The translations under genes and the position numbers were made by a program. From NCBI RefSeq assembly GCF_017798205.1, contig NZ_CP060010.1, forward strand, positions 1,550,001-1,614,000: DNA of 64,000 nt, written 5' to 3'. Shown here one piece after another: positions 1-64,000 of this stretch. Within the stretch, counting starts at the first letter, position 1. The number at the start of each line of letters is the position of its first letter. The DNA is from Cognatishimia activa. Its GTDB lineage: Bacteria; Pseudomonadota; Alphaproteobacteria; Rhodobacterales; Rhodobacteraceae. The notes under the pieces were generated by a model, which had not been told where the DNA came from, did not search any database, and saw only the letters and a program-made list of their open reading frames with translations.

Positions 1-167
1 TCTTGGAACGCCACGAAGGTCTGCGCGTCGACGCCGAAGCGCTAGACATCGAGGGCATCGACCCGGCTTGGCGCTCTGAAGAAGGCGGGCTGCGTCTGCG
101 TCCAGACTATTGGGCGGATCAAGGCGGCATGGACGGGTTTTACATCGCCTGCATTCGCAAGGACTAG
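1..167 (+). CDS. rsmB: 16S rRNA m5C methyltransferase RsmB, C-terminal end (partial)
   Basis: The frame is open from the window edge to a TAG at 165-167, giving about 54 residues that end in DGFYIACIRKD. A closing segment of the type LRLRPDYWADQGGMDGFY followed by a short basic tail is typical of RsmB/NOP-family 16S rRNA cytosine-967 methyltransferases, where it forms the last strands of the SAM-dependent domain. The rsmB then heparinase-like then purH order is common in Rhodobacteraceae and supports the call. The catalytic cysteines and SAM site lie outside the window, so the identification rests on the tail and context. Confidence 0.7.
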   Translation, partial: LERHEGLRVDAEALDIEGIDPAWRSEEGGLRLRPDYWADQGGMDGFYIACIRKD

Positions 168-200
168 GCCCGCGTTCCCTCGCGCGCTAGGGTGGCGGGC

Positions 201-686
201 ATGAGCAGGCTCCTTATCATCTATCATTCCCGCACAGGTGGGGCCAAAGCGATGGCGCAGGCCGCGTTTGAGGCCGCGCAGAGCGAATGTGACGCCGTGC
301 TTTTGCAAGCAAAAGACGCGGGCCACGCGGATATGCTGGCCGCGCAGGGTTATATCTTCTGCTGTCCCGAAAACCTCGCGGCCATAACTGGCGAGATGAA
401 AGAGTTCTTTGACCGCAGCTACTACCCTCTGCTGGGCAGGATCGAAGGCCGCGCCTATGCGCTGATGGTCTGCGCAGGCAGCGATGGAGAGAATGCCGTG
501 CGCCAAATGTCGCGCATCGCGACGGGCTTACGCTTGCGTCAAGCCCAAGAGCCGATCATTGTAAACACGGATGCGCAAACGCCCGAGGCGATACTGGCCC
601 CAAAAACTTTGACCGACGCCCAACTCGCGCCGTGCAAAGAACTGGGCGAGGCCTTTGGGGCAGGCTTGTCCCTGGGTGTATTTTAA
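201..686 (+). CDS. flavodoxin-family protein
   Basis: A 161-residue protein with a flavodoxin-like fold pattern. It opens with strand LLIIYHSRTGG followed by AKAMAQAAF, which resembles the FMN phosphate-binding loop of flavodoxins and NAD(P)H:quinone reductases. A later segment, GYIFCCPENLAAITGEMKEF, resembles the second flavin loop of small FMN proteins. It probably binds FMN and acts as a cytoplasmic electron carrier or reductase; the partner is unknown. I chose ATG 201 over an in-frame GTG at 192 because the purine-rich AGGGTGG at 189-195 is well spaced from 201. It lies 33 bases after rsmB and may be cotranscribed with it. Confidence 0.75.
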   Translation: MSRLLIIYHSRTGGAKAMAQAAFEAAQSECDAVLLQAKDAGHADMLAAQGYIFCCPENLAAITGEMKEFFDRSYYPLLGRIEGRAYALMVCAGSDGENAVRQMSRIATGLRLRQAQEPIIVNTDAQTPEAILAPKTLTDAQLAPCKELGEAFGAGLSLGVF

Positions 687-825
687 CAAGATTTCGAACG
701 GGGCGATGTATTGCCCGTCTTAACCGAACCTTTGCCAAGCCGCGCTAAAGCGATTGCAGGTGACTTTGGCAGTTGAGAGGAGTAAACTCTGGTGCAAACG
801 CCAAAGAGCGTAGAGGCAGATCGAG

Positions 826-2568
826 ATGTTCAATCCGGATAGTCTGAGCGCGCGATACACGCGGGCGATGCACCGTTTTCATGCCCGGCTGAGCACACGT
901 GCTCGGCCAGCGACCGCGTTTACCTCGACACCAGAGCCGCGCACCATCGGTGTTTTTGCCAAAGGCCGGCAGCTTTTGGCAGGCAATTTTCTGTTCGCAG
1001 GTCACTTGGTGGTCGCGCCTGAAACCTCGATCTGGGACCTTGATACGCCCGATCCCGAATTCGAAGAAGATCTGCATGGCTTTGCGTGGCTCGATGATTT
1101 CGCAGCCGTTGGCGACACGCCCTGCCGCGAAAAGGCGCAGCTTTGGGTGTGGCGGTGGATTGATCGCTACGGCAAAGGCGATGGGCCCGGGTGGACGCCG
1201 GACCTTACGGGGCGGCGGCTTATTCGCTGGATCAACCACGCGATGCTCTTGCTGCAACGTCAGGACAAGGATCAGCAGGCGCGGTTCTATCGGTCTTTGG
1301 CGCAGCAGACGATCTTTCTGTCTCGCCGCTGGCACAAGGCGCAGCCGGGGTTGCAGCGGTTTGAAGCACTGACAGGGCTCATTTATGCCGGCCTTGCGCT
1401 CGAAGGCATGGGCAAACATGTAAAGCCTGCCGTGAAAGCTTTGGGCCGCGAATGTCAGGCGCGGATCGATGCTGAAGGCGGGATGCCGTCGCGCAATCCG
1501 GAAGAACTTCTGGAAGTCTTTACATTGCTCACCTGGGCAAGTGCCGCTTTGACGGATGCGGATCAACCGCTGACCGCCCCGCATCAGGTGGCGATAGAAC
1601 GGATCGCGCCGACTTTGCGCACCTTGCGCCATTCCGACGGGGGATTGGCTCGGTTTCATGGAGGTGGTCGTGGGCTGGAAGGTCGTTTGGATACGGCTTT
1701 GGCTGCCAGCGATGTGAAATCTCGGCAAGCCGATGGTCTGGCGATGGGATTTGCACGGCTGTCTGGCGGGCGGACCTCGGTGATCGTGGATGCAAGTTCT
1801 CCGACCATTGGCGAAGAATCCCAGAACGCCCATGCCTCAACGCTGGCCTTTGAGATGACCAGCGGTCGGAGGCCCGTGATTGTGAACTGCGGCTCTGGCG
1901 TGAGTTTCGGCGAAGACTGGCGGCGCGCTGGGCGGGCGACGCCAAGCCATTCGACAGTGGCCTTGGATGGATTCAGCTCCGCGCGATTGGGCGAAAGTGG
2001 CCGGGGTTGGCGGGATGAACAGCTGATTGACGCACCCAGAGAAGTGCCGATCCAGATGAGCCCCGTCGCAGATGGCATCCGCTTTGAAGGTGGTCACGAC
2101 GGTTTTGTCGCAACCCACGGTCTGACCCATGCACGCACTTTGGAGCTGACATTTGATGGGCGCGGCCTGGCGGGCGAAGACTTGCTCTTGGCCTTGCAAG
2201 ACAACGCGAAACGCCAATTTGACCGCGTGATGGACGCCAAAAAGCTGCAAGGCATCCCCTATCAAGCGCGATTCCACCTGCATCCGGACGCAAGTGCCGA
2301 GATCGATATGGGCGGGGCTGCGGTCTCTGTTGCACTGAAAAGCGGGGAAATCTGGATATTCCGCCATGATTCCGGCGCGCATTTGTCTGTGGAACCGTCA
2401 GTTTATTTAGAAAAAGGCCGATTAAAGCCGCGTGCGGCCAAACAGATAGTTTTATCTGGGGTCGCGATGGAGTATGCGACGCGCATCCGGTGGTCTCTGG
2501 CCAAGGCGCAGGACTCTGCAATGGCGATCAGGGATCTTCACCGGGAAGAGCTTGACCTGACCCATTGA
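826..2568 (+). CDS. heparinase II/III family protein
   Basis: A 580-residue protein. The N-terminal half is helix-rich (an alpha/alpha-toroid pattern, including the W-rich stretch around residues 60-130). The C-terminal half carries the heparinase II/III-like beta-sandwich, with segments such as [17 protein letters not shown] and [10 protein letters not shown]-like, HSTVALDG. No clear signal peptide is visible. Across Rhodobacteraceae this gene sits between rsmB and purH and is thought to act on a polysaccharide or envelope glycan, but the substrate is not established. A purine-rich GAGGCAGATCGAG precedes ATG 826. PurH follows after 16 bases, so cotranscription is likely. The family assignment is firm; enzymatic activity is inferred. 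Confidence 0.85.
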
Positions 2569-2584
2569 ACGGACCCCAAAACCG

Positions 2585-4174
2585 ATGACCGACCTGACGC
2601 CGATCCGCCGCGCCCTGATTTCTGTATCTGACAAAACGGGGCTGATCGAGCTCGGAAAGTCCCTTAGCGATCGTGGTGTAGAGCTGCTGTCTACCGGTGG
2701 GTCCGCGAAGGCGCTGCGCGATGCTGGGCTGACGGTTGTGGATGTGGCGGATGTCACAGGCTTTCCGGAAATGATGGATGGCCGCGTAAAGACGTTGCAC
2801 CCGAAGGTGCACGGCGGCCTTCTGGCGCTGCGCTCTAACCCAGAGCATGTGGCCGCCATGGAAGAGCACGGCATTGGCGGCATCGATCTGCTTGTCGTGA
2901 ACCTCTATCCGTTTGAGGCGACAGTGGCCGCAGGTGGCGACTATGAGACCTGCATCGAGAACATCGACATCGGCGGCCCGGCTATGATCCGCGCGGCCTC
3001 GAAGAACCACGATGACGTGGCGGTGATCGTGGACGTGCAGGATTATGATGGCCTTCTGGCGGAACTCGATGCCAATGACGGCCAAACCACCTATGCGTTC
3101 CGCAGCAAACAAGCCCAGATCGCCTATGCGCGCACCGCGGCCTATGACGCGGCTGTGTCCAATTGGATGGCCTCGGCAATTGGCGAAGAAGCCCCGCGTC
3201 GCCGCGCGGTTGCGGGCGAGCTGGTGCAGACTCTGCGTTATGGCGAGAACAGCCACCAGCAGGCGGCGTTTTATACCGATGGCTCCGGTCGTCCGGGTGT
3301 TGCGACAGCTCAGCAGTTGCAGGGTAAGGAGTTGTCCTACAACAACATCAACGACACCGATGCGGCGTTCGAGCTGGTCGCCGAGTTCGCGCCAGAGAAC
3401 GGTCCGGCCTGCGCGATCATTAAACACGCGAACCCTTGTGGCGTGGCCGTTGGAGCGACACTCGTGGAAGCCTATCAAAAGGCCTTTGACTGCGACCGCA
3501 CCTCGGCCTTTGGTGGCATTGTTGCTCTGAACCAGCCGCTGGATGCCGAAACCGCGACCAAGATCGTTGAGATTTTTACCGAGGTCGTGATTGCTCCGGG
3601 TGCGTCTGATGAGGCGAAAGAGATCTTTGCGGCCAAGAAAAACCTGCGCCTTTTGCTGACCGAAGGTCTGCCGGATCCAAAGAAACCGATCATGGCTTAC
3701 AAACAAGTCGCGGGCGGCATGTTGATCCAAGACAAGGACGTGGGTTCTGTTGCCAAGGAAGAGCTGAAAGTCGTTACCAAGAAAGCACCGACCGACGCAC
3801 AGATGGCCGATCTACAGTTCGCTTGGAAAGTCGCGAAACACGTGAAATCCAACGCCATTGTTTACGTCAAAGACGGCGCAACCGTCGGCGTTGGCGCAGG
3901 CCAGATGAGCCGCGTGGACAGCGCCAATGTCGCCGCTGCCAAGGCGGAACGCATGGCGGCGGAGCTGGGTCTGGACGAAAGCCTCGCCAAAGGCTCTGCA
4001 GTTGCATCTGACGCCTTCTTCCCATTTGCCGACGGTCTGCTTGAGGCCGCCGCAGCGGGTGGCACCTGTGTGATCCAACCGGGCGGCTCCATGCGCGACA
4101 ATGAGGTGATTGCCGCCGCTGATGAGGCCGGACTCGCAATGGTCTTTACAGGCATGCGTCACTTCCGCCACTAA
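2585..4174 (+). CDS. purH: bifunctional AICAR transformylase / IMP cyclohydrolase
   Basis: Catalyses the last two steps of de novo purine synthesis: formylation of AICAR with 10-formyl-THF, then ring closure to IMP, in the cytoplasm. The 529-residue length is standard. The N-terminal MGS-like cyclohydrolase domain (residues about 1-150) shows [20 protein letters not shown] and [11 protein letters not shown]. The C-terminal transformylase carries the conserved KHANPCG motif with the catalytic Lys-His pair, followed by DRTSAFGG, and ends [17 protein letters not shown] ... FTGMRHFRH, as PurH does. It lies 16 bases after the heparinase-like gene and 28 bases before lspA. Confidence 0.98.
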
Positions 4175-4202
4175 GGGCGAGGCGACAATTAAGGGGCGGC
4201 AG

Positions 4203-4673
4203 ATGCGGCTGGTATTTTGGATCGGATTTTGGATTTTCCTGCTGGATCAGGCGTCCAAATTCTATGTCGTCCATATGCTGGAACTGGATCGCGTCACGCG
4301 GATCGAGGTCTGGCCGCCCTTCCTGAACCTTCATATGGCCTGGAACACCGGCGTGAATTTCGGCCTTTTGGCCGGAAACAGTGACGTGGCGCGTTGGGCA
4401 TTGATCTTTGTGGCGCTGACGATCTGTACCTTTGTGATCTATTGGATCTGGCGGGATCGTCCGCAGCTCAAGGGGCTGATCTCGGCTGGATTGCTCATTG
4501 GCGGGGCCTTGGGCAACGTGGTGGACCGCTTTATTTACGGCGCCGTGGCGGATTTTCTGAACATGAGCTGCTGTGGCTTTGACAACCCATATGCCTTCAA
4601 CGTGGCCGATATCTCTGTGTTTATCGGCGCACTTGGGTTGGCTTTTTGGGGCGGGGCTCAAAAGCAGGCGTGA
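4203..4673 (+). CDS. lspA: prolipoprotein signal peptidase II
   Basis: An inner-membrane aspartyl peptidase that removes signal peptides from lipidated prolipoproteins. The 156 residues contain about four transmembrane helices. The family motifs are present: GNVVDRF with catalytic Asp108 and FNVADISV with Asp136, plus the Asn/Asp-Q segment LDQASKF near the N terminus. The frame is open upstream inside purH, but the start is taken as ATG 4203: it directly precedes the hydrophobic MRLVFWIGFWIFLLDQ and follows AAGGGGCGGCAG. The next gene encodes a lipoprotein, a probable substrate. Confidence 0.96.
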   Translation: MRLVFWIGFWIFLLDQASKFYVVHMLELDRVTRIEVWPPFLNLHMAWNTGVNFGLLAGNSDVARWALIFVALTICTFVIYWIWRDRPQLKGLISAGLLIGGALGNVVDRFIYGAVADFLNMSCCGFDNPYAFNVADISVFIGALGLAFWGGAQKQA

Positions 4674-4724
4674 CGGATCGGATCCGATCCGTTAAGCATA
4701 GGCGAAACGACAGGAGACGTCTGA

Positions 4725-5243
4725 ATGGGCGGAATGCGCGCAGTCATCTTGGGAATGGTTCTGGTCTTGGCTGGTTGTGCCAATGAGAAAGGCATCCGTG
4801 TGCTGTCTTCTGGCGACGAAGGCCCGGATGAATTCGCGATCATGCCGACCAAGGAACTGGCGGCGCCAGCAAGCTATTCCAGCCTGCCGGAACCAACGCC
4901 GGGTGGCACCAACCTTGCAGACGTTGATCCATTGGCAGAAGGCGCGGCCGCTTTGGGCGGCAATCGCACCACAGCCTCGGCTGGCTCGTCCTTCCCCGCA
5001 ACGGACAGCGCGCTTGTCAGCTATGCATCTCGCAATGGCACGAACCCAAATATCCGCGAGCAACTGGCGCAGGATGACGAGGCCGTCCGAGGTCAATTCA
5101 ACCGCTTTGTGTCTTGGCGTCTTGGGTCGAACGACCGCTACAATGAGATCTACCGCCGCTATCACCTGAACGCCTATCGCGAGCTCGCCCGCTGGCGTCG
5201 CGCCGGCGTGAAAACGCCGACGGCCCCTACGCCTCCTCAGTAA
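4725..5243 (+). CDS. DUF3035 lipoprotein (BamF-like)
   Basis: A 172-residue lipoprotein with a short N-terminal hydrophobic segment ending in the lipobox LAGC (Cys18), then a low-complexity Pro/Ala/Gly-rich stretch. The motif GPDEFAIMPTKELAAP and the tail WRLGSNDRYNEIYRRYHLNAYREL are typical of DUF3035 (PF11233), which databases label BamF, a lipoprotein of the outer-membrane beta-barrel assembly complex in Alphaproteobacteria. It lies immediately after lspA, which would process it. The BamF role is transferred from the family name and not shown here. A second in-frame Met at residue 4 is a possible alternative start. Confidence 0.8.
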   Translation: MGGMRAVILGMVLVLAGCANEKGIRVLSSGDEGPDEFAIMPTKELAAPASYSSLPEPTPGGTNLADVDPLAEGAAALGGNRTTASAGSSFPATDSALVSYASRNGTNPNIREQLAQDDEAVRGQFNRFVSWRLGSNDRYNEIYRRYHLNAYRELARWRRAGVKTPTAPTPPQ

Positions 5244-5325
5244 TCTTCGCTCACAATCGCGTAAAACCGGTTGAAGCGCGCCCCGCGCGGCGTAACTATC
5301 TGTTCAAACGACAGAGGAGAGTGCC

Positions 5326-6663
5326 ATGCGGCGCATGATCTTGCTGGCTGGGCTTGCCATTGCGGCGACGCTTCCGGCCCGCGCGCAAGAAGCGGTGACG
5401 GATTTCACCTTGGACAATGGGATGCAGGTCGTGGTGGTCGAGGATCACCGAGCCCCCGTTGTGATGCATATGGTCTGGTATAAGGCAGGCTCTGCGGATG
5501 AACCCGCCGGCACCTCGGGCATCGCGCATTTTCTGGAGCATCTGATGTTCAAACAGACGGAAAACCTCGCCCCGGGTGAGTTTTCCGAGACCGTGACCGC
5601 CCAAGGTGGGCAGGACAACGCATTCACCAGCTATGACTATACAGCCTACTACCAGCGCGTCGCAGCGGATCGACTAGAATTGATGATGCAGATGGAGAGC
5701 GACCGGATGGTCAATTTGCGTCTGACCGAAGAGGATATCCTGACCGAGCGCGATGTGATCATCGAAGAACGCAACCAACGCACGGAAAACAGCGCAGGCG
5801 CCCTGTTTCGCGAACAACGCATGGCGGCGCAATATATGAACCATCGCTATGGCGTGCCGATCATCGGCTGGCGTCACGAGATGGAGACCTTGGACATGGC
5901 CGACGCGCTGGCCTTCTATGAAGAATTCTATGCGCCGAATAACGCGATCCTGATCGTTGCCGGTGACGTCGAACCCAAAGAGGTTCGCGCGTTGGCGGAT
6001 AAATACTACGGCGTGATCCCGGCCAATCCTGATCTGAAACCTCGGGCCCGGACTCAAGAGCCTCCGCAATTGTCGGCACGTCGCATGGTCTATCGCGATG
6101 CGCGGGTGGCACAGGAATATGTGACCCGCAGCTATCTTGCGCCGGAACGGGATGCCGGAGATCAGCGAGAGGCGGCGGCCCTGACCTTGCTGGCCGCGAT
6201 CCTGGGCGATGGCCCGACGGCGGTTCTGCCGCGCGATCTGCAATTTGGCAGCAAGCAAGCGGTCTACACGACGGCCTTCTACGGCGGCATGTCGCTGGAT
6301 GACACAACCTTTGGTCTGGTGATCGTGCCGTCTGAAGGTGTGGGCCTGCAAGAAGCCGAGGAAGCGATGGATGCCTCTGTGCGTCAGTTCATCAAAGATG
6401 GCGTGGATGAAGATCACCTCAAACGCATCAAGATGCAGCTCCGTGCCGCCCAGATCTATGCTCGGGATGACGCGGATGCGGTCGGCAACCGCTATGGGCG
6501 CGCTTTGACCAGCGGGTTGACCATTCAGGACGTGCAAGAGTGGCCCGATATCCTTCAGTCGATCACAGGCGAAGAAATTGTCGCGGCTGCAGAGCGCGTA
6601 TTCAAAGTCGAGAACTCTGTGACCGGCTGGTTGCGTAAACCTGCCGTGGAGGTGACCCAATGA
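5326..6663 (+). CDS. M16-family zinc metallopeptidase (catalytic subunit)
   Basis: A 445-residue exported protein with a signal peptide (residues 1-20, ending PARAQ). The inverted zinc motif HFLEH (His68, Glu71, His72) marks the catalytic M16 (pitrilysin/processing-peptidase-like) subunit. The downstream glutamate-rich helix LTERDVIIEERNQR should provide the third zinc ligand. The second M16 domain half follows (VYRDARVAQEYVTRSY). It probably degrades peptides in the periplasm. It overlaps the next M16 gene by ATGA, implying translational coupling and a heterodimer. The ribosome site CAGAGGAGAG lies just before ATG 5326. Confidence 0.93.
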   Translation: MRRMILLAGLAIAATLPARAQEAVTDFTLDNGMQVVVVEDHRAPVVMHMVWYKAGSADEPAGTSGIAHFLEHLMFKQTENLAPGEFSETVTAQGGQDNAFTSYDYTAYYQRVAADRLELMMQMESDRMVNLRLTEEDILTERDVIIEERNQRTENSAGALFREQRMAAQYMNHRYGVPIIGWRHEMETLDMADALAFYEEFYAPNNAILIVAGDVEPKEVRALADKYYGVIPANPDLKPRARTQEPPQLSARRMVYRDARVAQEYVTRSYLAPERDAGDQREAAALTLLAAILGDGPTAVLPRDLQFGSKQAVYTTAFYGGMSLDDTTFGLVIVPSEGVGLQEAEEAMDASVRQFIKDGVDEDHLKRIKMQLRAAQIYARDDADAVGNRYGRALTSGLTIQDVQEWPDILQSITGEEIVAAAERVFKVENSVTGWLRKPAVEVTQ

Positions 6664-7955
6664 TCCGTTTTGTCCTAGGCGTTGTGATGATCTTTGCGGC
6701 CCTGCCTGCGCAGGCCGAAATCGACATCAAAGAGGTGACCAGCCCCGGCGGGATCACAGTATGGCTTGTCGAAGAACCGTCGATCCCCTTCGTGGCGTTG
6801 GAACTGCGGTTCCGAGGCGGTGGGACGCTTGATTTGCCCGGCAAGCGTGGTGCAACAAACCTGATGGTCGGCCTTCTTGAGGAAGGCACCGGCGATATGG
6901 ATGCACGCGACTTTGCCAAGGCGACCGAAGAACTGGCCGCGCAATTTGGCTATCGCGCTTATGATGAATCCATCGCGCTTTCGGCCAAATTCCTGACCGA
7001 GAACCGTGATGAGGCGATTGCTCTGTTCCGCAAGTCGGTCGTAGAGCCGCGCTTTGATCAAGTGTCTATCGACCGCGTTCGCGAACAGGTGCTGAGTGGG
7101 ATCCGGTCGGATGCCAAAGATCCAAACAGGATTGCATCAGCCAAGTTTGATGAATTGGCTTTTGGGGACCACCCCTATGGGTCTTCGATGGATGGGACCG
7201 AGGACAGCGTTCTTGGCCTAACGCGGGACGATATCATAGACGCGCATCGCGGTGCTCTTGCACTGGATCGGGTTTATGTTTCTGCTGTCGGGGATATCAC
7301 TGCCGAGGAATTGGGTGTGATGCTGGATGATTTGCTGATGGGCCTCCCTGAAACAGGTGCAGCATTTGCCGGGCCGGCGGAATTCAGCCTTGCCGGTGGT
7401 CAGACAATCGTCGATTTCGCGACGCCTCAGTCGGTCGCACTCTTCGGCCACGAAGGGATCGAGCGAGATGATCCCGATTTCTTTGCAGCCTTTTTGCTGA
7501 ATACGATCATGGGTGGCAGCAGCTTTGACAATCGCTTGATGGAAGAAGTGCGCGAGAAACGCGGCCTGACCTATGGCATCGGCACCTATCTGATCGCGAT
7601 GGATCAAGCTGAGCTTTATCTGGGCTCTGTGGCCTCGGTAAATGACCGTGTGATGCAGGCGGTGGATGTGGTGAAATCTGAATGGGCGCGGATGGCGTCT
7701 GAAGGACCAACACTTGAAGAGCTCGACGCTGCAAAGGCTTATCTGACCGGGGCCTATCCGCTCCGCTTTGATGGCAACGCTGCGATTGCGAATATCATGG
7801 TCGGCATGCAGATGGATGATCTGGGTCTCGACTATATCGCGGGACGCAACGAAAAGGTGCGCGCGGTCACGCTAGAGGACGTGCGGCGTGTGGCGGCGAG
7901 GCTGATGCGGCCAGAGGATCTGCATTTTGTGATCGTGGGGCAGCCTGAAAGCTGA
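6660..7955 (+). CDS. M16-family peptidase, non-catalytic partner subunit
   Basis: A 431-residue exported M16 protein (signal peptide ending LPAQA). The position of the HxxEH zinc motif reads NLMVGLLEEG, so the metal site is absent. In contrast, the R/Y substrate-binding pair of the other half is present in EVREKRGLTYGIG. This split, active-site subunit plus R/Y subunit, is the known arrangement of bacterial M16B heterodimers. The start ATG overlaps the stop of the catalytic gene, matching stoichiometric synthesis. A strong terminator follows at 7981. Confidence 0.93.
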   Translation: MIRFVLGVVMIFAALPAQAEIDIKEVTSPGGITVWLVEEPSIPFVALELRFRGGGTLDLPGKRGATNLMVGLLEEGTGDMDARDFAKATEELAAQFGYRAYDESIALSAKFLTENRDEAIALFRKSVVEPRFDQVSIDRVREQVLSGIRSDAKDPNRIASAKFDELAFGDHPYGSSMDGTEDSVLGLTRDDIIDAHRGALALDRVYVSAVGDITAEELGVMLDDLLMGLPETGAAFAGPAEFSLAGGQTIVDFATPQSVALFGHEGIERDDPDFFAAFLLNTIMGGSSFDNRLMEEVREKRGLTYGIGTYLIAMDQAELYLGSVASVNDRVMQAVDVVKSEWARMASEGPTLEELDAAKAYLTGAYPLRFDGNAAIANIMVGMQMDDLGLDYIAGRNEKVRAVTLEDVRRVAARLMRPEDLHFVIVGQPES

Positions 7956-7980
7956 TTTCCTTTTAATTTAAGCCACTGAA

Positions 7981-8010
7981 AACCCCAGCGATGTCCGCTG
8001 GGGTTTTTTG
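7981..8010 (+). terminator. rho-independent terminator after the M16 pair
   Basis: Stem AACCCCAGCG / CGCTGGGGTT around a short ATGTC-type loop, followed directly by a T run (TTTTTTG). It lies 26 bases past the stop of the second M16 gene and closes the operon that begins upstream of purH or lspA. Confidence 0.9.
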
Positions 8011-8024
8011 TTTTGTGAAATGGG

Positions 8025-8080
8025 TTGACAGAATCTCTATTTAATACGATATCGAACCAAATAGTACGATATCGTATTAA
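8025..8080 (+). promoter_or_regulatory. promoter with two GATATC-centred operators (predicted MarR sites)
   Basis: A consensus -35 TTGACA lies at 8025-8030. About 16-17 bases later a poor -10 falls inside the first operator-like sequence. Two related dyads share the core TACGATATCG: one centred at 8050/8051 (partly conserved) and one at 8070/8071, nearly perfect over 8062-8079 with one mismatched pair. The centres are exactly 20 bases apart, about two helical turns, so two dimers could bind the same face and block RNA polymerase. The regulator is inferred to be the MarR protein encoded by the second gene of this transcript. Confidence 0.7.
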
Positions 8081-8093
8081 ATGGAGTAAGCAG

Positions 8094-9239
8094 ATGACTA
8101 TTTCCCGTCGCAAAGCCATCGCCCTTGTCGGCGGCGGCGTCATTCTCGCCGCAGCGGCTACAACCGGCTATCGCGTGACGCGCAGCCCACAGACCGCGCT
8201 GAAACCATGGGAACTCGCGGGCACCTACGGCGAACCTCGGCAAAAGGCGCTGTCCTTCGCGTTGCTATCCCCCAACCCGCATAACCTTCAGCCTTGGCTC
8301 GTGGATCTGTCCGAGCCAGACACGGTCGTGCTCTATGCCAATCCGGATAAGTTCTTGCCCGAAACTGATCCAATGAGTCGCCAAATCACGATTGGACTGG
8401 GGGCCTTTCTAGAGGTGATGCGTATGGCAGCGGCACAGGATGGGTTTCGTGTTGATCTGGACTATTTTCCGGATGGGTTTGACGCCAAAGCGCTGGATGC
8501 GCGTCCGATCGCGCGGGCCGTCTTTGTAAAGGATGCGGCGCAAGACCCCGATCCGCTTTTCGCGCATGTTCTGACGCGTCGGTCCAATAAAGAGCCCTAT
8601 GACACCTCGCGGCCAGTTTCGGGGACAACGGTCGAGGTTTTGAAAGCTGCGAGCAGCGACCTTGATTTTGGAAGCACTTTGGATGCCGAAGACATTGCTT
8701 ACTTTCGGGATCTCACAACGAAGGCCTTGTTCGTCGAACTGAAGACACCGCGCACCCATGTGGAAAGTGTGGATGTCTTTCGCATTGGCCACCAAGAGGT
8801 TGATGCCTCGCCTGATGGGATCGACCTGTCTGGTCCCATGTTTGAGAGTCTGAAATTGGCAGGTCTGTTTGATCGGGAACAAGCGGCCGATCCGACGTCC
8901 ATGTCCTTTCAGGCTGGGCTGGATATGGTCGCAGGATATTGTGAAACTGCTATGGGGTATGTCTGGCTCAAGACGGCCACAAATACGCGGATTGACCAGT
9001 TGAACGCCGGTCGGAACTGGGTACGGGTGAATCTTGCGGCGACTGGGATGGGTCTTGGGATTCATCCGCTCAGCCAGGCCTTGCAAGAATATCCCGAAAT
9101 GGCCGCGCATTACCGAGATATTCACGCACGACTTGCGCCCGAGGGCGGAACGGTTCAAATGTTTGGACGTATTGGCTATGGTCCGGATCTGCCGCCTAGC
9201 CCGCGCTGGTCATTGGAACATAAGATTGTCGCAAGCTGA
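8094..9239 (+). CDS. Acg-family FMN-binding nitroreductase with Tat-like signal
   Basis: A 381-residue protein. Residues 1-27 contain a twin-arginine-type leader (SRRKAIALVGGG followed by an Ala-rich hydrophobic stretch), suggesting export of a folded flavoprotein. The body matches the Acg/nitroreductase-like family: SFALLSPNPHNLQPW resembles the FMN phosphate-binding segment, with a second conserved block RRSNKEPYDT and a GMGLGIHPLSQ helix. The likely role is FMN-dependent reduction or flavin sequestration; the substrate is unknown. I chose ATG 8094 because GGAG at 8083-8086 is well placed and it starts the Tat leader; the open frame extends upstream through the operators and is rejected. 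Confidence 0.82.
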   Translation: MTISRRKAIALVGGGVILAAAATTGYRVTRSPQTALKPWELAGTYGEPRQKALSFALLSPNPHNLQPWLVDLSEPDTVVLYANPDKFLPETDPMSRQITIGLGAFLEVMRMAAAQDGFRVDLDYFPDGFDAKALDARPIARAVFVKDAAQDPDPLFAHVLTRRSNKEPYDTSRPVSGTTVEVLKAASSDLDFGSTLDAEDIAYFRDLTTKALFVELKTPRTHVESVDVFRIGHQEVDASPDGIDLSGPMFESLKLAGLFDREQAADPTSMSFQAGLDMVAGYCETAMGYVWLKTATNTRIDQLNAGRNWVRVNLAATGMGLGIHPLSQALQEYPEMAAHYRDIHARLAPEGGTVQMFGRIGYGPDLPPSPRWSLEHKIVAS

Positions 9240-9678
9240 CGAAATCGGAAAACTTGTTTTCGGCTTTTTCAACGAAGTCGGGATCATCAATCAATTGGCC
9301 ACGCGGCAGCTGGAAAGCAAATTGCCGGATGGCCTTTTGATTTCGCATTTCGGGGTGATCAATCACTTGATGCGCTTGGGCGACGGGCGCACGCCATTGC
9401 AGATCGCGACAGCGCATCAGGTGCCCAAAACAACGATGACCCATACGTTAGCCGGCTTAAAGAAAGCAGGGCTTATCGAGTTCGCGCCAAATCCAAAAGA
9501 CGCACGGTCTAAATGCGTCTTGCTGACAGATGCGGGGCGCAGGTTTCATGCAGAGGCAATCGCTGCGATCATGCCCGAGTTTCAGGCGCTCTTGGGCGAT
9601 ATTCCTGCAGATCAATTCGCCGCCGCCCTGCCTTTTTTGCAACGTGTGCGCGCCTATATGGACGCGGCACGCGATTGA
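9226..9678 (+). CDS. MarR-family transcriptional regulator (TTG start)
   Basis: A 150-residue winged-helix repressor type: helix-turn-helix GRTPLQIATAHQVPKTTMTHTLAGLKKAGL, then the wing EFAPNPKDARSKCVLLTDAG. No ATG gives a sensible N terminus. TTG 9226, inside the end of the nitroreductase gene, yields a normal MarR length, and the stop/start overlap (14 bases) suggests translational coupling. The gene most likely represses its own operon through the palindromes at 8040-8080. The ligand is unknown; a nitro-aromatic, quinone or oxidant is plausible given the partner enzyme. Confidence 0.8.
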   Translation: MSQADEIGKLVFGFFNEVGIINQLATRQLESKLPDGLLISHFGVINHLMRLGDGRTPLQIATAHQVPKTTMTHTLAGLKKAGLIEFAPNPKDARSKCVLLTDAGRRFHAEAIAAIMPEFQALLGDIPADQFAAALPFLQRVRAYMDAARD

Positions 9679-9679
9679 A

Positions 9680-9703
9680 AAACCCGGCCTTGGGCCGGGT
9701 TTG
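9680..9703 (+). terminator. terminator after marR
   Basis: Stem AACCCGGCC / GGCCGGGTT (9681-9689 and 9693-9701) with a three-base loop and a short T-rich tail, directly after the marR stop. It abuts a copy of the dispersed convergent-intergenic motif. Confidence 0.8.
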
Positions 9704-9729
9704 TTTGAGTATTTAGGGCAAGATGAAAC
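9704..9729 (+). repeat. dispersed convergent-intergenic motif, copy A
   Basis: TTTGAGTATTT followed by AGGGCAAGATGAAAC. This is the same sequence type found inverted at 34116, 40604 and 51354. This copy lies between the convergent marR and aldehyde dehydrogenase genes, immediately 3' of the terminator hairpin. Confidence 0.75.
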
Positions 9730-9736
9730 GGGGCGC

Positions 9737-12091
9737 CTATTCGCCGTAAGGCACCCAGATATTTTTGACCTCGGTCGCGGCCTCCAGGAATTCACGCCCT
9801 TCGCCTGCATCGCCCAGCCAGTCGCGGTCCTGGCCATTGTTCACCCAGGTTCGCTTCAGATTGGCGGCGCTTTTGGCTTCGATGGATCCTGACAGATCAG
9901 AAGACGAGAAGCTCCAGATTGCATCCAAATTCAGATGATCCGCCATGGGGCCCGCGAGGTCCGCGTGAGGGCCTGTGAGAATGTTCACGACCCCGGCAGG
10001 CACGTCAGATGTCTCGAGGATCTGATAGAAGTCCAGCGCGACCAGGGGGAAGGCCTCTGAGGCCGTAAGAACCAGCCGGTTGCCCATCGCAATTGCCGGC
10101 GCCATGAGCGAGACAAGGCCCAGAAGCGGGGTGTCGTCGGGGCAGATCGCACCGATCACGCCGACGGGTTCGCGCATGGCAAGGGCGACGCCTCGGATCG
10201 GGACGTTGTGGGCCTGGCCATCGAATTTGTCGGCCCAAGCGGCATAGGTGAAGAGGCGCGAGATCGCGACGTCGACTTCAACGGCTCCGGAGTTTCCGCC
10301 GGTTAGGCTGTCTATCCGCGCGGCAAATTCCTCAGATCGCGCAGCGAGGTTTTCGGCGATGTAGTAGAGGATTTGTGCGCGCAGATGGCCTGTGGTCTTA
10401 GACCATGCTTTTGCGCCTGCTGCTGCCTCGACCGCATTGCGCACATCTTTGCGATTGGCGATTGGGGATTGGCCCAAAAGCTGGCCATCCGGTCCATAGA
10501 TATTCTGCGAATAGCCACCGTCAGGACGCGCCTGCTTGCCACCGATGTAGAGCTTTGGTGTGCGGTCCAGAGGATCGATAGACCCGATTTCGCTTGTGTC
10601 GCCCGGGAAGGCGTCGATTTTGTCCAAAGCCTCGGTTTCGGCTTTTGGCTTGGTATAGGCAATAAGCCCTTCCCAACCGCCTTCGCGTCCAAAGCCGCTT
10701 TCACGGATGCCGCCAAACCCTGCTGCCGCGTCAAAGAGATTGGTCGCATTGACCCAAACCACACCGGCCGCCAGTTTTGGGGCGATGTCGAGGGCAAGGT
10801 TCACGTTCTCGGTCCAGACCGTCGCGGCGAGGCCGTAACGAGTGTTATTCGCGATCTCTACGGCCTCTGCAGGTGTACGGAAGGTCATTGAGCAGAGCAC
10901 AGGCCCAAAGATTTCCTCTTGCATCAAAAGGTCCGAGGGCGCGAGGCCGGTGATCAGGGTTGGCGGATAGAAACAGCCGTCCTCTGGCACATCGCATGGC
11001 GCATGGTAGGTCTCGCCGGCTGTGTTGGCGGCGACCATTGAGGTGATTGTGTCTAGCTGCACCGGATCAACGATGGCCCCGACGTCGATGCATTTGTCCA
11101 GCGGGTCTCCGATGCGTAGGTTGCCCATGCGGGCTTTGAGCTTGGTGTAAAAGCGATCCGCGATGCCTTCTTGTACCAAAAGACGCGAGCCAGCGCAGCA
11201 GACTTGGCCCTGGTTGAACCAGATCGCGTCCACCAGCCCTTCGATGGCGCTGTCGATGTCGGCGTCGTCAAAGACGATATATGGGGATTTGCCGCCCAGC
11301 TCTAGCGTTAGGGCCTTGCCGCTCCCTGCGGTTGCTTCTCGGATTTTGCGGCCTACGGACGTCGAGCCGGTGAAGGCGATTTTGTCGATATCCTCATGGG
11401 TGACGATCTTTTCACCAACAGAACCTTCTCCGGTGACGATATTAACGACGCCTTTGGGCAGGCCCGCCTGGCGACAGATGTCTGCGAAAAGGATTGCCGT
11501 CAGGGACGTGTATTCAGCCGGTTTCAACACCACCGTGTTGCCCATCGCCAGCGCTGGCGCGACTTTCCAGGCCAGCATTAAAAGCGGGAAGTTCCAGGGG
11601 ATGATCTGTCCACACACGCCAAGCGCCTCGCGATCAGGTAATTCGCTGGCCATCAGTTGGGCCATGCCTGCGTGGTAGTAGAAATGCCGTTGCACCAGAG
11701 GGATGTCGATGTCGCGGCTCTCGCGGATTGGCTTGCCGTTGTCGAGCGTTTCCAGAACCGCAAAGAGGCGGCTGTGTTTCTGCAAGAGGCGCGCAATGGC
11801 ATAAAGGTAGCGCGCGCGATGATGGCTGGACATGCCTGACCAATCCGGAAAGGCAGCACGCGCCGCCATAACAGCAGAGTCTACATCGGCCTGCGTGGCT
11901 TGGCTGAGGTGGGCGAGGACTTCGCCATTGGCTGGGTTCTTGGATTCAAAGTCAGCCGTCGGTGTGGTGAAGTCGCCGTTAATGAAGTGGCCAAAGGAGG
12001 CCCCTTGATCCACAAGCCAGGCCAAAGCATCGCCCGCGCTTTCAGGGGCGGGGCCATAGTCCATCGTGTTAAAAATCTCTTTTACGGTCAT
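9737..12091 (-). CDS. double-domain aldehyde dehydrogenase
   Basis: A 784-residue NAD(P)-dependent aldehyde dehydrogenase. Domain 1 (residues about 35-490) is complete: cofactor segment PWNFPLLMLAWKVAPAL, VVLKPAE, FTGSTSVGRKI, catalytic base Glu264 in LELGGKSP and nucleophile Cys298 in NQGQVCCAGSR. Domain 2 (about 505-784) is a truncated ALDH copy. It keeps the N-terminal half (YSQNIYGPDGQ, PVGVIGAICPDD) but has no catalytic Cys or Glu. With deoC in the same operon, a likely substrate is acetaldehyde released by deoxyribose-5-phosphate aldolase. The double-length form is known in Rhodobacteraceae; the role of the second domain is unclear. Confidence 0.88.
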   Translation of the reverse strand: MTVKEIFNTMDYGPAPESAGDALAWLVDQGASFGHFINGDFTTPTADFESKNPANGEVLAHLSQATQADVDSAVMAARAAFPDWSGMSSHHRARYLYAIARLLQKHSRLFAVLETLDNGKPIRESRDIDIPLVQRHFYYHAGMAQLMASELPDREALGVCGQIIPWNFPLLMLAWKVAPALAMGNTVVLKPAEYTSLTAILFADICRQAGLPKGVVNIVTGEGSVGEKIVTHEDIDKIAFTGSTSVGRKIREATAGSGKALTLELGGKSPYIVFDDADIDSAIEGLVDAIWFNQGQVCCAGSRLLVQEGIADRFYTKLKARMGNLRIGDPLDKCIDVGAIVDPVQLDTITSMVAANTAGETYHAPCDVPEDGCFYPPTLITGLAPSDLLMQEEIFGPVLCSMTFRTPAEAVEIANNTRYGLAATVWTENVNLALDIAPKLAAGVVWVNATNLFDAAAGFGGIRESGFGREGGWEGLIAYTKPKAETEALDKIDAFPGDTSEIGSIDPLDRTPKLYIGGKQARPDGGYSQNIYGPDGQLLGQSPIANRKDVRNAVEAAAGAKAWSKTTGHLRAQILYYIAENLAARSEEFAARIDSLTGGNSGAVEVDVAISRLFTYAAWADKFDGQAHNVPIRGVALAMREPVGVIGAICPDDTPLLGLVSLMAPAIAMGNRLVLTASEAFPLVALDFYQILETSDVPAGVVNILTGPHADLAGPMADHLNLDAIWSFSSSDLSGSIEAKSAANLKRTWVNNGQDRDWLGDAGEGREFLEAATEVKNIWVPYGE

Positions 12092-12094
12092 GTC

Positions 12095-12898
12095 TCAATC
12101 CATTGGCCGGGCGTCGTTGACGCGTACTTTGTCTGCACTTTTCCCGAGTTTCACCTCGTCGATATAAAGGACCTGTGTCGGCATCGCACCGCCATGGCGG
12201 CTTACGAAAGACCGGTAGATCCCATATTTGAAGTAGAACTCGCGGGGCACAAAATTGATGAAGTCTTTGATCGCCGCCTTGCGGGTTCCGTTCACATAGA
12301 CTTCCAGAACTTCACGGTCGTTGTCCGTGTCCAGATGGATCATCACATCCGTCCACTTGCCGCGCATCGTGTTTATGTTCGCCAGCGTGAATTTCTTGAC
12401 GTTGTCTCTCACATTGTCAGCGCTGCCCGTCAGGATGTGAACGCCTGCGACATAGGAATTGCCCCGCATTTCGAGTTGCATCAGCGGAGGGAAGGACGGA
12501 AGCCCCCCTGCCGTTCCCGAGGGCCCACCACGTTGGTGGATCTGACCGACCGTCGTGTTGACCTTACTGCTGGTTTTGAAATCCTGTGGCACGTAGACCG
12601 AAAAGCCGATCCATTGCGTTGACCCATAGCGCCAGACCTGCTTCAGGCGAATTTCGCTGCGCTCTCTGTCGTTTTTGCAATCGCTCCAGCTGCCTTCGCT
12701 GGCGCAATCGCCGGGGCGCACTTCGAAACGCTGCGCGCGCTTACCGGCCCGCACCGGGGATTTCACGATCTGATAACCCCATTTGGTTTTGCTAAGCGAC
12801 CGCTCGCCGGACAGACGTCGGGCGTCTGCATCCGTTGTGACAAGGGTCGTGGCCAGAGCAAGGGACAGCACCCATGCGATGCGTTTACCCCATGGCAT
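12095..12898 (-). CDS. secreted polysaccharide lyase-like protein (heparin lyase I/PL20-type fold)
   Basis: A 267-residue exported protein with an N-terminal signal peptide (residues 1-26, ending TDADA). The body matches the beta-jelly-roll Polysacc_lyase family (PF14099): KNDRERSEIRL, WIGFSVYVPQDF, GQIHQRGG, LEMRGNSYVAG, GKWTDVMIHLDTD and YFKYGIYRSF. The ERSE and FKYGIYR blocks are the conserved signature. Members cleave uronic-acid polysaccharides outside the cytoplasm; the substrate here is unknown. It overlaps deoC by 14 bases and ends 3 bases before the aldehyde dehydrogenase, so it belongs to that operon although its function looks unrelated. Confidence 0.75.
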   Translation of the reverse strand: MPWGKRIAWVLSLALATTLVTTDADARRLSGERSLSKTKWGYQIVKSPVRAGKRAQRFEVRPGDCASEGSWSDCKNDRERSEIRLKQVWRYGSTQWIGFSVYVPQDFKTSSKVNTTVGQIHQRGGPSGTAGGLPSFPPLMQLEMRGNSYVAGVHILTGSADNVRDNVKKFTLANINTMRGKWTDVMIHLDTDNDREVLEVYVNGTRKAAIKDFINFVPREFYFKYGIYRSFVSRHGGAMPTQVLYIDEVKLGKSADKVRVNDARPMD

Positions 12899-13877
12899 GG
12901 CGGTACCCCGCAGAATAGCGGCCTGTCAGGTGATGTTCGAGTTGGCGTTCGATATCACCCAGCAGCGACGAGGCCCCAAAACGGAACAGATCAGGCTGCA
13001 ACCAGCGGTCTCCGAGTTCGTCTTTCATCAGGGCCAGATAGACCAGCGCGTCCTTGGCCTTGGAAATCCCGCCCGCAGGTTTGTAGCCCACGCGATAGCC
13101 GGTACGGTCATAATAATCGCGGATCGCGCGGATCATGGTCAGCGAGACGGGCAGGGTGGCGTTGACGCTCTCTTTGCCGGTTGAGGTCTTGATGAAATCA
13201 GCTCCCGCCATCATGCAGACCAGCGAGGCGCGGGCGACGTTGCGAAGGGTGCCCAGTTCTCCAGTTGCGAGGATGGCTTTGACATGAGCGTCGCCGCAAG
13301 CTTCGCGGAAAGCTTTCATCTCATCATAGAGTGCCTGCCAATTGCCCTGCAGCACATGGCGGCGTGTAATTACGATATCGATTTCAGACGCCCCAGCGGC
13401 CACGGATTGGCGGATTTCTTCGACTCGCAGGTGGAACGGTGACAGGCCCGCGGGAAAGCCTGTTGAGACGGCCGCCACAGGAATGCCAGTGCCTTCCAGA
13501 GCTTGAACCGCGGTTTCGATCATGTCGTGGTATACACAGATTGCCCCGGTTGTTAGATCGGGAAGGCCGAGATCGGCCAAAAGGGCAGGGTTCACCGGTT
13601 GTTTGGCTTTGGCGCAAAGTCGTTTGACCCGACCTTCGGTATCGTCACCAGACAGGGTGGTTAGGTCGATCAAGGAAATCGCGCGACACAGCCAAGCCGC
13701 TTGATAGTCTTTCTTCACCGAGCGCCGTCCCGGCAAAGTCGCCGCGCGCCGTTCTACAGCCGAGGTGTTTACCTGTACGGCGCGCACCCAATCCAAATCC
13801 AGATCCATGCCCGGATTGCGCGGCTCGATCGCCTGAGGCAGCTGATGCGTCGCTGCCTCGTTGGTCGTAGTTTCCAT
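12885..13877 (-). CDS. deoC: deoxyribose-phosphate aldolase
   Basis: Cleaves 2-deoxyribose-5-phosphate into glyceraldehyde-3-phosphate and acetaldehyde (class I, Schiff base). The 330 residues contain ASEIDIVITRRHV, the lysine block HVKAILATGELG, the Schiff-base segment DFIKTSTGKE and GYKPAGGI, the conserved active-site elements. Length and N-terminal extension are typical of the longer alphaproteobacterial/eukaryotic DeoC type. First gene of a minus-strand operon with the lyase and aldehyde dehydrogenase; the dehydrogenase could oxidise the acetaldehyde formed here. Confidence 0.95.
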   Translation of the reverse strand: METTTNEAATHQLPQAIEPRNPGMDLDLDWVRAVQVNTSAVERRAATLPGRRSVKKDYQAAWLCRAISLIDLTTLSGDDTEGRVKRLCAKAKQPVNPALLADLGLPDLTTGAICVYHDMIETAVQALEGTGIPVAAVSTGFPAGLSPFHLRVEEIRQSVAAGASEIDIVITRRHVLQGNWQALYDEMKAFREACGDAHVKAILATGELGTLRNVARASLVCMMAGADFIKTSTGKESVNATLPVSLTMIRAIRDYYDRTGYRVGYKPAGGISKAKDALVYLALMKDELGDRWLQPDLFRFGASSLLGDIERQLEHHLTGRYSAGYRHAMG

Positions 13878-13984
13878 GACTCGTCCTTCGCAAGTTCCGA
13901 ACTACCGTCTCATGCGTGTTTTAAGAGTTCAAGCGGTGTGACGCTTGGTACAGCTTCTAATTTGACCAAAAAGTCAAAATTTAT

Positions 13985-14063
13985 TTGAGAATCATTCGCA
14001 AGTTGCTTGACTTAATTGCGAATAATTCTCAATAACATTGACAGAGTTGAGAATGGTTCTCAT
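13985..14063 (+). promoter_or_regulatory. three Fur/Mur-type boxes upstream of the Mn transporter
   Basis: Three 17-base dyads built from half-sites TTGAGAAT and TTGCGAAT: TTGAGAATCATTCGCAA (13985-14001), TTGCGAATAATTCTCAA (14016-14032) and TTGAGAATGGTTCTCAT (14047-14063). Their centres are 13993, 14024 and 14055, exactly 31 bases apart. The sequence resembles sites of Mur, the manganese-responsive Fur-family repressor of sit operons in Alphaproteobacteria (known of the family). A TTGACT at 14007 could be a -35, placing the second and third boxes over the promoter. No Fur/Mur gene lies in the window. Confidence 0.75.
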
Positions 14064-14090
14064 ATTCAATTGGAAATCGAAGGAAACCCA

Positions 14091-15044
14091 ATGCGATTCT
14101 CTCGTCGTGTTCTCTTGTCTTTTGTGATGGCTGTTATGGCTGTTCCATCCGTTGCGATGGATCGTTTGAATTTGGTTGCGACCACTGGCATGATTGCTGA
14201 TGCAGCACGGCAAGTTGGGGGCGATCTTGTTGACGTCAAGGGTTTGATGGGGCCGGGTGTGGACCCGCATGCCTATCGCCAGACCCGCACCGATATCGTC
14301 GCGATGACTCGCGCGGATCTGGTGCTTTGGCACGGTCTCTATCTTGAAGCACAGATGGAAGACTTCTTCACCGACCTTTCCGCGAAACGTAACGTTGTTG
14401 AGGTCGCAGCTGGACTGGATACATCCCTGCTGCGCGGCCATGACGATTACGAGGACAAATTCGACCCGCATGTCTGGATGAACCCGGACATCTGGGCACT
14501 GATTGTAGAGCAAGTGCAAGGCGCTCTGACGGCAACGCAACCCGAAAGCGCGGAAGTTTTTGCAGCCAACGCGCAAGAGCACCTCGCAGAGATTGAGCGT
14601 CTCTCGGGCTATGCGAAATCGGCTTTGGCATCCGTGCCGGAACAATCCCGTGTTCTGCTGTCCGCCCATGATGCTTTCGGTTACTTTGGTGAGGCCTACG
14701 GGTTCGAAGTCCTTGGTATTCAGGGCATTTCGACCGAGTCCGAGGCCGGTTTGAACCGTATCTCTGAATTGGTTGACCTTCTGGTGACCCGCGATATCCG
14801 CGCGGTGTTTGTCGAGACCTCTGTGTCGGATCGTTCCATGCGTGCCGTCATCGAAGGTGCTGCGGCCAAGGGGCACAAGGTCTCAATCGGCGGCGAGCTT
14901 TTCTCGGATGCGATGGGCGAAGATGGCACCTATGAGGGTACCTATGTTGGAATGATCGATCACAACGCGACGGTGATCACCAACGCGCTTGGCGGCGATG
15001 CGCCTTTGCGTGGCATGAACAACAAGTTGAGTGCGGGGTCTTAA
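14091..15044 (+). CDS. sitA: Mn/Fe/Zn ABC transporter substrate-binding protein
   Basis: A 317-residue cluster A-I metal-binding protein with a signal peptide (residues 1-23). Metal-ligand segments are recognisable: GVDPHAYRQT (His), FDPHVWMN (His), HDAFGYF (His/Asp region) and ISTESEAG, giving a TroA/MntC-like site. There is no His-rich loop of the kind seen in ZnuA, which favours manganese or iron over zinc. ATG 14091 follows GAAGGAAA; the frame opens further upstream through the boxes, but that part is not coding. First gene of a four-gene operon under Mur-type boxes. Confidence 0.9.
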   Translation: MRFSRRVLLSFVMAVMAVPSVAMDRLNLVATTGMIADAARQVGGDLVDVKGLMGPGVDPHAYRQTRTDIVAMTRADLVLWHGLYLEAQMEDFFTDLSAKRNVVEVAAGLDTSLLRGHDDYEDKFDPHVWMNPDIWALIVEQVQGALTATQPESAEVFAANAQEHLAEIERLSGYAKSALASVPEQSRVLLSAHDAFGYFGEAYGFEVLGIQGISTESEAGLNRISELVDLLVTRDIRAVFVETSVSDRSMRAVIEGAAAKGHKVSIGGELFSDAMGEDGTYEGTYVGMIDHNATVITNALGGDAPLRGMNNKLSAGS

Positions 15045-15047
15045 ACG

Positions 15048-15851
15048 ATGGCAATGACGCTGGCTTCTTTGGACGGGCGATCTCAGGCAGAAGATCTAAC
15101 CATCAGCCCATTGGCTGTGCGGGGTTTGACCGTGTCCTATGGCGAAAAGCCAGCCGTCTTTTCAGTCGACATGACCCTGTCAAAAGGTCGTATGACGGCC
15201 ATTGTCGGTCCCAATGGGGCCGGCAAATCCACATTGCTCAAGGCGGCCCTTGGCATCATCTCTCCTTTGGCAGGGCAGGCTTTGGTGCATGGGAGATCGC
15301 TGAAATCCCAGCGCCACCGGATTGCTTATGTGCCGCAGCGCGCCTCTGTGGATTGGGATTTCCCGACCCGTGTGATTGACGTGGTGCTGATGGGCTTGCA
15401 GCGAGAGCTTGGCTTGTTGGGGCGTGTCCGTGCCCATCATCGGGACGGGGCTTTGGCCTGTCTGGACCGTGTTGGTATGCAAGATTTCGCCGATCGCCAG
15501 ATTGGTCAGCTCTCCGGAGGCCAGCAACAGCGGGTGTTTCTGGCGCGCGCTTTGGCGCAAAACGCCGATCTTTATATGCTGGATGAGCCTTTCGCAGGTG
15601 TGGATGCCGCCACAGAACGCGCCATCATCGCCGTACTGAAATCCCTGCGCGAAGAGGGCAAAACCGTGGTCGCCGTGCACCACGATCTGGCGACTGTGAC
15701 GGAATATTTTGACGACATTTTCCTGATCAACACACGCAAAGTGGCGGAAGGCCCGGTCGAGGCCACCTTCACCGCGGAAAATCTTAATAAAACCTATGGC
15801 GGCCGTCTTGCGATGGCGCAGATCGACCAGCTGGAACTGGCCGCGGGCTGA
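15048..15851 (+). CDS. sitB: metal ABC transporter ATP-binding protein
   Basis: A 267-residue ABC ATPase: Walker A GPNGAGKST, Q-loop YVPQRASVDWDFP (typical of metal importers), signature LSGGQQQR, Walker B LYMLDEPFAGVD and switch His in VAVHHDL. It powers manganese/iron import with the two permeases that follow. Starts 3 bases after sitA and overlaps sitC by one base (TGATG), consistent with coupled translation. Confidence 0.94.
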   Translation: MAMTLASLDGRSQAEDLTISPLAVRGLTVSYGEKPAVFSVDMTLSKGRMTAIVGPNGAGKSTLLKAALGIISPLAGQALVHGRSLKSQRHRIAYVPQRASVDWDFPTRVIDVVLMGLQRELGLLGRVRAHHRDGALACLDRVGMQDFADRQIGQLSGGQQQRVFLARALAQNADLYMLDEPFAGVDAATERAIIAVLKSLREEGKTVVAVHHDLATVTEYFDDIFLINTRKVAEGPVEATFTAENLNKTYGGRLAMAQIDQLELAAG

Positions 15852-17053
15852 TGTTCTGGCAGGCGGTGACGCTACAGCTGGGCTATAACGCCACGCTTGT
15901 TATGCTTGGCGCGGCCTGTTTGGGCGTGGCGGCTGGGGTCACAGGGACGTTCCTGTTTCTACGCAAGCGCGCTTTGGTCAGCGATGCAATCAGCCATGCG
16001 ACCCTGCCCGGAGTCGGCTTGGCCTTCATGCTGATGGTCGCGCTTGGAGGGGACGGCCGAAATCTGATCGGCTTGCTTCTGGGTTCTGCTGTTTCAGCCG
16101 GGATCGGGTTGCTCTGTGTAAACTGGCTGACGCGTCGCACTCGGCTGGCAGAAGACGCGGCCATCGGCGCGGTGCTTTCTGTGTTTTTCGGCTTTGGGAT
16201 CGTTTTGCTGACGGTCATTCAGACCATGTCCTCTGGCCGTCAGGCCGGGCTCGAGGGCTTCTTGTTGGGCTCGACCGCCGGCATGCTGTGGAGCGAAGCC
16301 ATGGTGATCGCCCTCGGAGGCGCGGTGACTTTGGCCTTGGTTGTGGCGCTACGGCGGCCAATGACTCTGGTGGCTTTTGATCCCGAATACGCCGCTGCAA
16401 CGGGGCGCAATGTGGGCCAGATCGACCTTGCCATCATGGGTTTGGCCATGGCCGTGACCGTGATCGGGTTGAAAATCGTCGGTCTGATCCTGATCGTTGC
16501 GATGCTGATTATTCCTCCGGTAACCGCGCGGTTTTGGACTGACCGCACCGACACGATGGTGGTTATTTCCGGCGCTGCTGGGGGGCTTGCGGCCTATCTC
16601 GGGGCAGCGTGGTCCGCCGTCGTGCCTGCGATGCCGACGGGACCTATCATTGTTTTGGTCAGTTTCGCGGGTTTCGTCGCCTCGTTGCTACTTGCGCCCA
16701 ACCGGGGGGTGCTCGCCGCCGTGTTGCGCCACCGTCGCTTTCAGGCAAGGGTGCATCTGCGCCAAGGGCTTTTGGCGCTGGCGCAGGGGCAACCCATCTA
16801 CGAGCGTTACACGTCTCGGATATTGCAACGCGCAGGTCTTGTGTCCGCTGACGGTGTCGCCACCGAAGCAGGCCGTGCCCGCGCCGCAAAGGCGCTGCTT
16901 GACGAAAAACGTTGGGAGATCGTGCGCGCCGATCAGGCGATGGAGGGCGCGGCGGCGCTCTATGACGGCATGCGCGCCTTGGAAACTGTGCTAACGGTCG
17001 ACCAAATCGCAGAGGTCGACGCCAAACTTGCCCCACCCGAGGCCCTGGCATGA
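15851..17053 (+). CDS. sitC: metal ABC transporter permease with C-terminal cytoplasmic extension
   Basis: A 400-residue ABC-3 family permease. Residues 1-282 hold about eight transmembrane helices with the family loop DAISHATLPGVGLAF and the AVTVIGLKIVGLILIVAMLIIPP block. Residues 283-400 are soluble and helical/charged, with SRILQRAGLVSADGVATEAGRARAAKALLDEKRWE, which looks like a DtxR-type winged-helix segment. Such tails occur in some alphaproteobacterial Mn permeases. The tail could sense metal or regulate transport (inference). Confidence 0.9.
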   Translation: MFWQAVTLQLGYNATLVMLGAACLGVAAGVTGTFLFLRKRALVSDAISHATLPGVGLAFMLMVALGGDGRNLIGLLLGSAVSAGIGLLCVNWLTRRTRLAEDAAIGAVLSVFFGFGIVLLTVIQTMSSGRQAGLEGFLLGSTAGMLWSEAMVIALGGAVTLALVVALRRPMTLVAFDPEYAAATGRNVGQIDLAIMGLAMAVTVIGLKIVGLILIVAMLIIPPVTARFWTDRTDTMVVISGAAGGLAAYLGAAWSAVVPAMPTGPIIVLVSFAGFVASLLLAPNRGVLAAVLRHRRFQARVHLRQGLLALAQGQPIYERYTSRILQRAGLVSADGVATEAGRARAAKALLDEKRWEIVRADQAMEGAAALYDGMRALETVLTVDQIAEVDAKLAPPEALA

Positions 17054-17976
17054 GCGGCGCAGAGTTCGTCCCCCTCAGTTTGCCTCCCCTCGTGATCGGG
17101 GTCTTGGCGGCTGTCGCCTGTGCCTTGCCAGGCAACTTTCTGGTTTTGCGCAAACAGGCCCTGATCGGAGACGCCATCAGCCACGTCGTCCTGCCTGGAA
17201 TCGTCGTTGCTTTCCTCGTGACTGGCGCGGTGTCCGCCTGGCCCATGATGATCGGCGCAGCGCTCGCGGCCTTGGTGGCTGTCGGCTTGATCGAAGCCAT
17301 TCGCCGCCTTGGCCGTATTGAACCCGGTGCGGCGATGGGTGTTGTGTTTACCGCGATGTTTGCGGGTGGTGTCTTGCTCCTGGAGCAAAGCGATACGTCC
17401 TCGGTGCATCTGGATGTTGAACATGCGCTTTATGGCAATCTGGAAAGCCTGATCTGGCTGGATGCGACCGGCTGGCAGAGCCTCTGGGATCCCGTCGCTT
17501 TGGCAGGTCTTCCTGACGAGCTTTTGCGGATGGCGATTACACTGCTGGTCGTTGGGCTTTTCACTTGGGTTCTATGGAGACCACTAAAGATCTCGACCTT
17601 TGATGCAGGCTTCGCCGAAGCTGTCGGTGTGCCGACCGGCGCGGTGGGATTGGGGTTGGTTGTGGTCTCGGCGATTGCGGCGGTTGCGGCCTTTGATGCG
17701 GTCGGCTCGATCATTGTGATCGCGATGTTCATTTGCCCTCCGGCTGCGGCGCGCATGATGACAAATAGCCTAGAGCGGCAGGTGGTTTGGAGCGTGGTGT
17801 TCGCCGTGCTTTCAGCCGTTTTGGGATATGTTTTCGCAGGCTATGGCCCGCTTTGGTTCGGTGCGGCCAATGCCGTCTCTGCCGCTGGAATGATCGCGAC
17901 GGTTTTGGGTGTTTTGTTGGGTTTGGCGGCTGTTTTCGGCCCTTGTCGTACGCGTAGCGGAGCCCCTGTCGCCTAA
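17050..17976 (+). CDS. sitD: metal ABC transporter permease
   Basis: A 308-residue ABC-3 permease with eight or nine predicted membrane helices. Conserved segments are KQALIGDAISHVVLPGIV, the glycine/aliphatic-rich core AIAAVAAFDAVGSIIVIAMFICPP and a short tail. Pairs with sitC to form the membrane channel. Overlaps sitC by ATGA and ends the operon; mutL starts 48 bases later. Confidence 0.93.
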   Translation: MSGAEFVPLSLPPLVIGVLAAVACALPGNFLVLRKQALIGDAISHVVLPGIVVAFLVTGAVSAWPMMIGAALAALVAVGLIEAIRRLGRIEPGAAMGVVFTAMFAGGVLLLEQSDTSSVHLDVEHALYGNLESLIWLDATGWQSLWDPVALAGLPDELLRMAITLLVVGLFTWVLWRPLKISTFDAGFAEAVGVPTGAVGLGLVVVSAIAAVAAFDAVGSIIVIAMFICPPAAARMMTNSLERQVVWSVVFAVLSAVLGYVFAGYGPLWFGAANAVSAAGMIATVLGVLLGLAAVFGPCRTRSGAPVA

Positions 17977-18024
17977 CTCGGAAGGGCTGGCAGAATCGCG
18001 GCTGGGCGTGCTAGATTTGGCGGT

Positions 18025-19920
18025 ATGCTACAAGAAGACCGCAAAATAGGCGAAAATCTACCGGTTATTCGTCAATTGGACGATGGCGCGATCAACCGGA
18101 TCGCGGCGGGCGAAGTCGTAGAGCGCCCGGCTTCCGCGGTGAAAGAACTGGTCGAGAACGCGATTGATGCGGGTGCGCGCCGGATCGAGGTGGCGATTGC
18201 TGATGGCGGCAAAACACTGATCCGCGTCACAGACGACGGCTGCGGTATCTCAGAGGCGCAATTGCCCTTGGCCATGAGCCGCCATGCCACATCGAAAATC
18301 GATGGCTCGGATTTGCTGGATATCCACACCTTCGGGTTTCGCGGCGAGGCGCTGCCATCTCTTGGCGCGGTCGGTCGTCTGACAATCACCTCGCGGGTTG
18401 CAGGGCAGGGTGCGTTCTCCATTTCCGTTGCGGGCGGAGAGATGTCTGCGGTGAAGCCCGCGGCCTTGGGCGGAGGCACGATCGTCGAGTTGCGCGACTT
18501 GTTTTACGCGACACCGGCGCGGCTGAAATTCATGCGCTCGGATCGAGCGGAATCTCAGGCGATCAGCGATGTCGTCAAACGCTTGGCGATGGCGGAACCT
18601 TTCGTCGGATTTACCTTGCGCGATGTGACGGGCGGCGGCGACGGGCGTGTTTCGTTTCGCGCGGATCCCGAAAACGGAGATCTGTTTGACGCGCTGCATG
18701 GGCGTTTGGCGCGGATTTTGGGGGCAGAATTTGCAGAAAATGCTCTGCGGATTGATGCCGAGCGCGAAGGGCTGCGATTGATCGGATATGCAGCGCTGCC
18801 GACCTATTCGAGGGGCTCGGCTGTGGCGCAATACCTGTTCGTGAATGGGCGGCCTGTGAAGGACAAGCTCTTGGTTGGCGCTCTGCGCGGGGCGTATTTC
18901 GATTTCCTCAGCCGTGATCGCCACCCGGCGGCGGCTCTGTTTATCGATTGCGACCCGCAGCTTGTGGATGTGAACGTGCATCCGGCGAAATCCGAGGTCC
19001 GGTTCCGTGATCCGGGTCTGGCGCGGGGGCTGATCGTTTCGGCTCTGCGGCATGCTCTGGCCGAGGCGGGGCATCGCGCCTCAACGACGGTGGCGGGGGC
19101 GACTTTGGGCGCGATGCGTCCCGAGCCGATCCCTGCAGGCGGTGGTGCGCGGGTTTACCAGATGGACCGTCCGTCTTTGGGAGCACGGACGGCAGCCTAC
19201 CACGCGCAAGCGCCGGGTCTGGCCGAGGCGCCCGCGGCTTGGGACAGCGCCCCCGGCGCGGGGTTGATGGAGGCGCCTGTTGCGGGCCGGGTTGATGCGC
19301 TCGATGAGGAACCGCAAGGGACTGAAGAGAGCGCCGAGGCGCAACCATTGGGTGCGGCACGTGGGCAGGTGCATGAGAATTATATCATCGCGCAGACTGC
19401 CGACGGCTTGGTCATCGTGGACCAGCATGCGGCACATGAACGGCTGGCCTATGAAAAACTCAAACGCCAGATGGCGGAATATGGCGTGGCGGCGCAGGCG
19501 CTTTTGATCCCCGAGATCATTGATCTGTCAGAAGGCGACTGCGCACGGATCCTTGCGGTCTCCGAAGAACTATCAAAATTCGGCCTGACGCTTGAGCCCT
19601 TTGGTGGAAGCGCGATCGCCGTGCGAGAAACTCCAGCCATTCTGGGCGAAGTCAACGCTCGCGCGATGGTGCTCGATATTCTGGATGAGTTGGATGATCA
19701 GGGCGAGAGCCTGTTGGTGCAGGCCAAGATCGAAGCGATCCTCAGTCGAGTGGCCTGTCACGGGTCGATCCGATCTGGTCGCCGCATGCGGGGCGAAGAG
19801 ATGAATGCGCTCTTGCGCGAAATGGAAGCAACGCCGCATTCTGGCCAATGCAACCATGGCCGCCCGACTTATGTGGAATTGAAACTGGCCGATATTGAAC
19901 GGCTGTTTGGACGGACGTGA
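18025..19920 (+). CDS. mutL: DNA mismatch repair protein MutL
   Basis: Links MutS mismatch recognition to downstream strand removal. The 631 residues start with a GHKL ATPase domain: [11 protein letters not shown] (Mg/ATP-binding Glu-Asn), DDGCGIS, HATSKI and [14 protein letters not shown] transducer domain with [13 protein letters not shown] follows, then an Ala/Pro-rich linker (residues about 355-445) and a C-terminal dimerisation domain that includes [22 protein letters not shown] and [12 protein letters not shown]. The stop overlaps the rmuC start (GTGATGG). Confidence 0.97.
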
Positions 19921-21203
19921 TGGATTTTTCTGACCCGCAAATGCAGACCTATGTGATGGTCGGAGCCGTCGTTCTGGGTGTGATCATCCTGATGCTCTGG
20001 TCTGTGCTGCGCGCATCCTCGCGGTCCGCGGATCAAGTCGCCATGATGGCGCAGCGCGTGGATCAACTGGCGACAGGGCAGGCGCAGCTGGATGGCAATA
20101 TGGCGACGCTGGCGCAATCACAGGGGCAGATTGGAACCCTGGTAGAACAACGACTTGGCGAAGTGCAGATCAATATGCATGAAAACCTCGCCAAAGTGCA
20201 GCGTGGCACTGGTGAGAACCTTGCTAAGATGCAGCAGCAAATGGCTGATAATCTTGGCGCGCAACAGTTGAAGCTGCAGGAAAACCTCGCGAATATGCAG
20301 CTGCGCACCAATCAGTCGCTCGCGGACTTGCAGGAAAAACTAAACCAGAGTCTGATGGGCAATGCGAAACAAACGGCGACCTCGCTGACGCAGTTGCAAG
20401 AGCGGCTTGCAACCATCGATAAAGCACAAGAGAATATCACCAAGCTCTCGGGCGATGTGCTGAGCCTGCAGGATATCCTCAGCAACAAACAGACCCGTGG
20501 TGCCTTTGGAGAAATCCAGCTGAACGACATCGTCGGCAAGGCGCTACCTACAGACAGCTATGCGCTGCAGGTCACGCTCAGCAACGGAAAACGGGCAGAC
20601 TGCCTGATCCATTTGCCAAACCCGCCGGGCCCGATTGTGATCGACAGCAAGTTCCCGCTTGAGGCCTATGAGGCGATGCTGGCCTCAACCTCTGAGGCTG
20701 AGCTTAAGGCGGGGATCCAGATGTTTAAGACCTCTGTGAGGAAGCACATCAAGGATATCTCGGAGAAATATGTCATCGAGGGGGAAACCGCGGATGGCGC
20801 GCTGATGTTCCTGCCTTCGGAGGCGATTTACGCCGAGCTGCACGCGAAGTTTCCGGATCTTGTCCGAGAGGGGTTTGAGGCGCGGGTCTGGATTGTCTCG
20901 CCGACCACCTGCATGGCGACGCTCAATACCATGCGCGCGATCTTAAAGGACGCGCGGATGCGTGAGCAGGCGGGGGAAATCCGTAAGGCTCTGAAAAACC
21001 TGCATCGCGATGTTGAGATTGTTGGCGAACGCGCCGGCAAATTGGAAACCCATTTGCGGCAGGCGGGCGAGGATGTGGCGGGGATCCTGACCGCGAGTTC
21101 TCGCGCGAGCAAACGGGCGCATAAGCTGGACAACTTTGATTTTGAAGAAATGGCACCTGAGGCCGATAACGTGGTTCCGCTGGCCAAACAGCCGGGTGAG
21201 TAG
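19920..21203 (+). CDS. rmuC: DNA recombination protein RmuC
   Basis: A 427-residue protein with one N-terminal membrane helix (residues about 11-31), then a long coiled coil (about 35-190; many Gln/Leu/Asn heptads with repeated ENLAKMQ-type units), then the RmuC nuclease-like domain with GAFGEIQLNDIV, VIDSKFPLEAYEAML and VIVSPTTCMATLN-like blocks. The family limits inversions at short inverted repeats. ATG 19920 overlaps the mutL TGA, placing the gene in a repair operon. Confidence 0.94.
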   Translation: MDFSDPQMQTYVMVGAVVLGVIILMLWSVLRASSRSADQVAMMAQRVDQLATGQAQLDGNMATLAQSQGQIGTLVEQRLGEVQINMHENLAKVQRGTGENLAKMQQQMADNLGAQQLKLQENLANMQLRTNQSLADLQEKLNQSLMGNAKQTATSLTQLQERLATIDKAQENITKLSGDVLSLQDILSNKQTRGAFGEIQLNDIVGKALPTDSYALQVTLSNGKRADCLIHLPNPPGPIVIDSKFPLEAYEAMLASTSEAELKAGIQMFKTSVRKHIKDISEKYVIEGETADGALMFLPSEAIYAELHAKFPDLVREGFEARVWIVSPTTCMATLNTMRAILKDARMREQAGEIRKALKNLHRDVEIVGERAGKLETHLRQAGEDVAGILTASSRASKRAHKLDNFDFEEMAPEADNVVPLAKQPGE

Positions 21204-21288
21204 CCTGGGATTATTGCGTTAAATTGATGCAAGTCAAAGCCCATCTGCGGCGCGCGGTGACACTCTTTCCTTATGGAAGGAGATTCTC

Positions 21289-21615
21289 ATGCTTGAGATT
21301 CCACCGAGGAAAGTCGCTCAGATCGTTCTAATGGGCCGTGAATTGGACCGGGCCGAGGGCGAGCTACGCGGTTTTTTTGATCGCCTGAACGAAGAAGAAC
21401 TGACGAGTTTGGTCGCGGTGATGTGGATCGGCCGTGAAAGCTTTGAGCCAGAGGACCTTGCACAGGCCATTCAGTCGGCAAAGGAGCAGGCCACGACTCC
21501 GACGGTCGACTATTTGATCGGTACGCCCCATTTGTCGGATCATCTGGAAAACGGCATGGAAGCGCTTGGTATTTCGTTGGTTGACGCTGAAGACGCGCTG
21601 ATCCGACGAGGGTAA
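21289..21615 (+). CDS. DUF3775-family protein
   Basis: A 108-residue soluble acidic protein preceded by a strong ribosome site (GGAAGGAGATTCTC then ATG). The core ELTSLVAVMWIGRESFEPEDLAQAIQSAKE and the closing HLENGMEALGISL are characteristic of DUF3775 (PF12616), a small alphaproteobacterial family of unknown function. It stands alone, 85 bases after rmuC. No function can be assigned. Confidence 0.8.
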   Translation: MLEIPPRKVAQIVLMGRELDRAEGELRGFFDRLNEEELTSLVAVMWIGRESFEPEDLAQAIQSAKEQATTPTVDYLIGTPHLSDHLENGMEALGISLVDAEDALIRRG

Positions 21616-21659
21616 AAGCAGTCCTGCCCGCGCACTTTGTCGAGCGCCCATAAACTATG

Positions 21660-21681
21660 AAAGGCCCCGATCGGGGCCCAT
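21660..21681 (-). terminator. possible terminator of gyrB
   Basis: Perfect palindrome GGCCCCGA / TCGGGGCC at 21663-21678, between the convergent DUF3775 and gyrB genes. On the minus strand it is followed by TTTCAT, a weak U tract. It could serve gyrB or both directions. Confidence 0.5.
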
Positions 21682-21687
21682 CATCAT

Positions 21688-24676
<2,989 letters not shown>

Positions 24677-24688
24677 GGCGGTCTCATT

Positions 24689-24706
24689 TATATCGCTTGC
24701 GATATA
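24689..24706. promoter_or_regulatory. operator palindrome 1 (predicted OhrR-like site)
   Basis: Perfect inverted repeat TATATCGC-TT-GCGATATA, 12 bases upstream of the OhrR-like start codon. A matching dyad lies 61 bases further on. Both are placed to control the divergent pair of genes. Confidence 0.7.
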
Positions 24707-24749
24707 TTTCTTGACATTGCGGTGGGAGAAGGTCAAGGTTTTCGAATTT

Positions 24750-24767
24750 TATATCGCGCGCGATAGG
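24750..24767. promoter_or_regulatory. operator palindrome 2 (predicted OhrR-like site)
   Basis: TATATCGC-GC-GCGATAGG: the same half-sites as operator 1, perfect over the central 14 bases. It overlaps the upstream part of the ribosome site (AGGAAGGAG) of the small gene starting at 24781, so binding would block that gene's transcription. Confidence 0.68.
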
Positions 24768-24780
24768 AAGGAGATCCCCA

Positions 24781-25001
24781 TGTCTTGGCTACCGAGCCTA
24801 CAAACTGAAACACCGGAAGAAGGCTATGAATTGGCCATTAAGCTGTCTCGAATGGCAGTCAAGAAAACCCAACCGGATGACGCCGCGCGGACAAGGATGC
24901 GCCCGGACTATGCCAACAATGCAGATAGCCTGACGGGAGTGTCACAGGTTGTGGCAACGAACTTCAATACAGTGGCCACGGCGAACAATTTCTGGCGGTG
25001 A
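24781..25001 (+). CDS. small protein of unknown function under OhrR-like control
   Basis: A 73-residue protein (MSWLPSLQTETPEEGYELA ...) with no cysteine, no signal peptide and no membrane segment. The first half is helical and acidic; the end (VATNFNTVATANNFWR) is polar and Asn-rich. AGGAAGGAG lies 8 bases before ATG 24781, a strong ribosome site, and the divergent operators argue for a real, regulated gene. I do not recognise the family. An upstream in-frame ATG at 24639 lies inside the regulator gene and is rejected. Confidence 0.65.
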
Positions 25002-25050
25002 TAGCAGGGCTTACAACTCATGACGACGCGGGTTTAGTCCCGCGCCTGCG

Positions 25051-26151
25051 CTAATCGCCGAGTCGAGAAATTCCGGCGTCCTCAGACACCGTCAGGTACT
25101 GCGCCCGGTCTCCTAGCGCATCAAACAAGTGGTTTTCGGTGCCGGTCATCCAAGCCTGAGCCTTTAAGTCAATAAGCTCATCATACAACGCAGCGCGCCT
25201 ATCCGCGTCCAGATGGGCAGCCACTTCGTCCAAGAGTAAGATCGGCGGCGTTCCAAGTGTGTCAGCGAGGGCGCGGGCGTTGGCGAGGATCAAAGAGATT
25301 AGGAGCGCCTTTTGCTCGCCTGTCGAGCAGTCTGATGCGGGAACATCCTTGGCGATATAGGTTGCGGAGAGGTCGGAGCGGTGCGGGCCAACTAGGGTCC
25401 GACCGGCGATGAGATCACGATTGCGGCTTTCCGCAAATGCTTCGCGAAAGGCATCCTCAGAGGTCGGGCTCTCGCCTTCGCTTTGCTGTAGATTCAGATC
25501 GGCGATTGGGAAAGCGGTTGAGGTTTTCCGTTGCGCCTCAGTGAGTTGCGCGAGGGTAGCCAGACGGTTGGCATGTATCTGCGCCGCGCATTTCGCCATT
25601 TGATCCTCGAGCGCTTTATACCAATGTGCATCGCGAATCTGTTCTTTCAAAAGCCGGTTGCGTTCCCGCATGGTCTTTTCGTAGGTCAGTGACGCTTCGG
25701 CATGGTCAGGAAAGAAGGACAAAGCTGTTCGGTCCAAAAACCGCCGTCGTCCTTCGGCGCCTTCGATCCACAAACGGTCCATGGCGGGAATAAGCCAGAT
25801 CACACGGCACAGCGCGCCGAGTTTAGTCTGTGGGGCCGTTTTGTCGTTGATTTTAACCTGACGGGCCGCGCCGCTTTCGGACCAGGTCTCGATTTCCTGA
25901 GTGCCTTCAGATGACGTCAGAATGCCGCTGAGTTTCCATCCCAAAGCCTCGGGACGGCGCGTCATGTCCTGCGCCGAGGCGCGGCGGATACCCCGACCGG
26001 GCGAGAACAGCGAGACGGCCTCTAGGATATTGGTTTTACCTGCGCCATTGGGCCCATAGATCGCGACTGGGCGCGCGTCACAGCTTATTTCGCTGGCCTT
26101 ATGGCTGCGAAAATGACTGAGTTTCAGCTGGGTCAGCGCAAGCTGTGTCAT
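25051..26151 (-). CDS. recF: DNA replication and repair protein RecF
   Basis: SMC-like ATPase that helps load RecA at gapped DNA. The 366 residues contain Walker A GPNGAGKTNILEAVSLFSPG, the RecF segment VIWLIPAMDRLWIEGAEGRRRFLDR, GRTLVGPHRSDL, the signature STGEQKALL and Walker B PPILLLDEVAAHLD. Downstream of dnaN on the same strand, separated by 61 bases that hold a double hairpin. Confidence 0.96.
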   Translation of the reverse strand: MTQLALTQLKLSHFRSHKASEISCDARPVAIYGPNGAGKTNILEAVSLFSPGRGIRRASAQDMTRRPEALGWKLSGILTSSEGTQEIETWSESGAARQVKINDKTAPQTKLGALCRVIWLIPAMDRLWIEGAEGRRRFLDRTALSFFPDHAEASLTYEKTMRERNRLLKEQIRDAHWYKALEDQMAKCAAQIHANRLATLAQLTEAQRKTSTAFPIADLNLQQSEGESPTSEDAFREAFAESRNRDLIAGRTLVGPHRSDLSATYIAKDVPASDCSTGEQKALLISLILANARALADTLGTPPILLLDEVAAHLDADRRAALYDELIDLKAQAWMTGTENHLFDALGDRAQYLTVSEDAGISRLGD

Positions 26152-26160
26152 GACCGGTCT

Positions 26161-26205
26161 CGTTTTCTTTCAAAGAAAACGGCGCGGAATTTCTGGAAAA
26201 TTCCG
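26161..26205 (-). repeat. 45-bp double-hairpin element, copy between dnaN and recF
   Basis: Read along the operon (minus) strand, two 21-base dyads are separated by CGC. The first is CGGAATTT / AAATTCCG with a five-base loop; the second is CGTTTTCTTT / AAAGAAAACG with a single central base. Size, order, orientation to transcription and the CGC linker match the element at 57653-57697, although the arms differ. It occupies most of the dnaN-recF gap. Confidence 0.8.
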
Positions 26206-26212
26206 CCCTGCC

Positions 26213-27331
26213 TCACACGCGCATCGGCATGACGACGTAAACAGCTGTGGTGTCATTGCCTTCACGCATCAAAGTCGGATCGCCTGCGGAGTTGAACATA
26301 AAGACAGCGTTCTCGCGATCCACTTGGCTGGCAATCTCCAGCAGGTATTTCGCGTTAAAGCCGATCTCCAGACGCTCATCGCCATAGGCCACCGCCAGCT
26401 CTTCTTCCGCGGCACCGGAATCAGGCGCGTTCACCGACAGAACCAAACGGTCCTCATCGAGCGCCAGTTTCACCGCGCGAGACCGCTCTGACGAAACGGT
26501 GGCCACACGATCCACGGCCTGTGCGAATTCTGCGGCATCCACTTCCAGACGACGTGTGTTGCCCGCCGGAATAACGCGTGTGTAGTCAGGGAAGGTGCCG
26601 TCAATCACTTTGGACGTCAGTGTGATATCCGGCGTTGCAAAGCGCACTTTGGTGTCACTGACGCTGACCGCGATATCCATATCATCGTCGTCCAAGAGCT
26701 TGCGCAGCTCGCCAACCGTTTTGCGCGGGACAATCACGCCCGGCATATCGCTCGCGCCATCCGGAAGATCGGAATCAATCCGCGCCAATCGGTGACCGTC
26801 GGTCGCCACACAGCGCAGCACCTGACCGCCATCCGCGTCGGACACATGCATATAGACGCCGTTCAGATAATAACGGGTCTCTTCCGTCGAAATCGCGAAC
26901 TTCGATTTATCAAACAAGCGACGCAGATTCGCCGCCTTTGCCGTAAAGTTGCAGGCATATTCCGAGGTCGCCATGACCGGGAAATCCTCTTTCGGCAGCG
27001 TCGCCAAAGAGAAGTTCGACCGGCCCGCTTCGACAGTCAGCCGCCCAGCGGTCCCGTCGTCAGACAAAGTCACCAACGCGCCATCCGGCAGCTTGCGAAC
27101 GATCTCATGCAGCGTGCTTGCAGAAACGGTCGTTGCACCCGCGCGTTCAACCATCGCGGCCGCTTTGTCGACCACTTCGATGTCAAGGTCGGTTGCCCGG
27201 AAGGACACATTCGCGCCATCCGCTTCGATCAGCACATTGGCCAGGATCGGGATGGTGTTGCGGCGTTCGACCACCGATTGCGCCTGAGACACGGCCTTAA
27301 GCAGGGTGCCACGTTCAATGCTGATTTTCAT
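26213..27331 (-). CDS. dnaN: DNA polymerase III beta subunit (sliding clamp)
   Basis: The ring-shaped processivity clamp. Its 372 residues form three clamp-fold repeats: MKISIERGTLLKAVSQAQSV at the start, PRKTVGELRKLLDDDDMDI in the middle and the closing GNDTTAVYVVMPMRV, the conserved C terminus next to the partner-binding pocket. Lies between dnaA and recF on the same strand, the classical dnaA-dnaN-recF order. Confidence 0.97.
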   Translation of the reverse strand: MKISIERGTLLKAVSQAQSVVERRNTIPILANVLIEADGANVSFRATDLDIEVVDKAAAMVERAGATTVSASTLHEIVRKLPDGALVTLSDDGTAGRLTVEAGRSNFSLATLPKEDFPVMATSEYACNFTAKAANLRRLFDKSKFAISTEETRYYLNGVYMHVSDADGGQVLRCVATDGHRLARIDSDLPDGASDMPGVIVPRKTVGELRKLLDDDDMDIAVSVSDTKVRFATPDITLTSKVIDGTFPDYTRVIPAGNTRRLEVDAAEFAQAVDRVATVSSERSRAVKLALDEDRLVLSVNAPDSGAAEEELAVAYGDERLEIGFNAKYLLEIASQVDRENAVFMFNSAGDPTLMREGNDTTAVYVVMPMRV

Positions 27332-27439
27332 CCCTTCGTCCTCCGAAGTAGCCGGGGGTGACAGACTAGCCTGTTCACCCTTAGGCTCAAGCTCTTTTTG
27401 GTTTTTTCGGCTGTATTTAAGGGGCCGTCAAGCACCCAA

Positions 27440-27466
27440 AGAAAAAGCGGGCCCAAAAGCCCGCTG
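27440..27466 (-). terminator. terminator after dnaA
   Basis: On the minus strand AGCGGGC / GCCCGCT (27465-27459 and 27452-27446) with a six-base loop, followed by TTTTCTTT. It separates dnaA from dnaN, so the clamp and recF probably also have their own promoter. Confidence 0.85.
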
Positions 27467-27488
27467 TAAGGTGGGGAGTGCCCCGCCT

Positions 27489-28877
27489 TTATGCTTCTAA
27501 GGCGCGGCGGAGAAGTTCCAGATCTTCTGCGATTTGACCGTCCGAGCTGCGCAGCTCTTCGATACGGCGCACACCGTGCATGACGGTGGTGTGATCCCGT
27601 CCGCCAAAACGACGCCCGATTTCTGGCAAGGAGCGGCTGGTCAGCTGTTTGCACAGGAACATGGCAACCTGACGCGGGCGCGCAAAGTTGCGCAGACGTT
27701 TGGGACCGATCATGTCGGATAGACGGATGTTGTAATGCTCGGCGACACGGCGCTGGATTTCTTCGACGCTGATCTTGCGCTCGGATGCGCGCAGCACGTC
27801 GGACAGACAATCCTGCGTCAATTCCATCGTGATTTCGCGACCTACGAGGGAGGCAAATGCAAACAGACGGGTCAGAGCACCCTCAAGCACGCGCACGTTG
27901 GTCGAAATGCGATGCGCAAGGAATTCCAGTACGCCATCGGCAAGAACCAAATCTGGGTATTGGCTACGGTATTGCTCGACCTTGCTTTGCAGGATGCCAA
28001 GACGCAGCTCATAGTCGGTTGGATGCAAATCCACCACCAAGCCACATTGCAGGCGCGAACGAATGCGGTCTTCCATGCCTTTGATCTCACCAGGCGCACG
28101 GTCGGCAGAGATAATGATCTGTTTGTTCTGATCCACCAAAGCATTGAACGTGTGGAAGAATTCTTCTTGGGTGGAGTCCTTGCCCGCGATGAACTGCACA
28201 TCGTCGACCATCAGAACATCAACCGAGCGGAACAGCTCTTTGAAGTCCATCATCTTGCGATCACGCAGGGCCTGAACAAAGCGATACATGAATTGTTCGG
28301 CAGATAGGTAAAGGACATTCAGGTCCGGACGACGGTTTTGCAGCTCCCAAGCAATCGCGTGCATGAGGTGGGTCTTACCAAGGCCCACGCCGCCATAGAG
28401 GAACAGCGGATTGAAGCTGACAGGACCACCTTCAGCGACACGGCGGGCGGCGGCATTGGCCAGCTCGTTCGGTTTGCCAACCACAAAGCTGTCAAAGGTG
28501 AAGCGCGCATCAAGCGGGGCGCCCGGCAGCTCGGCCTTAGAGGTTTCAAGGCGCGTTTGCGAAGAAGGGCGCACTGTTTCTGAGATAGGTGCTGCGGTCT
28601 CGATGGACGGAGAAGTTACCCGTGGCGCTGCGGCGGAATTCGCGACCCGGAAATGCACGCGCTGAACGGTTTCGCCCAGAGAGGTCAGTTTGTGAATAAG
28701 AAGGTCGCCAAAGTTCTGGGACACATAGTTGCCGATAAAGTTCGTCGGAACGTTAAACGTTGCTACGCCGTCCTGAATATCAGCAAACTCAAGCGGTTCG
28801 ATCCACGCCTTGTAGTTATTTTGCCCGACCGTTTCCAACATTTCACGTTGGAAAGCCCCCAGTTGATCTAGTGTCAT
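27489..28877 (-). CDS. dnaA: chromosomal replication initiator protein DnaA
   Basis: An AAA+ initiator that binds DnaA boxes and opens oriC. The 462 residues hold domain I (DQLGAFQREMLETVGQNNYKAW), a variable linker (about 95-140), the AAA+ domain with Walker A GGVGLGKTHL and Walker B VLMVDDVQF, and the domain IV DNA-binding signature GGRDHTTVMHGVRRIE. ATG 28877 (MTLDQLG) is preceded by GGGGACA; a longer frame to 28940 is not supported. Confidence 0.98.
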   Translation of the reverse strand: MTLDQLGAFQREMLETVGQNNYKAWIEPLEFADIQDGVATFNVPTNFIGNYVSQNFGDLLIHKLTSLGETVQRVHFRVANSAAAPRVTSPSIETAAPISETVRPSSQTRLETSKAELPGAPLDARFTFDSFVVGKPNELANAAARRVAEGGPVSFNPLFLYGGVGLGKTHLMHAIAWELQNRRPDLNVLYLSAEQFMYRFVQALRDRKMMDFKELFRSVDVLMVDDVQFIAGKDSTQEEFFHTFNALVDQNKQIIISADRAPGEIKGMEDRIRSRLQCGLVVDLHPTDYELRLGILQSKVEQYRSQYPDLVLADGVLEFLAHRISTNVRVLEGALTRLFAFASLVGREITMELTQDCLSDVLRASERKISVEEIQRRVAEHYNIRLSDMIGPKRLRNFARPRQVAMFLCKQLTSRSLPEIGRRFGGRDHTTVMHGVRRIEELRSSDGQIAEDLELLRRALEA

Positions 28878-29324
28878 TTGTCCCCGATTCCGCGTCCAAT
28901 TCAATCGACCCCGAAAGAGTCGAACCTGCCAGTTTCGCAACCCAATTCCGCACTCACACCTTGGCTGGGCGCCGAGCAGTCAGCACCTTGCAAAAACAAT
29001 ACGTCCCATTCTGTGAAAGTCCCCACCCTCACAGCGTAAGTTTCTTGCGCACCTTTGTGCGTTCAAAAAAGGATCGGACACGCAAGCCCTCAACCAGATT
29101 CTTCAAGAACATCACCATGTTTGCACACAGAAAGATGCACTACAACCTTTGGTTGAGCTTGGTTGTCGGTATTCGGTTTTCCCGAATGCTGTCCGCCCCC
29201 CGAAGCGGCGATATGAATCGCACTTATGAAGCTAGCAATTTCGGAATGAGAGTCGCAACTGATCTTCGAACTTGACTCATGAAATGGTCGAAAAGAATCT
29301 CTCTCAGTGAGATAAAATTTTCAT
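28878..29324. other. 447-base gene-free stretch between dnaA and rpsT; no oriC signature seen
   Basis: No credible gene, no consensus DnaA box (TTATCCACA or one-mismatch cluster) and no strongly AT-rich unwinding tract was found by eye. It must contain the dnaA promoter. A weak TTTGCACACA at about 29120 is the nearest thing to a box. A small dyad, ATCTCTCTCAGTGAGAT, lies at about 29297. Confidence 0.5.
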
Positions 29325-29363
29325 AAAAAAGGCGCCAACCACATAGGGGAGGCGCCTTTTTTT
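29325..29363 (-). terminator. bidirectional terminator after rpsT
   Basis: AAAAAAGGCGCC at 29326-29337 pairs with GGCGCCTTTTTT starting 29351, so both strands end in a U run. It lies just past the rpsT stop and shields the dnaA upstream region. Confidence 0.85.
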
Positions 29364-29379
29364 ACTGTTTGATAAGGGT

Positions 29380-29643
29380 TTAGCCCAGAGCTTTGACCCG
29401 TGCCGCAAGACGAGAGATTTTGCGGGATGCCGTGTTCTTGTGGAAGATACCTTTGTTCACACCGCGCATTACTTCTGGTTGAGCTGCCTTAAGGGCTTCT
29501 GCGGCTGCGGCGTGATCGCCGGACGCAATCGCTTCCTCTACTTTGCGCAGAAAGGTGCGGATGCGGGAGCGACGGGATTGGTTGACCAGAGCACGGCGTT
29601 CATTCTGACGTGCGCGCTTTTTGGACTGTGGTGAGTTTGCCAT
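29380..29643 (-). CDS. rpsT: 30S ribosomal protein S20
   Basis: An 87-residue basic protein that binds 16S rRNA in the small subunit. [17 protein letters not shown] and [23 protein letters not shown] are the conserved ends. ATG 29643 follows AAGGTCTGAG on the minus strand; the longer frame upstream is not coding. Its place upstream of dnaA is usual for this group. Confidence 0.97.
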
Positions 29644-29894
29644 GAATCTCAGACCTTTATTTCGTGTTCGTTTCTCTATTCTGCGTGAGACCAAAGACAA
29701 CGGGTCTGCCCAGTTTCCTGGGTCCGATTCTTGCCTAAGCGGGCATCACGCGCATGTATGACGGCGGTCTTTACAGAGTTTTACTGGTGAATGGAATAGC
29801 AAAAATCCAAGCGAAGATTTTGCACCTGCAGCAAAGCGAATCGTTCCGATCGAATCTCGATGCTCAAAAAAATTGCACCGCTGACGTGTGCCCA

Positions 29895-29923
29895 TGAAAA
29901 AGGCCGCCCGAAACGGACGGCCT
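29895..29923 (-). terminator. terminator after enoyl-CoA hydratase
   Basis: On the minus strand AGGCCGTCCG and CGGGCGGCCT pair around TTT (one mismatch), followed by TTTTTC. It lies 19 bases past the hydratase stop. The rest of the gap to rpsT (29644-29894) shows no gene. Confidence 0.85.
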
Positions 29924-29941
29924 AGAACAGGTTCGGACAAT

Positions 29942-30718
29942 TTACTTGTCGCGGAACTGAGCCTGACGTTTTTCTGCAAAGGCGGCCATGCCTTCCTTCT
30001 GATCTTCCGTCGCGAAGAGCGAATGGAACAGGCGGCGCTCATACAGCAGGCCTTCAGTCAGGGTGGTCTCATAGGCGCGGTTTACGGCTTCTTTCGCGGC
30101 AATCGCACTCAGCATGGATTTCTCGGCGATCTTCTGCGCCGCACCCATCGCTTCGTCCATCAGCTTCTTGCCCGGCACAACACGAGACACGAGGCCCGAA
30201 CGTTCGGCCTCGTCAGCATCCATGAAGCGTCCGGTGAGATGCATGTCCATGGATTTTGACTTGCCGACATAGCGCGTCAGACGCTGTGTGCCACCCAGGC
30301 CCGCGATAACGCCCAGATTGATCTCGGGCTGGCCAAATTTCGCGGTATCAGAGGCAATGATGAAGTCGCACATCATCGCCAATTCGCAGCCACCACCCAG
30401 CGCGTAACCAGAGACGGCCGCGATGATCGGCTTGCGGACCTTATTGATCGCATCACCGTGGTCGCCAAAATAGTCAGAGAGGAACATTTCAACGAATGTC
30501 TTCTCGCTCATCTCTTTAATGTCGGCACCGGCGGCAAAGGCCTTTTCCGAGCCGGTGATCACAATGCAGCGGACTTTGTCATTCTGATCCGCTTCCGCCA
30601 GAGCCTGGCGCAATTCCGTCAGCAGCTCATTGTTCAGAGCGTTCAATGCATCAGGGCGATTCAGTTTGATAAGAGCTACGTGGTCTTCAACTTCGACGAT
30701 GATCGTCTCAAAAGCCAT
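29942..30718 (-). CDS. enoyl-CoA hydratase
   Basis: A 258-residue crotonase. It hydrates trans-2-enoyl-CoA to 3-hydroxyacyl-CoA in beta-oxidation. Visible are the CoA-binding [11 protein letters not shown], the oxyanion-hole block [20 protein letters not shown] with one catalytic Glu and [21 protein letters not shown] with the second, and the C-terminal [12 protein letters not shown]. Its position between rpsT and mutM is typical of Rhodobacteraceae. Exact chain-length preference cannot be read from sequence. Confidence 0.93.
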
Positions 30719-30781
30719 GGATCCGCTTTCTGTTGTTCCAAGTAAGCTCGATTCCTTACCATGTCGGAAGGGGGGATCAAG

Positions 30782-31633
30782 TTATCTTTGGCATTGCGCA
30801 CAATAGAAAGATGAGCGTCCAGACTGCGTGATTCTCAGAATCACCTTGTCGCAATCAGGCGTTTTACAGGGCTCACCTTCGCGCCCATAAACATCAAAGC
30901 TATGCTGAAAATATCCAAGTTCTCCATCGGCTTGGCGGAAATCACGCAGGCTGGAGCCACCCGCTTCGATGGCCTCTGACAGCACCTCACGAATGATTGG
31001 CACCAAAGCGGCGATCCGAGGCGCGGAAATTTTGTTGACGTGGCGTTTAGGAGAAATGCCTGCGCGGTAGAGTGCTTCGCAGACATAGATATTGCCGAGC
31101 CCTGCAACGATTTTCTGATCCAGTAGCGCGGATTTTATCGGTGTTTTCCGCGATTTCAGTTGGTCGACCAAGTAGGCTTCATTGAAATCATTACCCAAGG
31201 GTTCAGGACCAATATCGCAAAGCAGCTTGTGGGCATCACCTGTTGCAGTCTCCAGCAGATCCATCGCTCCAAAGCGGCGTGGGTCGTTGAAGGTGACCCG
31301 CGCGCCATTGTCCATGTCAAAGACCACGTGATCGTGTTTCTCTGCCTGCGGATGTTTGTGCACGAATTGTCCTAACGGGTCGCCGGAGACTGTCATGCGG
31401 CCTGACATTCCCAGATGCACAAGCAAAGTCTCTCCGCTGGCCAAGTCCATCAGAATGTATTTCGACCGACGCCTTAGCCCCAGAACCTTTTGCCCGGTCA
31501 GCCGCCCCACCATATTGTCCGGGAACGGCCAACGCAGGTCTGGGCGATTCACCGAGGCTTTTGCAATCACAGCCCCCGTCATCGCGGGTTCAAGCCCTCG
31601 GCGGACGGTTTCGACTTCGGGCAATTCAGGCAT
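30782..31633 (-). CDS. mutM: formamidopyrimidine-DNA glycosylase
   Basis: Removes 8-oxoguanine and formamidopyrimidines and nicks the strand. The 283 residues start [14 protein letters not shown], placing catalytic Pro2 and Glu3. A helix-two-turn-helix region ([22 protein letters not shown]) follows, and a C-terminal zinc finger (Cys pairs in CKTPDC and CAQC). ATG 31633 follows AAGGAG; the frame upstream is shadow. Divergent from ubiE. Confidence 0.97.
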
Positions 31634-31771
31634 GGGATCCGCTCCTTCTTTGGCTCTTATTAGCGGCTCAGATAGAACAGGCAAAGCCCGCGTCCACCGA
31701 GCCAATAGATCGCATTGTAAGCGCGGCTTTGGCTCTATATGTAAGGCAGGGAATTTCTGAGGGGCCACGAC

Positions 31772-32524
31772 ATGAGCCAAGCTGACCAAACCACCACGCA
31801 TTTCGGGTTTGAAACCGTGCCAGAGGCCGAAAAGGCCGGGCGTGTGCAGGGCGTTTTTGGGTCTGTTGCCTCAAAATATGACATCATGAATGACGTCATG
31901 AGCATGGGCATCCACCGCATCTGGAAAGACGCGATGATGGATTGGCTCGCGCCACGCCCGGGGCAAAAGCTCTTGGATGTGGCGGGCGGCACAGGGGACA
32001 TTTCGTTCCGCTTTCTGGATCGCGCGGGGTCGGGCCATGCCACGGTTTGTGATTTGACCGAACCGATGCTGGTAGAGGGCCGCAAACGCGCCGAAGCGGA
32101 TCAGATGGCTGAGCAGCTCGACTGGGTTGTTGGCGATGCCATGGCGCTGCCGTTTGAGGACAACACCTTTGATGTCTACACGATCAGCTTTGGCATCAGG
32201 AATGTGACCCGACCTCAAGAGGCTTTGAATGAGGCCTACCGCGTGTTGAAACCCGGTGGCCGTCTGATGGTCCTGGAGTTCAGCCAGATCCCCAACGACA
32301 TGATGCAAAAGGCCTATGACTTGTATTCTTTCAATGTCATCCCGCGCATGGGGCAGGCCATCGCAAATGACCGCGACAGCTATCAATACCTTGTCGAGAG
32401 CATCCGCAAGTTCCCGGATCAGGACACCTTCCTTGCCATGCTACGCAAGGCCGGGTTTGAGAACGCGAAATACCGCAACCTGACCATGGGTATCGCGGCG
32501 CTGCATTCGGGTTGGAAACTCTAA
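31772..32524 (+). CDS. ubiE: ubiquinone/menaquinone C-methyltransferase
   Basis: SAM-dependent methyltransferase of ubiquinone synthesis. The 250 residues carry [22 protein letters not shown] motif [35 protein letters not shown] and the C-terminal [14 protein letters not shown]. Directly followed by ubiB with no gap, so the two ubiquinone genes form an operon. Confidence 0.97.
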
Positions 32525-34057
32525 GTGCGCGGACCTCACAATATCTGGCGTCTGATCCGTACAGGCGCAACGCTCGAACGCACGGGCGCAATGGGCGTGG
32601 TGCTCGAAGCATTTGAGGCCCCTAAACCACTGCGCATTCTTGCGCGGACCTTGGTCTGGCCGTTTCGCTGGATCGGCATCAAGGGTGATCCCAATATGCC
32701 GCCTGTCGTGCGCGCTCTGACCGCCTTGGGGCCGGCCTATATCAAATTCGGTCAGGTTCTTAGCACGCGTCCAGATGTGGTCGGCTCTGAAATGGCGACG
32801 CAATTGCGCGTTCTACAGGACCGTCTGCCACCGTTTTCCGTCGCTGAGGCCAAAGCAGCGATTGAATCAGAACTCGGCGTCGCGCCTGATGAGATTTTCT
32901 CTGAATTCTCAGAACCCGTTGCGGCGGCCTCGATCGCGCAGGTTCACAAAGCCAAACTCGCCGACACCGGCGAGGTCGTTGCAGTCAAAGTGCTGCGCCC
33001 GGGCATCGAGCGGGCCTTCCGCAAAGACGTGGACGCGTTCTATTTCGCAGCAGATTTCATCGAATTTGTCGCCCCGTTCTCTCGGCGTCTGCGCCCACAC
33101 GACGTCATCGAACATTTCGACGGCGTCGTCACCGGCGAACTGGACCTCCGCCTAGAAAGCGCATCGGCAAGCGAGTTTGCGGCGAATACCGTGAATGACT
33201 CAGGCTTCCAGGTCCCCACAATCAAATGGGACCATTCCGCCCGCCGTGTTATGACCATGAGCTGGGCCGAAGGCGCTGCCATGGGCGACAACGACGCCCT
33301 GCGCGCTGCAGGACAAGACCTGCACGCCCTTGGTGCACGCGTGCTGCAGCTTTTCCTCAGCCACGCGCTTCGCGACGGTTATTTCCACGCAGACATGCAT
33401 CAAGGCAATCTCAAGGTCGCGGCAAATGGCGACATCATCGCCTACGACTTTGGCATCATGGGCCACATCGACGAATACACCCGTCGGGTCTACGCCGAGA
33501 TCCTCTTTGGTTTCATCCAACGCGACTATAAACGCGTCGCCGAAGTCCATTTCGAGGCAGGCTACGTGCCCGCCGATCAAGACGTCGACGAATTCGCGCG
33601 CGCCCTGCGTGCCGTCGGCGAGCCGATCTTTGGCATGGACGCCACCCAGATTTCGATGGGGCGCCTGCTGAACTACCTCTTTGAAGTCACCGAACGCTTC
33701 GGCATGGAAACCCGCACCGAGCTGATCCTTCTGCAACGCACCATGGTTGTCGTCGAAGGCGTCGCCCGTTCGCTCGATCCAAGCGTCAACATCTGGGACG
33801 TCGCCAAACCGGTCGTCGGAGACTACATCCGCGACTCTGTAGGGCCAAAGGCTCTTGCTCGTGATCTTTGGAAAACGGCGCAGGTATTGTCACGTTTCGG
33901 CCCGCGCCTACCGGGTCTCGTCGAATCCGCACTGATCAAACAGATTTCCGAAGAACCAGAACCACGCCGTCGCATCTGGCCCATTGCAGCCGGCAGCATG
34001 GTGCTCGGCGCGGGCCTTGGTATCGGAGCCGTGTACCTCGCGGTGACTTTGCTCTAG
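32525..34057 (+). CDS. ubiB: ubiquinone biosynthesis ATPase/kinase-like protein UbiB
   Basis: A 510-residue ADCK/ABC1-family protein needed for ubiquinone production. The diagnostic KxGQ region is present (AYIKFGQVLSTRPD), as are GDYFHADMHQGNLKV-type catalytic-loop residues (YFHADMHQGNLKV) and the metal-binding YDFGIMG. The C terminus has a hydrophobic segment (AGSMVLGAGLGIGAVYLAVTLL) that anchors it in the inner membrane. The start is GTG 32525, immediately after the ubiE stop. Confidence 0.95.
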   Translation: MRGPHNIWRLIRTGATLERTGAMGVVLEAFEAPKPLRILARTLVWPFRWIGIKGDPNMPPVVRALTALGPAYIKFGQVLSTRPDVVGSEMATQLRVLQDRLPPFSVAEAKAAIESELGVAPDEIFSEFSEPVAAASIAQVHKAKLADTGEVVAVKVLRPGIERAFRKDVDAFYFAADFIEFVAPFSRRLRPHDVIEHFDGVVTGELDLRLESASASEFAANTVNDSGFQVPTIKWDHSARRVMTMSWAEGAAMGDNDALRAAGQDLHALGARVLQLFLSHALRDGYFHADMHQGNLKVAANGDIIAYDFGIMGHIDEYTRRVYAEILFGFIQRDYKRVAEVHFEAGYVPADQDVDEFARALRAVGEPIFGMDATQISMGRLLNYLFEVTERFGMETRTELILLQRTMVVVEGVARSLDPSVNIWDVAKPVVGDYIRDSVGPKALARDLWKTAQVLSRFGPRLPGLVESALIKQISEEPEPRRRIWPIAAGSMVLGAGLGIGAVYLAVTLL

Positions 34058-34115
34058 CGGCGGGTCAACCAGTCCGCCCTTGGCAACACCGCGTGCCCGC
34101 CGCACTGCACGGCCG

Positions 34116-34141
34116 GTTTCATCTTGCCAAAAATACTCAAA
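34116..34141 (-). repeat. dispersed convergent-intergenic motif, copy B
   Basis: On the plus strand GTTTCATCTTGCC then AAAAATACTCAAA. Same motif as at 9704, 40604 and 51354. It lies between convergent ubiB and dapA, close to the dapA terminator. Confidence 0.75.
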
Positions 34142-34156
34142 TCCAAGCCGCCCAAC

Positions 34157-34190
34157 AAAAAGCCCCGACCAATGGCCGGGGCGTTTTTTG
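34157..34190 (-). terminator. terminator between ubiB and dapA
   Basis: GCCCCGACC / GGCCGGGGC around AAT (34162-34182, one mismatch), with a T run on the plus side (GTTTTTTG) and TTTTTGTT on the minus side, so it can serve both convergent genes. Confidence 0.88.
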
Positions 34191-34205
34191 CAAAAAGAAA
34201 TCAGA

Positions 34206-35081
34206 TCAGTTGATCAGCCCCGCATGACGCATGGCCGCATCAATCTGCGCCTTGGTGCTGTCCAGCAACCCTGTCAGCGGAGAGCGCACCTCATCCGAGC
34301 ACAGGCCCAGCTGAGACATGCCGTATTTTGCACCAACAAGACCGGGCTCTACAAAGATCGCACGATGCAGAGGCATCAAGCGGTCCTGAAGTTCCAGCGC
34401 CTTGCCATAGTCACCAGCCAGAGTGGCCTCTTGGAACTCTGCACAAAGACGTGGCGCGACATTGGCCGTCACAGAGATACAGCCCACACCACCATGTGCG
34501 TTGAAGCCAAGCGCCGAGCCATCTTCGCCAGAGAGTTGAATGAAGTCCGCACCGCAGGTCTCGCGTTGGTCGCTCACGCGGGCAACGTCTCCGGTGGCGT
34601 CTTTCACGCCGACAATCCGAGGCAGTTTCGCAAGCTCACCCATGGTCTCAGGCGTCATGTCGATGATCGAGCGGCCTGGAATATTGTAGATCACGATCGG
34701 CAGATCGCAGCAGTCATGCAGCTCGCGGTAATGCGCCAGCAAGCCCCGTTGCGTCGGCTTGTTGTAGTATGGCGTCACAACGAGGCCCGCATCCGCGCCG
34801 GCTTTCTCGGCGAATTGCATGAAACGCACGGCTTCGACGGTGTTGTTGGACCCGGCCCCCGCGATCACAGGAATACGACCCGCCACTACTTTGACGACCT
34901 CTTCGATCACGGTCTCATGCTCTTCATGGGTCAAAGTCGGGCTTTCACCCGTTGTCCCAACCGGAACCAAACCATGAGAGCCTTCGCTGATATGCCACTC
35001 GACCAGCTTCTTGAGCGTATCCAAATCCAGCTCGCCGTTCTTGAACGGCGTGATGAGTGCAGGCATAGACCCTTTGAACAT
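34206..35081 (-). CDS. dapA: 4-hydroxy-tetrahydrodipicolinate synthase
   Basis: Condenses pyruvate with aspartate semialdehyde, the first committed step of lysine and diaminopimelate synthesis. The 291-residue TIM barrel shows GTTGESPTL (Thr43-Thr44), [10 protein letters not shown], the tyrosine in VIYNIPGRS and the Schiff-base lysine in [10 protein letters not shown]. Single gene facing ubiB, with the lytic transglycosylase gene starting divergently 186 bases away. Confidence 0.95.
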
Positions 35082-35267
35082 AACACGCTCCTTTGTTGTG
35101 CGATCTGGGCAGGACGCCCAAGTGACAGGCCGGAAGTCGCCGACCCAGGTTGAATTTCGCGCGGACCCTAGCCGGAAGTGGCGAGGTTGCCAAGTTACTC
35201 ATTGGACCATGAGCAATCCGCATCTATGTTTGTCCTATAACCCGCAGCGAGGTGGAAAACGCAAGAG

Positions 35268-37211
35268 ATGATGCAGCGGATTTGGGCAGTATTTTTGGTT
35301 TTCATCGTCAGCAGTGCAGCTTGGGCACAGCAGGCGGTGGATATTTCGCCCGTGATGCGGGCCATCCAGTCTCAAAACTGGAGCGAAGCTGCGCGCCTAT
35401 CTCGCAGCTATGGCCCCGTGGTCCAGGATATCGCCGAATGGCACCGTTTGCGCGCGGGTGAAGGGACGTGGCGCGATGCACAGAGTTTCCTGCGCCGTAA
35501 TGGGGATTGGCCAGGGTTGCCCTTGTTGCGTCGTAAACAGGAACCGAACTTTGCCGATGCGCCCGCCGATGCGATCTATCAGGTCTTTGCCGAAACCGGA
35601 GCGCAAACCGCTGAAGGCGCGCTTCTTTTGGCTGATGCGTTTAAGTCGCGGGGTTTACGCGACGAAGCCAATGCGACGATCACGCAAGCTTGGCTCGAGC
35701 GCGCCATGAGCGACGAGGAACATGCAGCCTATCTGGCGCGGTATGGAGACGTCCTGAAATCCCGTCATGTGGACCGCCTTGATGCGATGCTTTGGAATGG
35801 CTGGCGGGAAAATTCTCAGCGCATGTATCAGCTTGTACCAGATGGTTGGCGCAAGCTGGGTGCCGCGCGGCTTGCGCTGCGCGAGGACCGTACGGGCGTG
35901 GACGTATTGATCAACGCGGTGCCCTCAAGCCTCACCGATGATCCCGGGTTGGCCTATGAACGGTTTCTGTGGCGCATGCGCAAAGACCGAGACGCAGAAG
36001 CCGCCGCATTGATCCTTTCGCGGAGCGAGGCGAGAACCTTGGGCAATCCCGAGGCCTGGGCCAAGCGGCGTCTCGCGCTTGCGCGGTCGGAAATGCGGGA
36101 AGGTCGCGCTGCGCAGGCCTATAAAATAGCGGCGCAGCATGGGTTGATTGACGGCAGCGACTTCGCACAACTTGAATGGCTCGCGGGGTATATCGCCCTG
36201 AGGTATCTCGACGAACACTGGCTCGCGCTTCAGCATTTCGTCTTCTTTGAACAGGCCGTGCAGACCCCGATTTCCCTTGGTCGCGCGGGGTATTGGATTG
36301 GCCGTGCCTATGAGGCCATGGGCGATCAAGCTGCGGCGCAACGGGCCTATGCCGGAGGCGGAGCCTATCAAACTACATTCTATGGGCTTTTGGCGGCCGA
36401 AAAGGCGGGACTGCCGGTCGATCAATCCCTGTCTGGTCAATCTAATATCCCGAATTGGCGTGGTGCGGCCTTCGCGCGCTCGACGGTGCACGAGGCGGCG
36501 ATGATGTTCTTGGCATCCGGCGAAGGCCCGCTTGCCGAAAGGTTTTGGCTGCATCTGGCTGAAACACAGGATGTCCTCGGAATGGCGCAGTTGGGCGCGA
36601 TGGCGATTGAATTGAATGACCCTCATATCGCGGTGAAGCTTGGTAAGTATTTCGCCAGCCAAGGCATAGAGATCCACGCGCCCTATTACCCGCTGCACCC
36701 TCTGGCCAATCGCACGGATCTTCCTGTTCCAAAAGAGCTGGCCCTCGCCATCGCTCGCCGCGAAAGCGAGTTTGATCCTTCAGTTGTCTCTCACGCAAAT
36801 GCCTATGGGTTGATGCAGATCTTGCCAGGTACAGCAAAGCTCGTCGCGGGAGCGTTGGGCGTGGGGTATTCCCGGTCCAAGCTGCTGAGCGATCCCGCCT
36901 ATAACGTGACCCTAGGGACGGCCTATTTGGATGGGCTTAGCGAGGAATTTCAGGGGAATGTGATTATGATGGCCGCGGGCTATAATGCGGGACCACGTCG
37001 GCCCGAGGCCTGGATGGCGCGGCTCGGTGACCCTCGCCGCGCGGGCGGTCCTGATATGATCGACTGGATTGAACATATCCCGTTCACAGAGACGCGGAAC
37101 TATGTGATGCGCGTGTCCGAAAGCTTGCCGATCTATCGCGCTCGATTGGGGAAGGATCCCCTGCCGATCCCTTTTTCTGAGGAAATCCGTGGGAGCACTT
37201 TGGCGAATTAA
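35268..37211 (+). CDS. soluble lytic murein transglycosylase
   Basis: A 647-residue periplasmic enzyme that cleaves peptidoglycan to 1,6-anhydromuropeptides. A signal peptide (residues 1-21, ending AWAQ) leads into a long alpha-superhelical Slt70-type domain (about 25-470). The C-terminal SLT domain follows, with catalytic Glu in AIARRESEFDPSVVS, then GLMQILPGTAK, LGTAYLDGL and AAGYNAGPRRPEAW. Two ATG codons abut at 35268; the first is used. Its last bases overlap the convergent transporter gene by four. Confidence 0.94.
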   Translation: MMQRIWAVFLVFIVSSAAWAQQAVDISPVMRAIQSQNWSEAARLSRSYGPVVQDIAEWHRLRAGEGTWRDAQSFLRRNGDWPGLPLLRRKQEPNFADAPADAIYQVFAETGAQTAEGALLLADAFKSRGLRDEANATITQAWLERAMSDEEHAAYLARYGDVLKSRHVDRLDAMLWNGWRENSQRMYQLVPDGWRKLGAARLALREDRTGVDVLINAVPSSLTDDPGLAYERFLWRMRKDRDAEAAALILSRSEARTLGNPEAWAKRRLALARSEMREGRAAQAYKIAAQHGLIDGSDFAQLEWLAGYIALRYLDEHWLALQHFVFFEQAVQTPISLGRAGYWIGRAYEAMGDQAAAQRAYAGGGAYQTTFYGLLAAEKAGLPVDQSLSGQSNIPNWRGAAFARSTVHEAAMMFLASGEGPLAERFWLHLAETQDVLGMAQLGAMAIELNDPHIAVKLGKYFASQGIEIHAPYYPLHPLANRTDLPVPKELALAIARRESEFDPSVVSHANAYGLMQILPGTAKLVAGALGVGYSRSKLLSDPAYNVTLGTAYLDGLSEEFQGNVIMMAAGYNAGPRRPEAWMARLGDPRRAGGPDMIDWIEHIPFTETRNYVMRVSESLPIYRARLGKDPLPIPFSEEIRGSTLAN

Positions 37212-37948
37212 GCCAGCGACTGAACGAGGATCATGATCCCCGAGAGCAGCAAGAGTGTTAGCACCGCGCGTTTGAACCCTTTGGCTGTAACGCGACCAAA
37301 CATCCAGACGCCTGCGAGGGCTCCGAGGATCACAATCGGCATCGAGACCAGTGACAGGCGCAGGACCTCGGATGTCAGTTGCCCAAAGGCGAGCATCGAC
37401 ACCGTAGACAGCGCCAAGATCGCAAGGTTGTAGGGCTGATAGCGCGCGCGTTGTTCGGCGGGAGGCAGGCCTCGCATCTGATACCACACGACTGGCAGGG
37501 CTCCGGACAGGCCAGCAAGCCCTCCGAGAATGCCACCGAGAAAGCCAATGATGCGATCCCAGATCAGCCCTGAGACGCGGATTTGCGGCACCGAGCGCCG
37601 CGCCATGAATTGCCAAAGCGTATAGGCGATCAGGAAAACACCCACGATCAGTTTGACCCGCTCTGGCGCGCCGTAGGCAACGAGCGCTGTGCCAATAGGA
37701 ATGCCGAGAATACCCGCCCAGATCAACGGCCAGGCCTTGGGCCAGGAGATATGTTTCGCCAGTTTCGCAAGCCCCGTCAGCTGCCCTGCGGTGGCGCTGA
37801 GAACGACCAATGGCGGAACCAGATAAGCCGGGAGCGCTGCGAACCAGATGCCTGACACCACAAGCGCAAAGCCAAACCCCGCAAAGCCGCTGATAAAGCC
37901 ACCCACAAACGCGCCAAGACCGACTGTTATGAGGATCATTGGGTCCAT
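37208..37948 (-). CDS. TauE/SafE-family membrane transporter
   Basis: A 246-residue inner-membrane protein with about eight helices. GAFVGGFISGFAGFGFALVVSG near the start and a second similar glycine-rich repeat in the middle (GGILGGLAGLSGALPVVWYQM) are the twin motifs of the TauE/SafE anion exporter family, associated with sulfite, sulfonate or other small anions. Substrate unknown. It starts 3 bases after the DMT transporter stop, so the two transporter genes and mnmD form a minus-strand run. Confidence 0.85.
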   Translation of the reverse strand: MDPMILITVGLGAFVGGFISGFAGFGFALVVSGIWFAALPAYLVPPLVVLSATAGQLTGLAKLAKHISWPKAWPLIWAGILGIPIGTALVAYGAPERVKLIVGVFLIAYTLWQFMARRSVPQIRVSGLIWDRIIGFLGGILGGLAGLSGALPVVWYQMRGLPPAEQRARYQPYNLAILALSTVSMLAFGQLTSEVLRLSLVSMPIVILGALAGVWMFGRVTAKGFKRAVLTLLLLSGIMILVQSLA

Positions 37949-37951
37949 GGA

Positions 37952-38818
37952 TTAGTCCGACGACACCCGTTCGCGCCACAGGGTAAACAACCCCGCGCCC
38001 ACGACAATCGCCGCACCTACGGCGACGTTGATGCGCAGCGTTTCCCCGAATGCGAGGATCCCGAGTGAGGCCGCAAAGGGCAGTTGTAAATAGGCAAAAG
38101 GCTGCACAGCGCTGGCCTCTGCCACCTCATAGGTCTTGATCAACAGCCAATGTCCAAAGACACCGCTGCAACAGAGGATCGCCATCCAGATCAAATGTGT
38201 GCCCGTCATGACTTCCCAGTGAAACACGCCAATCGCCGTCATCACGACGCAGCCCACAACGCCTGTATAGAAAAAGCTCGTCATCGCATCGTCTTCGCGC
38301 GCGACATACCGCGTCGCCAATCCATAAACCGCGAACATGGCAGCCCCCAGCAAAGGCACCGTGGCAAGTGGAGAGAATACACCCACGCCGGGTTGCAGAA
38401 TGATGAGAACGCCCACGAGGCCCGCGCCAATCGCCGCCCATCTGCGCCAGCCGACCTTTTCGCCCAGAATTGGACCAGACAGGGCGGCGATCATCAGAGG
38501 ATAGCAGACAAAGATCGCATGGGTCTCGGTGAGGCCGAGCAGGGTAAAGGCCAAGACGGTCACGATAATCTCGGCGGCCAAAAGCGCGCCGCGAAAGATC
38601 TGCATCAGGGGGAACTTCGTGCGGGCCATCTTGCGGATACCCGCTGCGCGCTGAGCCAACACCAGAACGAAGGCGGCAAAGAACCAATAGCGGATCATGA
38701 TCACGAGAAAGAGGTTGTATTCTTCCGCCAGAAACCGCGAAATCCCGTCCTGCATGGCAAAGACGAAGGTCGTCAAGCACATGAGAAGGATACCAAGACG
38801 GTTGGACGCTTGCGCCAT
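37952..38818 (-). CDS. DMT-superfamily (EamA) transporter
   Basis: A 288-residue protein of ten predicted transmembrane helices arranged as two EamA repeats (about 10-140 and 150-285). GISRFLAEEYNLFLVIMIRYWFF and PFAYLQLPFAASLGILAFGE are typical blocks. Probably a drug/metabolite exporter; no substrate can be named. It lies 3 bases after the mnmD stop, so cotranscription is likely. Confidence 0.87.
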   Translation of the reverse strand: MAQASNRLGILLMCLTTFVFAMQDGISRFLAEEYNLFLVIMIRYWFFAAFVLVLAQRAAGIRKMARTKFPLMQIFRGALLAAEIIVTVLAFTLLGLTETHAIFVCYPLMIAALSGPILGEKVGWRRWAAIGAGLVGVLIILQPGVGVFSPLATVPLLGAAMFAVYGLATRYVAREDDAMTSFFYTGVVGCVVMTAIGVFHWEVMTGTHLIWMAILCCSGVFGHWLLIKTYEVAEASAVQPFAYLQLPFAASLGILAFGETLRINVAVGAAIVVGAGLFTLWRERVSSD

Positions 38819-38821
38819 GGT

Positions 38822-39493
38822 TTATCCTTTCACGCCGACGGTCATATGCCGCTTACGCCCGAACCCCGGAACGCGCTCGATGGCAAAGCCTGCATCTTCA
38901 AGCCCCCGTCGCACAAAACCCGCCGCAGTATAGGTCGCGCAGGTTCCGCCCGTTTTTGTGTGATCCCCGACAGTTTGCATCAGGTCCGCATCCCAAAGTT
39001 CTGGATTCTTGGCAGGCGAAAACCCGTCTAAAAACCACGCATCCGCCTGCCAATCTTGCTGCGCCAAGGTCTCGCGCGCATCACCCAGGATCACGCGTGC
39101 CTCAATCCCATCGAGCGTCGCAAGCGTCGGATCCTTTTCCCAAGCTGCAGAGAGCCGCGCGGCAAAGGGCGCGAGCTCGGGAAAGGCCTCATGCGCGCGG
39201 CGCATCTCTGTTGCGCTCATTGGAAAGGCTTCAAAGCTTGTGAAGCTTAGCGGTGTCTCCATGCCCGAGGCTTCCCACGCTTGCCAGACCGCCAAGAGGT
39301 TCAAGCCAGAGCCGAAACCCAACTCGGCAATATGAAACCCCTCAACAAACCGTGCGGGCAGATCATTGCCATCCAGAAACACATGGCGCGTTTCATTCAA
39401 CCCGTTTTCCAAACTGAAATAGGGATCATCAAACCGCGTCGACACGGGGATCGTGCCATCGCGCCAGATCAGCTCTGCACTCTGGTTGCTCAT
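38822..39493 (-). CDS. mnmD: tRNA (mnm5s2U34)-methyltransferase MnmD
   Basis: A 223-residue SAM methyltransferase that converts nm5s2U to mnm5s2U at the wobble base. AELGFGSGLNLLAVWQ is the SAM-binding motif and AWFLDGFSPAKNPELW the signature shared with the N-terminal half of MnmC. ATG 39493 (MSNQSAELIWRDG) fits the family start; the longer frame to 39565 would overlap the divergent start. The C-terminal oxidase half of MnmC is absent here, and a separate FAD protein is encoded divergently. Confidence 0.9.
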   Translation of the reverse strand: MSNQSAELIWRDGTIPVSTRFDDPYFSLENGLNETRHVFLDGNDLPARFVEGFHIAELGFGSGLNLLAVWQAWEASGMETPLSFTSFEAFPMSATEMRRAHEAFPELAPFAARLSAAWEKDPTLATLDGIEARVILGDARETLAQQDWQADAWFLDGFSPAKNPELWDADLMQTVGDHTKTGGTCATYTAAGFVRRGLEDAGFAIERVPGFGRKRHMTVGVKG

Positions 39494-39564
39494 TGCGGAT
39501 TGCCTTAAAGAGAGGGACGCGTGGTCCGACACGCAACTGTGACGCAGCTTGGGGTGATTTGGCA

Positions 39565-40599
39565 ATGGTGGATGTAACGGTCTATGGGGCTGGGATCTTT
39601 GGGCTTTCAGTCGCCTGGTCCTGTGTCAAACTAGGTGCCAAGGTGCAAGTGATCGATCCGAACGTCGTCGCTGCTGGCTCCTCTGGTGGTATTGTCGGCG
39701 CGCTGGCGCCTCACACGCCCGAGAATTGGAACGACAAGAAAGAGTTCCAGTTTCAAAGCCTTATCATGGCAGAGGACTATTGGGCTGACATCGCCGAGGT
39801 GAGTGGACAGTCCCCAGGCTACGCAAGATCAGGACGTCTACAACCCATCGCCGATCAGCGTGCTCACGATCTGGCGCTCAAGCGCCAACAAGGGGCGGCA
39901 GAACTCTGGCGCGGCAAGGCCATTTGGGAGATCAAACTTGCGGCCGATTTCGAAGATTGGTGCCCCCTAAGCCCCACAGACTTTGTCATTCTCGACACGC
40001 TCTCAGCCCGCATTCACCCGCGTCAGGCCTGCGAGGCTCTTGCTGCGGCACTTAGGGCCAAAGGCGTGGAGATCTCGCCGGATGGTGCGCCCAAGGGCCA
40101 TATCGTCTGGGCAACGGGCTGGCGTGGGCTTCTCGAGCTTTCAGAGGAAACCGAACGCCCAATCGGCAATGGAGTCAAAGGGCAAGCGATCTTGCTAGAG
40201 CTCGATCGTGCGGATCTGCCTCAGCTCTTTGCCGATGCACTGCATGTGATCCCTCATGCGGATGGGACAGTTGCGATCGGCTCGACCTCCGAGCGTGACT
40301 TTGAGGATCCAAACGCAACAGACGCGCAGTTGGAAGAGATCTATCAGCGCGTGATAACCGCAGTGCCCGCTCTAAGAAATGCACCTATCCTCGCGCGCTG
40401 GGCCGGCGTGCGCCCGCGTGCAAAAAGCCGAGCGCCCATGCTCGGGAACCATCCCACGCGCGCGGGTGACTTCATCGCCAACGGTGGCTTTAAAATCGGC
40501 TTTGGTATGGCACCAAAAGCAGGCGAGGTAATGGCGGATCTGATCCTGGAAAACCGCGACGAGATTCCAGAAGGCTTCCGCCCTGAAGCCTCACTCTGA
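39565..40599 (+). CDS. FAD-dependent oxidoreductase (possible MnmC2-like partner)
   Basis: A 344-residue DAO-family flavoprotein. The Rossmann fingerprint VYGAGIFGLSVAWSCVKLGA is followed by Asp of the FAD-ribose site (VIDPN). SSGGIVGALAPHTPENWND, ARWAGVRPRAKSRAPMLG and GGFKIGFGMAPKAGEVMADLI are the C-terminal FAD contacts. It is divergent from mnmD by 71 bases. In MnmC the FAD domain removes the carboxymethyl group from cmnm5U34, so this may be the separated oxidase half (inference); a glycine-oxidase-type role is the alternative. Confidence 0.78.
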   Translation: MVDVTVYGAGIFGLSVAWSCVKLGAKVQVIDPNVVAAGSSGGIVGALAPHTPENWNDKKEFQFQSLIMAEDYWADIAEVSGQSPGYARSGRLQPIADQRAHDLALKRQQGAAELWRGKAIWEIKLAADFEDWCPLSPTDFVILDTLSARIHPRQACEALAAALRAKGVEISPDGAPKGHIVWATGWRGLLELSEETERPIGNGVKGQAILLELDRADLPQLFADALHVIPHADGTVAIGSTSERDFEDPNATDAQLEEIYQRVITAVPALRNAPILARWAGVRPRAKSRAPMLGNHPTRAGDFIANGGFKIGFGMAPKAGEVMADLILENRDEIPEGFRPEASL

Positions 40600-40603
40600 C
40601 CTA

Positions 40604-40627
40604 TTCATCTTGCCAAAAATACTCAAA
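40604..40627 (-). repeat. dispersed convergent-intergenic motif, copy C
   Basis: On the plus strand TTCATCTTGCC then AAAAATACTCAAA. It fills nearly the whole gap between the convergent FAD oxidoreductase and FMN reductase genes and directly touches the latter's stop codon. Confidence 0.75.
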
Positions 40628-41167
40628 CTATCCTCTGATTTCGACTTCCAAAGCCCGCATGAGGCGTTCCACCGACGCCTGATATCGCTCTGACACCAAG
40701 CGACCTTCATCGTCAAATTCTGATCCCGCCGAGGCAATGCCGACTTCCGGCGCTGCTGCGATGCGCACGCTGAAAGGTGTCATACAGGTACGCAGCATGG
40801 TTTGCGCGCGCACGCCTCCGGCGCGGCCAGCAGCAGCACTCATGACCGCCACAGGTTTACCCGCCCAAGGGGACGGTTTTGCGCGGCTCACCCAATCGAG
40901 CGCGTTTTTCAGAACGCCGGTTATGCCGCCGTTGTATTCAGGCGTCGAGATAATGACCGCGTCAGCGTCCGCAATTTGAGACACCAGTGTCTCCACCACG
41001 TCAGGCAGACCGTGCTCGTCCTCAAGGTCTCCGTCGTAGAGCGGGATATTGAGGTCGGCTTCCAGAAACTCACACTCGCCGTACAAGCGCGCGGCCTCAC
41101 GGATGAGCTTGCTGTTGACCGAGTCTTTGCGAAGGGAACCCGAGATGCCCAATATCTTAGTTGCCAT
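40628..41167 (-). CDS. NADPH-dependent FMN reductase
   Basis: A 179-residue flavodoxin-fold reductase. GISGSLRKDSVNSKLIREA is the FMN-phosphate loop; STPEYNGGITGVLKNALDW is the hallmark of the NADPH-dependent FMN/azo/chromate reductase family (PF03358), and MSAAAGRAGGVRAQ follows. It likely reduces FMN, quinones or xenobiotics in the cytoplasm. ATG 41167 begins MATKILGISGS; upstream in-frame sequence is rejected. Confidence 0.92.
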   Translation of the reverse strand: MATKILGISGSLRKDSVNSKLIREAARLYGECEFLEADLNIPLYDGDLEDEHGLPDVVETLVSQIADADAVIISTPEYNGGITGVLKNALDWVSRAKPSPWAGKPVAVMSAAAGRAGGVRAQTMLRTCMTPFSVRIAAAPEVGIASAGSEFDDEGRLVSERYQASVERLMRALEVEIRG

Positions 41168-41261
41168 GATGGCCTCCAGTCTGTGCGTTGAGGCTAAGGT
41201 ATAACGACAGACCCGCGGGGCAACTGGCGATTGCGCACATGAGTCAGGCTGATCACGCACA

Positions 41262-41297
41262 GAAAAACCCCGCGCAGATCGCCTCTACGCGGGGTTT
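41262..41297 (-). terminator. terminator after the OmpA-family lipoprotein gene
   Basis: On the minus strand AACCCCGCG and CGCGGGGTT pair around a 13-base loop, followed by TTTCTG. It lies 16 bases past the stop. Confidence 0.85.
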
Positions 41298-41312
41298 GGA
41301 AATGTTCCGATC

Positions 41313-41975
41313 TTAGCCTGCTGTCGGCAGGATCACAATCTCAACGCGGCGGTTCTGCGCGCGGCCCTCTGGTGTGAGGTTCGATGTCACCGGCTGGCTT
41401 TCTCCGCGGCCAATCGCGTCGATCCGGCCGAATGGGACGCCCTCGGCCATCAAGACATCAGCGACCGCGTTTGCACGACGCTCAGACAAAGTCTGGTTAT
41501 AGGTCGCATCCCCTTCGTTGTCGGTGTGGCCGATGACCTGAATGGTAGAGTTCGGATAGGCCAAGAGGTTGCTTGCGACGGACCGCAGGTCGCGCTGCAA
41601 ATCGGCGCGTACGGTATAGCTGTCGGTGGCAAAAAGAATGTTGTTCGGCATCGTCACGATCAGGCGGTCACCCGTGTTGGTGATATCGACGTCGGAATTG
41701 TCCAGATCGCGACGCAGGTCTGCTTCTTGGCGGTCCAGAATATCGCCTGCAATTGCGCCGATGCCCGCGCCAATCGCTGCGCCACGCACGGTGCCGCCGA
41801 CTTTGTCATCCGCGGTGATCGCGCCGATAGCGCCGCCGAGGATCGCACCGATGGTCGCGCCCTGGCGTGTATTGTCGCGTTCAATGCCCGCGTATTGAGG
41901 ATCTGTACAAGCGCTGAGCGTCAGTGCTGCGCCAGCGGCCAATGCCAGTGAAAGTCTTGCTCGAGCCATCTTCAT
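41313..41975 (-). CDS. OmpA-family peptidoglycan-binding lipoprotein
   Basis: A 220-residue outer-membrane lipoprotein. The leader ends with lipobox LSAC (Cys23). A glycine-zipper region (GATIGAILGGAIGAITADD and GAAIGAGIGAIAGDIL) follows, then an OmpA C-terminal domain with NILFATDSYTVRADLQRDL, VIGHTDNEGDATYNQTLSERRANAV and GRGESQPV...NRRVEI. It should tether the outer membrane to peptidoglycan. The start could also be ATG 41969 (two codons later), which has the better spacing from AAAGGGG. Confidence 0.92.
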   Translation of the reverse strand: MKMARARLSLALAAGAALTLSACTDPQYAGIERDNTRQGATIGAILGGAIGAITADDKVGGTVRGAAIGAGIGAIAGDILDRQEADLRRDLDNSDVDITNTGDRLIVTMPNNILFATDSYTVRADLQRDLRSVASNLLAYPNSTIQVIGHTDNEGDATYNQTLSERRANAVADVLMAEGVPFGRIDAIGRGESQPVTSNLTPEGRAQNRRVEIVILPTAG

Positions 41976-42086
41976 GCCCCTTTCGGTTCGCTTAGTCGTG
42001 ATGGGTTTACTGCTAAAGCGAGTCTGAGGCTTCCCGCCTTGGTTCACAAGGGGGAATTCGGCAAGGCTTTGCTCAAAATGCTGTGT

Positions 42087-42938
42087 CTAAGATGCCTGAG
42101 CCAGGCTTTCAGACTGCGCGGCCTCATAGGCCAGCATGGCGCGTTTGACCGGCAAGCCCCAGTGATAGCCGCCAAGGCCGCCCGATTTCCGAAGCGCTCG
42201 GTGGCAGGGGATGATCCAACTGATCGGGTTTTTCCCAATCGCCGTTCCAACAGCCCGCACCGCTTTGGGCGAGCCGACCGCATGCGCGATCTCGGAATAG
42301 GTTGTGACTTGCCCCGAAGGGATGCGCATCAGAGCCTCCCAAACCTTAATCTGCAAGGGTGTGCCGATGAGCAGTAGCGGTGTTTCGCCTTTTGATGTGC
42401 CAAAGACATTGGCGATCCAGGGGGACAGCATGTCTGGATCTTCGACAAACTCAGCGTTGGGCCAGCGGGAGGTCAAATCGGCGTATGTGTTGTCTCGACC
42501 GGTTTCGGAGGCGAAAGCCACGCCGCAAATGCCTTTAGATGTCCCCATGACAAGGGTTTCGCCAAAGGGGCCTTCAAACCAGCCAAATGAGATCACAAGA
42601 CCCGCACCTTTTTGGGCGTATTCGCCGGGGCTCATGGCTTCCCATCTGAGGAAAAGATCGTGCAGGCGCCCGGTGCCCGAAAGGCCAAGCGAATGGGCGG
42701 TGTCCAATGTGGTGAAGCGCTCGTGCAAAAGCGATTTCGCATGCCCGAGCGTGAGATATTGTTGAAAACGTTTTGGCGAAATCCCAGCCCATTTGGAAAA
42801 CTGACGCTGGAAATGCGCGGGGCTCATGCCTTGCGCGGCCGCCAGCTCTTCGAGGGAAAGCGCGTCCTGCCCCTGATCGATCATCTCGATCGCCCGGCGC
42901 ATGACGCCATAGTGGTAGCTTTGTTCCATATCGCTCAT
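42087..42938 (-). CDS. Ada-like AraC-HTH / methylated-DNA-cysteine methyltransferase
   Basis: A 283-residue two-domain protein. Residues about 1-105 form an AraC-type HTH (LEELAAAQGMSPAHFQRQFSKWAG). Residues about 110-275 form an O6-alkylguanine-DNA alkyltransferase, with the acceptor cysteine in IIPCHRAL (Cys245) and IPSGQVTTYSEIAHAVGSPKAVRAVG. The zinc Ada domain that repairs phosphotriesters and triggers activation in E. coli Ada is missing. It repairs O6-methylguanine and may regulate genes, but the activation route must differ from E. coli Ada. Confidence 0.92.
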   Translation of the reverse strand: MSDMEQSYHYGVMRRAIEMIDQGQDALSLEELAAAQGMSPAHFQRQFSKWAGISPKRFQQYLTLGHAKSLLHERFTTLDTAHSLGLSGTGRLHDLFLRWEAMSPGEYAQKGAGLVISFGWFEGPFGETLVMGTSKGICGVAFASETGRDNTYADLTSRWPNAEFVEDPDMLSPWIANVFGTSKGETPLLLIGTPLQIKVWEALMRIPSGQVTTYSEIAHAVGSPKAVRAVGTAIGKNPISWIIPCHRALRKSGGLGGYHWGLPVKRAMLAYEAAQSESLAQAS

Positions 42939-43069
42939 GTGCTCATCGCTTCCTTCGGGCGCTCTTCGTTAGGGTAACTTAAGCCGCGTGCCTTGCTCAA
43001 ACGACCCGTTTGTTGCGGTTTTTCTCAGGAAGGGTTTGACGCAGGTGCCAGACGGGCTAAACCCAGCCC

Positions 43070-43714
43070 ATGGCCAAGCAACTTGATTACCACACGATCC
43101 GCGAGATCTTTACCCGATTTGAAGCCGCCGAAGCCGAGCCCAAAGGAGAGCTTGATCACGTCAATGCCTATACATTGGTGGTCGCTGTGGCCTTGTCCGC
43201 GCAGGCGACCGACGTTGGAGTGAACAAGGCGACAAAGAACCTCTTTCCCATCGCGGATACGCCGCAAAAGATGTTGGACCTAGGCGAAGAGCGGCTGATT
43301 GAACATATCAAAACCATCGGTCTTTACCGCAACAAAGCGAAGAACGTGATGAAGCTGAGCCGTATTCTGGTGGACGATTACGGTGGCGAAGTTCCCAATT
43401 CCCGCGCTGCTTTGGAAAGCCTGCCGGGCGTGGGGCGCAAGACCGCCAATGTGGTTTTGAACATGTGGTGGCAATACCCCGCGCAGGCGGTGGATACGCA
43501 TATCTATCGCTTTGGCAATCGGTCAGGTGTGTGCCCTGGCAAGGACGTCGTTGCCGTGGAGCGCGCCATCGAGGACCATATCCCGACCGATTTCCAACAA
43601 CACGCGCACCATTGGATGATCCTGCATGGACGCTACACCTGCAAAGCGCGTAAACCCCTGTGCGGCACCTGCCTGATTCGAGATCTCTGCCTATTTGAGG
43701 ACAAAAACCTATGA
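43070..43714 (+). CDS. nth: endonuclease III
   Basis: A DNA glycosylase/AP lyase for oxidised pyrimidines. The 214 residues carry the helix-hairpin-helix SLPGVGRKTANVVLNMW with the catalytic Lys, catalytic Asp in VDTHIYRFGNR, and a C-terminal 4Fe-4S cluster (C-x6-C-x2-C-x5-C; CKARKPLCGTCLIRDLC). Overlaps the adenosine kinase gene by ATGA. With mutL and mutM, it is another base-repair gene in the window. Confidence 0.97.
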   Translation: MAKQLDYHTIREIFTRFEAAEAEPKGELDHVNAYTLVVAVALSAQATDVGVNKATKNLFPIADTPQKMLDLGEERLIEHIKTIGLYRNKAKNVMKLSRILVDDYGGEVPNSRAALESLPGVGRKTANVVLNMWWQYPAQAVDTHIYRFGNRSGVCPGKDVVAVERAIEDHIPTDFQQHAHHWMILHGRYTCKARKPLCGTCLIRDLCLFEDKNL

Positions 43715-44697
43715 CCCAATATCAAGTCGTCGGCATCGGTAATGCGATTGTTGATGTCATCAGCCAATGTGACGATAGCTTTCTGGACCTCATGGGCATC
43801 CAAAAAGGCATTATGCAGCTGGTCGAGAAAGAACGCGGCGAAGTGCTGTATGGCGGGATGACCAACCGGGTTCAGGCGCCGGGTGGATCTGTGGCGAATA
43901 CGCTCGCGGGCCTTGGGGCGCTGGGCCTGACCACTGCCTTTATCGGGCGCGTGAATGACGATGCCCTGGGCAAGTTTTACCAAGCCGAAATGGTCGCAGG
44001 CGGCACGGATTTCCCGAATGCGCCGGTTGCGGGCGGTGAATTGCCAACCTCTCGTTCTATGATTTTTGTTTCGCCGGATGGTGAGCGGTCAATGAACACC
44101 TATCTGGGGATTTCCTCCGAGGTCGGACCAGAGGACGTGTCCGAGGATGTGGCTGGCAACGCGAAGCTTCTGTTCCTTGAGGGCTATCTTTACGACAAGC
44201 CACAGGGCAAGCAGGCGTTTGAACGGGCTGCAGAGCTTTGCAAAACAGGAGGTGGCAAGGCTGGGATTTCCCTGTCTGACCCATTCTGCGTAGACCGTCA
44301 CCGCGATGACTTCCGTCGCCTTGTGAAAGAGCTGGACTATGTCATCGGCAATGACCACGAGTGGAAGTCGCTCTATCAGACCGACGACCTCCAAGAAGCG
44401 CTGGATCAAGCGGCTCAGGAAACTGGTTTGATCGTATGCACACGTTCCGGCGAAGACGTGATCATGGTCGAAGGCGGCGAGACCGCGACGGCACCTGTCC
44501 GCACGATTGTCCCCGTGGATGCCACAGGCGCTGGCGATCTGTTCGCGGCCGGGTTCCTATATGGCTATGCGACCGGCCAGCCCTTGGCAAAAGCGGGCCG
44601 CATGGGCTGTGTCGCTGCTGCCGAAGTCATCAGCCACTTTGGTGCGCGCCCCGAAGCGGATCTAAAGGCCTTGTTCCGCAAGGAAGGCCTGCTCTAA
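43711..44697 (+). CDS. PfkB-family adenosine kinase
   Basis: A 328-residue ribokinase-fold sugar/nucleoside kinase. PGGSVANTLAGLGALGLTTAFIG is PfkB signature 1; PVDATGAGDLFAAGFLYG is signature 2, with the catalytic Asp in GAGD. The long N-terminal GNAIVDVISQCDDSFL... resembles adenosine kinases of Rhodobacteraceae. It phosphorylates adenosine to AMP, a purine-salvage step (family inference); another nucleoside or sugar is possible. ATG overlaps the nth stop. Confidence 0.88.
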   Translation: MTQYQVVGIGNAIVDVISQCDDSFLDLMGIQKGIMQLVEKERGEVLYGGMTNRVQAPGGSVANTLAGLGALGLTTAFIGRVNDDALGKFYQAEMVAGGTDFPNAPVAGGELPTSRSMIFVSPDGERSMNTYLGISSEVGPEDVSEDVAGNAKLLFLEGYLYDKPQGKQAFERAAELCKTGGGKAGISLSDPFCVDRHRDDFRRLVKELDYVIGNDHEWKSLYQTDDLQEALDQAAQETGLIVCTRSGEDVIMVEGGETATAPVRTIVPVDATGAGDLFAAGFLYGYATGQPLAKAGRMGCVAAAEVISHFGARPEADLKALFRKEGLL

Positions 44698-44702
44698 AAG
44701 CT

Positions 44703-44749
44703 CTTGCTGGGGGACGTATCGGCCCCCGTCGAACCCGTTCCCCAGCAAG
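44703..44749 (+). terminator. long stem after adenosine kinase
   Basis: CTTGCTGGGG (44703-44712) pairs perfectly with CCCCAGCAAG (44740-44749), and an inner GACG/CGTC pair lies in the loop. It starts 5 bases after the stop. There is no U run, so it may be an atypical terminator or a 3'-stabilising structure. The rest of the gap to 44850 shows nothing clear. Confidence 0.5.
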
Positions 44750-44850
44750 ACACTTTGTGTGATGCGCACGACCCCCTGGACGATGCGCAAGACCGAGTAA
44801 ACCGCGATTCTAGTTAACAAAGCCTTTAGGCCTATGGCCAAATTTGGGCG

Positions 44851-45669
44851 TTAGTCGCCGAGCTTAGCGTGGACTTCATCCAAATCGATTTCCCCGATGG
44901 GCATCTTATTGGCCGGATTCTCGAAATCATATTTGAAGAGTTTGAAGTCGCGTTTGTAGATCTCGTACATTAGATGCATCGAGAGATCGTCGAAGTAATC
45001 CTCAACAGGATGCGCGCGTTTGGGGCCATGGCCCTCGGATTCGTTAAACCGCGGCACATCTTTCAGCTTGATCGCATTGGGCACCTCGATGTGATCCAGT
45101 ACATCCTGCATCCCTTCATTAAAGCTCTCGGTCCAGAAGATCTTGTTATAGCGCCCGCCATTCTGAATGAATGTCGAGACATGGCCCGAGGTCGCTGACC
45201 AGTGAATGTCGGGATCCATCGGGCGGCGAAAGCGAATGGTGTCGCGGGCAAACAGCAAAAAACGACGGAAGCTCTTGATCTGGTCAAACTCCTCGGTGCC
45301 GTCCTCTCCGCCGACATCGATCCCATATTTCTGGATCAGCATCGGCACCATATTGCCGCGATAGCGCCGTCCATTGCGCTGAATGCCGCAGATCTTGTCA
45401 AAGAACGAGCTGAGGATCCGAGTATAGGGGTTGCGCACGCAGGTAAACGCATAGGTTTCACCAGCTTTCACAGCATCTGTGATCAGCGGTTTGCTGTCAT
45501 CCAGCGCCCACTTGTGCATCCCTGCGGTTGCATCGTGGATATCGCCGTCAAAGTAGTCGCCGTTGTCGGAATAATACATGATCTGCCCGATGGTCGAGCA
45601 GGCGCATTTCGGCACAACGCGGTACACCACGCTTTGACTTTCCGTCATCCAGACGCCGGGAAATCCCAT
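44851..45669 (-). CDS. carbohydrate sulfotransferase-family protein
   Basis: A 272-residue cytoplasmic sulfotransferase family 2 protein (PF03567). The 5'-phosphosulfate loop is RVVPKCACSTIGQI (residues 17-30) and the 3'-phosphate-binding segment CVRNPYTRILSSFFDK. It transfers sulfate from PAPS to a saccharide or other acceptor. It is divergent from the GT14-type glycosyltransferase by 144 bases, suggesting joint work on a sulfated surface glycan (inference). Confidence 0.85.
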   Translation of the reverse strand: MGFPGVWMTESQSVVYRVVPKCACSTIGQIMYYSDNGDYFDGDIHDATAGMHKWALDDSKPLITDAVKAGETYAFTCVRNPYTRILSSFFDKICGIQRNGRRYRGNMVPMLIQKYGIDVGGEDGTEEFDQIKSFRRFLLFARDTIRFRRPMDPDIHWSATSGHVSTFIQNGGRYNKIFWTESFNEGMQDVLDHIEVPNAIKLKDVPRFNESEGHGPKRAHPVEDYFDDLSMHLMYEIYKRDFKLFKYDFENPANKMPIGEIDLDEVHAKLGD

Positions 45670-45813
45670 CTGCTTTGGCCTCTCTTAGTATTTTGTGATT
45701 ATTTTTAGGGCAAATCCGGGAAGAGTAAAAAACAAATTTCGCAAATCGCTCGTTTTGATATACTGGGCGTTAAGAATAATGATCGAGCGGCACACGGGGC
45801 AAGGGTTTCTACC

Positions 45814-47391
45814 ATGGCAAAAATTGCATTTATTTTGCTTTGTCACAAAGACCCTGCGGCTGTTGTGGAACAGGCTACGCGTCTCACCGCAACTGGTGAT
45901 TGCATTTCCATCCACTATGACAAAAGCGCGGATCCGGCAGGCTTTCGCGAGATCCAATCTCAGTTGGCAGACAATCCAAACGTCGTTTTGGTGAAGCGTC
46001 GCGTGAAGTGTGGTTGGGGGGAATGGTCTCTGGTCGAGGCCACACTGCGCGCGGTGCGTGCCGCGCTGGATGCCTTCCCGAAGGCCACGCATTTCTACAT
46101 GCTTTCTGGCGATTGCATGCCGATCAAAACCTCGGAATATATCCAAGAGTTTCTGGCCGAACAGGACGCGGATTTCATCGAAAGCCACGACTTTTTCGAA
46201 AGCGACTGGATCAAGACAGGCATGAAAGAAGACCGTCTGATCTATCGCCATTTCGTCAATGAGCGTGGGCGCAAAGATCTGTTCTACCGACTTTACAACC
46301 TGCAAAAGCGTTTCGGCATATCTCGGGAAATTCCCAAGGATATTCAGGTGCATATCGGCAGCCAATGGTGGTGTTTGCGGCGTCCGACTATGGAAAAGCT
46401 GATGGAGCTGGTGCGGGAACGCCGCGATCTGGTGCGGTTTTTCAAATTCACCTGGATCCCGGACGAGACCTTCTTTCAGACTCTCATTCGTCTTGTAGTG
46501 CCTGCTGAGGAAATCGAGAGCCGCACGCTGACGTTTTTGATGTTCACTGATTACGGCATGCCGCTGGTTTTCTACAACGACCACTACGACATGCTGATCA
46601 ATCAGAACTTCCTGTTTGCGCGCAAAATCAGCCCCGAGGCGGACGAGCTGAAAGCAAGGCTTGGCGATCTCTATGCGGCCAAAGGCGTGTCATTTGAGAT
46701 CTCGGACGAGGGGCCAGGCCTTTTCAAATTCGTCACCGAACGTGGCCGGATCAGCCGTCGCTATGGCAACCGCTTCTGGGAGGTCGAAACGACTCTGGGA
46801 CGTGACCGCGAGCTGATGATCGTCGTGTGCAAGAAATGGCATGTTGCAAAGCGCGTTCTGGCCAAGATTAAACAGGTCACCAATGTGCCCGCTGTGGAAT
46901 TCCTGTTCCAAGAAGAGGACACCGAGCTGCCCGATCTTGGCGGCATCCAAAGCACGGTTGCAAAACGTCACCGCCATCGCCGCGCGTTGTTGCGGATGAT
47001 GTTTGATTATTTCCAAACCAACCGGATGATCATCTGTATGGATCCTCAGGGGCTTGAGCTTCTCAAAGACTTCTACGCGGATCGATCGACCACGCGCGCT
47101 TTAGAAATTCAGTGCAGCTACAGCGATGACTACCTCAAAGGCCATGCCGCGCGCATCGGACTGGCTGGCGAAAGCACGCCGAAGGATACGTTTGAACGCA
47201 TCCTGCCAACCATTCGACGCGGGATCGATGACGAAAGCGACGCTATTCGCGATGCGCGATTTGAAAATTACCACTACATCCGCGAACAGGACGAGTTTGA
47301 CGACTTCTTGGACCCTCTGCAGGCGTTCTTGTCGGTCTCGCAAGATCAAGCGCGCGATATCGCAGCAACGCCACATATGTTTGCCGACTAA
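45814..47391 (+). CDS. GT14-like glycosyltransferase with DUF5928 C-terminal domain
   Basis: A 525-residue protein. Residues about 1-255 match the Branch/core-2 beta-1,6-N-acetylglucosaminyltransferase family (GT14): IAFILLCHKDPAAVVEQ, ISIHYDKSADP, WGEWSLVEATLRAVRAAL, YMLSGDCMPIKT, SQWWCLRRPTMEKL and WIPDETFFQTLI. Residues about 260-525 match DUF5928, a Rhodobacterales-type extension of unknown role. No membrane helix is present, so it probably acts on a lipid-linked acceptor at the cytoplasmic face. Confidence 0.87.
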   Translation: MAKIAFILLCHKDPAAVVEQATRLTATGDCISIHYDKSADPAGFREIQSQLADNPNVVLVKRRVKCGWGEWSLVEATLRAVRAALDAFPKATHFYMLSGDCMPIKTSEYIQEFLAEQDADFIESHDFFESDWIKTGMKEDRLIYRHFVNERGRKDLFYRLYNLQKRFGISREIPKDIQVHIGSQWWCLRRPTMEKLMELVRERRDLVRFFKFTWIPDETFFQTLIRLVVPAEEIESRTLTFLMFTDYGMPLVFYNDHYDMLINQNFLFARKISPEADELKARLGDLYAAKGVSFEISDEGPGLFKFVTERGRISRRYGNRFWEVETTLGRDRELMIVVCKKWHVAKRVLAKIKQVTNVPAVEFLFQEEDTELPDLGGIQSTVAKRHRHRRALLRMMFDYFQTNRMIICMDPQGLELLKDFYADRSTTRALEIQCSYSDDYLKGHAARIGLAGESTPKDTFERILPTIRRGIDDESDAIRDARFENYHYIREQDEFDDFLDPLQAFLSVSQDQARDIAATPHMFAD

Positions 47392-47512
47392 CAACAGGTC
47401 TGACCAAAAGCCGCAGGGCAGGGCTTATCGCGCTCTTGCGAGCGCTGCCCGCTTGCCCCATAGTCCGCGCGAAACGACCCAAGCGATCAAAGCCAGCCAA
47501 AGGATCTAGACG

Positions 47513-47695
47513 ATGACCACTGACGCGCCTGAAACCATCATCGTGGACAGCTATCGTGTGGCTTGTGACGGTGGAGACGGTGCCTTGGGCCATCCGCGCG
47601 TCTATCTGACGATCCCGCGCGAAGTTGGCTATGTGGTCTGCCCTTACTGCGGTCGCAAATATGTGCATCGCGACTTTGCGGACAAACTGGCCTAA
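47513..47695 (+). CDS. zinc-finger CHCC protein (NDUFS6-like)
   Basis: A 60-residue protein with the zf-CHCC pattern: Cys in VACDGG, His in LGHPRVYL and the pair CPYCGRKYVH. This fold is the bacterial homologue of mitochondrial complex I subunit NDUFS6, found as an accessory subunit in alphaproteobacterial complex I. No nuo genes lie in the window. It ends 7 bases before the convergent phosphatase gene. Confidence 0.9.
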   Translation: MTTDAPETIIVDSYRVACDGGDGALGHPRVYLTIPREVGYVVCPYCGRKYVHRDFADKLA

Positions 47696-47702
47696 GCCAC
47701 CC

Positions 47703-48362
47703 TTACAGATGCGTTAAAGCGTGGCGTCTCTCTGGTGTGTCTAGATGGGGGACGCTATTGAATTGCGTCAACAATTGCCGTCCCATGAAAGCCTGCCAAT
47801 TGTGTAGCGACGTATTGTGGATCGCCAGACACATCTGTGCCCAAGCCGGGGTGTTCAACGCCAAAGTGGTTCGCAATACCGTGCTTATCAAACCACCGGA
47901 TGTCACAACCAAAGCCGGGCCGTCACCGCTCGCTATATCCTGAATCACCGCATCCACCCGCGCGGCAAAATCCGCGAAAGGCTCGGCAATATCTTCTAGC
48001 TCGTCTGCCGCCCATGCCGCGAGCACGCGCTCCAACTGCATCGCGAAGCCTTCGCGTGTCATAGGCACCGGTTCGCCGGTTTGACGCTCATAGGACTGAG
48101 CCAAAGAAAAATACGGGAACTCGTTAAGACGTGCGTCGATCTGCAGCGATCCATATTGCTCAGCCCCCATGCCCTGCGCGGTTTCCTGATGGCGCCGCAT
48201 GGAGCCACAATAGACCCGCGTGAAATGCTGTCCCGTGTCGCGCAGATAGGCGCCGAGCCAAGCCGCCTGTTGATGCCCAAGATCCGACAGCCGATCATAG
48301 CTTTCTTCATCCCGTGCACTCGAGTTCGCCTGCCCATGGCGCACCAACATCATCTGGCTCAT
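47703..48362 (-). CDS. histidine phosphatase-family protein
   Basis: A 219-residue phosphoglycerate-mutase-like phosphatase. The catalytic RHG motif is in MMLVRHGQAN (residues 4-13); the second His and supporting residues lie in VYCGSMRRHQETAQGM and ALVVTSGGLISTVLRT, where GG replaces the usual GH. The replacement of the second catalytic histidine in that block makes full activity uncertain. Substrate unknown. Divergent from the formate dehydrogenase gene. Confidence 0.82.
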   Translation of the reverse strand: MSQMMLVRHGQANSSARDEESYDRLSDLGHQQAAWLGAYLRDTGQHFTRVYCGSMRRHQETAQGMGAEQYGSLQIDARLNEFPYFSLAQSYERQTGEPVPMTREGFAMQLERVLAAWAADELEDIAEPFADFAARVDAVIQDIASGDGPALVVTSGGLISTVLRTTLALNTPAWAQMCLAIHNTSLHNWQAFMGRQLLTQFNSVPHLDTPERRHALTHL

Positions 48363-48575
48363 ATTTGCCCCGCTTTCTTTTTGAAGACCGACATGTAGGG
48401 CAGGCCAAAGGCTGCGAAAAGTGAATTTTCTGTAAAGATGGTTGTGTGCCTATCGGAAACCTGCGTTGCATTTCAAATTCACCCTTGGCGCAAAACGCAT
48501 CTCGGCTGTCGGTTAAAGCGTCTAGGCAGGTGCGGATTTTGGGCTACTGTGTCGTGGAATCTAAGGAGACCCAGC

Positions 48576-51350
48576 ATGTCCGATCGTATACGTTTCACAT
48601 TGGATGGCCAGGAAGTTGAGGCTGACAAGGGCCTTACGATCTGGGAGATCGCGCATGGTCGCGGTCTGGTGATCCCGCATCTGTGTCACAAGCCGCAGCC
48701 TGGGTACCGTCCCGACGGCAATTGCCGGGCTTGTATGGTCGAGATCGAAGGCGAGCGTGTTCTGGCGGCGTCTTGTATTCGTGAACCCTCTGAGGGCATG
48801 GTTGTTCACACCAACACCGCGCGGGCGGAAAGCGCGCGCAAGATGGTTGTTGAGATGCTGGTCGCCGATCAGCCCGAGCGCGAAGAGAGCCATGATAAAT
48901 CCAGCCACCTCTGGGATATGGCGGATCTCAATGGCGTCTCTGAGTCCCGTTTCCCGAAGCTTGAAGAGGGCCGCATTCCGCTTTTGGACGACAGCCATGT
49001 CGCGATGAGCGTGAACCTTGATGCCTGTATCTCCTGCGGCCTCTGCGTGCGTGCTTGTCGCGAAGTTCAGGTGAATGACGTGATCGGCATGGCTGGACGT
49101 GGCCACGACGCTTATCCGACCTTTGACATCGCTGACCCGATGGGGGACTCAACCTGTGTGGCCTGCGGCGAATGTGTTCAGGCCTGCCCGACGGGGGCTC
49201 TGATGCCAGCCACGGTGGTCGATGAGAACCAAGTCGGCGACCGCAAGGATTTTGACACGGAAACTGAGTCCGTCTGCCCGTTTTGTGGCGTTGGCTGTAA
49301 GGTCAGCCTCAAGGTCAAAGACAATAAGGTCAAATACGTCGAGGGCATCAACGGCCCTGCCAACGAAGGCCGCCTTTGCGTGAAGGGCCGCTTTGGCTTT
49401 GACTATATCCACCATAAACACCGCCTGACCGTGCCGCTGATCCGCCGTGACGATGCGCCCGCCAAGGGCTTGAACGTAGACCCCGGCGATCTGTCGACCC
49501 ATTTCCGCGAAGCCACGTGGGAAGAGGCGATGGATCTGGCCGCCAAGGGCCTGATCAAGCTGCGCGATGAGGATCCTAAGTCCGTCGCAGGTTTTGGCTC
49601 GGCCAAATGCACCAACGAAGAGGCGTATCTCTTCCAGAAGTTCATCCGCCAGGGATTCAAACACAACAACGTCGATCACTGCACGCGGCTTTGTCACGCG
49701 TCTTCAGTGGCGGCCTTGATCGAGAACGTCGGCTCTGGCGCCGTCACCGCGACCTTCAACGAGGTCAAGAACTCGGATGTGGCCATCGTCATCGGTGCGA
49801 ACCCGATTGAGAACCACCCGGTGGCAGCGACCTACTTCAAACAGTTCACCAAGCGCGGTGGCAAGCTCATCGTGATGGATCCGCGCGGCGTCGGCCTGCG
49901 CCGCTTTGCCGACGAGATGCTGCAATTCCGCCCGGGGGCCGATGTGGCGATGCTCAATTCGATCATGAATGTGATCGTCGAAGAAGAGCTTTATGACAGC
50001 CAATACATCCACCGTTGGACCGAGAACTGGGACGCCGAGAAAGCCCACCTCAAGGACTTTACGCCTGAGGCGATGGAAAAGATCTCGGGCATTGATCCCG
50101 AGCAAATCCGCCGCGTGGCGCGCACCTTCGCGAAGGCCAAAGCAGGTATCATCTTTTGGGGTATGGGCGTCAGCCAGCACATCCACGGCACGGACAATTC
50201 CCGCTGCCTCATTAGCCTCGCGCTGATGACCGGCAACGTTGGCAAACCCGGCGCAGGTCTGCACCCGCTGCGCGGCCAGAACAACGTACAAGGCGCCTCT
50301 GACGCGGGCCTGATCCCGATGTTCCTGCCGGACTACCAGACGGTGACCAGCGACGATGTGCGGCGCAGCTTCACCGATGTCTGGGGCGGCGGAGACTTCA
50401 GCAATGAAAAAGGCCTCACCGTGACCGAGATCGTCGATCAGGTCTACGCGGGCAACATCAAAGGCATGTATATCCAGGGTGAGAACCCCGCGATGTCAGA
50501 CCCTGATGTCGAACACGCACGCGACGCTTTCGCGAAGCTCGATCTGATGATCGTGCAGGATATCTTCCTGACGGAAACCGCGAACTACGCCGACATCATC
50601 CTGCCGGCTTCTGCCCTCTATGAGAAGAACGGCACGGTCTCCAACACCAACCGCCAAGTCCAGCGGGTGCGCCCTGCGGTGACGCCTCCGGGTGAGGCGC
50701 GTGAGGATTGGGCCATCACAGTTGAGCTCGGCCAGCGCATTGGTCTGCCGTGGGAGTACAAAGACGTCTCTGAAGTCTTTGCCGAGATGAAGCTCAATAT
50801 GAAATCCTTGGACAATATCACCTGGGAGCGTCTGGAAACTGAAACCGTCACCTACCCATCGCTCTCCCCGGAAGATCCCGGTCAGGCGATTGTCTTTGGC
50901 GATGGCTTCCCCCGCGAAGACGGCCGCGCGCGGTTCACCCCTGCCGCTGTGATCCCACCGGATGAAGCGCCAGATGCGGACTTCCCGATGATCATGACCA
51001 CGGGCCGTCAGCTCGAACATTGGCACACAGGGTCGATGACCCGCCGCTCTCTGGTGCTCGATCACGTAGAGCCTGAAGCAAACTGCTCGCTGCACCCCAA
51101 GACGCTGCGCCGTCTGGGCATCCAGCCGGGCGAGATGCTGCGCCTTTCGACCCGTCGCGGCTCCATCGAGATCATGGCGCGTGCGGATCGGGCAATTGCC
51201 GAGGACATGGTCTTTGTGCCCTTCGCCTATGTCGAAGCCGCCGCCAACGTGCTCACCAACCCGGCCATCGACCCCTATGGCAAAATCCCAGAGTTCAAAT
51301 TCGCCGCCGTCAAAGTCGAGAAAATCGACCAGCAAATCGCCGCGGAATAA
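48576..51350 (+). CDS. formate dehydrogenase alpha subunit (Mo/W-bis-PGD)
   Basis: A 924-residue cytoplasmic enzyme oxidising formate to CO2. The N terminus has a 2Fe-2S ferredoxin domain (residues 1-80; CHKPQPGYRPDGNCRACMVEI). An extra cluster domain and two 4Fe-4S motifs follow (CISCGLCVRAC, CVACGECVQAC), then the FdhF catalytic part with its own 4Fe-4S site (CPFCGVGC). The active-site position is Cys373 in NVDHCTRLCHASS (cysteine, not selenocysteine). AAGGAG precedes ATG 48576. No FdsB, FdsG, FdsD or chaperone gene is adjacent, so its electron acceptor is not encoded here. Confidence 0.93.
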   Translation: MSDRIRFTLDGQEVEADKGLTIWEIAHGRGLVIPHLCHKPQPGYRPDGNCRACMVEIEGERVLAASCIREPSEGMVVHTNTARAESARKMVVEMLVADQPEREESHDKSSHLWDMADLNGVSESRFPKLEEGRIPLLDDSHVAMSVNLDACISCGLCVRACREVQVNDVIGMAGRGHDAYPTFDIADPMGDSTCVACGECVQACPTGALMPATVVDENQVGDRKDFDTETESVCPFCGVGCKVSLKVKDNKVKYVEGINGPANEGRLCVKGRFGFDYIHHKHRLTVPLIRRDDAPAKGLNVDPGDLSTHFREATWEEAMDLAAKGLIKLRDEDPKSVAGFGSAKCTNEEAYLFQKFIRQGFKHNNVDHCTRLCHASSVAALIENVGSGAVTATFNEVKNSDVAIVIGANPIENHPVAATYFKQFTKRGGKLIVMDPRGVGLRRFADEMLQFRPGADVAMLNSIMNVIVEEELYDSQYIHRWTENWDAEKAHLKDFTPEAMEKISGIDPEQIRRVARTFAKAKAGIIFWGMGVSQHIHGTDNSRCLISLALMTGNVGKPGAGLHPLRGQNNVQGASDAGLIPMFLPDYQTVTSDDVRRSFTDVWGGGDFSNEKGLTVTEIVDQVYAGNIKGMYIQGENPAMSDPDVEHARDAFAKLDLMIVQDIFLTETANYADIILPASALYEKNGTVSNTNRQVQRVRPAVTPPGEAREDWAITVELGQRIGLPWEYKDVSEVFAEMKLNMKSLDNITWERLETETVTYPSLSPEDPGQAIVFGDGFPREDGRARFTPAAVIPPDEAPDADFPMIMTTGRQLEHWHTGSMTRRSLVLDHVEPEANCSLHPKTLRRLGIQPGEMLRLSTRRGSIEIMARADRAIAEDMVFVPFAYVEAAANVLTNPAIDPYGKIPEFKFAAVKVEKIDQQIAAE

Positions 51351-51353
51351 CCG

Positions 51354-51405
51354 GTTTCATCTTGCCGAAAATACTCCCGCCGGAGGCATCCCCTCTGGCG
51401 GGAGT
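51354..51405 (-). repeat. dispersed convergent-intergenic motif, copy D, with fused hairpin
   Basis: GTTTCATCTTGCC then GAAAATACTC at 51354-51376, the same motif as at 9704, 34116 and 40604. Its ACTCCCGCC (51373-51381) pairs with GGCGGGAGT (51397-51405), extended by GGAGG/CCTCT to a stem of about 14 bases. Read on the minus strand the stem ends in ATTTT, so it may terminate the WGR gene. The FDH gene converges from the other side. Confidence 0.75.
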
Positions 51406-51408
51406 CAA

Positions 51409-51654
51409 CTACATTTGCCAGCTAAGAGCGTCTTCCTGATACCCCCGCTGAACCGCGTCTTCGCGAAGCCCGTCGGCCAGTTGAGAGGCTTCGCGAAGGT
51501 TGGCAAAGCTTTGGGATGTCCTGTGTTTTAGCCCACCGACGACACCCCATTCGCAGATCACGGCAACATCATCAAAAAGATCATAAGCGATCTCGACGCG
51601 ATAGAAACGCGGCGGGCTTGAGGGGAGGTGTCTATACAGGAAGCACTCTGCCAT
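51409..51654 (-). CDS. small WGR-domain-like protein
   Basis: An 81-residue protein. The block FYRVEIAYDLFDDVAVICEWGVVGG with later FANLREASQLADGL matches the small free-standing WGR fold, with WGV where the name-giving Trp-Gly-Arg would be. WGR domains bind nucleic acids in larger proteins; the function of the single-domain bacterial forms is not known. Convergent with the formate dehydrogenase gene. Confidence 0.62.
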   Translation of the reverse strand: MAECFLYRHLPSSPPRFYRVEIAYDLFDDVAVICEWGVVGGLKHRTSQSFANLREASQLADGLREDAVQRGYQEDALSWQM

Positions 51655-52008
51655 AGGTTGTTTATGGCATGTGTTTACGTGCGAATCAACAAATAGTTGT
51701 GATGATAGGGTTGTCGCCTAAATATAGACATCTTCACTGCTGATTGTGGTGCGCTTCGACAAGGGCGGGTTTTCCAAAAAGAGCCCCCGTGGCGTCTGAC
51801 CCGCACACGGGGGAGTGGGAGTGTGATGTGAATTGCACGCGCGCTTCTCAGTCAGGTCACCGATGAAACGCTGCAAAACCCTGAAGTGATACCCAGGAAG
51901 AGATGGTATCTGAAACTCCTGCCTCAAACATATCCCGTTTAGGGCGAGTTGTCTATATATTGTGGGTGGAAGGTATTCCCTACCGCTTATATTGCGTGGT
52001 TCCAACGG
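51655..52008. other. 354-base stretch without a convincing gene
   Basis: A 95-residue minus-strand frame (51718-52005) lacks family features and a ribosome site and is not accepted. The stretch contains one strong hairpin at 51784-51813. Confidence 0.6.
51784..51813 (-). terminator. terminator-like hairpin downstream of the response regulator
   Basis: CCCCCGTG (51784-51791) pairs with CACGGGGG (51806-51813). On the minus strand the stem is followed by CTCTTTTTGG, a U-rich tail. It would end the histidine kinase/response regulator transcript about 200 bases after the stop. Confidence 0.65.
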
Positions 52009-52713
52009 TCAAACCCAAGACACATCGCCCAGAAAGATATAGCCGGCTCCGTAGATCGTCTTGATAAGTCGCGGATTTTTCGGATCTTCTTGCAGTTTCG
52101 TCCGCAGTCGGCTGATCCGCACATCCATCGCCCGATCAAAGCTTTCGCCCGCAGCGCCGCCCAAGGTTTCCTGCATCTGCGCGCGGTTGATCAAACGTTT
52201 GGGGCTGTCCAGAAACAACCGCAACACCTCGCCTTCTGCGTGACTAAAGGTGGTTTCTTCCCCTAGCTGATCTTCTAGCACATAGCGATCAAAATGCGCG
52301 GTCCAGCCGTTAAATTTCGCTGTGTTCGAGCTGTTGAGCGGTTGTGCGCGGTCTTTGCGCAGGCGGGCTCGCACGCGGGCCACCACTTCGGCAGGGTCGA
52401 AAGGCTTGGTGATATAGTCATCGGCCCCCAGCTCTAATCCGGTAACCCGATCCTGAACCTGCGCGCGGCCAGAAATGATAATGACAGCAGCCCCCAGTTC
52501 CAACGCCAGCCGATGCACGAGCGTCAGTCCGTCCTTGTCAGGCAGGCTCAGATCAACGAGGCAAACATCAGGCGTCACCCGCCGCAAGGCGGCTTCAAAC
52601 TCGGTTGCACGGCCAAAGCCCATAGTTTGAAAACCGGCCTCTTCCAAAGCGTCCGAAAGGACCTGACGCACGCCGGCTTCATCATCGAGAATTGTAATCA
52701 ATGGGGCGCTCAT
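52009..52713 (-). CDS. OmpR-type response regulator
   Basis: A 234-residue two-domain regulator. The receiver (residues 1-120) has the acidic pair Asp10-Asp11, phosphoacceptor Asp54 (CLVDLSLPDKDG) and Lys in YITKPFDP. The C terminus is a winged helix (about 130-230; AMDVRISRLRTKLQEDP, IKTIYGAGYIF). It overlaps the kinase gene by ATGA, so the two are translationally coupled. Likely target: the divergent CoA-ligase/ABC transporter operon (context inference). Confidence 0.93.
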   Translation of the reverse strand: MSAPLITILDDEAGVRQVLSDALEEAGFQTMGFGRATEFEAALRRVTPDVCLVDLSLPDKDGLTLVHRLALELGAAVIIISGRAQVQDRVTGLELGADDYITKPFDPAEVVARVRARLRKDRAQPLNSSNTAKFNGWTAHFDRYVLEDQLGEETTFSHAEGEVLRLFLDSPKRLINRAQMQETLGGAAGESFDRAMDVRISRLRTKLQEDPKNPRLIKTIYGAGYIFLGDVSWV

Positions 52714-54635
52714 TCTGAGTCCTCGGCATTCAAGAAGTTGGCCAGATCCTTGGCGACGAAAGGTTTGCGCAGCACGGGAGCTAAGGCAGCAGCGCGCACG
52801 TAGAGAGGATCATCTTCGGGCAGGCTGGTCATCAAGAACAAGGGCAACGATCCATTGACGTTACGTGCCAAATCCACGCCGGTCGCCACGCCTTCAAGTT
52901 TGATATCGGACAAGACCAGCGAGATGTCAGGGACGTTTTCCAACAAGGCCAAGGCCTCTTCGACGATGGCGGTTTCGATCACCGTGTGGCCCTGTTCGGT
53001 CAACATCTCCCGGATCGCGCCGCGCAGATCTGGGTTGTCCTCGACCAAGAGCACAAGCCCTGGAGCCTCCGCCCCGCGCGCCCACCGCAATGGCAGGCGG
53101 ATCGAGACGGCGGCGCCTTCGCCGGTGTTGGATAGGCGGACATCGCCACCCATGAGTTTGGCCATATCATAGACCATCGGAAGGCCAAGGCCTGAGCCCT
53201 CCGAGCCTTTGGTGGTGAAGAATGGATCTAGCCCTTTGGCTAAGGCCTCTTCGCTGAACCCGGGTCCGTCGTCGCGCACTTCGAGCCTGAGCCAGATGTC
53301 CTGCACAACATCGACGGTCAGAGTGATTTGCCCAACGCCATTCAGCGCGTCGCGCGAGTTTAGAATGAGATTCAAAAGGCTGTCTTGTATCACGCCCGCA
53401 TCCAGCAAAAGCGCGCGGTTGGGCACATAGTTCTTAACCATCAGGCTGACCTGACCATCGAGCGCAGGTTTCGCCAAGCTTTGCAGGTTCAGCAAAAGAT
53501 CGCGGATCTGATGGCGCGCGAGTTTCGGGGCGCGTTGACCGGTCATATCCGCAAGTTGGTTGAGCAAGGTGCCTCCGCGCCGTGCCGCCGTCAAAGTCGT
53601 GTCCACAAGCTCGCTGGCCGCCCCATCAAGGTCCATTTTTTCAAGCTTGCTCTGCGTGCCGAGAATGATGGTCAGCAGATTTGAGAAATCATGCGCCAAA
53701 CCGCTGGTCATCTGCGCCGCCAATTCGCGGCGACGTGTTTGTTGCAGAGCGGCGCGTGTCTGGGCTTCTTGGGTGATATCCATCGACAGGATGTAAACGC
53801 CCCGCCGCTCGGCCGCTTCTCCGTCAGGGGTCAGGGCGACGCGGATGCGACGTTGGCTGTCTTGATCGGTGAATTCAAAGACCGACGGGTCCCCGCCGAA
53901 AGCCGTCTCGAGATGCGGCTCAAGGCGCGCGTATGCGGATTCGCCGAGCGTCTCATTGATCAACGTGCCTACAATATTGCGCGGCCGACCGGGCATGACT
54001 GACGACAGTCGCCTGTTTGAATAGGTATAGCGATAGTCAGGGCCCACGTGTGCAATATGGGCGGGCATCATTTCGGTGGTGAGACGCATGCGGGCCTCAG
54101 AATCGGAAACCAACCGTTTGGCCTCTTCCAAAGCAATGACCGTGCTTTCAAGCTTGCGGTTCGCGCTGGCCAGATCTTCGGAGTATTTGAGCAATGTCTC
54201 CGAGAGTTCCTCGGATCTGCCGCGCAACAACTCTTCCTGCCGCTTCACGTTCGTGATGTCAGTATAGACGGCCACCCATCCGCCATCGGGCAGAGGAGAG
54301 CCCTCGACGCTGATCCAGCGCCCGTCTTCGCGCTCGCGTTCCATGTAATGCGGCTCAAAGGCAAGCGCGCGCTCGACGCGCTCTTTCACGAGCGTTTCGA
54401 TGTCCTCCACGTCGCCATATTCACCGCGTGTCGCGATAACCCGAATGGTTTCCTCAAAGCTCGCGCCGGGGCGCATCAGGTGATCCGGGATCTCGAACAT
54501 CTCGCGAAACCGCTCGTTGGCCACCACAAGTCGCAGCTCGCTGTCATAGATGGACAGAGCCTGTTTGATCAGGTTCAGACCAGCCATTGTCATGGCTTGA
54601 ATAACGGTTTGCGATAGTCCTGATCGAGGTGTCAT
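52710..54635 (-). CDS. PAS-containing hybrid histidine kinase
   Basis: A 641-residue soluble kinase with no membrane segment. Residues about 20-130 form a PAS_7-type sensor (LSIYDSELRLVVANERF), a coiled coil spans about 131-185, and a second PAS spans 186-290. The phosphoacceptor helix has His315 (GLAHDFSNLLT), the ATPase domain has LLNLILNSRDAL, RDDGPGF and GSGLGLPMVYD, and a C-terminal receiver (about 530-641) carries LVEDNPDLR and VLSDIKLEG. Being cytoplasmic, it probably senses an internal metabolite. GGAAGGAGA precedes ATG. Divergent from the acyl-CoA synthetase operon. Confidence 0.93.
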   Translation of the reverse strand: MTPRSGLSQTVIQAMTMAGLNLIKQALSIYDSELRLVVANERFREMFEIPDHLMRPGASFEETIRVIATRGEYGDVEDIETLVKERVERALAFEPHYMEREREDGRWISVEGSPLPDGGWVAVYTDITNVKRQEELLRGRSEELSETLLKYSEDLASANRKLESTVIALEEAKRLVSDSEARMRLTTEMMPAHIAHVGPDYRYTYSNRRLSSVMPGRPRNIVGTLINETLGESAYARLEPHLETAFGGDPSVFEFTDQDSQRRIRVALTPDGEAAERRGVYILSMDITQEAQTRAALQQTRRRELAAQMTSGLAHDFSNLLTIILGTQSKLEKMDLDGAASELVDTTLTAARRGGTLLNQLADMTGQRAPKLARHQIRDLLLNLQSLAKPALDGQVSLMVKNYVPNRALLLDAGVIQDSLLNLILNSRDALNGVGQITLTVDVVQDIWLRLEVRDDGPGFSEEALAKGLDPFFTTKGSEGSGLGLPMVYDMAKLMGGDVRLSNTGEGAAVSIRLPLRWARGAEAPGLVLLVEDNPDLRGAIREMLTEQGHTVIETAIVEEALALLENVPDISLVLSDIKLEGVATGVDLARNVNGSLPLFLMTSLPEDDPLYVRAAALAPVLRKPFVAKDLANFLNAEDSE

Positions 54636-54830
54636 GGTCCGTCTCCTTCCCTAGGGCTAGCACCGGGACGGCTGGGTCGAAAAGGGAATAATGTCGGCTG
54701 TTACAATTCGTAAGGATTGAGAAATGTTCAGGAAAAAGTTGACGGTTTAGTTTTCTCTATCGCCTAATGGATGTGAGGAATCGCTTTCAGGGCGGTGGAC
54801 CTGCGCAAGCAGGCTCAGGGAGGAAAAAAT

Positions 54831-56804
54831 TTGACACAGCTGTCGCAAGCGACGCAGGGATTGGCTTCGGTCCCGGCGCTCTTGAACCGTAATGTCGCGC
54901 AATTCGGCGACAAACCGGCCTATCGTGAAAAAGAATTCGGGATCTGGCAAAGCTGGACCTGGGCGGAAACCGCTGACGAGATCGAAGCGCTTGCGCTTGG
55001 GTTTCTCGAGATGGGCGTGTCCGAGGGCGATTTCATCGCGATCATCGGACGCAATCGCCCATATTTCTATTGGACCATGGTGGCGGCTCAATCAGTTGGG
55101 GCCGTGCCGGTTCCGGTCTATCAGGACTCCGCTGCCGAAGAGATGGCCTATGTCCTGGGCCATTGCGGCGCGAAATATGTCGTGGCCGAGGATCAAGAGC
55201 AGGTCGACAAAGTCATCGATGTTCAGGACCAACTGAGCGACTTTGATCAGATGGTCTACCTGGATCCACGCGGCATGCGAAAATACGACCACAGTAAGCT
55301 GCATCAGTTCAGCAAGCTGCAAGAACAAGGCCGCGCTGCGAAAGCGAAACATGCCGCCGAGTTGAAAGCGCGCAGCGAAAAGCTGACCTACGACAGCACC
55401 TGCGTGATGCTCTATACCTCGGGCACCACCGGCAAGCCTAAGGGCGTGGTGCTGAGCAATCGCAATATCATTGAGAGCGCGAAAAACGCCTGCGAGTTCG
55501 ATAAACTCGGCCCGGACGAGGAAATTCTCGCCTATCTGCCGATGGCTTGGGTTGGCGACTTTATCTTCTCGATCGGTCAGGCCTATTGGAGCGGGTTCTG
55601 CACGAACTGCCCGGAAAGTGCCGACACGATGATGACCGATCTGCGCGAGATCGGGCCCACCTATTACTTTGCCCCGCCACGTGTGTTTGAGAACCAGTTG
55701 ACCAACGTCATGATCCGTATGGAGGACGCTGGGCGGTTCAAGCGCTGGCTGTTCAAACGCTATATGGAGCACGCTAAGAAGGTTGGTGGCAAAATTCTGG
55801 ATGGAGAGCCCGTCGGCGCGATGGACCGGCTGCAATACGCCATCGGCAACGCGCTGGTGTATGGCCCCTTGAAGGACACGCTGGGCTTTGGCCGCGTCCG
55901 TGTCGGCTATACGGCGGGGGAGGCGATTGGACCGGAGATTTTCGAATTCTACCGCTCCTTGGGCATTAACCTGAAACAGCTTTATGGCCAGACCGAGGCC
56001 TCGGTGTTCATCACTCTACAGCCCGATGGCGAGGTCCGCGCAGACACGGTCGGCGTGCCTGCACCCGATGTTGAGATCAAGATCGACGATAAGGGCGAGA
56101 TCTTCTACCGCTCGCCGGGTGTCTTTGTGGAGTACTACAAGAACGCAGACTCCACGGCCTCGACCAAAGACGGTGAGGGCTGGGTCGCGACGGGTGACGC
56201 TGGTTTCTTTGAAGAAAAGACGGGGCATTTGCGGATCATCGACCGTGCGAAAGACGTGGGTCAGATGGCCGATGGTGCAATGTTTGCCCCGAAATATGTC
56301 GAGAACAAACTGAAGTTCTACCCAGACATTCTGGAAGCTGTTTTGTTTGGAAACGGCAAGGACCGCTGTGTAGCCTTCATCAACATCGACCTGACGGCGG
56401 TCGGCAACTGGGCCGAGCGTAACAACATCGCCTATGCCTCATATCAGGAATTGGCGGGTCATCCGCGGGTTCTGGATACGATCCAGCAACATGTTGAAAC
56501 CGTGAATAAATCTGTTGCCGAAGACCCGATGCTCTCTGGTTGTCAGATCCACCGTTTCCTCGTGCTGCATAAAGAACTCGACGCCGACGACGGCGAAATG
56601 ACCCGCACCCGCAAGGTGCGCCGTGTGATCGTGGCGGATAAGTTCAACGACCTGGTCACCGCGCTCTATGACGGCAGTTCCGAGGTCTCGACCACAACGG
56701 AAGTGACCTATGAGGACGGCCGCAAGGGGTCCATCAGCGCGACCTTGCAATTGCGCGATGCGGCTGTGGTGCCCACGGCGGCGCAAAAAGTGGCTGCGGA
56801 ATAA
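54831..56804 (+). CDS. AMP-dependent acyl-CoA synthetase (long-chain type)
   Basis: A 657-residue ANL-superfamily ligase that forms acyl-CoA from a carboxylate, ATP and CoA. Core motifs are A3 YTSGTTGKPKGVVLSNRN, YGQTEASVF, the hinge region GWVATGDAGFF...RIIDRAKD and GQMADGAMFAPKYVEN. The start is taken as TTG 54831: GGGAGGA lies 7 bases upstream, whereas the in-frame GTG at 54795 has no ribosome site. First gene of the seven-gene operon. The acyl substrate is unknown. Confidence 0.9.
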   Translation: MTQLSQATQGLASVPALLNRNVAQFGDKPAYREKEFGIWQSWTWAETADEIEALALGFLEMGVSEGDFIAIIGRNRPYFYWTMVAAQSVGAVPVPVYQDSAAEEMAYVLGHCGAKYVVAEDQEQVDKVIDVQDQLSDFDQMVYLDPRGMRKYDHSKLHQFSKLQEQGRAAKAKHAAELKARSEKLTYDSTCVMLYTSGTTGKPKGVVLSNRNIIESAKNACEFDKLGPDEEILAYLPMAWVGDFIFSIGQAYWSGFCTNCPESADTMMTDLREIGPTYYFAPPRVFENQLTNVMIRMEDAGRFKRWLFKRYMEHAKKVGGKILDGEPVGAMDRLQYAIGNALVYGPLKDTLGFGRVRVGYTAGEAIGPEIFEFYRSLGINLKQLYGQTEASVFITLQPDGEVRADTVGVPAPDVEIKIDDKGEIFYRSPGVFVEYYKNADSTASTKDGEGWVATGDAGFFEEKTGHLRIIDRAKDVGQMADGAMFAPKYVENKLKFYPDILEAVLFGNGKDRCVAFINIDLTAVGNWAERNNIAYASYQELAGHPRVLDTIQQHVETVNKSVAEDPMLSGCQIHRFLVLHKELDADDGEMTRTRKVRRVIVADKFNDLVTALYDGSSEVSTTTEVTYEDGRKGSISATLQLRDAAVVPTAAQKVAAE

Positions 56805-56816
56805 GGAAAGACAGAG

Positions 56817-57635
56817 ATGCTAGACAATTCCGACAGCTACGTCACCGAGGACGGCCGCACCATTGGCGGCGTGGTGATGGAGATGAAAAACATCACTCTG
56901 CGCTTTGGCGGCGTGGTGGCGATCAAGGATATTTCCTTTGATATTCGTGAGGGCGAAATCCGCGCGATTATCGGGCCGAACGGGGCGGGGAAGTCCTCGA
57001 TGCTGAACGTGATCTCGGGCTTTTATAACCCGCAGGAAGGTGACGTTTATTATAAAGGTGCGCTGCGCCCGCCGATGAAACCTTATCAGGTGGCGCAACA
57101 GGGCATAGCGCGGACATTCCAGAACATTGCGTTGTTTGAGGGCATGACCGTTCTCGACAACATCATGACAGGTCGTTTGAACCACATGAAGGCGGGGCTT
57201 TTTGCGCAGGCAATCTGGAAGGGCAAGGCTGAGGCCGAAGAGGTCGCGAACCGCGAAGTCGTCGAAAAGATCATCGACTTCCTCGAGATTCAATCCATCC
57301 GCAAAACGCCTGTTGGCCGCTTGCCCTATGGTCTGAAGAAACGCGTAGAACTTGCGCGTGCTTTGGCGGCTGAGCCTTCTATCCTGCTGCTGGATGAGCC
57401 AATGGCGGGGATGAACGTCGAAGAAAAAGAGGACATGAGCCGCTTTATCCTCGATGTGAACGATGAATTTGGTACGACGATTGCGCTGATCGAACACGAC
57501 ATGGGCGTTGTGATGGACCTGAGCGACCGCGTGGTCGTGATGGATTATGGCAAAAAGATCGGTGACGGCACGCCCGATGAAGTGCGCAGCAATCAGGCGG
57601 TGATCGACGCTTATCTGGGGGTATCACATGACTGA
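56817..57635 (+). CDS. LIV-type ABC transporter ATP-binding protein (LivG-like)
   Basis: A 272-residue ABC ATPase: Walker A GPNGAGKSSMLNVISGF, signature region RLPYGLKKRVELARAL, Walker B ILLLDEPMAGMN and switch His in LIEHDMGVVMDLSD. The LPYG and EHDM features mark the LivG branch of branched-chain-amino-acid-type importers. Separated from the permease by 89 bases that hold a double hairpin. Confidence 0.93.
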   Translation: MLDNSDSYVTEDGRTIGGVVMEMKNITLRFGGVVAIKDISFDIREGEIRAIIGPNGAGKSSMLNVISGFYNPQEGDVYYKGALRPPMKPYQVAQQGIARTFQNIALFEGMTVLDNIMTGRLNHMKAGLFAQAIWKGKAEAEEVANREVVEKIIDFLEIQSIRKTPVGRLPYGLKKRVELARALAAEPSILLLDEPMAGMNVEEKEDMSRFILDVNDEFGTTIALIEHDMGVVMDLSDRVVVMDYGKKIGDGTPDEVRSNQAVIDAYLGVSHD

Positions 57636-57652
57636 TCTCACCCGCTGCCAAA

Positions 57653-57697
57653 CGGAGTTTTTCAAAAACTCCGCGCCGAATTCTTTCAAAGAATTCG
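57653..57697 (+). repeat. 45-bp double-hairpin element, copy between livG-like and livH-like genes
   Basis: Two perfect 21-base dyads separated by CGC: CGGAGTTTTT-C-AAAAACTCCG (57653-57673) and CGAATTCTTT-C-AAAGAATTCG (57677-57697). Same size, order and linker as the element between dnaN and recF, read in the direction of transcription. It lies inside the operon and could be an mRNA processing or stabilising structure; it lacks a terminator tail. Confidence 0.85.
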
Positions 57698-57724
57698 AAC
57701 ACTTGACCTCAAAGGGAGGCGCTT

Positions 57725-58711
57725 ATGTCTGATACCTTTATCTTTGGCATGGAAGTCTTCCTCAATGGCCTTATGGCCGGGGTGCTTTATGCTCTTGTCG
57801 CGCTGGGCTTTGTCTTGATCTACAAAGCCTCGGGCATCTTTAACTACGCTCAGGGTGTTATGGCGCTTTTCGCCGCGATGACTTTGGTGGGCATCATGGA
57901 AGGCCGAGTGCCCTTTAGCCACCTGATCAATGCGATCTTTGGCACCCATATCCATCATTTTGGCTGGCATTTGCCCGCGGTGTTTGGCATCGCTTTCACC
58001 GTCGCCGTCATGGCAGCTTTTGCCTGGTGCGTGCAAAAGTTCATCTTCCGCCATCTCGTGGGTCAGGAACCGATCATCCTTTTCATGGCGACCATTGGTC
58101 TTGCCTATTTCCTCGAAGGATTTGGCGACTTGATGTGGGGCTCTGACATTAAGAAACTCGATGTGGGTCTGCCCCAAGGCATCAACCTGTTGATTGATGA
58201 GACCACCTATGGCTGGTTCGGCTATGGCTTCTTTATCGACAACCTCGATCTTGTGGCGACGGTGATTGCAGCGCTCCTCGTGATCTCGCTAATCATCTTT
58301 GCGCAATACACCAAACAGGGGCGTGCAATGCGCGCTGTGGCGGATGATCACCAAGCCGCGCTGTCCGTGGGCATCTCGCTCAACTTCATCTGGGTCATGG
58401 TCTGGACGCTCGCAGGGTTCGTCGCGCTGGTCGCAGGCATCATGTGGGGCACCAAATCGGGAGTGCAGTTTTCGCTGTCACTGATTGCTCTCAAAGCCCT
58501 TCCAGTTCTGATGCTCGGCGGCTTTACTTCGATCCCCGGAGCCATCGTGGGTGGTCTGATCATCGGCGTCGGTGAAAAGATGTTTGAATTCCTCGTCGGC
58601 CCACTGGTGGGCGGCGCAACAGAGAACTGGTTCGCCTATGTACTGGCGCTTTTGTTCCTCGTCTTTAGGCCACAAGGCCTCTTTGGCGAAAAAATCATCG
58701 AGAGGGTCTGA
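57725..58711 (+). CDS. LIV-type ABC transporter permease (LivH-like)
   Basis: A 328-residue inner-membrane protein with about eight helices. GLMAGVLYALVALGFVLIYKASGIFNYAQG is the typical LivH opening. The EAA-like region follows near GRAMRAVADDHQAALSVGIS, and LGGFTSIPGAIVGGLIIGVGE near the end. AAGGGAGG precedes ATG 57725. Forms the channel with the LivM-like protein. Confidence 0.93.
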   Translation: MSDTFIFGMEVFLNGLMAGVLYALVALGFVLIYKASGIFNYAQGVMALFAAMTLVGIMEGRVPFSHLINAIFGTHIHHFGWHLPAVFGIAFTVAVMAAFAWCVQKFIFRHLVGQEPIILFMATIGLAYFLEGFGDLMWGSDIKKLDVGLPQGINLLIDETTYGWFGYGFFIDNLDLVATVIAALLVISLIIFAQYTKQGRAMRAVADDHQAALSVGISLNFIWVMVWTLAGFVALVAGIMWGTKSGVQFSLSLIALKALPVLMLGGFTSIPGAIVGGLIIGVGEKMFEFLVGPLVGGATENWFAYVLALLFLVFRPQGLFGEKIIERV

Positions 58712-58713
58712 GC

Positions 58714-59790
58714 ATGTTCTATCGCGAAGCCGGTGACTTCAAAACCACCTATAAAGACGACAACCAGACCTTTCCGATCAAGTTTGATCGCTATCGGTAC
58801 TACGCGGTGATGTTCGCAGCCTTTGCGGTCATTCCTTTCCTGATCAACGACTATTGGGTCAACGCGATCTTTCTGCCGTTCCTGATCTATGCGATTGCGG
58901 CACTTGGGCTGAACATCCTCGTAGGCTATTGCGGGCAGGTCAGCCTCGGGACCGGCGGGTTCATGGCTGTGGGCGCTTACGCGTGCTACAAGCTGATGAC
59001 CGGATTTCCCGAAATCAACCTGTTCTTCCACATCATCATCTCGGGCGGGATTACGGCCTTCGTCTGTGTCCTCTTTGGCTTGCCATCCCTGCGGATCAAG
59101 GGCTTCTACCTCGCGGTGGCAACGCTGGCGGCACAGTTCTTCCTTGTGTGGCTCTTTAACCGCGTGCCGTGGTTCTACAATTACTCGGCCTCTGGTCAGA
59201 TCAACTCGCCAGAACGCAGCCTTTTTGACATCACCATCACCGGTCCAAATGCGGACGCTTGGGCGAAATACCTCTTCTGCCTCGTGTTCCTAACCGTGCT
59301 AGCCCTGATTGCCCGCAATCTGACGCGCGGCACAATTGGCCGGACCTGGATGGCAATCCGCGACATGGATATTGCCGCCGAAATCATCGGGGTGAACCCG
59401 CTGAAAGCCAAGATCTCGGCCTTTGCGATCTCGGGCTTCTTTGTCGGGGTATCGGGCGCGCTGTTCTTCTCGGTCTATCTGGGCGCGGTTGAGGTCGGCG
59501 AAGTCTTTGGCATCAACAAAAGCTTCCTTGTCCTCTTTATGATTATCATCGGCGGCCTGGGATCCATCTTTGGCAGTTTTGCCGGTGCGGCTTTCCTTGT
59601 CCTGCTGCCCGTCCTTTTGAAAAACGTGCTGGTGGGCGGCCTGGGCTGGCCAACCGACCTCGCAGCACATCTCGAATTCCTGATCATCGGAGCACTGATT
59701 GTGATCTTCTTGATCGCGGAACCCCATGGCCTCGCGCAACTCTGGCGCGTTGCCAAGGAGAAACTACGGCTCTGGCCCTTCCCTCACTAA
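58714..59790 (+). CDS. LIV-type ABC transporter permease (LivM-like)
   Basis: A 358-residue permease with a cytoplasmic N-terminal stretch (about 28 residues), then nine or ten helices. Blocks LGLNILVGYCGQVSLGTGGFMAVGAYA, RTWMAIRDMDIAAEIIGVNPLKAKISAFAIS and IIGGLGSIFGSFAGAAF are standard LivM features. Begins 3 bases after the LivH-like stop. Confidence 0.93.
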   Translation: MFYREAGDFKTTYKDDNQTFPIKFDRYRYYAVMFAAFAVIPFLINDYWVNAIFLPFLIYAIAALGLNILVGYCGQVSLGTGGFMAVGAYACYKLMTGFPEINLFFHIIISGGITAFVCVLFGLPSLRIKGFYLAVATLAAQFFLVWLFNRVPWFYNYSASGQINSPERSLFDITITGPNADAWAKYLFCLVFLTVLALIARNLTRGTIGRTWMAIRDMDIAAEIIGVNPLKAKISAFAISGFFVGVSGALFFSVYLGAVEVGEVFGINKSFLVLFMIIIGGLGSIFGSFAGAAFLVLLPVLLKNVLVGGLGWPTDLAAHLEFLIIGALIVIFLIAEPHGLAQLWRVAKEKLRLWPFPH

Positions 59791-59808
59791 GAGGGGCCAA
59801 GCTGACAA

Positions 59809-59824
59809 GGCGGGCCAACCCGCC
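59809..59824 (+). other. small hairpin before the substrate-binding protein gene
   Basis: GGCGGG-CCAA-CCCGCC, a six-base stem between the LivM-like gene and the substrate-binding protein gene. No U tail, so it more likely affects mRNA stability than ending transcription. Confidence 0.5.
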
Positions 59825-59861
59825 ACCTAATCATGGGTCAACCAATGGGAGGAGACACCCT

Positions 59862-61142
59862 ATGAAGAAACTAGCAACATTGGCAGTCGGCGCCGTGATG
59901 GCGGCAAGCCCGGTTCTGGCGGATCTTGTGATCCCGTCGCTCAGCTACCGGACCGGCCCTTATGCAGCGGGCGGCATCCCGTTCGCGGATGGCTATGAAG
60001 ATTACTTCACCCTGCTCAACGAGCGTGACGGTGGCATCGGCGGCGTGCCTGTGCGCGTGATCGAATGCGAGACCGGCTACAACACCGAAAAAGGCGTTGA
60101 GTGCTATGAGTCCACCAAAGGCGAAGGCGCGCTGGTCTATCAACCGCTGTCCACCGGTATCACTTATCAGCTGATCCCAAAGACCACCGCGGATGACATT
60201 CCGATGCACACCATGGGCTATGGTCGGACCTCTGCCGCGAACGGCGACGTGTTCAGCCATACTTTCAACTACCCTGGCAACTACTGGAACGGGGCGTCCG
60301 GCGCGATCAACTATCTGCTCGCAGAAAACGGCGGTGACCTGTCCGGCAAGAAAATCGCGCTGGTCTATCACAACTCTGCCTACGGCAAAGAGCCGATCCG
60401 TACTCTGGAAGAACTGTCTGCCAAGCATGGCTACGAGCTGAGCCTGCTGCCAGTGGATCACCCAGGTCAGGAACAGAAGTCCCAGTGGCTGCAGATCCGC
60501 CGTGACCGTCCTGACTTTGTCCTGATGTGGGGCTGGGGCGTGATGAACCAGGTGGCGATCCAAGAAGCGGCGAACATCCGTTTCCCAATGGAGAACTTCA
60601 TCGGCATCTGGTGGTCTGGTGCAGAGCATGACGTGCTGCCAGCGGGCGACAAGTCCAACGGCTATAAGGCGCTGGCTTTCCACAACGTGGGTCGTGACTT
60701 CCCGGTCTTTGACGACATCAACAAATACGTCGTTGATGCAGGCAAAGCCGCAGGTGCAGGCGATCAAGTTGGCAACGTGCTTTACAACCGTGGCCTCTAT
60801 GCTGCGATGCTTGCAGCCGAGGCGATCAAGACCGCGCAGGGCATCCACGGCGTGGCAGACATCACTCCAGGCATGATGCGCGACGGTATGGAAGCTCTGT
60901 CCATTACCGAAGAGAAGATGGCGTCCTTGGGCATGCCAAACTTTGGTCCATCCTTCGACGTCTCCTGTGAGAACCACGGCGGCGAAGGCTTTGTGGGCGT
61001 TGCGCAGTGGGATGCTGGGTCCAAAACCTGGTCCCTGATCTCTGACTTCGCGGCAACAGACGGCGAAGTGATCGGCGCACTGGTCGAAGCAGACAGCGCG
61101 GCCTACGCGGCTGAGAACAACATCGCGTCTAACTGCAGCTAA
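59862..61142 (+). CDS. LIV-type ABC transporter substrate-binding protein
   Basis: A 426-residue periplasmic protein with a signal peptide (residues 1-20). Peripl_BP_6-type blocks are SLSYRTGPYAAGGIPFADGYEDYF, TGYNTEKGVECYESTKGEGA and IALVYHNSAYGKEPIRTLEEL. Two cysteine pairs may form disulfides. The ligand is not typical Leu/Ile/Val to judge by the flanking CoA ligases; an aromatic or other carboxylate is suspected. GGGAGGAG precedes ATG 59862. Confidence 0.92.
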   Translation: MKKLATLAVGAVMAASPVLADLVIPSLSYRTGPYAAGGIPFADGYEDYFTLLNERDGGIGGVPVRVIECETGYNTEKGVECYESTKGEGALVYQPLSTGITYQLIPKTTADDIPMHTMGYGRTSAANGDVFSHTFNYPGNYWNGASGAINYLLAENGGDLSGKKIALVYHNSAYGKEPIRTLEELSAKHGYELSLLPVDHPGQEQKSQWLQIRRDRPDFVLMWGWGVMNQVAIQEAANIRFPMENFIGIWWSGAEHDVLPAGDKSNGYKALAFHNVGRDFPVFDDINKYVVDAGKAAGAGDQVGNVLYNRGLYAAMLAAEAIKTAQGIHGVADITPGMMRDGMEALSITEEKMASLGMPNFGPSFDVSCENHGGEGFVGVAQWDAGSKTWSLISDFAATDGEVIGALVEADSAAYAAENNIASNCS

Positions 61143-61150
61143 GTGACATT

Positions 61151-61177
61151 GCTCCGGCCTGCTATGTGGGCCGGGGC
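61151..61177 (+). other. stem-loop between the binding-protein and second ATPase genes
   Basis: GCTCCGGCC (61151-61159) pairs with GGCCGGGGC (61169-61177), nine pairs with one G-U. With no U run it may protect the 5' part of the transcript and help keep the binding protein in excess, as in many ABC operons (inference). Confidence 0.55.
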
Positions 61178-61204
61178 ATCCAAACTTACAAGGAATTCAA
61201 ACTC

Positions 61205-62029
61205 ATGCTGGATGCGGCCCCACAAGATGAGACCCTGCTAGAGGTCAACAACATCGAAGTGATCTACAACCACGTGATCCTCGTGCTGAAGGGCGTAAGC
61301 CTGAGCGTGCCCAAGGGCGGTATCACCGCATTGCTGGGCGGCAATGGTGCGGGCAAGACGACGACGCTGAAGGCGGTCTCTAATCTGCTGCATTCCGAGC
61401 GCGGAGAGGTCACGAAAGGTCAGATCACCTATCGCGGCGACCGTATTCAGGATCTGGACCCGGCGGCCTTGGTCAAACGCGGCGTCATTCAGGTGATGGA
61501 AGGCCGTCACTGTTTTGAACACCTCACCGTCGAAGAAAACCTCATGACCGGCGCCTATACACGCAGTGCCTCTGGGGCCGAGATCCAGCAGGATCTTGAG
61601 ATGGTTTATACCTATTTTCCGCGTCTCAAAGAGCGCCGTAAGAGCCAAGCGGGCTATACCTCGGGCGGCGAGCAGCAGATGCTCGCGCTGGGCCGCGCTT
61701 TGATGAGTCGGCCCGAGACGATCCTCTTGGACGAGCCCTCCATGGGCCTTGCCCCGCAGCTGGTGGAGCAGATCTTTGAGATCGTGAAATCGGTCAATGA
61801 AAACGAAGGCGTGACCTTCCTCTTGGCCGAACAGAACACCAATGTGGCGCTGAGGTTTGCGCATTACGGCTACATTCTGGAATCCGGCCGCGTCGTGATG
61901 GACGGCCCTGCTGCCGAACTGCGCGAGAACCCGGACGTTAAAGAATTCTACCTCGGCATGTCGGACGAAGGCCGCAAGTCCTTCCGCGATGTGCGCTCGT
62001 ATCGTCGCCGCAAACGCTGGCTGAGCTAA
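61205..62029 (+). CDS. LIV-type ABC transporter ATP-binding protein (LivF-like)
   Basis: A 274-residue ABC ATPase: Walker A GGNGAGKTTTLKAVSNLL, signature YTSGGEQQMLALGRAL, Walker B ILLDEPSMGLAPQLVEQIF and FLLAEQNTNVALRFA (the LivF-type AEQN switch). ATG 61205 is used; the open frame extends to 61166 across the stem-loop. It completes the five-part LIV-type importer. Confidence 0.92.
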   Translation: MLDAAPQDETLLEVNNIEVIYNHVILVLKGVSLSVPKGGITALLGGNGAGKTTTLKAVSNLLHSERGEVTKGQITYRGDRIQDLDPAALVKRGVIQVMEGRHCFEHLTVEENLMTGAYTRSASGAEIQQDLEMVYTYFPRLKERRKSQAGYTSGGEQQMLALGRALMSRPETILLDEPSMGLAPQLVEQIFEIVKSVNENEGVTFLLAEQNTNVALRFAHYGYILESGRVVMDGPAAELRENPDVKEFYLGMSDEGRKSFRDVRSYRRRKRWLS

Positions 62030-62069
62030 GCCCGCGTTTCACCCCAACCCACGAGCGACAGGAGACACC

Positions 62070-63293
62070 ATGAGCCGCTACTTCGATGCCCTAGAGACCC
62101 GAACCGCCGACGAGCGCGCCAATGATTTGGCCATGGCGCTGCCGCAACAGATTGCGCGGGCTAAGGTTTTGTCGGGCTATGCGGCGCGGTTTGCAGAGGT
62201 AAATCCGGCGAATGTGACGGATGCGAAGGCGCTGGCCAAGCTGCCGATCCTGCGCAAGTCGGATCTGGTACAGGCGCAGACCGAGAAGCCGCCGTTGGGT
62301 GGGTTCAACGCCATTCCTGTGGCCGAATTCGCGCATATCTTTCAGTCTCCGGGCCCGATCTATGAACCCGGCGGAATGACACGCGATTGGTGGCGGATGG
62401 GCCGGTTTTTGCATGCCTGTGGCGTGACCGAGCAGGATGTTGTGCAGAACTGTTTCGGCTATCACCTCACGCCCGCCGGTATGATCTTTGAAAACGGAGC
62501 ACGGGCTGTTGGGGCGACGGTTCTGCCGGCTGGAACGGGTCAGACTGAACTTCAGGTCTCAGCCGCCGCAGCGATGGGCGTGACGGCCTATGCGGGGACT
62601 CCGGATTACCTGAAGGTCATTCTGGACAAGGCTGCTGAATTGGGCGTGTCGCTTGGGATCACGAAAGCCGCTGTCGGCGGCGGAGCGCTTTTCCCAAGCC
62701 TGCGTCAGGAGTATGCGGATCGAGGCATTACCTGCCTGCAGTGTTACGCCACGGCGGATCTTGGCAATATCGCCTACGAGTCCGACGCGATGGAGGGTAT
62801 GATTGTCGACGAAGGCGTGATCGTGGAAATCGTCACTCCGGGCACCGGCAATCCAGTGGCTCCGGGTGAAGTCGGCGAGGTCGTCGTAACCACATTGAAC
62901 CCAGACTATCCGCTCATTCGGTTTGCTACCGGCGATATGTCCGCTGTTCTCGAGGGCCAAAGCCCCTGTGGCCGTACCAATATGCGCATCAAAGGCTGGA
63001 TGGGTCGTGCGGATCAAACCACCAAGATCAAAGGCATGTTCGTGCGCCCCGAACAGGTGGCCGCTTTGGTCGCCAAACACGAAGACGTCCGCCGTGCCCG
63101 CGTCATCGCGAGCCGCGCTGACGAGAAAGACGTCATGACTGTTCAGATAGAGACCGAGGCGCAAGATGCAGGTGCCTATGAGGACAGTATCGCCAGCGTT
63201 TTGAAACTGCGCGGCAAGGTCGAATTGGTGGCCCCGGGCAGCCTGCCAAACGATGGTCTGGTGATCGAAGACCAACGCAGCTACGACAGTTGA
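62070..63293 (+). CDS. PaaK-like AMP-dependent ligase
   Basis: A 407-residue phenylacetate-CoA ligase-family protein. LPILRKSDLVQAQTEKPPLGG at the front, FQSPGPIYEPGG, then GYHLTPAGMIFENGARAVGATVLPAGTGQTELQ, CYATADLGNIAYE and RIKGWMGRADQTTKIKGMFVRPEQV are the shared blocks. The usual Ser/Thr-Gly-rich A3 loop of PaaK is replaced by SPGPIYEP. It may ligate an aryl or alkyl acid to CoA, or act as a partner to the first ligase. Last gene of the operon; GACAGGAGA precedes ATG. Confidence 0.85.
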   Translation: MSRYFDALETRTADERANDLAMALPQQIARAKVLSGYAARFAEVNPANVTDAKALAKLPILRKSDLVQAQTEKPPLGGFNAIPVAEFAHIFQSPGPIYEPGGMTRDWWRMGRFLHACGVTEQDVVQNCFGYHLTPAGMIFENGARAVGATVLPAGTGQTELQVSAAAAMGVTAYAGTPDYLKVILDKAAELGVSLGITKAAVGGGALFPSLRQEYADRGITCLQCYATADLGNIAYESDAMEGMIVDEGVIVEIVTPGTGNPVAPGEVGEVVVTTLNPDYPLIRFATGDMSAVLEGQSPCGRTNMRIKGWMGRADQTTKIKGMFVRPEQVAALVAKHEDVRRARVIASRADEKDVMTVQIETEAQDAGAYEDSIASVLKLRGKVELVAPGSLPNDGLVIEDQRSYDS

Positions 63294-63401
63294 TCCGCGA
63301 TTTTCCCCCTGAGCTGACTTCGTAAGAACCTTCCCAAACGCCCGATTCTGGCGCAGACTGTGTCTGGGGATGCATGCAAACGCATGTAAGGAGTTCTATT
63401 T

Positions 63402-64000
63402 ATGCGTATGAAGTGGGCGGCCGTTGCCGCGATGGTTACCGCGTTGCTGGCCTCTGCTGCCAGTGCCAAAGATCGCGCTTTGATCGTGGATCTGAGCAAT
63501 TACAAACATCTGACCGATCTGCCGAGTGACGGGCGGATCAATGCGATCCGGTCGCGCCTAATTTCCGAAGGCTTTGAGGTCGACCGGCTTGACAACCCGA
63601 CCCTGTCACGGATGCGCGCGGCCGTCTTTGCACTAGAGGCTGCGACACAAGGCGAACCGGGGCGTACGATTATCCTGTTGCGGGGGCATATCGTCCATGA
63701 TGACGCGCGCACGTGGATCATGTCGCAAGGCGGGCGTACGCCGGATCGGTATGATCTGGGGAGCAAGGCTCTGCCATTCTATCTGTTAGACCGTGCGCTT
63801 GGATCCTCTGCCGGCAGCGCAGTTTTGGCGACCATTCCCAGCCCGCGCCCACTGGACGGGTTGGTTGACCTTGAAAACGGCCTTGGTGCGCTGAACTTAC
63901 CGCAGGGCGTGACCTCTGTGTCGGGAACATCTCGTCAGGTGCAGCGGGCGATCAATGCGCTTTTAAGGCCTGGATCGACGACAGCAGAACTGGCCTCATC
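63402..64000 (+). CDS. exported caspase-like protein, N-terminal part (partial)
   Basis: Open from ATG 63402 to the window edge (199 residues, no stop). AAGGAG lies 8 bases upstream. A signal peptide (residues 1-22, ending ASAA-SA) is followed by KDRALIVDLSNYKHLTDLPSDGRINAIRSRL, which resembles the first strand and helix of C14 caspase-like domains. A catalytic-type His96 follows in LLRGHIVHDDARTW. The visible part has no cysteine; the place where the nucleophile normally lies reads GSAVLATIPSP. It may be a non-peptidase relative. The gene continues beyond the window. Confidence 0.7.
   Translation, partial: MRMKWAAVAAMVTALLASAASAKDRALIVDLSNYKHLTDLPSDGRINAIRSRLISEGFEVDRLDNPTLSRMRAAVFALEAATQGEPGRTIILLRGHIVHDDARTWIMSQGGRTPDRYDLGSKALPFYLLDRALGSSAGSAVLATIPSPRPLDGLVDLENGLGALNLPQGVTSVSGTSRQVQRAINALLRPGSTTAELAS

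Follow-up and report, generated by a model that had tools for sequence, protein, structure and literature searches.

Paired palindromes, a patchily distributed repeat family found mostly a few bases from stop codons in Rhodobacteraceae

The window, the whole 64,000-nucleotide stretch of Cognatishimia activa DNA that was analysed, carries a 45-base element between two genes of an ABC transporter. On the plus strand, positions 57653-57697 read CGGAGTTTTTCAAAAACTCCG-CGC-CGAATTCTTTCAAAGAATTCG, and each 21-mer is a perfect 10-base dyad around one base. A second copy lies on the minus strand at 26161-26205 and reads CGGAATTTTCCAGAAATTCCG-CGC-CGTTTTCTTTGAAAGAAAACG. The features of the two sites are as follows.

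56817..57635, plus strand: ATPase gene of the branched-chain amino acid ABC type, livG-like; its stop lies 17 nt before the focal element
57653..57673, plus strand: hairpin A of the focal element, CGGAGTTTTT-C-AAAAACTCCG, also matched by the covariance models
57674..57676, plus strand: 3-base linker CGC of the focal element
57677..57697, plus strand: hairpin B of the focal element, CGAATTCTTT-C-AAAGAATTCG, matched by a half-element pattern too
57725..58711, plus strand: BPD_transp_2 permease gene, livH-like; its start lies 27 nt past the focal element
25051..26151, minus strand: recF-like gene, downstream of the second copy, with a Pfam RecF/RecN/SMC N-terminal domain
26161..26181, minus strand: hairpin B of the second copy, CGTTTTCTTT-G-AAAGAAAACG on the minus strand, a perfect dyad
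26182..26184, minus strand: 3-base linker CGC of the second copy
26185..26205, minus strand: hairpin A of the second copy, with 8-base arms and a 5-base loop
26213..27331, minus strand: dnaN (DNA polymerase III beta clamp); its stop lies 7 nt ahead of the second copy along transcription

Both copies, livG-livH and dnaN-recF, lie within apparent operons. The putative name recF was given from the RecF/RecN/SMC N-terminal domain and the place of the gene beside dnaN. A previous, sequence-only reading had described the copy at 57653 as two perfect 10-base dyads joined by CGC, which was confirmed when the sequence was read again. It had also reported a second copy at 26161-26205 with different, still self-complementary arms. 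That copy exists and its hairpin B is perfect, but its hairpin A has only 8 bp and a 5-base loop.

Five dyads of the same shape (21 bases with 10-base arms, at most one mismatch) occurred in the window, three of them in the two elements. A laxer scan for pairs, with up to 3 mismatches in each dyad and a linker of 0-14 bases, returned 19 pairs where base shuffles averaged 15.8; that shape by itself was thus not above chance. The folding of the two elements gave z values of -2.7 and -2.9 relative to dinucleotide shuffles. When the window was scanned unfiltered with covariance model R2, built from 44 copies that include both window copies, the two known elements were the only convincing places. 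No Rfam 15 family matched the window at the gathering score. Elsewhere in the window, at 13983-14065, three similar AT-rich dyads (around GAATNATTC) recur at a spacing of 31 bases and are followed by AAGGAAACCCAATG within 10-30 bases; they resemble iron boxes of the Fur/Irr type.

The focal element belongs to a dispersed family of repeats, which we named paired palindromes. Its members are two different AT-rich palindromes of about 21 bp, 2-4 bases apart, mostly a few bases from stop codons. The genome of the window (G000, Cognatishimia, one contig of 3,252,335 bases) held about 30 copies. With one mismatch allowed, the hairpin B half-pattern TTCTTTNAAAGAANNCG matched 19 places and the hairpin A half-pattern CGGANNNTTTNAAANNNTCCG matched 26 (24 exact, 2 with one mismatch), and reversed control patterns gave no match in the same genome. 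Each of the 19 B places and of the 24 exact A places belonged to a pair of palindromes. One of the two one-mismatch A places lay within a pair, and the other, at 1177503, does not look like a copy. Extraction, which required a palindrome pair, yielded 27 elements with the consensus CGGAAACTTT-N-AAAGTTTCCG, linker ACGT, CGATTTCTTT-N-AAAGAAATCG. The linker had 4 bases in 25 of these 27 and 3 bases only in the two window copies; among copies from four other genera the 3-base linker was the commonest (42/55). The exact 21-3-21 architecture proposed by the sequence-only reading thus holds for the focal copy and fails as a rule in its own genome, where 25/27 extracted copies are 21-4-21.

Covariance model R1 was built from 25 copies of this genome, with both window copies deliberately excluded, and it recovered them at E 7.8e-14 and 5.9e-10. 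It marked further places at 207765, 1856960 and 3138788, and a weaker one at 502574; the one inspected, 1856960, was a copy with one C-A mismatch. Clustering of copies near dnaA was too weak to be of weight (Rayleigh p about 0.09 for 30 positions in G000 and 0.04 for 15 listed positions in G011, a genome of another genus). Judged by eye, the copies of the window's genome showed no clear strand excess on either side of dnaA.

Pairing between the arms was almost complete and was retained where the sequence changed. In the 25-copy set, 99.2% of 500 pair cells held standard pairs, with 32 two-sided and no one-sided changes, against shuffled means of 89.7% paired and 6.5 two-sided changes. Among 44 copies of the 45-base form from five genomes, 99.6% of cells were paired (103 two-sided vs 2 one-sided changes), and among 19 copies from 16 genera outside the model 100% were paired (41 vs 1), both sets being best matches, from the part of each match list that was fetched, of models that reward pairing. 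Shuffles reached the count of further pair types in 30/500 cases for the 44-copy set and 172/500 for the 19-copy set; the other covariation measures were reached by no shuffle, or by 1/500 for one measure. A cleaner test came from the own genome, where CGGANNNTTTNAAANNNTCCG does not constrain three of the pairs, and these were fully formed at each of the 24 exact places. The earlier suggestion that the sequence changes while pairing is kept was therefore borne out in all three sets, and the covariation that was to be sought with covariance models is clearly present.

The quality of the pairing was also distinctive. Pairs 1-9 of 84 elements comprised 1501 Watson-Crick pairs, 3 G-T pairs and 8 other mismatches in 1512 cells, a percentage lifted slightly by leaving out three copies of the sister genome G006 (L216-L218, which parsed poorly, with one hairpin shortened in at least L216 and one imperfect in L218) and the C-A mismatch copy at 1856960. 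Set A4 omitted L240, which was misparsed, and set A3 omitted the copies with other linkers (13/55). The 19-copy set held one G-T pair in 342 cells. The innermost pair was relaxed, with 139/168 Watson-Crick against 165-168/168 at each of the other nine, a pattern compatible with a 3-base loop. No element carried the same 9-base arm in both of its hairpins (0/84). When hairpins were shuffled within five genomes, the mean numbers of same-arm pairs were 5.9, 3.5, 5.1, 1.5 and 0.2, and the probabilities of none were 0.001, 0.018, 0.002, 0.17 and 0.81, respectively; the A and B arm vocabularies are partly distinct in any case. The two-hairpin fold was the minimum-energy structure in 102/103 elements, and the arms were AT-rich, with 31-48% GC in loci of 56-68% GC. 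In three of the other genomes (G013, G010 and G028; loci L161-L200, L214 and L215), the base before hairpin A paired with the first linker base in 35/42 copies and the last linker base paired with the base after hairpin B in 31/42, so that the stems there often have 11 bp with about one base between them.

The distribution of the family was patchy. Nine genomes of the genus were compared, and only G000 and G006 carried the family; the other seven gave no R1 match, except for one genome with a single match at E 0.07. The livG-livH gap lacked the element in all seven, and three further sites of the window's genome, which could be aligned in six, three and one of these genomes, lacked it there as well. 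R1 found rich sets in four genomes of other genera (G010, G011, G013 and G028) and a few good matches in two (G026 and G029). At E 0.1 it gave weak matches in 9/24 genomes outside Rhodobacteraceae, the best at E 5.6e-4, which we took for chance. In a covariance-model search of Rhodobacteraceae, of the kind that the sequence-only reading had called for, with one genome per genus, R2 matched at least 62 of 295 genera at E 1e-6 or better, a lower bound with 21 candidates scored per genome. Across the class, 3/289 genomes matched, all three within Rhodobacteraceae, and none outside the family did so at E 1e-6.

Copies were also found on plasmids of named strains, one of Ponticoccus alexandrii and one of Tropicibacter oceani. 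Plasmid searches with three other alleles returned 0, 1 and 2 records. A plasmid search with the focal sequence itself was set aside, since its 8 records (rhizobia, agrobacteria and Klebsiella) stood at E 6, the level of chance, and a search of IMG/VR phages with one exact, narrow pattern gave no match. Among the titles and abstract openings retrieved from the open-access literature, none reported such a repeat family for Rhodobacteraceae. The Rhodobacterales motifs described in passages of PMC8632094 and PMC2864571 are different, being associated with cco, cysS and metK.

The comparison of sister species revealed strong constraint on the arms. The joined flanks of 15 loci of the window's genome were searched in the nine genus genomes and the matching stretches were read. 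The sister genome G006 (the Cognatishimia sp. DT_16 assembly) had the element at 14 of them and lacked it at the site of G000 1230730, which was left out of the divergence count for that reason. At that site (G006:C215:27739-29390, L159) about 1.3 kb of other DNA lay between the flanks. Over the 14 shared loci, the arms differed at 5/504 positions (1.0%), all one-sided with no mirrored doubles, the inner loop bases at 3/56 and the linker at 2/54, while the non-coding flanks differed at 138/732 (18.9%). Codon positions 1, 2 and 3 differed at 6.2%, 2.8% and 26.3% (the third, 349/1328). The arms thus diverged less than second codon positions (Fisher p 0.022), and selection on the element, as the sequence-only reading had supposed, is supported by the contrast with third positions. 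The unpaired central base differed in 13/28 hairpins, above third codon positions (p 0.028), a hint that the hairpin tip is mutable and changes fast. Inversion of the whole palindrome was considered as the origin of these central-base changes and rejected, as the changes, judged by eye, were not mainly to the complement.

These data bear on the idea of a selfish repeat that serves no host function, is spread by a trans-acting enzyme and has its palindromes maintained by template switching between the arms during replication. The empty sites and the patchiness would suit it (two of nine genus genomes rich and seven without a confident match; at least 62/295 genera), and E. coli is known to undergo template switching at quasipalindromes (PMC7202029). 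However, template switching without selection should leave mirrored double changes, and the five arm changes between the sister species were all one-sided, within flanks that differed at 19%. Nor was there any match to Y1_Tnp (PF01797, the RAYT domain), the one transposase family searched for, in the five carriers G000, G006, G010, G011 and G013, on which ground we rejected mobilisation by a RAYT. We regard the selfish repeat as improbable.

The position of the copies relative to genes was uniform. According to gene calls from our own script, 36 of 82 elements in five genomes lay between convergent genes and 40 between codirectional genes, the rest being one between divergent genes, one within a called gene and four at an edge; gaps of at least 20 bases in the window gave a background of 23 codirectional, 7 convergent and 8 divergent. 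The nearest flanking stop was 1-25 nt away in 69/76 measurable cases, two overlapped a called gene end and five were farther off. In the window's genome 24/27 copies were at most 17 nt from a stop. Codirectional elements lay nearer the upstream stop than the next start in 38/40 cases (p 1.5e-9). The counts depended somewhat on the caller. With a longest-ORF caller the 27 own copies split into 14 codirectional, 11 convergent and 2 divergent, with a codon-trained one into 14, 13 and 0. In the GC-rich genomes G013, G010 and G028, the first training placed 15/42 inside a called gene and 11/42 between divergent genes, calls that we judged to be antisense shadow frames; retraining on third-position GC, chosen after the first result had been seen, left 22 codirectional and 17 convergent copies, none divergent, 1 inside a gene and 2 at an edge. 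A further 20 elements from 17 genera, less well called because one gene model served all genomes, comprised 7 codirectional, 5 convergent, 3 divergent, 1 inside and 4 edge. Public annotation agreed for one copy, that on the Ponticoccus alexandrii plasmid (RefSeq-annotated), which has a convergent stop on either side, at 15 and 7 nt; the Tropicibacter oceani copy overlaps the 3' end of an annotated 69-codon fragment. In the Ponticoccus copy one pair is G-T and one outer pair is open; the Tropicibacter copy shows neither.

These positions do not bear out the proposal that the element is a feature of polycistronic mRNA, given the 36/82 elements between convergent genes. The order from A to B ran along transcription in 17 of the 40 codirectional elements and against it in 23. 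The sequence-only reading would have been undermined if copies showed neither orientation bias along the operon nor covariation; the bias is absent, and the covariation is described above.

Since each hairpin has the T-rich 5' arm of its partner behind it, a bidirectional or partial terminator using that arm as a weak U-tract was considered. Such a device would sit past stop codons and between convergent genes, would be indifferent to orientation and would have T-rich 5' arms after each hairpin in both directions, all as observed; a simple scan marked the element's own hairpin as terminator-like through the partner's T-rich arm in 5/27 own loci (L051, L004, L008, L033 and L041). However, TTTT occurred in none of 206 flanking 8-mers, which held at most 5 T in 8, and the nearest T-rich stretch began only 5-6 bases past the stem, after a CG. 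The same scan found a separate terminator-like hairpin already following the element in 8/27 own loci, in the order stop, element, terminator (L002, L053, L055, L006, L018, L020, L026 and L037), and two copies lie inside the apparent livG-livH and dnaN-recF operons. A terminator of this partial kind is therefore quite unlikely. The canonical intrinsic terminator was rejected for want of a U-tract in the 206 flanking 8-mers, the five loci having passed a lax scan. At two loci (L030 and L054) a terminator-like hairpin precedes the element when counted from the stop, and these copies may not be transcribed from that gene.

The two window sites differed in the rest of the genus. All seven other genomes had a different hairpin in the dnaN-recF gap (window 26152-26212), AAGGCC(C/T)CCG...CGGAGGCCTTA, which occurred at one place per genome with up to 3 mismatches allowed (loci L122-L128). 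G000 and G006 hold the paired palindrome there in its stead. This single locus suggests, and does not prove, that a hairpin behind dnaN is useful whatever its sequence. The livG-livH site, empty in 7/7, indicates that no hairpin is needed there in those genomes.

The family shares much with known repeats. Double-hairpin elements of fungal and algal mitochondria have a similar name and two-hairpin shape, a likeness by description to organellar elements that are regarded as mobile. REP-like repeats have long been known, and PMC12306157 treats their function as unsettled. As in the REP/BIME dimers described by Di Nocera 2013 (PMC3733652), paired palindromes are short, extragenic and multicopy, often dimers of unlike units and patchy among relatives. 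The CGTC REPs treated there lack a linked transposase, and the five paired-palindrome carriers searched gave no Y1_Tnp match. The BIME trait of pairing was seen in 27/27 own copies, with linkers of 3 or 4 bases there and 2-4 in other genomes. According to the same paper, REPs of the GTAG and CGTC superfamilies often lie less than 20 bp from 3' ends, mainly between convergent or codirectional genes. In contrast to these, as far as that text describes them, paired palindromes have no constant tag, loops of 1-3 rather than 4-5 bases and AT-rich stems, and the extracted copies are always a pair with a linker of 2-4 bases. A constant GTAG tag was absent, by eye, from the linkers of the 27 own copies and from the linkers and 14-base flanks of 60 others. 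CGTC spanned the linker and hairpin B in 10/27 own copies, and linkers in other genera include gtc, ggc and gcc. Copies did not have the CGTC-tagged REP format of a CGTC end, an 8-9 bp stem, a 4-5 base loop and a CCA-like tail, the loop here having 1-3 bases and the tail being judged by eye. The names Rhodobacter, Ruegeria, Roseobacter and Paracoccus are absent from the main text of PMC3733652.

Two systems with known effects on mRNA are also comparable. According to PMC12306157, E. coli REPs no more than 15 nt from a stop codon dampen translation, and paired palindromes resemble these in having a hairpin a few bases past the stop; about 11% of E. coli REPs are so placed according to that source, against most of the paired palindromes. 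In the Rhodobacter puf operon, as described in PMC6238624, intercistronic secondary structures give the segments of one mRNA different lifetimes. The structures resemble ours, by description, in lying between operon genes of the same bacterial family, and they differ in being a single locus rather than a repeat family.

The placement just past stop codons, the relaxed innermost pair, the two-hairpin fold in 102/103 elements and the order of stop, element and terminator at eight loci together make a transcribed 3' hairpin pair the likeliest reading. We put at about 45% the probability that paired palindromes are patchily distributed REP/BIME-like repeats, maintained as double hairpins that are transcribed at the 3' ends of mRNAs. 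Copies would have been gained in some lineages and then inherited by descent. Once transcribed, each would fold into two adjacent hairpins of 9-10 bp in the 3' UTR or the intercistronic gap, and the pair would form a barrier close behind the terminating ribosome. Such a barrier may shield the upstream message from 3'-to-5' decay or set a processed 3' end, roles ascribed to REP elements and to the puf intercistronic hairpins. Since transcription at convergent sites reads both strands, Watson-Crick pairs would have the advantage over G-U. At livG-livH, the element would let the ATPase and permease segments of the message have separate fates.

Some observations weigh against an RNA reading. G-T pairs are few (3/1512 and 1/342) though about half of the sites are codirectional, and AT-rich arms would be a strange choice for stability. 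The order of A and B has no polarity along the transcript, and the 20-element set includes three divergent copies and one inside a gene. The sequence-only reading had taken RNA rather than DNA as the target of selection; this finds no support, as 3 G-T pairs in 1512 cells are unexpected for a one-stranded RNA helix. The role which that reading offered, an RNase site or a stabiliser, may still apply. The rarity of G-T pairs and the AT-richness point to a need for both strands, met either by convergent transcription of both or by a DNA structure. A DNA-level element, a duplex or cruciform at gene ends that might absorb supercoils or bind a nucleoid protein and keeps self-complementarity in both strands, would account for the few G-T pairs, for AT-rich arms in GC-rich genomes, for the many convergent sites without orientation preference and for a central base free to vary (13/28). 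On the other hand, a fixed-sequence protein site would not carry several different mirrored arm sequences per genome, a distance of a few bases from stop codons is more natural for an RNA reader, and the relaxation of the innermost pair resembles that in a hairpin loop, although the spacer within a protein site could produce it too. We consider such a DNA element rather unlikely.

The transcribed hairpin pair remains our preferred reading, and the constraint and placement point to a real, as yet putative, job at gene ends. It is unlikely, but conceivable, that paired palindromes are a dedicated Rhodobacteraceae punctuation mark of gene ends, read by a putative new protein that recognises two unlike tandem hairpins as RNA or extruded DNA. 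If true, this would explain why the two hairpins are always unlike (84/84), why nearly all pairs are Watson-Crick and why the arms diverge less than second codon positions. Paired palindromes combine tight geometry, strict pairing, uniform position and measurable constraint with copies in named strains, which makes the question of RNA or DNA directly testable, and covariance models from the family explain many intergenic gaps in Rhodobacteraceae.
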